Virus record (IMG/VR): IMGVR_UViG_3300030450_000508
Location: 1 to 20,476 of that record
Origin: a virus
DNA: 20,476 bases
Reading direction: 5' to 3' (one strand)
Shown here: positions 1-20,476 of the stretch, piece after piece
Numbering within the stretch: the stretch's first letter is position 1
Layout of the letters: every line of letters starts with the position of its first letter
Program-made: the position numbers and the translations under genes
Notes under the pieces: generated by a model
What the model saw: the letters and a program-made list of their open reading frames with translations, nothing else
What the model was told of the DNA's origin: nothing
The model's database searches: none

Positions 1-183
1 ATAACCTCAGATCAATTAGCTGAAGAGCTTGGTGTAAAACCTCAAACTGTGCGACTTTGGAGAACCAAAACTCGCAAAGGTCATCCTAGTGGCCCGAAAT
101 GGACTGTCATCCTCAATAACACTATTCGGTACAACCGATTAGATATTGAGGATTGGCAGAACAAATCTAACAACCCTGACTAA
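1..183 (+). CDS. Partial helix-turn-helix DNA-binding protein (excisionase/AlpA-like)
   Basis: Open from the left edge of the window to a TAA; the 60 visible residues lack the true N-terminus. Near the start, LAEELGVKPQTVRLWR reads as a helix-turn-helix. It is followed by a basic stretch (KTRKGHPSG) and then IRYNRLDIEDW, the wing and final helix typical of MerR-like/AlpA/excisionase small DNA-binding proteins. Such proteins bind attachment sites or promoters in temperate phages and islands. It lies 10 nt upstream of an SSB gene on the same strand, so the two may be co-transcribed. Whether it is an excisionase or a transcriptional regulator cannot be decided, because no integrase or att site is visible in the window. 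Confidence 0.8.
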   Translation: MTSDQLAEELGVKPQTVRLWRTKTRKGHPSGPKWTVILNNTIRYNRLDIEDWQNKSNNPD

Positions 184-193
184 TTAAATTATC

Positions 194-514
194 ATGTTAA
201 GCATCACAGCCGTTGGCAACCTAGCCTCAGACCCAGTACAGAAGGAAACTTCTCAAGGTACTAAAGTTACAAACTTCAGATTACTTACAGACATCCAAGA
301 TGTAACTGTTCAAGTTGATTGCACTGTATGGGGCAACCGAGGAGATGTTGTCATGGACTATATAAAGAAAGGCAGTCAGATTACTGTGACAGGATCTGGT
401 AATTTGAATATTTTTGAGAAAAGAGATGGCAGTGCTGGAGCATCTATTCAGGTAAGAGTGAATGACTTTACATTACCTGTGAAGAGTAGAAACTCAGAAG
501 CAGTACCAGCCTGA
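194..514 (+). CDS. ssb: Short single-stranded DNA-binding protein (OB fold)
   Basis: The 106-residue protein follows the SSB pattern: VGNLASDP (7-14), NFRLLT (27-32), a conserved Trp46 in DCTVWG, and YIKKGSQITVTG (56-67) are the OB-fold strands of bacterial/phage SSB. It should coat single-stranded DNA during phage replication or recombination. It ends at KSRNSEAVPA just after the OB fold. It has neither the Gly/Pro-rich linker nor the acidic DDDIPF-type tip that recruits host repair proteins, so it is shorter than the roughly 140-180 residues of cellular SSB. No strong Shine-Dalgarno precedes the ATG, and the start was chosen because it aligns with the family N-terminus. It sits between the helix-turn-helix gene and a structured intergenic segment. 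Confidence 0.88.
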   Translation: MLSITAVGNLASDPVQKETSQGTKVTNFRLLTDIQDVTVQVDCTVWGNRGDVVMDYIKKGSQITVTGSGNLNIFEKRDGSAGASIQVRVNDFTLPVKSRNSEAVPA

Positions 515-655
515 TTTATAGGGGCATTGAAATCTTATGGTATCTGAGTTCCCAATGCTCGGATTAAGTTCCTTCAATGTATTGGTTCATCTAAGTCCTT
601 TAGGTAACGAAAGACGGATACCGATTTGATTTCATATAAGACCCCTTTTTTATTT
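515..655 (+). ncRNA. Structured intergenic RNA ending in a T-tract (leader, attenuator or small RNA)
   Basis: This 140-nt stretch has no convincing ORF. 522-529 can pair with 553-560 (8 bp including one G-U). Part of that loop (GGTATC, 539-544) is complementary to GATACC at 617-622, a possible pseudoknot. 581-586 pairs with 620-625 around inner hairpins CTAA/TTAG (591-604) and GTC-TTT/AAAGAC (595-614). AGGGG at 520-524 can close on CCCCT at 642-646, directly followed by six Ts. It lies between the SSB stop and a 30-codon ORF, the position of an attenuator, riboswitch or 3' small RNA. I do not recognise a family. The alternative pairings compete with each other, so the fold is inferred by eye. 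Confidence 0.4.
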
Positions 656-748
656 ATGACAACAGCCGAAAAAATTGCAGCAGCCAGGAAAAGGGTTGCT
701 GAGCTTGAACTTCTCATAAAATTATGGAGCAAACCAACAAAGACCTGA
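656..748 (+). CDS. 30-residue hypothetical mini-protein
   Basis: ATG directly after the T-tract of the structured segment, ending at TGA 746-748. The peptide MTTAEKIAAARKRVAELELL... has an alternating charged/hydrophobic pattern consistent with one amphipathic helix. Its last 25 nt overlap the ATG of the next small ORF at 724, and that ORF in turn overlaps the gene at 869; this chained arrangement is typical of compact phage operons and is the main argument that it is real. It has no recognised family. It may instead be a short leader peptide for the downstream ORFs. Confidence 0.45.
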   Translation: MTTAEKIAAARKRVAELELLIKLWSKPTKT

Positions 749-876
749 TAAAAAACTATTACGACCAGCTTGCAGAATTACAGAAAAAATTCTGGTTTGA
801 ACGGTTAGATCTTAAGGAATATTGTGTAAGATATGATGCTATAAATAAAAGGATAGCAGAACTGGAAAATGAGTGA
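724..876 (+). CDS. 50-residue hypothetical protein, helical/charged
   Basis: ATG at 724, TGA at 874-876. The protein is rich in Lys, Glu, Tyr and Leu (LIKNYYDQLAELQKKFW near the start and INKRIAELENE at the end), suggesting a two-helix or coiled-coil peptide. It starts inside the preceding 30-codon ORF and overlaps the start of the next ORF by 8 nt, so translation is probably coupled. The last residues ELENE and the heptad-like spacing of Leu/Ile fit a small dimeric coiled coil. No homologue is recognised and no function is proposed. Confidence 0.55.
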   Translation: MEQTNKDLIKNYYDQLAELQKKFWFERLDLKEYCVRYDAINKRIAELENE

Positions 877-1150
877 TTCAAAAAAACTTAGAAAGTTAAA
901 AGAAATTAGACGTAAAAATTTAGAAAAAAATTTATTAGATGTCCAGTTGAAAGGTCAGGATCATTATGTTTTTATTAATGAAAGAAATAAAGCCCAGGTT
1001 GTAAATAAAGATGGTGCATGGGTTACTGAACACATTAAAACATCAATCCTGAAGTTTAATTTTGAGATTGATAAGATTGAAAAATTGTTAGTAAAAGATT
1101 TTACAGATGAAGAAATTAAGCAATACGAAAAAAACGTTTCATCTTCTTAA
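869..1150 (+). CDS. 93-residue hypothetical protein, Lys-rich
   Basis: Begins with ATG within the end of the preceding mini-gene (8-nt overlap) and ends at TAA 1148-1150. The N-terminus is strongly basic (KKLRKLKEIRRKNLEKN, 5-21). The middle contains HYVFINERNKAQVVNKDGAWV (about 32-52), which reads as paired beta strands, followed by an acidic helical end (LVKDFTDEEIKQYEKN). This mixture resembles small cytoplasmic phage proteins, but I recognise no family. Its last 35 nt overlap, tail to tail, the end of the opposite-strand gene ending at 1116, so the two units converge without an intergenic terminator. Confidence 0.7.
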   Translation: MSDSKKLRKLKEIRRKNLEKNLLDVQLKGQDHYVFINERNKAQVVNKDGAWVTEHIKTSILKFNFEIDKIEKLLVKDFTDEEIKQYEKNVSSS

Positions 1151-1394
1151 ATAAATTTTTACGTTTTGTTTTTCTTTCACTGATCACTATTTGGGCTTCA
1201 AGTTCTATAAGACGACCTAGTAGAGATGCAAGAAATACATCCTGTTTCATTTGATGCCTTACCAGATGAGTGCAATACCGTTTGATGCTGTAGATATCAT
1301 CAGAGGCAAGAATGTCACGGCATCTTTGTTCCACCGATAGTTCAAGCTCTAATGGAGCGTCTTCTATCTCGATGTTCAGGAATTTTCTTTTCAT
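1116..1394 (-). CDS. 92-residue hypothetical protein, basic C-terminus
   Basis: Starts at ATG 1394, sharing an ATGA overlap with the stop of the upstream 53-codon gene, a sign of coupled translation. The sequence has an acidic segment (IEIEDAPLELELS, 8-20), a helical middle with two Cys (YCTHLVRHQMKQDVFLASLL) and a very basic end (KTKRKNLFKKMKRFFR, 75-90). The basic end could contact nucleic acid or membrane, but nothing identifies a family. It converges with the + strand gene ending at 1150 and overlaps it by 35 nt. Together with its partner it forms a two-gene unit divergent from the Yfr1-like RNA. Confidence 0.7.
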   Translation of the reverse strand: MKRKFLNIEIEDAPLELELSVEQRCRDILASDDIYSIKRYCTHLVRHQMKQDVFLASLLGRLIELEAQIVISERKTKRKNLFKKMKRFFRIA

Positions 1395-1552
1395 TTTACG
1401 GGAAAGAGTTTTTCTTCAATCATCTTGACAATGGCATCATCCACATCATTATCAGATTTTTTGGCAAGATCTTTCAAAAGGTTTAACGCTGCCTTGCGTA
1501 GAGATTCACTTTTACCAAACTTGATAAACAGATTAATTAGAAACTTTGACAT
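1391..1552 (-). CDS. 53-residue hypothetical protein
   Basis: ATG at 1552 and TGA at 1391-1393, overlapping the next gene's ATG as ATGA. The peptide begins MSKFLINLFIKFGKSESLRK, followed by AALNLLKDLAKKSDNDVDDA and ending MIEEKLFPVK. It is helical, with a hydrophobic N-terminal face, then a basic and an acidic stretch. The opposite strand carries an open frame over the same interval (1425-1607), but it has no sensible protein character, and the ATGA junction favours this strand. The 5' flank is AT-rich and divergent from the Yfr1-like RNA promoter. No family recognised. Confidence 0.65.
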   Translation of the reverse strand: MSKFLINLFIKFGKSESLRKAALNLLKDLAKKSDNDVDDAIVKMIEEKLFPVK

Positions 1553-1588
1553 TGTTTTATTGTGTTACTTTCCAAACATACCAATAAT

Positions 1589-1597
1589 TGCTACATT
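1589..1597 (+). promoter_or_regulatory. Extended -10 promoter for the Yfr1-like RNA
   Basis: TGC-TACATT (1589-1597) matches the extended -10 form TGnTATAAT with one change in the hexamer. It would start transcription around 1604-1606, just before the first stem of the Yfr1-like RNA. No good -35 hexamer stands 17 nt upstream, which is acceptable for an extended -10 element. The placement is inferred. Confidence 0.4.
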
Positions 1598-1603
1598 TGG
1601 CAC

Positions 1604-1662
1604 ATAGCTGCCTAATTAAGCAATGGTCATCAGCTTACTCCTCACACTAAGGCAGTTTTTTT
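1604..1662 (+). ncRNA. Yfr1-like small RNA with intrinsic terminator
   Basis: Positions 1637-1647 are ACTCCTCACAC, exactly the invariant single-stranded core of the cyanobacterial regulatory RNA Yfr1 (from memory of the family). Around it, TAAGC (1617-1621) pairs with GCTTA (1633-1637), and CTGCCT (1608-1613) pairs with AGGCAG (1650-1655), followed by seven Ts (1656-1662). The core is therefore left unpaired between an inner stem and the 3' arm of the terminator stem. Canonical Yfr1 uses two separate hairpins flanking the core, so this nested layout is a variant. The RNA would be about 55-60 nt, close to Yfr1. The T-tract ends 3 nt before the ATG at 1666, so it could alternatively act as a leader attenuator for that operon. 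Confidence 0.6.
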
Positions 1663-1665
1663 ATT

Positions 1666-1935
1666 ATGGCTGAAGAAGAAAAAGAGAAAGAAGGTTTTGA
1701 CTGGGGTGAACTCTTTGGTCATAGTGTCAGATTTCTAATCTTGACTTGGAGTTTATCAATGATGACTCTTGGCTACATGGGAAAGGTAAGAATTGATGGA
1801 GCTTTCACCGCAGGCTTAGTCAGCGGTGTGTTAGGAAGTTATGGTATATCAGTCGGACAGAAGAAAGGTGGCACAGCTAACGGAAATCCTCCTAAAATAG
1901 TAGATAATAGTAAAAACAAAGTAGGTATCAAATGA
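1666..1935 (+). CDS. Two-helix membrane protein (candidate holin-like)
   Basis: This 89-residue protein begins with a highly acidic/basic cytoplasmic segment (MAEEEKEKEG). It has two predicted membrane helices at about 22-39 (RFLILTWSLSMMTLGYMG) and 45-64 (GAFTAGLVSGVLGSYGISVG), then a polar Lys/Asn-rich tail. Length, two helices and charged ends suit a class II holin or a small phage membrane protein, but no diagnostic motif proves this and no endolysin gene is in the window. It opens a four-gene + strand block and overlaps the next, exported protein by ATGA at 1932. Its ATG lies 3 nt after the T-tract of the Yfr1-like RNA, leaving almost no room for a normal ribosome-binding site; AAGG at 1649-1652 is the nearest purine run. 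Confidence 0.7.
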   Translation: MAEEEKEKEGFDWGELFGHSVRFLILTWSLSMMTLGYMGKVRIDGAFTAGLVSGVLGSYGISVGQKKGGTANGNPPKIVDNSKNKVGIK

Positions 1936-2447
1936 AAAAACTGTTTACTTTACTTCTATTCTTACCAACGGCTGCTTTTGCCGACATAAAACAGGAATTT
2001 GTAACCTCTGCCCAAATTACCGTAGATATGCCCTTTGTAACTACTCAAAAAGTGGGTACGACCTATTCTTTAAGCGGAAACAATATTACCCCATCTGTAA
2101 CTGTAGGAGATACAACAACATCAGGAAAGATTGGTGGACTTAATGTTGGTTCGTTAAGTAATGGCGTTCCAGCGATGATACAAACTGATACCTCAGTGAC
2201 TCAAAGTGGCTCGGCCTTCTCAAAAACAGAATCGGTAATTATGGGCGATGCTACACCATCTGCTGTAACTCCTTCTAGTGGTATAGCAGCATTACCAGTA
2301 TTAGGTGGAACGACAACAGTGGCTTCGGGAGGAACTGCGGGGAATTTAGCTCTTACGTCATTATCATCAGGAGTTCATACTTGTACTGCTGGTGGGTCGG
2401 GTACATCTTGTATAGGATCTACTAAAGTCACTATTACGATTGACTAG
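1932..2447 (+). CDS. Exported Thr/Ser/Gly-rich beta protein
   Basis: 171 residues with a clear signal peptide: MKK, hydrophobic LFTLLLFLPTAAFA, cleavage expected after AFA near residue 18. The mature part is nearly all short beta-forming repeats of Thr, Ser, Val and Gly, with two Cys near the end (HTCTAGGSGTSC) that could form a disulphide in the periplasm. The segment TTYSLSGNNI resembles GYSYSASGHNI in the next protein, so the two are probably related. From memory, similar small exported proteins of unknown role occur in marine cyanophages. It overlaps its upstream neighbour by 4 nt (ATGA) and its downstream neighbour by 8 nt. The role is unknown; lysis, envelope modification and virion decoration are all possible. 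Confidence 0.75.
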   Translation: MKKLFTLLLFLPTAAFADIKQEFVTSAQITVDMPFVTTQKVGTTYSLSGNNITPSVTVGDTTTSGKIGGLNVGSLSNGVPAMIQTDTSVTQSGSAFSKTESVIMGDATPSAVTPSSGIAALPVLGGTTTVASGGTAGNLALTSLSSGVHTCTAGGSGTSCIGSTKVTITID

Positions 2448-2871
2448 ACTTTGGCTGCTGGTTTTATTAGCATTACCTATAAGAACACTTGCTGTTCCTG
2501 TAGTTCCACAATTTCGCACAGGATCCAGTACGACTTCAAGTACATCTGAATCAATAATTAATGAAACAATTACGAGCCATCAATATCGCACAGGATACTC
2601 ATACTCAGCATCAGGACATAATATCAAATCTGAAACGGGATATATCAACCCTACTCCTACGACTACGAACCAACAAACAGTCGGGGGAGTAAATTTTAAT
2701 TGGACTTCACCAAACTTAGAAGCTATACCTCGCTGGTCAATATCAAACGATGGAGCAGCCTTTTCTCTTCAAGAAACTCTAATAACCCCAGGGCTAGACA
2801 CAGTAACCACTATAACTCGTCAAATAAATACAAGCACAACCACAGAAACTACAACTACCTTTGGGCAGTAG
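2440..2871 (+). CDS. Exported Thr-rich beta protein, TTG start
   Basis: 143 residues beginning at a TTG codon that sits inside the stop region of the preceding gene (8-nt overlap). This start gives a good signal peptide (MTRLWLLVLLALPIRTLA). The mature protein is polar and beta-rich with two related segments, VPQFRTG.. and HQYRTGYSYSASGHNI, and it ends in a Thr-rich tail (TTTETTTTFGQ). The SxSGxNI motif is shared with the upstream exported protein, which suggests a duplication followed by divergence. Its 3' part overlaps the reading frame of the next gene. Function unknown; co-expression with a two-helix membrane protein and a third exported protein suggests a joint envelope role. Confidence 0.7.
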   Translation: MTRLWLLVLLALPIRTLAVPVVPQFRTGSSTTSSTSESIINETITSHQYRTGYSYSASGHNIKSETGYINPTPTTTNQQTVGGVNFNWTSPNLEAIPRWSISNDGAAFSLQETLITPGLDTVTTITRQINTSTTTETTTTFGQ

Positions 2872-3449
2872 TTGTCCTACTGATTCCTATAAAACCATCT
2901 TTAGCTTCGACCACAATTGCCTCGCCTCAATCGCAAAATACCGGGGTAGTTAATAATAATGCCACCATGATAACCCCGTCAGCCATGCCATCTTACAGAA
3001 TGAGTCAGGGTATAGTTTGTGCTTCTCCTAGTCTTACTATCACTCCATATTTAACCGATAGTTGGTCTTTCGCACTACCTAAAGAATCAATCACTAGAAC
3101 ACCAATTTATGATGAAGAGACAGGAGAGGTTATATATTATTCAGAAATACCTAGATTTGAAAAAGATAATTTCAATTTAAACTATGGGATCTCTGCACAA
3201 CTTAATATTCCGTTAGGCAAGTCACCTGCTCTTTGTCATAAAGCAACTGAAGTAAATATAAAAAATCAAGAATTGCTGTACAAAAAATTAGCGATGGAAG
3301 TTAGCTTATATCGTTTAAAAATATGTGCAGAGCAAGCAAAACTTGGAGCTACTTTTAAACCTAATACTCCTAGTGCTATTACCTGTGAAGATATTGTTGT
3401 TAATATTCCGCCAAATCAAGTTATCCCACACAGTCACAAATTAAAATAG
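2700..3449 (+). CDS. Exported/anchored protein with helical C-terminus; start unresolved
   Basis: Convincing coding sequence begins at about 2859 with a signal-peptide-like stretch, LWAVVVLLIPIKPSLAS, which parallels the LWLLVLLALPIRTLA signal of the preceding gene. It runs to TAG 3447-3449. There is no ATG or GTG in frame near that point. The only upstream starts are TTG at 2700 and CTG at 2733, and starting there adds about 54 Ser/Asn/Arg-rich residues that look like an out-of-frame reading of the overlapping gene. The mature part has a beta-rich half (YGISAQLNIPLG) and a helical, Cys-containing end (YKKLAMEVSLYRLKICAEQA). From memory it resembles an unnamed family in marine picocyanobacteria and their phages. 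Recoding, a non-standard start or a sequence error are all possible. Confidence 0.65.
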   Translation: MDFTKLRSYTSLVNIKRWSSLFSSRNSNNPRARHSNHYNSSNKYKHNHRNYNYLWAVVVLLIPIKPSLASTTIASPQSQNTGVVNNNATMITPSAMPSYRMSQGIVCASPSLTITPYLTDSWSFALPKESITRTPIYDEETGEVIYYSEIPRFEKDNFNLNYGISAQLNIPLGKSPALCHKATEVNIKNQELLYKKLAMEVSLYRLKICAEQAKLGATFKPNTPSAITCEDIVVNIPPNQVIPHSHKLK

Positions 3450-3480
3450 ACAAGCCACGGGCTGTGGTAAGACTTGTCTA
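3447..3480 (+). other. Palindrome A: nested hairpin starting in a stop codon
   Basis: TAGACAAG (3447-3454) pairs perfectly with CTTGTCTA (3473-3480), and the interior CCAC (3455-3458) pairs with GTGG (3464-3467) directly on top of it. The first three bases are the stop codon of the preceding ORF. There is no T-tract, so a simple intrinsic terminator is unlikely. The stem is equally possible on either strand. Confidence 0.7.
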
Positions 3481-3483
3481 AAG

Positions 3484-3541
3484 AAGCAAAAGCTCGCCCT
3501 TAACTAGGGAGTGTTAGCTGTGGTTAAAAGTTCTTTTGCTT
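3484..3541 (+). other. Palindrome B: 9-bp stem enclosing smaller hairpins
   Basis: AAGCAAAAG (3484-3492) pairs perfectly with CTTTTGCTT (3533-3541). Inside, CCCT (3497-3500) pairs with AGGG (3506-3509), or alternatively TTAAC (3500-3504) with GTTAA (3523-3527). It follows palindrome A after 3 nt. Confidence 0.65.
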
Positions 3542-3543
3542 AA

Positions 3544-3611
3544 TAAGCAACTGACGCTCTGACAGTGAGGAGGTAGAACTTAATCTACTCTTTATCAGGT
3601 CTGGTTGCTTA
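3544..3611 (+). other. Palindrome C: 8-bp stem with inner hairpins and Yfr1-complementary octamer
   Basis: TAAGCAAC (3544-3551) pairs with GTTGCTTA (3604-3611). Inside, GTAGA (3573-3577) pairs with TCTAC (3584-3588), and CTC (3557-3559) can pair with GAG (3567-3569). Positions 3565-3572 read GTGAGGAG, complementary to 8 nt of the Yfr1-like core at 1637-1647. It was tested by eye as a tRNA and rejected: there is no T-arm TTC and the anticodon-arm loop has 6 nt. Confidence 0.65.
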
Positions 3612-3615
3612 AAAG

Positions 3616-3697
3616 TATTCCGTCATCAAGCAATCAATAACAAAGTTATTAATCCAGTCTTTTCTCAAATACCCGCAAAGGTATTAATGACAGAATA
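3616..3697 (+). other. Palindrome D: three-way junction with 11-position outer stem
   Basis: TATTCCGTCAT (3616-3626) pairs with ATGACAGAATA (3687-3697) at 10 of 11 positions. Inside are two perfect 6-bp hairpins: AATAAC/GTTATT (3636-3641, 3645-3650, loop AAA) and AATACC/GGTATT (3668-3673, 3680-3685, loop CGCAAA). Together they form a clean three-way junction. This is the best-formed fold in the intergenic region. Confidence 0.7.
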
Positions 3698-3750
3698 ACA
3701 ACTGTCGACTAGGGGTTTTAATCCTAACGTCTTCTCATTATGGAGCGACC

Positions 3751-3769
3751 CATAAGACAGATGCTTATG
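3751..3769 (-). other. Hairpin just 3' of the proline-rich gene
   Basis: CATAAG (3751-3756) and CTTATG (3764-3769) form a perfect 6-bp stem with a 7-nt loop, ending 3 nt from the stop of the - strand gene at 3772. It may close the long - strand operon, but no T-tract follows on that strand, so it is at best a weak terminator. The stretch 3698-3750 holds a weaker TAGG/CCTA palindrome (3710-3713, 3723-3726) and no gene I can support. Confidence 0.45.
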
Positions 3770-3771
3770 TA

Positions 3772-4413
3772 TTATTCTACATCTTTTTTCTTTTTTGTCA
3801 GCTTTTTTATTAGATTTTTTACTAGGGGTTTGACAATATTAAGCAGTAGTGGAGTAGTGGCAGCAACAGTAGCAATAGCAGCAGTACTAATAAGCTGTGG
3901 AGGATTTGGTATGTATTGCTCAATGAACGCAACGTCTTCATAGAGAGTTATACATTTACTACCATCTTCGCTTCTTTCGTGGCCTATAACACGTTCCAAT
4001 CGTTTATCGTTACGAAAGTCTCCTACTCGTTGATCGTTTTTACCAGGGCAAGGAGGGAAATCTGGTGGGGGAGGGTCAGGTGGTGGAGGAATTTTTGGCT
4101 GCTCTGTTTCTGGTAAGGGCGGTGCTTCATTATTGACAAGCGGTTCTTCTGTAATGACCATATTCTCAGATGTATAGTCAAGAGGTACAAAACTAGGAAA
4201 CGGAAAATCACACGTTGTAAATACACCATTTGGATCTTCCAATAACAAATTACGATTACCAGTATTTTTTATATCACGATGTTTATAGGTACAACCAGGA
4301 ACATCAATATCTGGTGGCTTTGTAATACTTAGATAATGAGGAGTATAAGGTTCTGGTACGTTTGGAATATAAATATCACGAATATTTATATCAGGTATAT
4401 CAATCGTAGGCAT
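3772..4413 (-). CDS. Proline-rich protein with C-terminal membrane helix
   Basis: 213 residues. The N-terminus has an Ile/Asp/Pro repeat-like pattern (TIDIPDINIRDIYIPNVPEP). A polyproline stretch lies at about 106-121 (PKIPPPPDPPPPDFPP). It is followed by a charged segment, one predicted membrane helix at about 174-194 (LISTAAIATVAATTPLLLNIV) and a very basic end (KNLIKKLTKKKK). The architecture suggests a protein anchored near its C-terminus with a long polar arm. From memory, comparable proteins exist in marine cyanophages without known function. It overlaps the upstream zinc-ribbon gene by 14 nt and is the last gene of the long - strand operon, followed by hairpins. Several ORFs on the + strand here are shadows of its Pro-rich codons. 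Confidence 0.75.
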   Translation of the reverse strand: MPTIDIPDINIRDIYIPNVPEPYTPHYLSITKPPDIDVPGCTYKHRDIKNTGNRNLLLEDPNGVFTTCDFPFPSFVPLDYTSENMVITEEPLVNNEAPPLPETEQPKIPPPPDPPPPDFPPCPGKNDQRVGDFRNDKRLERVIGHERSEDGSKCITLYEDVAFIEQYIPNPPQLISTAAIATVAATTPLLLNIVKPLVKNLIKKLTKKKKDVE

Positions 4414-4561
4414 CTCTTTTCTTTAATACTTCTACTTCTGAGAAGCATTTAGGACAGGATAGGTTAGTCATTACCGAAAACTCAGGATAACCATTCATAT
4501 CTTCTTCAATATCAATGTCTCCACCTATGATTAGCTCTGTATCGCACCAATAGCAATTCAT
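4400..4561 (-). CDS. 53-residue zinc-ribbon mini-protein
   Basis: ATG at 4561 sits in an ATGA overlap with the stop of the upstream gene, and TGA is at 4400-4402. The protein begins MNCYWCDTELIIGG and later has NLSCPKCFSEVEV: two CxxC pairs (Cys3/Cys6 and Cys36/Cys39) about 30 residues apart, the spacing of a zinc ribbon. The acidic linker DIDIEEDMNG lies between them. I recall very similar mini zinc ribbons as widespread orphans of marine T4-like cyanophages, which is one of the reasons to suspect a picocyanobacterial host. The likely role is nucleic-acid or protein binding in the cytoplasm, not established. It overlaps the next gene by 14 nt. Confidence 0.8.
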   Translation of the reverse strand: MNCYWCDTELIIGGDIDIEEDMNGYPEFSVMTNLSCPKCFSEVEVLKKRDAYD

Positions 4562-4776
4562 TTTATTATTGGCATTGATGGGCCTGTCATTTTAGGTAAA
4601 CCATTATCTAATAATTTAGGCATCATCCCAGAAACATTACCAAGGATCTCATTCATAACCTGAGATTTAAAATTTTCTGAAGTTACATACTTGTAACCAA
4701 AGTACGCTCCACCACTCATGGAAGCTACCATTACAAATGAGATGATACTCAAAACATTAGCGATTTTTTGAAACAT
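4558..4776 (-). CDS. 72-residue single-pass membrane protein
   Basis: A single membrane helix near the N-terminus, about residues 7-27 (NVLSIISFVMVASMSGGAYFG), follows the short basic start MFQKIA. After it comes a short polar and amphipathic region and a Met/Pro-rich end (GPSMPIIK). There is no signal peptidase site, so an N-terminal anchor is more likely than secretion. It is coupled by ATGA overlap to the zinc-ribbon gene. Its start codon and the ATG of a possible + strand ORF share the palindrome CATG. Small anchored proteins of this sort are common in cyanophages, but no function is known to me; a role in adsorption, superinfection control or lysis would be guesswork. Confidence 0.7.
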   Translation of the reverse strand: MFQKIANVLSIISFVMVASMSGGAYFGYKYVTSENFKSQVMNEILGNVSGMMPKLLDNGLPKMTGPSMPIIK

Positions 4777-4876
4777 GATCTGTAAATTACTAAAACTGGT
4801 AGTGTTAACTTCAATTATAGGTATAGCACCAGCTTATGTCATGGCAGGCATAATTCATAAAAAAATATTCAGCTAG
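4775..4876 (+). CDS. Possible 33-residue hydrophobic peptide on the opposite strand
   Basis: This ORF, MICKLLKLVVLTSIIGIAPA..., fills the 92-nt gap between two - strand genes and runs against them. It has a basic start, a hydrophobic stretch ending in PAYVMA that resembles a signal peptide or membrane helix, and a short basic end (HKKIFS). Its ATG overlaps the ATG of the - strand gene in CATG, and its last 8 nt overlap the end of the next - strand gene. It has no visible ribosome-binding site. The exact filling of the gap is suggestive, but the length is within chance. Confidence 0.3.
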   Translation: MICKLLKLVVLTSIIGIAPAYVMAGIIHKKIFS

Positions 4877-5306
4877 AAGGTGCTGTAGGCCATGTGATAT
4901 TGAACGGGTCAGATTGTGTTGGTACATCTCTTAATGCCTGACGATAAGTTTTCCAATCGTCTGACAATGTAAGATCACCACTGGCTCTCCAATCTGTTTG
5001 TTGTAGAAGTATATCCCTTTCCATTCTTACCTCTACCCACTTAGCAGTAATTAATGCAGTCTGCTCATCTGTTGTTGTAGATTCTACTTTAACGTTATAA
5101 ACCTTACCACTATCTACATAAGCATCTACTTTAGATAACTTCTGTGATGGTGTGGTATAACTAAGAGTTTCTATAAGTTCTACTACATTGTTTTCTGTAA
5201 GAAATGATGTAGGAACTCCACTGCTTGGGAAGCAAGTGTTTGGAAATAATGTTTGGATGGCACCAGTACTTTTTACAGTACTACCATCAAGAATTGCATA
5301 GTTCAT
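4869..5306 (-). CDS. Tail fibre assembly chaperone-like protein (Phage_tail_APC type)
   Basis: 145 residues. The C-terminal third contains RMERDILLQQTDW (94-106), YRQALRDVP (121-129) and ITWPTAP near the end, the signature of the short phage tail assembly chaperone family (Pfam Phage_tail_APC, from memory), which is usually encoded next to tail fibres. The N-terminal half is variable beta-type sequence (YVDSGKVYNVKVEST), as is usual for these mosaic proteins. Its position directly downstream of the lectin-like fibre gene supports a role in fibre folding or attachment. Some homologues instead contribute to the fibre itself. Confidence in the C-terminal domain is high; the exact role is inferred. 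Confidence 0.8.
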   Translation of the reverse strand: MNYAILDGSTVKSTGAIQTLFPNTCFPSSGVPTSFLTENNVVELIETLSYTTPSQKLSKVDAYVDSGKVYNVKVESTTTDEQTALITAKWVEVRMERDILLQQTDWRASGDLTLSDDWKTYRQALRDVPTQSDPFNITWPTAPSS

Positions 5307-5312
5307 AATAAG

Positions 5313-6086
5313 TTAGTAACCAAAACGCCCTTTAAATGCGTTCCAGTTTTGCGTTACTTCAGTGGATGTAAGTGTATCTTCATAGATACTTACTAATGCT
5401 ATCTTTCCGTTATAAGCACGATTACCAGCGTGTAATGTTTCTCCACCAATATTTGTATCTGAATTAAAATAATAATTAGAAAATGCTGCAGTGCTTGAAT
5501 TGGTATCTACACTTTGGGCGTTCATATAAAGAACATGACCATTTGAAGAATTGAAAGTAAAACAAAGGTTATACCATACACCTGTTGATAATGTTCCTGA
5601 GCCTACAAAATTATTCCAACTGCCGTTATTTCCCGAAACACCAACTTCATTAGTTGCTACGTTGTCACCATGAACAATAAATATTTCTCTACGCCCTATA
5701 TTCAATATCATTGGTGAGATTTGATAAGTTGTTGAGGCTGGAAATGATGTTGTATTAAACCATATATTAATACTAAAATTATTACTACCATTCATTAACG
5801 TAGTTGTATTCAATCCACCACCACTTGAGCTATCTGTTACGTCTATTCTGTGGTTGTTTGTTCCAGTAAAAGTAAAGTAAGCTCCAGTAGATCCACTGAC
5901 TGCTGTATAGGTAATACTATCTCCTACTATGGTTCCATCATTATTATTTGAGGTTGCATCTAGCCAATCACCAGAGCCACTATAACTGTTAGCATCGAGG
6001 TGCATTCTCAAATTGCTACTAACATAATTAATACCACTACTAACTGCAGCAGTACCAGCAGCAGCACGTAGCAAATGGCTCCTCAT
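5313..6086 (-). CDS. LamG/concanavalin-like tail or receptor-binding protein
   Basis: 257 residues with a single beta-sandwich of the LamG/laminin-G-3 type: HLDANSYSGSG and WLDATSNNNDG near the start, the strand FSINIWFNTTSF in the middle, WYNLCFTFNSSNGHVLYMN, then GKIALVSIYEDTLTSTEV and the terminal WNAFKGRFGY. This pattern is typical of glycan-binding modules in marine phage tail appendages, so host-surface sugar binding is likely. The start ATG overlaps the stop of the collagen-like fibre gene as ATGA, so the two are translated together and may be parts of one fibre. No signal peptide, as expected of a virion protein assembled in the cytoplasm. Confidence 0.85.
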   Translation of the reverse strand: MRSHLLRAAAGTAAVSSGINYVSSNLRMHLDANSYSGSGDWLDATSNNNDGTIVGDSITYTAVSGSTGAYFTFTGTNNHRIDVTDSSSGGGLNTTTLMNGSNNFSINIWFNTTSFPASTTYQISPMILNIGRREIFIVHGDNVATNEVGVSGNNGSWNNFVGSGTLSTGVWYNLCFTFNSSNGHVLYMNAQSVDTNSSTAAFSNYYFNSDTNIGGETLHAGNRAYNGKIALVSIYEDTLTSTEVTQNWNAFKGRFGY

Positions 6087-6865
6087 CCCAGATCTCCCAC
6101 TAACGCTCCATATAAAGTACTACTAATTTTAAATAATTCTATTGCTGTAGGTTTACTTGTTGACAGGGTAGGAGCAGAACCACCAGCCCATGTAATTGTT
6201 GGAAATGTTAATGTGTTAGACCCTGCTGTAACTACAAGCAGCATGGATTGACCGGCAGTTAAGCTATCAGTTGCAGTTCTATTGGCTCCAAGTGTCCATG
6301 TTTGTATCATACCGTTATCAGGATCTAAGGCGGCATTACCATCAGTTATGGCATATACATTTTCATTAATAGCATCTTCAAAGGTAACAGAACCTGTAAA
6401 AGTACCACCAGCAAGAGGCATTTTTGTGCTGTCAGTTGAACTTGCAGTAACCCATGAAGTGACACCATTTCCATCAGTCTGTAAATATTGACCACTATCA
6501 CCATCATTATTTGGAAGTGTAAGAGTATAACTTGCAGCCGCTGAATGTGGTGGCCCCTTAATTGTTATACCGTGACTATTTTGTTCACAATTTAATTTAA
6601 ATTGCCCTGCTCCTTTAGTAGAATTACCTTTAAAAATAACAACACCAGAACCGTTAGGATCTAATTCAATAGCTCCATTAGAGGTGGAAACAATATCTTG
6701 TCCATTTACATCTAAATTACCACCAAGCTGTGGTGAGGTATCTTCCACAACATTTGATATACCACCGCTACCGCTACCGCTTGCACCCTGTGGCCCCTGA
6801 GTTGTAATTTCAACTGTCGTTACATCAGAAACCTGACTAACAGTAACTTGATTGGAAGATGTCAT
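6083..6865 (-). CDS. Tail fibre/spike protein with collagen-like start
   Basis: 260 residues. The short collagen-like segment GPQGASGSGSGG (24-35) leads into PQLGGNLDVNGQDI and then beta-helix-like repeats common in marine phage fibres: YTLTLPNNDGDSGQYLQTDG, followed by MPLAGGTFTGSVTFEDAI. The C-terminus (TFPTITWAGGSAPTLSTSK, then LFKISSTLYGALVGDLG) resembles the knob segment found in cyanophage fibres. It should form a trimeric rod linked to the baseplate tip. The stop overlaps the start of the lectin-like gene (ATGA), and its own start overlaps the preceding gene's stop (ATGA). A + strand ORF at 6282-6491 is a shadow. Family assignment is by motif recognition only. Confidence 0.8.
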   Translation of the reverse strand: MTSSNQVTVSQVSDVTTVEITTQGPQGASGSGSGGISNVVEDTSPQLGGNLDVNGQDIVSTSNGAIELDPNGSGVVIFKGNSTKGAGQFKLNCEQNSHGITIKGPPHSAAASYTLTLPNNDGDSGQYLQTDGNGVTSWVTASSTDSTKMPLAGGTFTGSVTFEDAINENVYAITDGNAALDPDNGMIQTWTLGANRTATDSLTAGQSMLLVVTAGSNTLTFPTITWAGGSAPTLSTSKPTAIELFKISSTLYGALVGDLG

Positions 6866-7203
6866 GTTGTATAACCCTCAGTAATTGTTAATGTTCCTTC
6901 TAAATAATATTGTTTCAAACCATTTCCATCAGTCAACAAGACATCATATTTTAAACTTGAAGGGGTGAAATTTGCTGTATCAGTATCAGATAATTGCATA
7001 TCAATAATACCACCTGTTCTATTGGTGTAGGTAACAGACCAGTCGGCATATTTAGTACTGCGATCATCACTGTAGACCATAGCTGCGACAGTATAACCAG
7101 TTAAATTAATTGCAGAACCCGTGGAATCCTTAAAAGTAAGTCTGATAGGAAAATCAGCCCTTCTTTTTAAATCAAAATTTGCAACGCCTGGATTAATTGC
7201 CAT
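6862..7203 (-). CDS. Small baseplate/fibre-anchor beta protein (BppU N-domain-like)
   Basis: 113 residues forming an apparent Ig-like beta-sandwich: FPIRLTFKDSTGSAINLTGY is the classic opening of upper-baseplate (BppU-type) domains, and GGIIDMQLSDTDTANF and YDVLLTDGNGLKQYYLEGTLTI are the later strands. In other phages such domains plug receptor-binding proteins into the tail tip. Here it is a stand-alone domain just upstream of the collagen-like fibre (ATGA overlap), so it could serve as a separate adaptor between tip and fibre. The assignment is by fold pattern and context, not by a diagnostic residue. Confidence 0.7.
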   Translation of the reverse strand: MAINPGVANFDLKRRADFPIRLTFKDSTGSAINLTGYTVAAMVYSDDRSTKYADWSVTYTNRTGGIIDMQLSDTDTANFTPSSLKYDVLLTDGNGLKQYYLEGTLTITEGYTT

Positions 7204-7206
7204 GTC

Positions 7207-7380
7207 TTAGTTTTTTGATTCTATAGTTGATGTCACCTTATCTGATGATGACTCTTGCATTTCTAAAATCTGCTGATCCAACAATTTTAATGCACCAGTA
7301 ATTTCATAAAGATTTGCAAGTTGCTTTTCTTTTTCAATTAACAATTGTTGTTTTGTTTCTTCTAATTTTTGTATATCCAT
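7207..7380 (-). CDS. 57-residue coiled-coil protein
   Basis: ATG at 7380, TAA at 7207-7209. The sequence is almost entirely a heptad-patterned helix (IQKLEETKQQLLIEKEKQLA and ALKLLDQQILEMQE), followed by a Ser-rich polar end. It fits between two tail genes with gaps of only 3 nt on each side, so it is almost certainly translated. A small coiled coil in a fibre cluster may be a trimerisation or assembly factor, but no family is recognised. Confidence 0.7.
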   Translation of the reverse strand: MDIQKLEETKQQLLIEKEKQLANLYEITGALKLLDQQILEMQESSSDKVTSTIESKN

Positions 7381-7383
7381 AAT

Positions 7384-7662
7384 TTAAGAGTAAAGTGTCT
7401 TTCCTTTAGTTATAGCAGTATCAATATCTGTAAACGACTCAGATGTCCATATTGATGTTGTTTCATCAAGTTTTTTATAAGCTTTAATAATTTCAAGATG
7501 TTTTACATTTCTTTCTATCATTGCTTTCCATTCTGCCTCAGTATCAGAAGATTCTGTTCTTGTTGTATATGCTGAATAACTTTCATCTTTGTTGATTAAG
7601 GTGACGCTATGACCAGCAGCAGAGTAGATTGCTGCAATTTCATCTGTTGTTCTTTCTTCCAT
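7384..7662 (-). CDS. 92-residue conserved-looking phage protein of unknown function
   Basis: The protein contains an N-terminal helix and strand (DEIAAIYSAAGHSVTLINKD), an acidic helical middle (SSDTEAEWKAMIERNVKHLE) and a C-terminal part ending ITKGKTLYS. The SDTEAEWKAMIERN pattern reminds me of small orphans near fibre genes in marine cyanophages, but this is from memory and unverified. It lies between the S74-type fibre gene (24-nt gap) and the coiled-coil mini-gene. There is no membrane segment, no Cys and no catalytic motif. A fibre-assembly or tail accessory role is inferred from position only. Confidence 0.65.
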   Translation of the reverse strand: MEERTTDEIAAIYSAAGHSVTLINKDESYSAYTTRTESSDTEAEWKAMIERNVKHLEIIKAYKKLDETTSIWTSESFTDIDTAITKGKTLYS

Positions 7663-7686
7663 GATAAAAAAGTAGTTGCCTATAGT

Positions 7687-9162
7687 TTACCCTGCTTCGA
7701 GGGCTGTGACTTTTGCTGACAATTCCTGTACCGCTTTTACTAATATCGGAACAAATTTTCCATAGGATGCTTCTAATTTTTCTGGATTGGATTTATAAAC
7801 CGCACCGATATAATCATTTTTATCACCCAAAGCCGCATCTATTTCTTGCGCAATAAAACCAAGTTCTGTTTTTCCATCGTTGTCACTAGGTTCACGCATT
7901 GCCCAAGTAAATTTTCTTGGTCTAAGTGCATTAATGATATCAAGTCCATCTTCTGAATCAATAATATCTGTCTTATCTCTTTCATCAGAAAGAGCACTGA
8001 TTGTTTGAACTTGACAACGAATTGCAGAAATACTTGAATTACCAAGAGTTACTTCATTAGTCGCTGTAGCAGAAGAAGGATCTGCCTGATAACCAAGAGA
8101 TGTGTTGTTATCTCCAGTTGTTATAACATCACCAGCAGCGGAACCTAGAGCAGTATTGTTTGAACCAGAAACGGATTGTGATAAAGCAAGATGTCCAACT
8201 GCAGTGTTATTACCTGATGTTTGGCTTAATCCTAATGCACTAAGACCCACTGCCGTATTGTTAATGCCTTCAGTGTTACTACTTAAAGAAGTTCTTCCAT
8301 ATGCTGTGTTTGCATTTCCTGTAGTATTTGATTGTAACGACCCCCTACCAAAAGCACTATTTTCTGAACCTGTAGTGTTTGCTCCCAATGCGTCAAAACC
8401 CAGCGCTGAATTATCATCTGCCGTAGTACTAACATCTAAAGCACCAGAACCCACGGCAGTGTTGTTAGTTCCATCTGTATTAGCACCCAAACTGTTATAA
8501 CCCACAGCGGTATTATTACTGGCACTGGTGTTTGCATCTAAAGCATTTGCTCCTAAAGCTGTGTTAGATGCTCCAGTTGTGTTTGCTGCTAATGCTAGTT
8601 TTCCAACCGCAGTATTGTTAGATGCAGTTGTAGCAACATTTAATGCTGCGTGACCTACGGCTGTGTTGTTATGACCAGTAGTGCTGGTAGTTAAAGCACC
8701 TTGTCCCACAGCAACATTTTCTGTCCCTGAAGTATTAGCAGCTAAGGCATGTCCACCTAAAGCTGTATTTGATGCTCCACTTGTATTAGCCGTTAATGTG
8801 CTTATACCAATAGCGGTGTTATTTCCACCAGAAACAGAAGCATCTAAAGCACCCTCTCCAAGAACAGTGTTACCAGCAACAGAGTTTGCTCCTTTACCAA
8901 TATTAATTGAATTTATCGTTCCATCAATAGGAAATGCTGGCCCACCAGCTAATGTAAATAAATTTAAGAAAGCATTATTTGATGTATTTCTAAGTTGCAT
9001 CATACTTGTAGAAGTATTAGCAAAAAAACCACTTGCAAAGGTTGTACTTGCAGCCGAGGAACCAGAATTATTTGTTGCTATCGCTTGTAAAACAGTATTT
9101 ATATCAGCCCTGACGTTAGCACCCGTCGAGTTGTCTATTGTATAATCTGAAGCCTGTGCCAT
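7687..9162 (-). CDS. Tail fibre with 17-residue repeats and C-terminal S74 self-cleaving chaperone
   Basis: 491 residues in three parts. Residues 1-97 form the N-terminal attachment region. Residues 98 to about 366 are sixteen head-to-tail copies of a 17-residue unit with core NTAVGxxALxxNTTG, in perfect register. Residues 391-491 form an intramolecular chaperone of the endosialidase/peptidase S74 type: SDERDKTDI with Ser392 and Lys397 as the presumed catalytic dyad, then ALRPRKFTW, LGFIAQEID and a final trimerising helix (LVKAVQELSAKVTALEAG). In the family this domain folds the trimer and then cuts itself off before the Ser. The repeats should build a trimeric left-handed beta-roll stalk. 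A TATA-like box lies 22 nt upstream. + strand ORFs at 8102 and 8681 are repeat shadows. Confidence 0.92.
   Translation of the reverse strand: MAQASDYTIDNSTGANVRADINTVLQAIATNNSGSSAASTTFASGFFANTSTSMMQLRNTSNNAFLNLFTLAGGPAFPIDGTINSINIGKGANSVAGNTVLGEGALDASVSGGNNTAIGISTLTANTSGASNTALGGHALAANTSGTENVAVGQGALTTSTTGHNNTAVGHAALNVATTASNNTAVGKLALAANTTGASNTALGANALDANTSASNNTAVGYNSLGANTDGTNNTAVGSGALDVSTTADDNSALGFDALGANTTGSENSAFGRGSLQSNTTGNANTAYGRTSLSSNTEGINNTAVGLSALGLSQTSGNNTAVGHLALSQSVSGSNNTALGSAAGDVITTGDNNTSLGYQADPSSATATNEVTLGNSSISAIRCQVQTISALSDERDKTDIIDSEDGLDIINALRPRKFTWAMREPSDNDGKTELGFIAQEIDAALGDKNDYIGAVYKSNPEKLEASYGKFVPILVKAVQELSAKVTALEAG
8065..8871 (-). repeat. Sixteen-copy 51-bp coding tandem repeat
   Basis: The core Asn falls at residues 98, 115, 132 and so on to 353 of the fibre protein, every 17 residues without slippage, which is 51 nt at DNA level. 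Copies have diverged at third positions and at the variable residues but keep NTAxG and AL. These are protein repeats inside an ORF, not a CRISPR array. Confidence 0.9.
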
Positions 9163-9184
9163 TTGTAATACAAAATTTTATTTA

Positions 9185-9190
9185 ATTATA
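9185..9190 (-). promoter_or_regulatory. TATAAT -10-like box upstream of the S74 fibre gene
   Basis: A perfect TATAAT in the 41-nt gap between the J-like gene and the fibre gene, 22 nt before the ATG, followed by AT-rich TAAATAAAAT. No clear -35 is present. It is one of four such boxes at the real gaps of the operon. A phage late promoter is inferred. Confidence 0.45.
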
Positions 9191-9203
9191 TACTACCCTA
9201 AAA

Positions 9204-12200
9204 TTAACTACCACGCCCAAATCCTGTCGCTGCATATTTGAAATTTCTATTAACATTATTACCACCAGAATCTTTTACATCAATATCAAAACCAGTCCCA
9301 GTTATATTCGATAAAACAAAGAAATCACCTTGCGATTGATTTTCTATTGTTATACCGATTGAAGGTAAAACAGAATTTGCTGCAACGCTGGTGCCTGACT
9401 GACCAGTAAAGAAACTATTGGTAAAAGTCACTGACTTTGTGGAAGTACCAGAAGCAATAAATCCACCAGCAGAAGCTCCTGCATTACCAAGGCTTGTTTC
9501 TGTTCTGCTTTCTATTTGTGCTGTATATCCCAACTGTTCAATTTCAATTGACTGTGCAATATCTTTTGTTGACATATCACATCTAAATTTAAAACCCCTT
9601 GCAATATATTTACCATTTACAAAGGGGTTAAACTGACTAAATTCTGCGCTGAAATTACAATTACCACTGGTTGATAACGATGTTGCAGAAGTTAATGTAA
9701 AAGTATTCGCATCAGGTACAGTTTGTATCTGATAATCTCCATCAACACCAGTACCAGATGTAAAATCAACCGTTACAAAACTACCGACAGAATATCCATG
9801 AGAGGATTTTGTAATAGTTATAGTGGTTCCTGAAATGGCATAAGTTCCAGCAGTTGAGGTATCTGGGTCTGAATCAGTTGTTGCCACTAATAATTTAGCG
9901 TTTACATCAACGGCAACAGTTGTACCATCAAAATCAGTCCATGTATCTACATTTGCACTTCTTTCATCAAAAAGCTGATTTATATAAAAACCCTTGGTGA
10001 CAAAATGTCTTTGTAAGACTACTGGTTGTTTGCCACCCAAATCTAAAGTGTTTGCAAAACTGTAAGTTCCACCTGATACAACTGTGTTGGCTAACAAGTC
10101 TAAATCTTCTATGGCATCAAAATCTGAAACACTATCAATAGTATTTTCAAGACCAAGCACAAGACCATTTAATGTACTATCAAAAAAACAACCAACTTTT
10201 GCACCATTAAAAGGTGTGCCATCTGTATCTTCTCTATCTGTTAAAACTGTTAATTTAGGAAATATATCTGGTTGTGTTGAAATATTTTTTATCGACGCAG
10301 CGTTAGCACTTATTCTGCCACCGTCATCTCTAAAAGCTAAAAAATAAGTTCCATTAACAATATTAGGAACAATAGTTTCATTTACATTACCTGATAATTC
10401 TGGAATAACATCAACAGAATCTGTAAAAGATGCACCAGTTGTAAGATTAGATCCGCGAATTATGACGTTTCCTCCGTGTATAACATCTACATCTGTTGAT
10501 TTATCAAAACGTAATCTTATAAATTGATCGGATAAAGGTTCAATCTGTACATTTTGAACATCTGCTGGAAATGCTGTCTTTCCTACAGCAGTAAAAGTAA
10601 TTAGTGAAGTACCAGAACTTAATTTTCCTAATGTATTAAAAGATTTAACAGCAAAAGTATAAGAACCTAATCTTGATTCAAAAAGTTCAAAACTTGGTCT
10701 GGCAACCCTAACTCTTTCTGGATTATCATTTTCAAATTGAAATTCTAATAAATATTCCTTTACTCCTTGTACTGGTTCCCATGCGACAAATATTTTTGAC
10801 ACGGCTCTATTATTAAGTTCAACTATTTGTTCTGTAACTGTTAAGTTACTTGGAGATGGTTTTTCATTTAGTAGAGTTGTTATTGTTCTTGGATTAGCAG
10901 CAACAGTTGTATCTTCTACCTGTGCATACTTATTTGTGTCATGAATAACTGCTGTAATAGTATATTCAAATTCATTGTCTTCTTCGATAGAAACTACACG
11001 ATAAATTTGAAACTCAACAGAAGTATTTTCTATAGCCCAGACACTGTTTGCTAAAGGTGCTGATGAAAAAGCAGAAGAAACTGTTATTGTTGTGCCACTT
11101 ATAGAACTAATTGATCTACTCTCAACAGAACCATCAGATAAAACAACTGATAATGTTGCAGAATTTTCTGTTGTTAAATCAGTGTTATCTTCATCATCTA
11201 CAACAATAGTAGTTGTATCAGTAACTGATTTTATACGCCCTCCTCTTCTTACCCCTGCCCTCAATGAATCTGCAATGGCAATAATTGTAGAAGGTCTTAC
11301 AATCACACCAGCTTCAAGAGTAGTTGTAAAAGATACAACCTCAGATTCTTTTAAATTTGAATATAAAAACCAACGTCCTAATCTATTTGCTTGACCTCTT
11401 GAGGTACAGGCAAAAGCTTTTAATGTCTTTCTAGTTTTTCCGAATTTAGATATTGAACCAGACAAGGCTGTTATATCAGCAGTTGTAACTAATTCATAAT
11501 CTATTGTTTGAGTTTCATTATCAAAATAAGCAACCTCAACCTCTGTATATTTTGTTCTTTGTCCTACACCCTGATATGTAAAACCTTCCTCTGTAACATT
11601 TGAGTTATTGAAAATATATTGAGCGTCAGATGTATTAGTTGATGTATTAGTTGGTCTATCCTGAGATATTTGCAATGATCCATTGCTATAGAATGGCATC
11701 GCGTTCATCACAGAGCATAAATCATTTATCAAGGAATAAGCATCATTTTTTTGATTCAGAATTACATTACAACTAAATCTTGGCTCTGTTGTTCCTGTGA
11801 TGGGATCTGTTATTAATTCACTGGCATAAGCACTTGCAGAATAAAAACTAAAAACATCTAAAGTATCTGAATCAATAACACCATCTGTCCCGCCAAAACC
11901 TTTGTCTGTAGTCAAGATGTCATATAAAATCCAAGCTGGATCAGAACACCATTCTTTGTCTGTTTTAAAAGTCCCATCAAAAACATAGCCATCAGGGTAG
12001 ATAACTCTTCCATTATCACTATCAATAGTTGTATCGCTTGGAACTTTAATTTTTGTACCCTTGATACGGTACATACGTTTTGGATAGCTTTGAAATTCCT
12101 GTGCGTTAAATCTTATGGCAACATAAGCAAAACCTTGATAAGCACTTGTATCAGTATTAATTTCTGTTAAAGATAAAAAGTTTGTTTTGTTTTGTAGTAT

Positions 12201-12833
12201 TGATTCTGTGCTGTCATCTGTATTTCTAATAACTGTTATTGAGACTGGAAAGCTCATTGTTTTTTCAAACTTAATCTCAAAGTCTTTTACAAAAGGACTT
12301 GTTGCTTTTCCGTTAATAGAATTTGCCTGTACTGGATCATGAACAGTTCCATCATTTTCTGTAATTCGTATTGATATTTTTACTTCAGTTCCAATTATGT
12401 CTCCATTATCTTCAAACTTTTGTAGGCTTGGAACCTGTATGCTTACTCTTACCTTATCAACATTAGTATCTGTAATTGATCTTGTGACAGAAGTTGCTTT
12501 TGTTACTTCCACATTTACAGGAACAGTATTTTCTATCGCATTTATTTCTTGTAATGCTGTCTGATCTGATGCACCATTCTTAAAAAAAATTTCTACATCA
12601 GAAAAATTTTCTTCACCATTTACGTTTTGTAATGGTGTGCCATCAAGAAAAACATTTTTTCTGAAGGTATTAGTACCAGCACCACCAGGATCTAATATTG
12701 AATCTATTTCTCCATATCCAAGTAAATCTAATACTGTTGCAAATTGTTTACTACGCAGGCCACCATCTATCAGGTCAGGATCAACAACCTTTCTATCAGT
12801 TCCAAATAATTGATCATCAACTAATCTAGGCAT
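9204..12833 (-). CDS. J: Central tail tip / host-specificity protein, lambda J-like
   Basis: 1209 residues, close to lambda J (about 1130). The N-terminal half follows the J pattern: VDPDLIDGGLRSKQFATVLD, LDLLGYGEIDSI, then QFQ-type hub strands, FAYVAIRFNAQEFQSYPKR and WCSDPAWILYDILTT. Around residues 660-770 is a fibronectin III-like domain (FVAWEPVQGVKEYLLEFQFE, YTFAVKSFNTLGKLS). Residues 994-1062 hold the beta domain shared with L and M (TYAISGTTITITK onward). In the virion it should sit at the tail tip as a trimer and contact the receptor. It starts by a TGATG overlap with the stop of the I-like gene and is followed by a 41-nt promoter-like gap. The C-terminal 150 residues are specific to this phage. 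Confidence 0.93.
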   Translation of the reverse strand: MPRLVDDQLFGTDRKVVDPDLIDGGLRSKQFATVLDLLGYGEIDSILDPGGAGTNTFRKNVFLDGTPLQNVNGEENFSDVEIFFKNGASDQTALQEINAIENTVPVNVEVTKATSVTRSITDTNVDKVRVSIQVPSLQKFEDNGDIIGTEVKISIRITENDGTVHDPVQANSINGKATSPFVKDFEIKFEKTMSFPVSITVIRNTDDSTESILQNKTNFLSLTEINTDTSAYQGFAYVAIRFNAQEFQSYPKRMYRIKGTKIKVPSDTTIDSDNGRVIYPDGYVFDGTFKTDKEWCSDPAWILYDILTTDKGFGGTDGVIDSDTLDVFSFYSASAYASELITDPITGTTEPRFSCNVILNQKNDAYSLINDLCSVMNAMPFYSNGSLQISQDRPTNTSTNTSDAQYIFNNSNVTEEGFTYQGVGQRTKYTEVEVAYFDNETQTIDYELVTTADITALSGSISKFGKTRKTLKAFACTSRGQANRLGRWFLYSNLKESEVVSFTTTLEAGVIVRPSTIIAIADSLRAGVRRGGRIKSVTDTTTIVVDDEDNTDLTTENSATLSVVLSDGSVESRSISSISGTTITVSSAFSSAPLANSVWAIENTSVEFQIYRVVSIEEDNEFEYTITAVIHDTNKYAQVEDTTVAANPRTITTLLNEKPSPSNLTVTEQIVELNNRAVSKIFVAWEPVQGVKEYLLEFQFENDNPERVRVARPSFELFESRLGSYTFAVKSFNTLGKLSSGTSLITFTAVGKTAFPADVQNVQIEPLSDQFIRLRFDKSTDVDVIHGGNVIIRGSNLTTGASFTDSVDVIPELSGNVNETIVPNIVNGTYFLAFRDDGGRISANAASIKNISTQPDIFPKLTVLTDREDTDGTPFNGAKVGCFFDSTLNGLVLGLENTIDSVSDFDAIEDLDLLANTVVSGGTYSFANTLDLGGKQPVVLQRHFVTKGFYINQLFDERSANVDTWTDFDGTTVAVDVNAKLLVATTDSDPDTSTAGTYAISGTTITITKSSHGYSVGSFVTVDFTSGTGVDGDYQIQTVPDANTFTLTSATSLSTSGNCNFSAEFSQFNPFVNGKYIARGFKFRCDMSTKDIAQSIEIEQLGYTAQIESRTETSLGNAGASAGGFIASGTSTKSVTFTNSFFTGQSGTSVAANSVLPSIGITIENQSQGDFFVLSNITGTGFDIDVKDSGGNNVNRNFKYAATGFGRGS
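9648..9854 (-). repeat. E1-FCCH-like beta domain, copy in J
   Basis: Codes for residues 994-1062 of the J-like protein: YAISGTTITITKSSHG, then VDFTSGTGVDGDYQIQTV and NTFTLTSATSLSTSGNCNF. It aligns over its whole length with the copies in L and M, roughly half identical to the L copy by eye. Confidence 0.8.
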
Positions 12834-13420
12834 CAGGTTATGCTCTTAACTACTTGAGTAGAATCTGTTCCTGAACTTATTATAATTGAGCCACTGAAGA
12901 CAGCCCCGTAAATTATAGGAATTGGAACACCACTTGAACTGACATTCTGAATACCACTAAACGAATATGACCCTCTTATGGCTGGGTCAATGTCACTAAC
13001 ACTTGAAACATCAGGAATTGGATTTTGTGGTGCTAAAAGATCAGTAACACCTCCGATTAACATTGAAGTTCCTAATGCTGTAAATATAGGGGCAACTGCA
13101 GAACCTATTGTTAAACCCAAAATAGTTGTACCTCCTCCAAGAGCAGTCAATATGCCACCAGCAACTATAGGTAAAGATCCTGTCGCAACCGGAATAATTT
13201 GTATATCACCCTGACCTGTCATTGATAAATATTCTTCTGTGATAACCCTGCCTCCCATTTTTATCTTATAAATCTGATCATTCATATGTTTTTGTATTCC
13301 TTCAAAATTTGCAATCAAAAAACTCATTGCCTGTTGTGGTGATTTGACCGCAGCCATAAAATATGACTTTCCTAAAAATTGCCTTAATTTTCCATATACT
13401 TTTATTTTTTTAAGACGCAT
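12833..13420 (-). CDS. I: Tail assembly protein, lambda I-like
   Basis: 195 residues. The N-terminal third is a beta-grasp domain of the lambda tail I family: KVYGKLRQFLGKSYFMAAV, then SPQQAMSFLIANF, VITEEYL and IQIIPVATGS. It is followed by a glycine-rich hydrophobic segment (GGILTALGGGTTILGLTIGSAVAPIF) and a C-terminal NVSSSGVPIPIIYGAVFSGS stretch typical of this family. In lambda, I works with K and J to form the tail tip initiator and is not thought to remain in the final tail. It overlaps K by 11 nt and J by the A of TGATG, so all three are translationally linked in the canonical K-I-J order. Confidence 0.88.
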   Translation of the reverse strand: MRLKKIKVYGKLRQFLGKSYFMAAVKSPQQAMSFLIANFEGIQKHMNDQIYKIKMGGRVITEEYLSMTGQGDIQIIPVATGSLPIVAGGILTALGGGTTILGLTIGSAVAPIFTALGTSMLIGGVTDLLAPQNPIPDVSSVSDIDPAIRGSYSFSGIQNVSSSGVPIPIIYGAVFSGSIIISSGTDSTQVVKSIT

Positions 13421-14117
13421 ATCTATAAACTCCTCTAAGTGCCTGTTGATATCTTAAATCAAAAAGTTCTCTACAACTCAAGGCTTTTATATTATGGTTC
13501 AATATCATGTTATCACCTATATAAACAGCGACATGATCAAGATTTCCAGTTATTGATTGAAAAAGCAAAACATCTCCAACTTCTAAATTTTTATTACTTT
13601 CTTGTTTTTTAAATCCTGTTATCGGTAAACCTTTTTCAAACAAAGGGTTTTCAATAAAATCTTTGATTCGTTTTGGTCTTTTCCAATCCATTAATTTTAT
13701 TTTCTTAGTTTCCAAATACCAATCAGAAATTATACTCCAACAGTCATATTTGCCCCAGATAAATTTCCTACCGATCAATGAAGGCGCTTTCCAGCCTGTA
13801 GGCTCAAAAGACTCCCAATGATCGTGTTCAATACTGTAAATATAATATGGAAACCCAAGATGTTCACAAGCCGCCCTGTCTGTATCAGAAGGCGTTGCCG
13901 CCCCTACAGGATGACTATGTATCACCCCAATAACTTCTCCAGTATCTTCACATTCTGCCCAATCATCAGGATCAAGAATAAAAAATTCAAACTTACCCTC
14001 TGCTAAATTTTTACAAGGCCAAAAAGTTTCTTTGCCTTTGATAATTGCCAGCAAACCACAAGCCTCTTCTGGTGCTTGTTTTTTTGCATATTTTATAAAA
14101 GATTCTTTCCAAGTCAT
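13410..14117 (-). CDS. K: Tail tip peptidase, lambda K-like: JAB/MPN plus NlpC/P60
   Basis: 235 residues with two enzymatic modules. The N-terminal JAB/MPN+ domain has Glu18 (PEEACG) and the JAMM zinc motif His67-Ser-His69-x7-Ser77-x2-Asp80, complete. The C-terminal NlpC/P60 domain has Cys126 (KYDCWS), His195 (LDHVAVYIGD) and a third polar residue near His208 (MILNHN), so its catalytic triad also looks intact. In this family the NlpC/P60 part is thought to cut peptidoglycan at the tail tip during DNA entry; the substrate of the JAB part is unknown. The order L-K-I-J is the lambda tail order. It overlaps I by 11 nt. Confidence 0.93.
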   Translation of the reverse strand: MTWKESFIKYAKKQAPEEACGLLAIIKGKETFWPCKNLAEGKFEFFILDPDDWAECEDTGEVIGVIHSHPVGAATPSDTDRAACEHLGFPYYIYSIEHDHWESFEPTGWKAPSLIGRKFIWGKYDCWSIISDWYLETKKIKLMDWKRPKRIKDFIENPLFEKGLPITGFKKQESNKNLEVGDVLLFQSITGNLDHVAVYIGDNMILNHNIKALSCRELFDLRYQQALRGVYRYAS

Positions 14118-14119
14118 AA

Positions 14120-14938
14120 TTAAAAATTAACAAATGTTCCAACGCCTGCAAAGTCGGCCTTTGTTACAAGTTTTTTCGGTGCAGAAATACCAAACAGATC
14201 AAAAGAGCTTACAAGTTCAAATTGTACAATGTTTCTATTTTCAACAGTTTTTCTTTCAATAAAATAAACCTCACGTGGTAACTCTGCTGAAGGATCAACA
14301 GAACCGCTTTTATATGGATTTACATCAGATGAAAAGTTAACCTCATCAAGATCTTTGCTTAAAGCTCTGCGTCTTGTAACTTTAGCCCCTGCCAAATCAG
14401 ATAATGCTGTGGTTTGATTTGTAAGTTGTAATATTGCTGTAATAGTTCCTAATAAGTTTGAAAGAGTCAAAGTTGGTCTTGGTAGTTTACCTTTACCAGA
14501 ATATTTAAAACCTTCAGCTTTTACAGGCATTCTTGAATATGTATTTGTTTGCCATACAATGTCTGTGCTGTCTTTCATATTATTTCCACTATGAAACAGA
14601 TAAACAGTTGGATTTGCTATTGTTGCATTTACATTGAAAGAAACATTACCGCTTGTAGATTGTGAAGTTGTACCTGTAACTGTAAAAGTATTTGTGGCAA
14701 CTGTTTGTATTGTATAAATACCATCAATTCCATTACCTGATGTAAAATCAAGGCTTAAAATCAGACCGGCAGAAAAACCATGTGAGTTTAATGTAATAGT
14801 AATTGTATTACCACTCTGTGAATATGTTGCTGTTTTTGCTGCTTTTGTATAATGAATATCAGCTTTTAATTCAACAGAATATAACTCAATAATAGATTTA
14901 TTTGTTAATCCCTGAAGTGCGCTTGTAGGTATTGCCAT
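14120..14938 (-). CDS. L: Minor tail protein, lambda L-like, without the iron-sulphur end
   Basis: 272 residues. The L family core is clear: IIELYSVEL near the start, then MPVKAEGFKYSGKGKLPRPTLTLSNLLG (138-165), AGAKVTRRRAL and VYFIERKTVENRNIVQFELVSSFDL. Residues 36-103 are an inserted beta domain shared with M and J, placed in the loop between the first strands. The protein stops at KADFAGVGTFVNF, just where lambda L continues into a Cys-rich domain that binds a 4Fe-4S cluster. No Cys occurs anywhere in this protein. Its stop is 2 nt before the start of K, leaving no remnant of that domain. It links the tube end to the tip complex. Confidence 0.88.
   Translation of the reverse strand: MAIPTSALQGLTNKSIIELYSVELKADIHYTKAAKTATYSQSGNTITITLNSHGFSAGLILSLDFTSGNGIDGIYTIQTVATNTFTVTGTTSQSTSGNVSFNVNATIANPTVYLFHSGNNMKDSTDIVWQTNTYSRMPVKAEGFKYSGKGKLPRPTLTLSNLLGTITAILQLTNQTTALSDLAGAKVTRRRALSKDLDEVNFSSDVNPYKSGSVDPSAELPREVYFIERKTVENRNIVQFELVSSFDLFGISAPKKLVTKADFAGVGTFVNF
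14630..14833 (-). repeat. E1-FCCH-like beta domain, copy in L
   Basis: Codes for residues 36-103 of the L-like protein: TYSQSGNTITITLNSHG, LDFTSGNGIDGIYTIQTV, NTFTVTGTTSQSTSGN. It is inserted into an otherwise normal L-like core. Confidence 0.8.
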
Positions 14939-15505
14939 CTATGGTTCAAATACTTCACGGAAAGAACAGTTTATAATTGCTCTGTTGTTATAAGGAATAG
15001 TTTTTGTCCATGAATCGCAAACATAAGTACCTGTTCCTAATTTTGTAAAAGTACATAATCCAGAATTTGTGGCACTTGAAGAGGCTGTAACAGTAAAAGT
15101 ATCTGTATCCGTTACTGAGGTTACTGAATATGTTCCATCGGTGCTGGAACCTGTCGTAAAATCAATAACTATAGAATCACCTTTAAGTAAGGTATGTGAA
15201 GTGACTGTTATTGTTATAACTGTACCTGATTGTGAATAGGAACCTGTCTTTGTTAATCTTTCGCCTGGTGGTGTAAATGTAAAACTGGCCTGATCTGCAA
15301 CCCTTGTTTCTAAAAACGCTTCAATGATGTCTGAATCAGCCTCAGACACATTAAAAGTAAGATCATATACTTTTGGATCCTGAGAGAAAGGAAGGCCATA
15401 TAACGCCCTGAACTCATAACCATCACCAAGGGAAGAGACTCTTACTTTTGGTTTACTTCTTTTTCTCATCCCATAGGTGGGAGAAATATCTGGAAAACTT
15501 GCCAT
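14939..15505 (-). CDS. M: Minor tail protein, lambda M-like, with inserted beta domain
   Basis: 188 residues against about 109 in lambda M. Family signatures flank the insert: KPKVRVSSLGDGYEFRALYG (18-37), ASFTFTPPGE (73-82) before it, and TYVCDSWTKTIPYN (160-173) and INCSFREVFEP at the end. Residues 86-153 are the inserted domain, SYSQSGTVITITVTSH, IDFTTGSSTDGTYSVTSV and TFTVTASSSATNSGLCTF, which accounts for the extra length. It lies in the usual beta-hairpin between PPGE and the conserved W/C strand. M connects the tail tube to the tip. It overlaps the tape measure stop by one base (TAATG) and adjoins L directly. Confidence 0.9.
   Translation of the reverse strand: MASFPDISPTYGMRKRSKPKVRVSSLGDGYEFRALYGLPFSQDPKVYDLTFNVSEADSDIIEAFLETRVADQASFTFTPPGERLTKTGSYSQSGTVITITVTSHTLLKGDSIVIDFTTGSSTDGTYSVTSVTDTDTFTVTASSSATNSGLCTFTKLGTGTYVCDSWTKTIPYNNRAIINCSFREVFEP
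15047..15250 (-). repeat. E1-FCCH-like beta domain, copy in M
   Basis: Codes for residues 86-153 of the M-like protein. It shares the YSQSG start with the L copy, and the DFT(S/T)G, DGxY and TFTVT core with both other copies. It is the most diverged of the three in the loop before DFTTG. Confidence 0.8.
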
Positions 15506-17073
15506 TATCTATTTAATAAACCCCCTGCCCTTTGTTCATCAATTATAGTTGCCTGAACTACACTGGCAATCAAACCGCCTAACTGATCGGCTTCTGATCC
15601 GTTTCCTTCAACAGAACTACCAGTTGCATCTACATTTACAGTGATCATATTTGTTGTACCTCCTCCACCGATAGCATTGTTTGGAATTATATTTCCACCT
15701 CTTGAACCCATCTGTAAAATTTCTGGGCCTCTTTCACCAACTAAATATGCACCACCAGCAGAAACAGGGCCACCGTTTGCCCTTTTGCCAAATATATTGC
15801 CCAAAAATCCACCAATCCTTCCACCTATACCAGAAACGGCTTGTTGTATCGCTAACTCAACAAGTTTTCTTTTTAAATTATTTAAAACACCGATTGCAGC
15901 TTGAGCAAGTGTTTGTGTACCCATTACAGCATCGGTGAGGTTTGAAACAATACCTTGTTCAACACTTTCTCCTATCTTCATAAATTTATCTTCTATAGGT
16001 TCAAGTAAATTCAATTGTTTTTCAAGATTTTTAATAATTTCCTGATTATTTTTAATAATTTCATTTTGTATAGTTGGTCTGCCAATAAAAGTTTCAGTAA
16101 TTTCTTCTTCTTTATCAAGCTGTTGTTGAAGAGATCTTATTTGTTCAAAAGGATTTATTACATCAATAGCTTTTTCTAAAATACTAAAATTCTTTATTAA
16201 TTTATCAACAGTTTTTACTGCTTTAATACTAAAATCTAAAACACTTTTTATCTCATCTTCAAGCTCAGTTCCAATAGTTCTTGCAAGTGTGTCAATAGTA
16301 TCTTGTAAAGTTGATAATTTTCCGTTTAATGTTTCTGCCTGTGCAGTTGCACCACCAAAAAATGCACCCCCTTCATTAGTTAAATTAATTAACGCTTTAT
16401 TCACAAGATCTGCACCTATTTTTCCTTGTCTTTGTGCTTTTTCAAAAGCATCACCTTGTAATCCTGTTATTCGTTTAAGTTCTGTTGTAATATCAACTCC
16501 TCTTTCTAGTAACTGCAAATTCTCTTCTTGCTGTAATTTTCCTTTTGCTCTGATCTGTCCAAATGCCGTTGCTATGCCTGTAAGATCAGCACCAGTGGCA
16601 CCAGCGACATCTGATAATCTTTTTGTAGTATCAACTAATTCTTCAGTTTCAAAACCAAACGCCTTTAATCTTTTTGTCTGTTCTATTAATTCAGCACTTG
16701 TAAAAGGTGTAACAGCACCAAATTCTTGTAAATCAGAAATAATTTTATTGGTTTTTTCAAGAGAACCAGTTAATTGTTTAAGACTTGCTCTCTGTGTTTC
16801 TAATTCAGCCGTTTTAAAGAATACAAATCTTGCCGAACCAAGAACTGATACAGCAGCTAGTAATGGAGCAAATGTTTTTGTTAAAGTTGCAACACCAGTA
16901 CTTGCAGTTTTAGCTGCCCTTCCTGTATCTCGAAGAGATCTATTGCTTCTATCTAGTCTACCTTTTAGTTTATCTGTACTTGTGCTTAAAGCTTTGGTCT
17001 GTTCATTTACTCTCTTTAGTGGAGAGATTGCATTTTGAGCATCAACTATTAATCTGACTGTTGATTGTGCCAC
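15505..17073 (-). CDS. Tail tape measure protein
   Basis: 522 residues from a GTG start at 17073. The N-terminal part is a charged coiled coil (ISPLKRVNEQTKALSTSTDK). A hydrophobic segment follows (FAPLLAAVSVLGSARFVFF, about 68-86). Then comes the tape-measure domain with SLKQLTGSLEKTNKIISDLQ, FGAVTPFTSAELIEQTKRLK and GVDITTELKRITG. The C-terminus has the typical Gly-rich box GGPVSAGGAYLVGERGPEIL. The family sets tail length at about 0.15 nm per residue, so this one predicts about 78 nm, on the short side for a siphovirus. It lies directly after the G/GT chaperone pair, as always, and before M. A TATA-like box stands 18 nt upstream of the start. + strand ORFs at 15641, 15681 and 16289 are shadows. 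Confidence 0.93.
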   Translation of the reverse strand: MAQSTVRLIVDAQNAISPLKRVNEQTKALSTSTDKLKGRLDRSNRSLRDTGRAAKTASTGVATLTKTFAPLLAAVSVLGSARFVFFKTAELETQRASLKQLTGSLEKTNKIISDLQEFGAVTPFTSAELIEQTKRLKAFGFETEELVDTTKRLSDVAGATGADLTGIATAFGQIRAKGKLQQEENLQLLERGVDITTELKRITGLQGDAFEKAQRQGKIGADLVNKALINLTNEGGAFFGGATAQAETLNGKLSTLQDTIDTLARTIGTELEDEIKSVLDFSIKAVKTVDKLIKNFSILEKAIDVINPFEQIRSLQQQLDKEEEITETFIGRPTIQNEIIKNNQEIIKNLEKQLNLLEPIEDKFMKIGESVEQGIVSNLTDAVMGTQTLAQAAIGVLNNLKRKLVELAIQQAVSGIGGRIGGFLGNIFGKRANGGPVSAGGAYLVGERGPEILQMGSRGGNIIPNNAIGGGGTTNMITVNVDATGSSVEGNGSEADQLGGLIASVVQATIIDEQRAGGLLNR

Positions 17074-17090
17074 AAAAACAAATAACCTTT

Positions 17091-17096
17091 ATTATA
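17091..17096 (-). promoter_or_regulatory. TATAAT -10-like box upstream of the tape measure
   Basis: TATAAT within GATATATAATAAAGG, directly after the stop of the GT frame and 18 nt before the GTG start. The same GATATATA(A/G)TAAA motif follows the tail tube stop upstream of G. No -35 is evident. Confidence 0.45.
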
Positions 17097-17100
17097 TATC

Positions 17101-17630
17101 TTACCTTGTTTTGTTCTTTTGACGATTTAATTCTTGTTTTTCCCTGTCATTTTTTACTTCATAATATGCAGCCCAATAAACAAGCTCTTCCTCTGTAATA
17201 AGTTTTCTTAATTCTTCTAATGTTTTACCTAATTCTGTTGCGAGAAAAAACTCAAAATTTAGCCAGTTATCTCGCCTTATTCGTTTTTTGCTGTATCTAA
17301 ATCAACTTTTATATCCATCATGAATAGTTCAAGTTCATTTAAGACAGTCTCAGGAAGAAATCTTTTTAAATTCTCAGCATCAGCAGAATGAAATGCTTTT
17401 GAGCCATCTTCGTTTTGTGCTAACTGACAAAGTAATCTTGTTGATATTGCCAAAGCCTCATCAGTACCAGCAGCTGCTTGGGCTTGTATTCTGTCAAATC
17501 TTGTTAAAGGTGGAAAATATATTTCTTTTAGTAATTCACCATTTGGCTTTTTTAATTCATATTTTCTTCTTGATGTCATCACCTCACTGAAAGCCTCAGT
17601 GATTAGATCAACGGTTCTTTTTGTTGCCAT
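17101..17630 (-). CDS. Tail assembly chaperone GT (-1 frameshift product)
   Basis: The first 116 residues are those of the G-like protein. At the slippery heptamer A AAA AAC the ribosome can shift to -1 and read 60 further residues (17283 down to TAA 17101-17103) instead of stopping. The extension starts RIRRDNWLNFEFFLATELGK and continues LEELRKLITEEELVYWAAYY, ending in a basic tail (NRQKNKTR). The content is typical of T domains, where an acidic helical region contacts the tube protein and an aromatic segment follows. GT should bind the tape measure during tail assembly and be absent from mature virions. The total is 176 residues. The -1 frame has no good start of its own. Confidence 0.88.
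17277..17630 (-). CDS. G: Tail assembly chaperone G-like
   Basis: 117 residues, MATKRTVDLITEAFSEVMTS at the start. The body is compact and mixed (YELKKPNGELLKEIYFPPLT, then DRIQAQAAAGTDEALAISTR), and the end is acidic (MDIKVDLDTAKNE). Position between tail tube and tape measure and the presence of a -1 frameshift site near the stop identify it as the G partner of a G/GT pair; many copies coat the tape measure during assembly. Its stop lies only 4 nt past the slippery heptamer. A TATA-like box overlaps the stop of the upstream tube gene, about 30 nt before the ATG. Confidence 0.88.
   Translation of the reverse strand: MATKRTVDLITEAFSEVMTSRRKYELKKPNGELLKEIYFPPLTRFDRIQAQAAAGTDEALAISTRLLCQLAQNEDGSKAFHSADAENLKRFLPETVLNELELFMMDIKVDLDTAKNE
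17283..17289 (-). other. Programmed -1 ribosomal frameshift site A AAA AAC
   Basis: In the G frame the codons read GCA AAA AAC GAA TAA, so A-AAA-AAC is in the canonical X-XXY-YYZ register. After the shift the reading continues open for 60 codons in the -1 frame with T-like content. This is the expected location in the chaperone genes of long-tailed phages. Confidence 0.9.
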
Positions 17631-17659
17631 ATTTAGTTGGGGTTAGTTATTTGAAATTT

Positions 17660-17665
17660 ACTATA
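17660..17665 (-). promoter_or_regulatory. TATAGT -10-like box upstream of G
   Basis: TATAGT in GATATATAGTAAATT, overlapping the TAG stop of the tail tube gene and 29 nt before the G start. It differs by one base from the box upstream of the tape measure. Confidence 0.35.
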
Positions 17666-18080
17666 TATCTGAAGTAATTGCACCTGAAGTCTGGAAGGTG
17701 ATATTTATTTCTTGGATCTCACCAAGTGTTGCTCCATATTCTGCACCTGTGATGATTCCAGAAAAACCAAATTTCTTTGCACTTGCCGAACTATCTGGGA
17801 ATAATTCAAACAATGCGTCAGCAGCATCACCTGTAGTTAAAACATCCTCAACAAATGCTAAATAATCACTGTTACCAGCATTGTCATAAATTAGGGTTGC
17901 TGAACCTTCACCAGAAATAAGACCACCAACAAAAGTTTTTGAGGTATCACCCTGCACTGTAGTCTCTTGAGTATCTTTGGTAATTGATAAAGACCAATTT
18001 CTAAGACCTGATATATCAGCTTCTGTTCCAGCAGCGTTATGGAACATTATTTTACCGACATCACCTTTTACAGCAGCCAT
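17661..18080 (-). CDS. Major tail tube protein (TP901-1-like)
   Basis: 139 residues. The pattern is that of the TP901-1/phi13 tube family: KGDVGKIMFHNAAGTEADIS, the strands NWSLSITKDTQETTVQGD, KTFVGGLISGEGSATLIYDN, ALFELFPDSSASAKKFGFSG and GEIQEINITFQTSGAI. Each subunit contributes to stacked hexameric rings around the tape measure. The length is typical for a single-domain tube protein without a C-terminal Ig decoration. It lies directly upstream of the chaperone pair, as expected, and is preceded by a TATA-like box. It should be the most abundant tail protein, consistent with its own promoter, although this is inferred. Confidence 0.92.
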   Translation of the reverse strand: MAAVKGDVGKIMFHNAAGTEADISGLRNWSLSITKDTQETTVQGDTSKTFVGGLISGEGSATLIYDNAGNSDYLAFVEDVLTTGDAADALFELFPDSSASAKKFGFSGIITGAEYGATLGEIQEINITFQTSGAITSDI

Positions 18081-18100
18081 AACAAAAAGAAAGTATTTAT

Positions 18101-18106
18101 TTTATA
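18101..18106 (-). promoter_or_regulatory. TATAAA -10-like box upstream of the tail tube gene
   Basis: TATAAA in AATATAAAATAAATAC, just downstream of the preceding 50-codon gene and 20 nt before the ATG of the tube gene. It also contains a TAAATA stretch as seen before the fibre gene. Confidence 0.4.
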
Positions 18107-18259
18107 TTAACCTTTTTTTGTTTTTTTTACATCTTTTTTAGATTTTTCTTGATTCTCCATATATCTTTTACAATTTGGATCCCACATTCTGGAATCCCTT
18201 ACGCCTTTGACTACTTCGATTGCATCAAGCATTTCTTCTGTTATTACAAGTTTTGGCAT
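18107..18259 (-). CDS. 50-residue Lys-rich hypothetical protein
   Basis: ATG at 18259, TAA at 18107-18109. The sequence opens MPKLVITEEMLDAIEVVKGV, has RDSRMWDPNCKRYMENQ in the middle and ends in a Lys-rich tail (KSKKDVKKTKKG). The VITEEML opening looks like a small helix-capping start. It fills the space between the tail terminator (2 nt upstream) and the promoter of the tube gene, so it is very likely translated. No family is recognised; small genes at this position often have tail-related roles, but nothing here identifies one. Confidence 0.7.
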   Translation of the reverse strand: MPKLVITEEMLDAIEVVKGVRDSRMWDPNCKRYMENQEKSKKDVKKTKKG

Positions 18260-18261
18260 AA

Positions 18262-18684
18262 TTAAAGATCTTCAAATATTTCAAAAGTTATTCTGATCTG
18301 AGTTTGAAACTTACCTTCAGGACTTGATGTTAAAACTTCAGGGCCAATTGGTGAATCAAAAATAACATTTGAAACTGTAATGTTATTGTAGAGGTCACGT
18401 AATCTTTTGCCAATCACATAGTTAGACCCTGGGCCTATTCCTTCTTCTGTAAATATATTTATCAAAAATAAACCAACAACACTGTTTGTAGAATTGGCAG
18501 ATCCTCCCATTGTTAAATAACTGCCAGAACCAAAACTTGTCTGACATTGAACAAAAGTATCTTCTGTTGTCGAATCAAAAGCCATGTTGTTAAATACAAC
18601 AGGTATTGCTGGACTTGATGCAAGTTCTGTTGCAAGCCTAGCCTCTATTGTGGATCTTACGGTGTTTAAATCAACTGCTGCCAT
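18262..18684 (-). CDS. Tail terminator protein (gpU/DUF4128-like)
   Basis: 140 residues. The opening LNTVRSTIEARLATELASSP and strands IPVVFNNMAF and TFVQCQTSFG are followed by VVGLFLINIFTEEGIGPGSN, the helix GKRLRDLYN and the terminal FQTQIRITFEIFEDL. This is the alpha/beta fold of the tail terminator family, which forms a hexameric ring that stops tube growth and joins to the head. It sits between the HK97 gp10-like gene (stop and start share one base, 18684) and a small gene before the tube protein, the canonical order. The assignment rests on fold pattern and position. Confidence 0.85.
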   Translation of the reverse strand: MAAVDLNTVRSTIEARLATELASSPAIPVVFNNMAFDSTTEDTFVQCQTSFGSGSYLTMGGSANSTNSVVGLFLINIFTEEGIGPGSNYVIGKRLRDLYNNITVSNVIFDSPIGPEVLTSSPEGKFQTQIRITFEIFEDL

Positions 18685-19022
18685 TATGACCTCCTAAATT
18701 CATCTCTAATAAACTGCTCCAGTTGCTTTGCAATAAGTTCTGGATATCCTTTTATTGTATTTTGTCTTGTTCTATATTGACCACCCCAGCTTGGAGGTAA
18801 GTTTGTTCCATAAGCAACAGGTTCTGCATATTCCACGTTTGTAAAAACTTCTCCAAGATAAGGTTCTATTTTAGTTTGAAATGAATTTCTTAAATTACCA
18901 GTATCTACAGGAGTAAATTCTTTAATATCCTTTTCTGCCTTGAAAGTTGCCTTTGTTACAGTCTTTTGGACTTTTTCACCGAAATGATTTCCGATATCAG
19001 TTAGGTTTATTTCTCTGGCCAT
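18684..19022 (-). CDS. HK97 gp10-like neck/tail completion protein
   Basis: 112 residues. The family hallmarks are clear: FTPVDTGNLRNSF (36-48) and NVEYAEPVAYGT (62-73), then the aromatic-rich GGQYRTRQNTIKGYPELIA and a basic helical end (FIRDEFRRS). HK97 gp10-like proteins act at the head-tail junction of long-tailed phages. It lies between head closure and tail terminator, as in related modules. The ATG at 19022 follows the preceding stop by 2 nt, and the last base overlaps the next gene's ATG. Confidence 0.92.
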   Translation of the reverse strand: MAREINLTDIGNHFGEKVQKTVTKATFKAEKDIKEFTPVDTGNLRNSFQTKIEPYLGEVFTNVEYAEPVAYGTNLPPSWGGQYRTRQNTIKGYPELIAKQLEQFIRDEFRRS

Positions 19023-19024
19023 AG

Positions 19025-19378
19025 TTACCTCAAGATAAGATCAAAACTTATTGCTGTATTATTTTGTTCATTTGTAATCACCTGGATAATTTTAAACTCA
19101 ACACTGCTTATAACAACCCTGTCTTTGGTTGTTGGTACAAATGATAAATCCCCTGCTGATATTGTTAATCTTTTATCCTGTGATTCAATCAGATCATTTA
19201 CCTCGGATCTGCTTACATTTGTTAATGCACCTTTAACAGTAGTGTCAGATGTAGATTCTGCAATAGCCCCAGTTGTTGTGTTATAACTACCAGCTGTTAC
19301 TCTTCTGATGGTCACATCACCACCAAGTTTGCTCAGTGTCTTTGATGCTGCTTTTTTTAGTGCGTTGGCTAAACTCAT
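19025..19378 (-). CDS. Head closure / head-tail joining protein
   Basis: 117 residues. The sequence ALKKAASKTLSKLGGDVTIR, followed by TVKGALTNVSRSEV, DKRLTISAGDLSF and VVISSVEFKIIQVITN, resembles the small beta-barrel head closure (stopper) proteins of siphoviruses, which plug the connector after packaging. Context, directly before HK97 gp10 and the terminator, supports this. It overlaps the upstream paralogue gene by 4 nt. Its small size and lack of catalytic residues fit a structural role. An alternative is another member of the head-tail joining superfamily. Confidence 0.8.
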   Translation of the reverse strand: MSLANALKKAASKTLSKLGGDVTIRRVTAGSYNTTTGAIAESTSDTTVKGALTNVSRSEVNDLIESQDKRLTISAGDLSFVPTTKDRVVISSVEFKIIQVITNEQNNTAISFDLILR

Positions 19379-19650
19379 AATCTATACACAATAACAGTGC
19401 CGCTGTCTAATACAACAACAGAAAAAGGGCCAAAAAATTCTGCTCCCGCTTTTAATTGAACTGAACTATGATCTCCTTCAAATGCTGGCAATATACTATC
19501 AAAATCTGTAATATCATCAACTAATGGTACTGAATCAAAAAGTTTTCCAATAGTGATTACAGAATCCTGTAATGCCATCACCTTACCAAAACGCCCAGTG
19601 TGGACGCTGGTATCATTAATAATTTTTGCTGCTGGATAATCTGAGATCAC
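19375..19650 (-). CDS. Head-region small beta protein, second tandem copy (GTG start)
   Basis: 91 residues from GTG 19650, in a GTGA overlap with the stop of the upstream paralogue. It shares YPAAKIINDTxxHTGRFGKVxALQDSV at the N-terminus and LTSGTVIxY-type residues at the end (DSGTVIVYRL) with the gene at 19647-19877, and differs by an insertion in the middle (PLVDDITDFDSILPAFEGD). The C-terminal SGTVIVY pattern reminds me of small marine phage proteins thought to decorate capsids or close necks, from memory. The pair lies between adaptor and closure genes, so a head or neck role is inferred. No catalytic motif. Confidence 0.7.
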   Translation of the reverse strand: MISDYPAAKIINDTSVHTGRFGKVMALQDSVITIGKLFDSVPLVDDITDFDSILPAFEGDHSSVQLKAGAEFFGPFSVVVLDSGTVIVYRL

Positions 19651-19877
19651 AATAAATAAGCAATGACAGTGCCACTTGTCAGTGTAATGCTTGTTATAAC
19701 ACCTTCTATTTCAGCAGTAGATTTAAACTGTAAAGATGTCAGATCACCTGTAATGTTTTCAGAAACAAGAGTGGCAATGACAGAATCTTGAAGGGCAACA
19801 ACCTTACCAAATCTTCCAGTATGGGCTGCTGTATCATTAATAATTTTTGCTGCTGGATATTCGTAACCCATTTTCAT
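19647..19877 (-). CDS. Head-region small beta protein, first tandem copy
   Basis: 76 residues if the first ATG (19877) is used, 74 from the second ATG at 19871. The second is more likely. AGAGG lies 8 nt before it but only 2 nt before the first, and MGYEYPAAK then matches MISDYPAAK of the paralogue residue for residue. The rest, HTGRFGKVVALQDSVIATLV, SLQFKSTAEIEGVITS and LTSGTVIAYLL, is a compact beta-type domain. The first ATG overlaps the adaptor stop as ATGA. The pair arose by tandem duplication. Function unknown, but it is probably a structural component of the head or neck. Confidence 0.7.
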   Translation of the reverse strand: MKMGYEYPAAKIINDTAAHTGRFGKVVALQDSVIATLVSENITGDLTSLQFKSTAEIEGVITSITLTSGTVIAYLL

Positions 19878-20434
19878 GACCTCTTGATTTGTAAGTTTGC
19901 TCTTCCACCTATTCTAATACCCATCAGGTAATGATCAACTATCGGTGGAATTCGATCAATACCAACCTGACCAAAGAATCTAGGTGTTGCATTTATATTA
20001 CCAATACTCACAGTTGCAAAATCTTCCAGACCACTTAATTCTAACCCGTTCCTATTGTTGTTTAAATAAACAGCCAAAATGACCTGTGCATTTTTTACAC
20101 GATCTGGAATTTCAGTATCGGTATAATAATCAGCAACTAATCTGTTTGGGAAACTCAAACCATACAAATTTGTGTAAGTATCAGGTTTTCTTACTCCTGA
20201 TCTTGGCCATTCTAATGCTTGGGTATCATTTACCCTAGCCCCTAAAAACTTTTCACGATCAATTCTTTGTGCAGCTGTAAACAATGCACGATTTTTATTA
20301 TCGGTGGTTGACCCATCCCATGCAGCAGCGTCATCACTGAGGACTAAACCTTCAATAAATGAGTTTGCATCAGCAAGAGTGATATAGGTGTTTGCATTTG
20401 CACCGCCAACAGTTGCATCAAGAGTTATCGCCAT
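19874..20434 (-). CDS. Head-tail adaptor (gp6/DnaT-like fold)
   Basis: 186 residues. The family pattern is clear: ANTYITLADANSFIEGL near the start, the helix KNRALFTAAQRIDREKFLGA (47-66), then ALEWPRSGV (73-81) and EIPDRVKNAQVILAVYL (108-124). This is the adaptor (gp6-like, often labelled DnaT-like) that docks on the portal in siphoviruses. It is the first complete gene of the - strand module in this window and overlaps the first of the tandem paralogues as ATGA. A more basic end (GGRANLQIKRS) closes it. The portal and capsid genes should lie upstream, beyond the right edge. Confidence 0.88.
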   Translation of the reverse strand: MAITLDATVGGANANTYITLADANSFIEGLVLSDDAAAWDGSTTDNKNRALFTAAQRIDREKFLGARVNDTQALEWPRSGVRKPDTYTNLYGLSFPNRLVADYYTDTEIPDRVKNAQVILAVYLNNNRNGLELSGLEDFATVSIGNINATPRFFGQVGIDRIPPIVDHYLMGIRIGGRANLQIKRS

Positions 20435-20476
20435 TTAGTTTTACCTTTTTGGGCTTTGGTTTTGGTTTTGGCTTTT
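20418..20476 (-). other. Right edge: probable 3' end of an upstream gene, frame undecided
   Basis: The last 42 nt before the adaptor consist on the - strand of AAACC/AAGCC repeats. All three frames are open to the edge and code for basic tails: one reads KPKPKPKPKKVK and stops at 20418, another KAKTKTKAQKGKTKWR stopping at 20425, a third SQNQNQSPKR stopping at 20441. A Lys/Pro-rich protein end is likely, but the frame cannot be chosen from this window. Confidence 0.35.

Follow-up and report, generated by a model that had tools for sequence, protein, structure and literature searches.

A conserved, structured RNA element of Prochlorococcus phages carries the seed of the host small RNAs Yfr1 and Yfr10

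An intergenic element at positions 1604–1662 (plus strand) of a 20,476-base virus record (IMGVR_UViG_3300030450_000508, positions 1–20,476, the whole of which is called the window here) is, by comparative analysis, a conserved, covarying RNA element read from the plus strand, with a predicted accessible seed identical to that of the host small RNAs Yfr1 and Yfr10. We consider it fairly probable that this element is the gene of a trans-acting phage small RNA of about 55–60 nt, which would borrow the Yfr1/Yfr10 seed and find its best partner in host Yfr2-5.

The element lies, as the original prediction stated, in a divergent intergenic gap (1553–1665), whose left edge is a minus-strand gene of 53 aa (1391–1552, phrog_2738/402) and which is followed on the plus strand by a gene of 89 aa (1666–1935, DUF6450; phrog_21865, phrog_721), the product of which matched PF20048 at 28.8 bits (cut-off 25). 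The extended −10 claimed upstream was located at 1589–1597 (TGCTACATT), with the hexamer TACATT at 1592–1597 and a predicted start near 1604, and it is conserved as TG[CT]TANNTT across 80 RNA-bearing matches at the same slot, some contigs being counted more than once. The claimed T-tract was also found, as a terminator-like run of seven T (1656–1662) that is present in most relatives and ends 3 bases before the DUF6450 gene begins. This gene and its relatives are mosaic, with varied middles between a MEDQEEKEG-like start and a KIVDNKDTKVGIK-like end. Elsewhere, the window contains a lambda-like siphovirus tail module and a minus-strand gene (7687–9162) for a 491-aa protein rich in NTAVG-type repeats, one end of which resembles, as judged by eye, a self-cleaving tail-fibre chaperone. 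A 294-nt non-coding stretch (3447–3740), which opens with the near-palindrome AGACAAGCCACGGGCTGTGGTAAGACTTGTCT, folds far more stably than its shuffles (z −3.33, 0/200) and gave no match by blastn against phage isolates.

The seed, ACTCCTCACAC, occurs once in the window, at 1637–1647 on the plus strand, and is an exact match to the Yfr1/Yfr10 core that is kept in relatives. One of 100 shuffled windows contained it (mean 0.01 matches), which agrees with the chance of about 1% per such window given beforehand. In the predicted fold, an outer stem, P1 (GCTGCCT, 1607–1613, paired with AGGCAGT, 1650–1656), encloses both the core and an inner hairpin, P2 (TAAGC, 1617–1621, paired with GCTTA, 1633–1637), and the T-tract follows. 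The loop of P2 (1622–1632) contains a conserved TGGTCA, which is the same in RNA types A, B and C (described below) whatever seed they carry. The core had been described as unpaired between stems; its mean unpaired probability was 0.97 and ten of its bases are predicted to be free, but its first A (1637) is taken up in the closing pair of P2. The folding energy was unremarkable when compared with shuffles (z −1.3), so the case for an RNA rests on conservation.

Both stems showed covariation, P1 in the set of all types and P2 in the type A set; the aligned sequences are related, and the following numbers count sequences and not events. All seven pairs of P1 were formed in 18/18 sequences, with double-sided changes at pairs 4–53 (A-U/G-C) and 7–50 (U-A/C-G), and slid controls had 25–52% of cells paired as compared with 85.7%. 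In the 21 type A sequences, 97.4% of the P2 cells were paired, and pair 14–34 changed on both sides (U-A/A-U) in six. U-G wobbles occur in P1 and P2 where the reverse strand would have A-C, indicating that the RNA is read from the plus strand. The window RNA scored 84.7 bits against a covariance model of the element, in the building of which it was included.

By blastn, the intergenic RNA was detected in 17 P-SCSP1 isolates (P-SCSP1a–u, 80%), which are cultured T7-like podoviruses (Autographiviridae) of Prochlorococcus MED4; a DNA polymerase gene is missing from these phages, which are members of clade MPP-C (PMC9860041, PMC10575957). When viral contigs (IMG/VR) were scanned with a pattern, 35 matched, every one in the same slot between a divergent gene of about 54 aa and the DUF6450 gene. 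The strict type A pattern, CTCCTCACAC-(0-3)-TAAGGCAGTTTT, was absent from 84,980 prokaryote genomes, and we rejected a host origin of the scaffold on this ground. The close phages P-HS2/MED4-184 and P-SCSP2 have the slot and lack the RNA, indicating that it is dispensable. A search that fixed P2 and the 3' arm of P1 and left the seed free recovered 48 contigs, which together with loci from the earlier sets gave 31 distinct RNAs. CTCCTCAC was kept in 26 of these and lost in five, while CTCCTCACAC was kept in 24. Seed variants such as ATTCCTCACACAC and TCTTCTCATATAC were mainly C-to-U changes, for which the predicted Yfr2 pairing is weaker yet retained through G-U pairs, and similar changes are described for host Yfr12 (PMC2518516); one RNA form, ATTTTTTACAAATTA, had no seed. 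The conservation on which the original prediction had staked itself was thus observed, related phages carrying the same core and nested stems.

We also gathered 160 loci through the two flanking proteins, independently of the RNA, and the slot was found to hold no RNA, type A, B, C/C2 or D, or unrelated sequence. RNA-less slots have a promoter, mostly TG.TAGTAT, and then a short leader. Type A is the carrier of the Yfr1 core, type B is ACTACCC...GCGGTGGTCATC...GGGTAGT, type C/C2 is ACTACCTTA...CAAAG...TGGTCA...CTTTG...ATCCCC...TAAGGTAGT, and type D is ACTACCTA...TAGC...GCTA...TCTCCCCAT...TAGGTAGT. The outer stem and T-rich tail recur in types B–D, which carry other seeds; a search for types C and D in phage isolates gave no match. 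The core also occurred on other scaffolds in this slot. In L060 and L104 a hairpin presents it in its loop, the arrangement of host Yfr10, and a terminator hairpin comes next; in L060 the loop of this second hairpin is ATCCCCAAC, the type C seed, so that one RNA holds it together with the Yfr1 core. In L152 and L360 it is flanked by a hairpin on one side and a strong terminator on the other, which is the layout of Yfr1; here the RNA faces a convergent gene, and even so it reached only 22.5 bits with the Rfam Yfr1 model. The same seed on differing scaffolds in one slot is unlike a chance match.

A C-rich second seed (ATCCCC or CTCCCCAT) was present in relatives of the RNA at loci L061, L121, L124, L129–L133 and L137–L149, and because relatives at the slot keep the scaffold with other C-rich seeds, the scaffold looks like a carrier of exchangeable C-rich seeds. 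We suggest, tentatively and at close to even chances, that unrelated Prochlorococcus phage families (T7-like podoviruses and siphovirus-like phages) swap a fast-evolving small RNA cassette of this kind, and that the Yfr1/Yfr10 seed, gained in at least three scaffolds at one slot, is a viral mimic acting on the Yfr1–Yfr2 network. A core-bearing stretch elsewhere in a phage (L358/L363) was left out of this count, as it is readable as coding, and the match in L359 was treated as chance. In L363 (IMGVR_UViG_3300030389_004810, 1250–1600), the AGACAAGCCACGGGCTGTGGTAAGACTTGTCT palindrome adjoins the core-bearing GGTGGTCATAAACCGACTCCTCACACACAC, for which an 18-aa peptide is an alternative reading, and a terminator-like hairpin comes next.

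The window RNA is not Yfr1 by family. No Rfam family matched the window at threshold, the Yfr1 model had no match over the whole record, and the covariance check proposed with the original prediction (RF01116) gave the RNA 12.8 bits (E 4.1), below the cut-off of 38. Yfr1 has two separate stem-loops around an unpaired stretch of 16–20 nt (PMC2190773), while the phage RNA has nested stems, a departure from the canonical form that had been pointed out. The description as a Yfr1 variant holds in so far as the RNA is phage-borne, conserved and structured, with an exact, exposed core, and fails on the model score and on the two separate flanking hairpins, which are absent. What the two RNAs share is the undecanucleotide ACUCCUCACAC (its first A being paired in the phage prediction), a similar size (54–69 nt) and a T-tract end. 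The family of the Yfr2 motif, Cyano-1, gave an antisense match (16.5 bits at a high E-value), which was set aside, since the complementarity of the core to Yfr2 explains it.

The same core also defines host Yfr10/Yfr18 (PMC2518516, PMC6778093), and in the Yfr10 family (Yfr10, Yfr12, Yfr18) a stem presents it in a single-stranded loop (PMC6778093), a layout nearer to that of the phage RNA than Yfr1's. In both, ACUCCUCACAC is exposed within a closing stem, conservation of sequence and structure outside the core is poor, and Yfr2 is the partner, by prediction in the phage case. In contrast with its host counterparts, the RNA is phage-encoded and has an extra hairpin between the closing arms, P1 enclosing the core alongside P2 where the host loop holds the core alone; moreover, yfr10 adjoins yfr2 in high-light Prochlorococcus, while the phage gene adjoins DUF6450. 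The phage RNA may work like a Yfr10-type RNA. The E. coli prophage anti-sRNA AgvB offers a parallel, being a phage small RNA of about 60 nt that imitates a host pairing sequence against a host small RNA, as we infer here, although the host small RNA and the phages are different and an RNA chaperone is not part of our case (PMC12197685). CfrI of cyanophage S-PM2 is likewise a cyanophage non-coding RNA, but it is cis-antisense to psbA, measures about 225 nt and has no host small RNA seed (PMC12197685). A literature search that covered few subscription papers returned no report of a Yfr1-type motif in a phage.

In host genomes, a scan recovered canonical Yfr1 (ATGGGGGAAACCCCAT-ACTCCTCACACACTAA-...) in Prochlorococcus and Yfr2 members in all nine genomes tested, most copies with 5' GTGTG(T/A/C)AGGAG. 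Several of these members had Yfr10 nearby, its core placed in the loop of a hairpin. In MED4, Yfr2 pairs with Yfr1 and Yfr10, blocking their target binding (PMC6778093). Simple two-strand predictions with three Yfr2 members gave −6.4, −9.3 and −8.7 kcal/mol for the window RNA, −10.0, −11.8 and −16.2 kcal/mol for the P-SCSP1a RNA, and −6.8, −9.7 and −13.2 kcal/mol for host Yfr10; Yfr1 was computed at −17.4 to −23.1 kcal/mol, and types B–D, without the core, at +0.4 to −5.7 kcal/mol. When the core was shuffled within the window RNA, equal or better energies were obtained in 3, 0 and 16 of 200 trials (the window being better in 197, 200 and 184), so that for one Yfr2 copy the gain was only modest. 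The phage's own ribosome sites were not favoured as partner, the best reaching −12.7 kcal/mol (P-SCSP1a) as compared with −16.9 kcal/mol for the Yfr2 motif. These calculations point to the host Yfr2 family as the best predicted partner of the phage RNA, with binding like that of host Yfr10.

In the mechanism that we propose, a host-type RNA polymerase would start near 1604 from the extended −10 and stop at the T-tract, and the transcript would fold, as covariation indicates, into an outer stem holding the inner hairpin and the exposed C-rich seed. The seed would pair in trans, its best computed partner being 5' GUGUG(U/A/C)AGGAG of host Yfr2-5, and Yfr2 so occupied would leave Yfr1/Yfr10 freed or replaced, which could shift the control of carbon, nitrogen and photosynthesis in infection. 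According to the modelled pairing, the RNA probably acts as a sponge for Yfr2 or becomes part of the Yfr1/Yfr10 regulon; a seed-bearing phage RNA may soak up Yfr2 or add Yfr10-type activity, and the sequence gives no direction. Counting against this reading are the other seeds of types B–D, the loss of CTCCTCAC in five of the 31 RNAs, the simplicity of the two-strand energies and the dispensability of the RNA in close phages.

Two other roles for the RNA were weighed. We doubt, without holding the chance to be slight, that it is a Yfr1/Yfr10 mimic with host mRNAs (such as those of carbon metabolism or the outer membrane that Yfr1 targets), and not Yfr2, as its main targets. Its seed is identical to the host's and pulldowns with Yfr1 and Yfr10 recovered hundreds of mRNAs (PMC6778093), but perfect GTGTGAGGAG occurs just 1–3 times per genome in five host genomes, at least some of these sites being the antisense of yfr10 itself, and in vitro Yfr2 outcompetes an mRNA target (PMC6778093). 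The start codon of DUF6450 lies a few bases past the T-tract, so a role in cis is also conceivable, as a leader or attenuator in which the outer stem and T-tract govern read-through or initiation and Yfr2, sensing the state of the host, would alter this by binding to the core. The same promoter position seems to drive DUF6450 directly in the RNA-less P-HS2-type phages, and AAGG in the outer stem could be a weak ribosome site. However, the type C2 RNAs (L129–L133) abut a convergent gene that separates them from DUF6450, and such free-standing RNAs speak against a pure leader; those of L152/L360 and L140 have no intact adjacent gene to lead, and a leader gives no reason for a Yfr1 seed in three architectures. 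We regard this reading as unlikely.

Much less probable is a chance 11-mer within an ordinary intrinsic terminator, which would fit the folding energy, no better than shuffles, and the empty Rfam result at threshold, and which is contradicted by the conservation of core and stems, with covariation, across phage families. We give next to no weight to the idea that the minus strand encodes a small peptide, with GTGTGAGGAG serving as ribosome site for its gene. Open frames of 19–21 codons follow GTGTGAGGAG in many relatives, but the window frame is only MTIA-stop, the codon differences are 314 non-synonymous to 23 synonymous, and the wobble pairs indicate the plus strand; the first two findings led us to reject it.

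If the favoured reading, a trans-acting RNA directed at Yfr2, is true, a phage RNA would act on a near-universal cyanobacterial small RNA circuit for carbon and nitrogen metabolism, in a host, the ocean cyanobacterium Prochlorococcus, that is among the most abundant photosynthetic organisms. The P-SCSP1 isolates infect MED4, a strain for which Yfr1, Yfr2 and Yfr10 assays already exist. Such a virus may plug into the RNA-based control network of its host.
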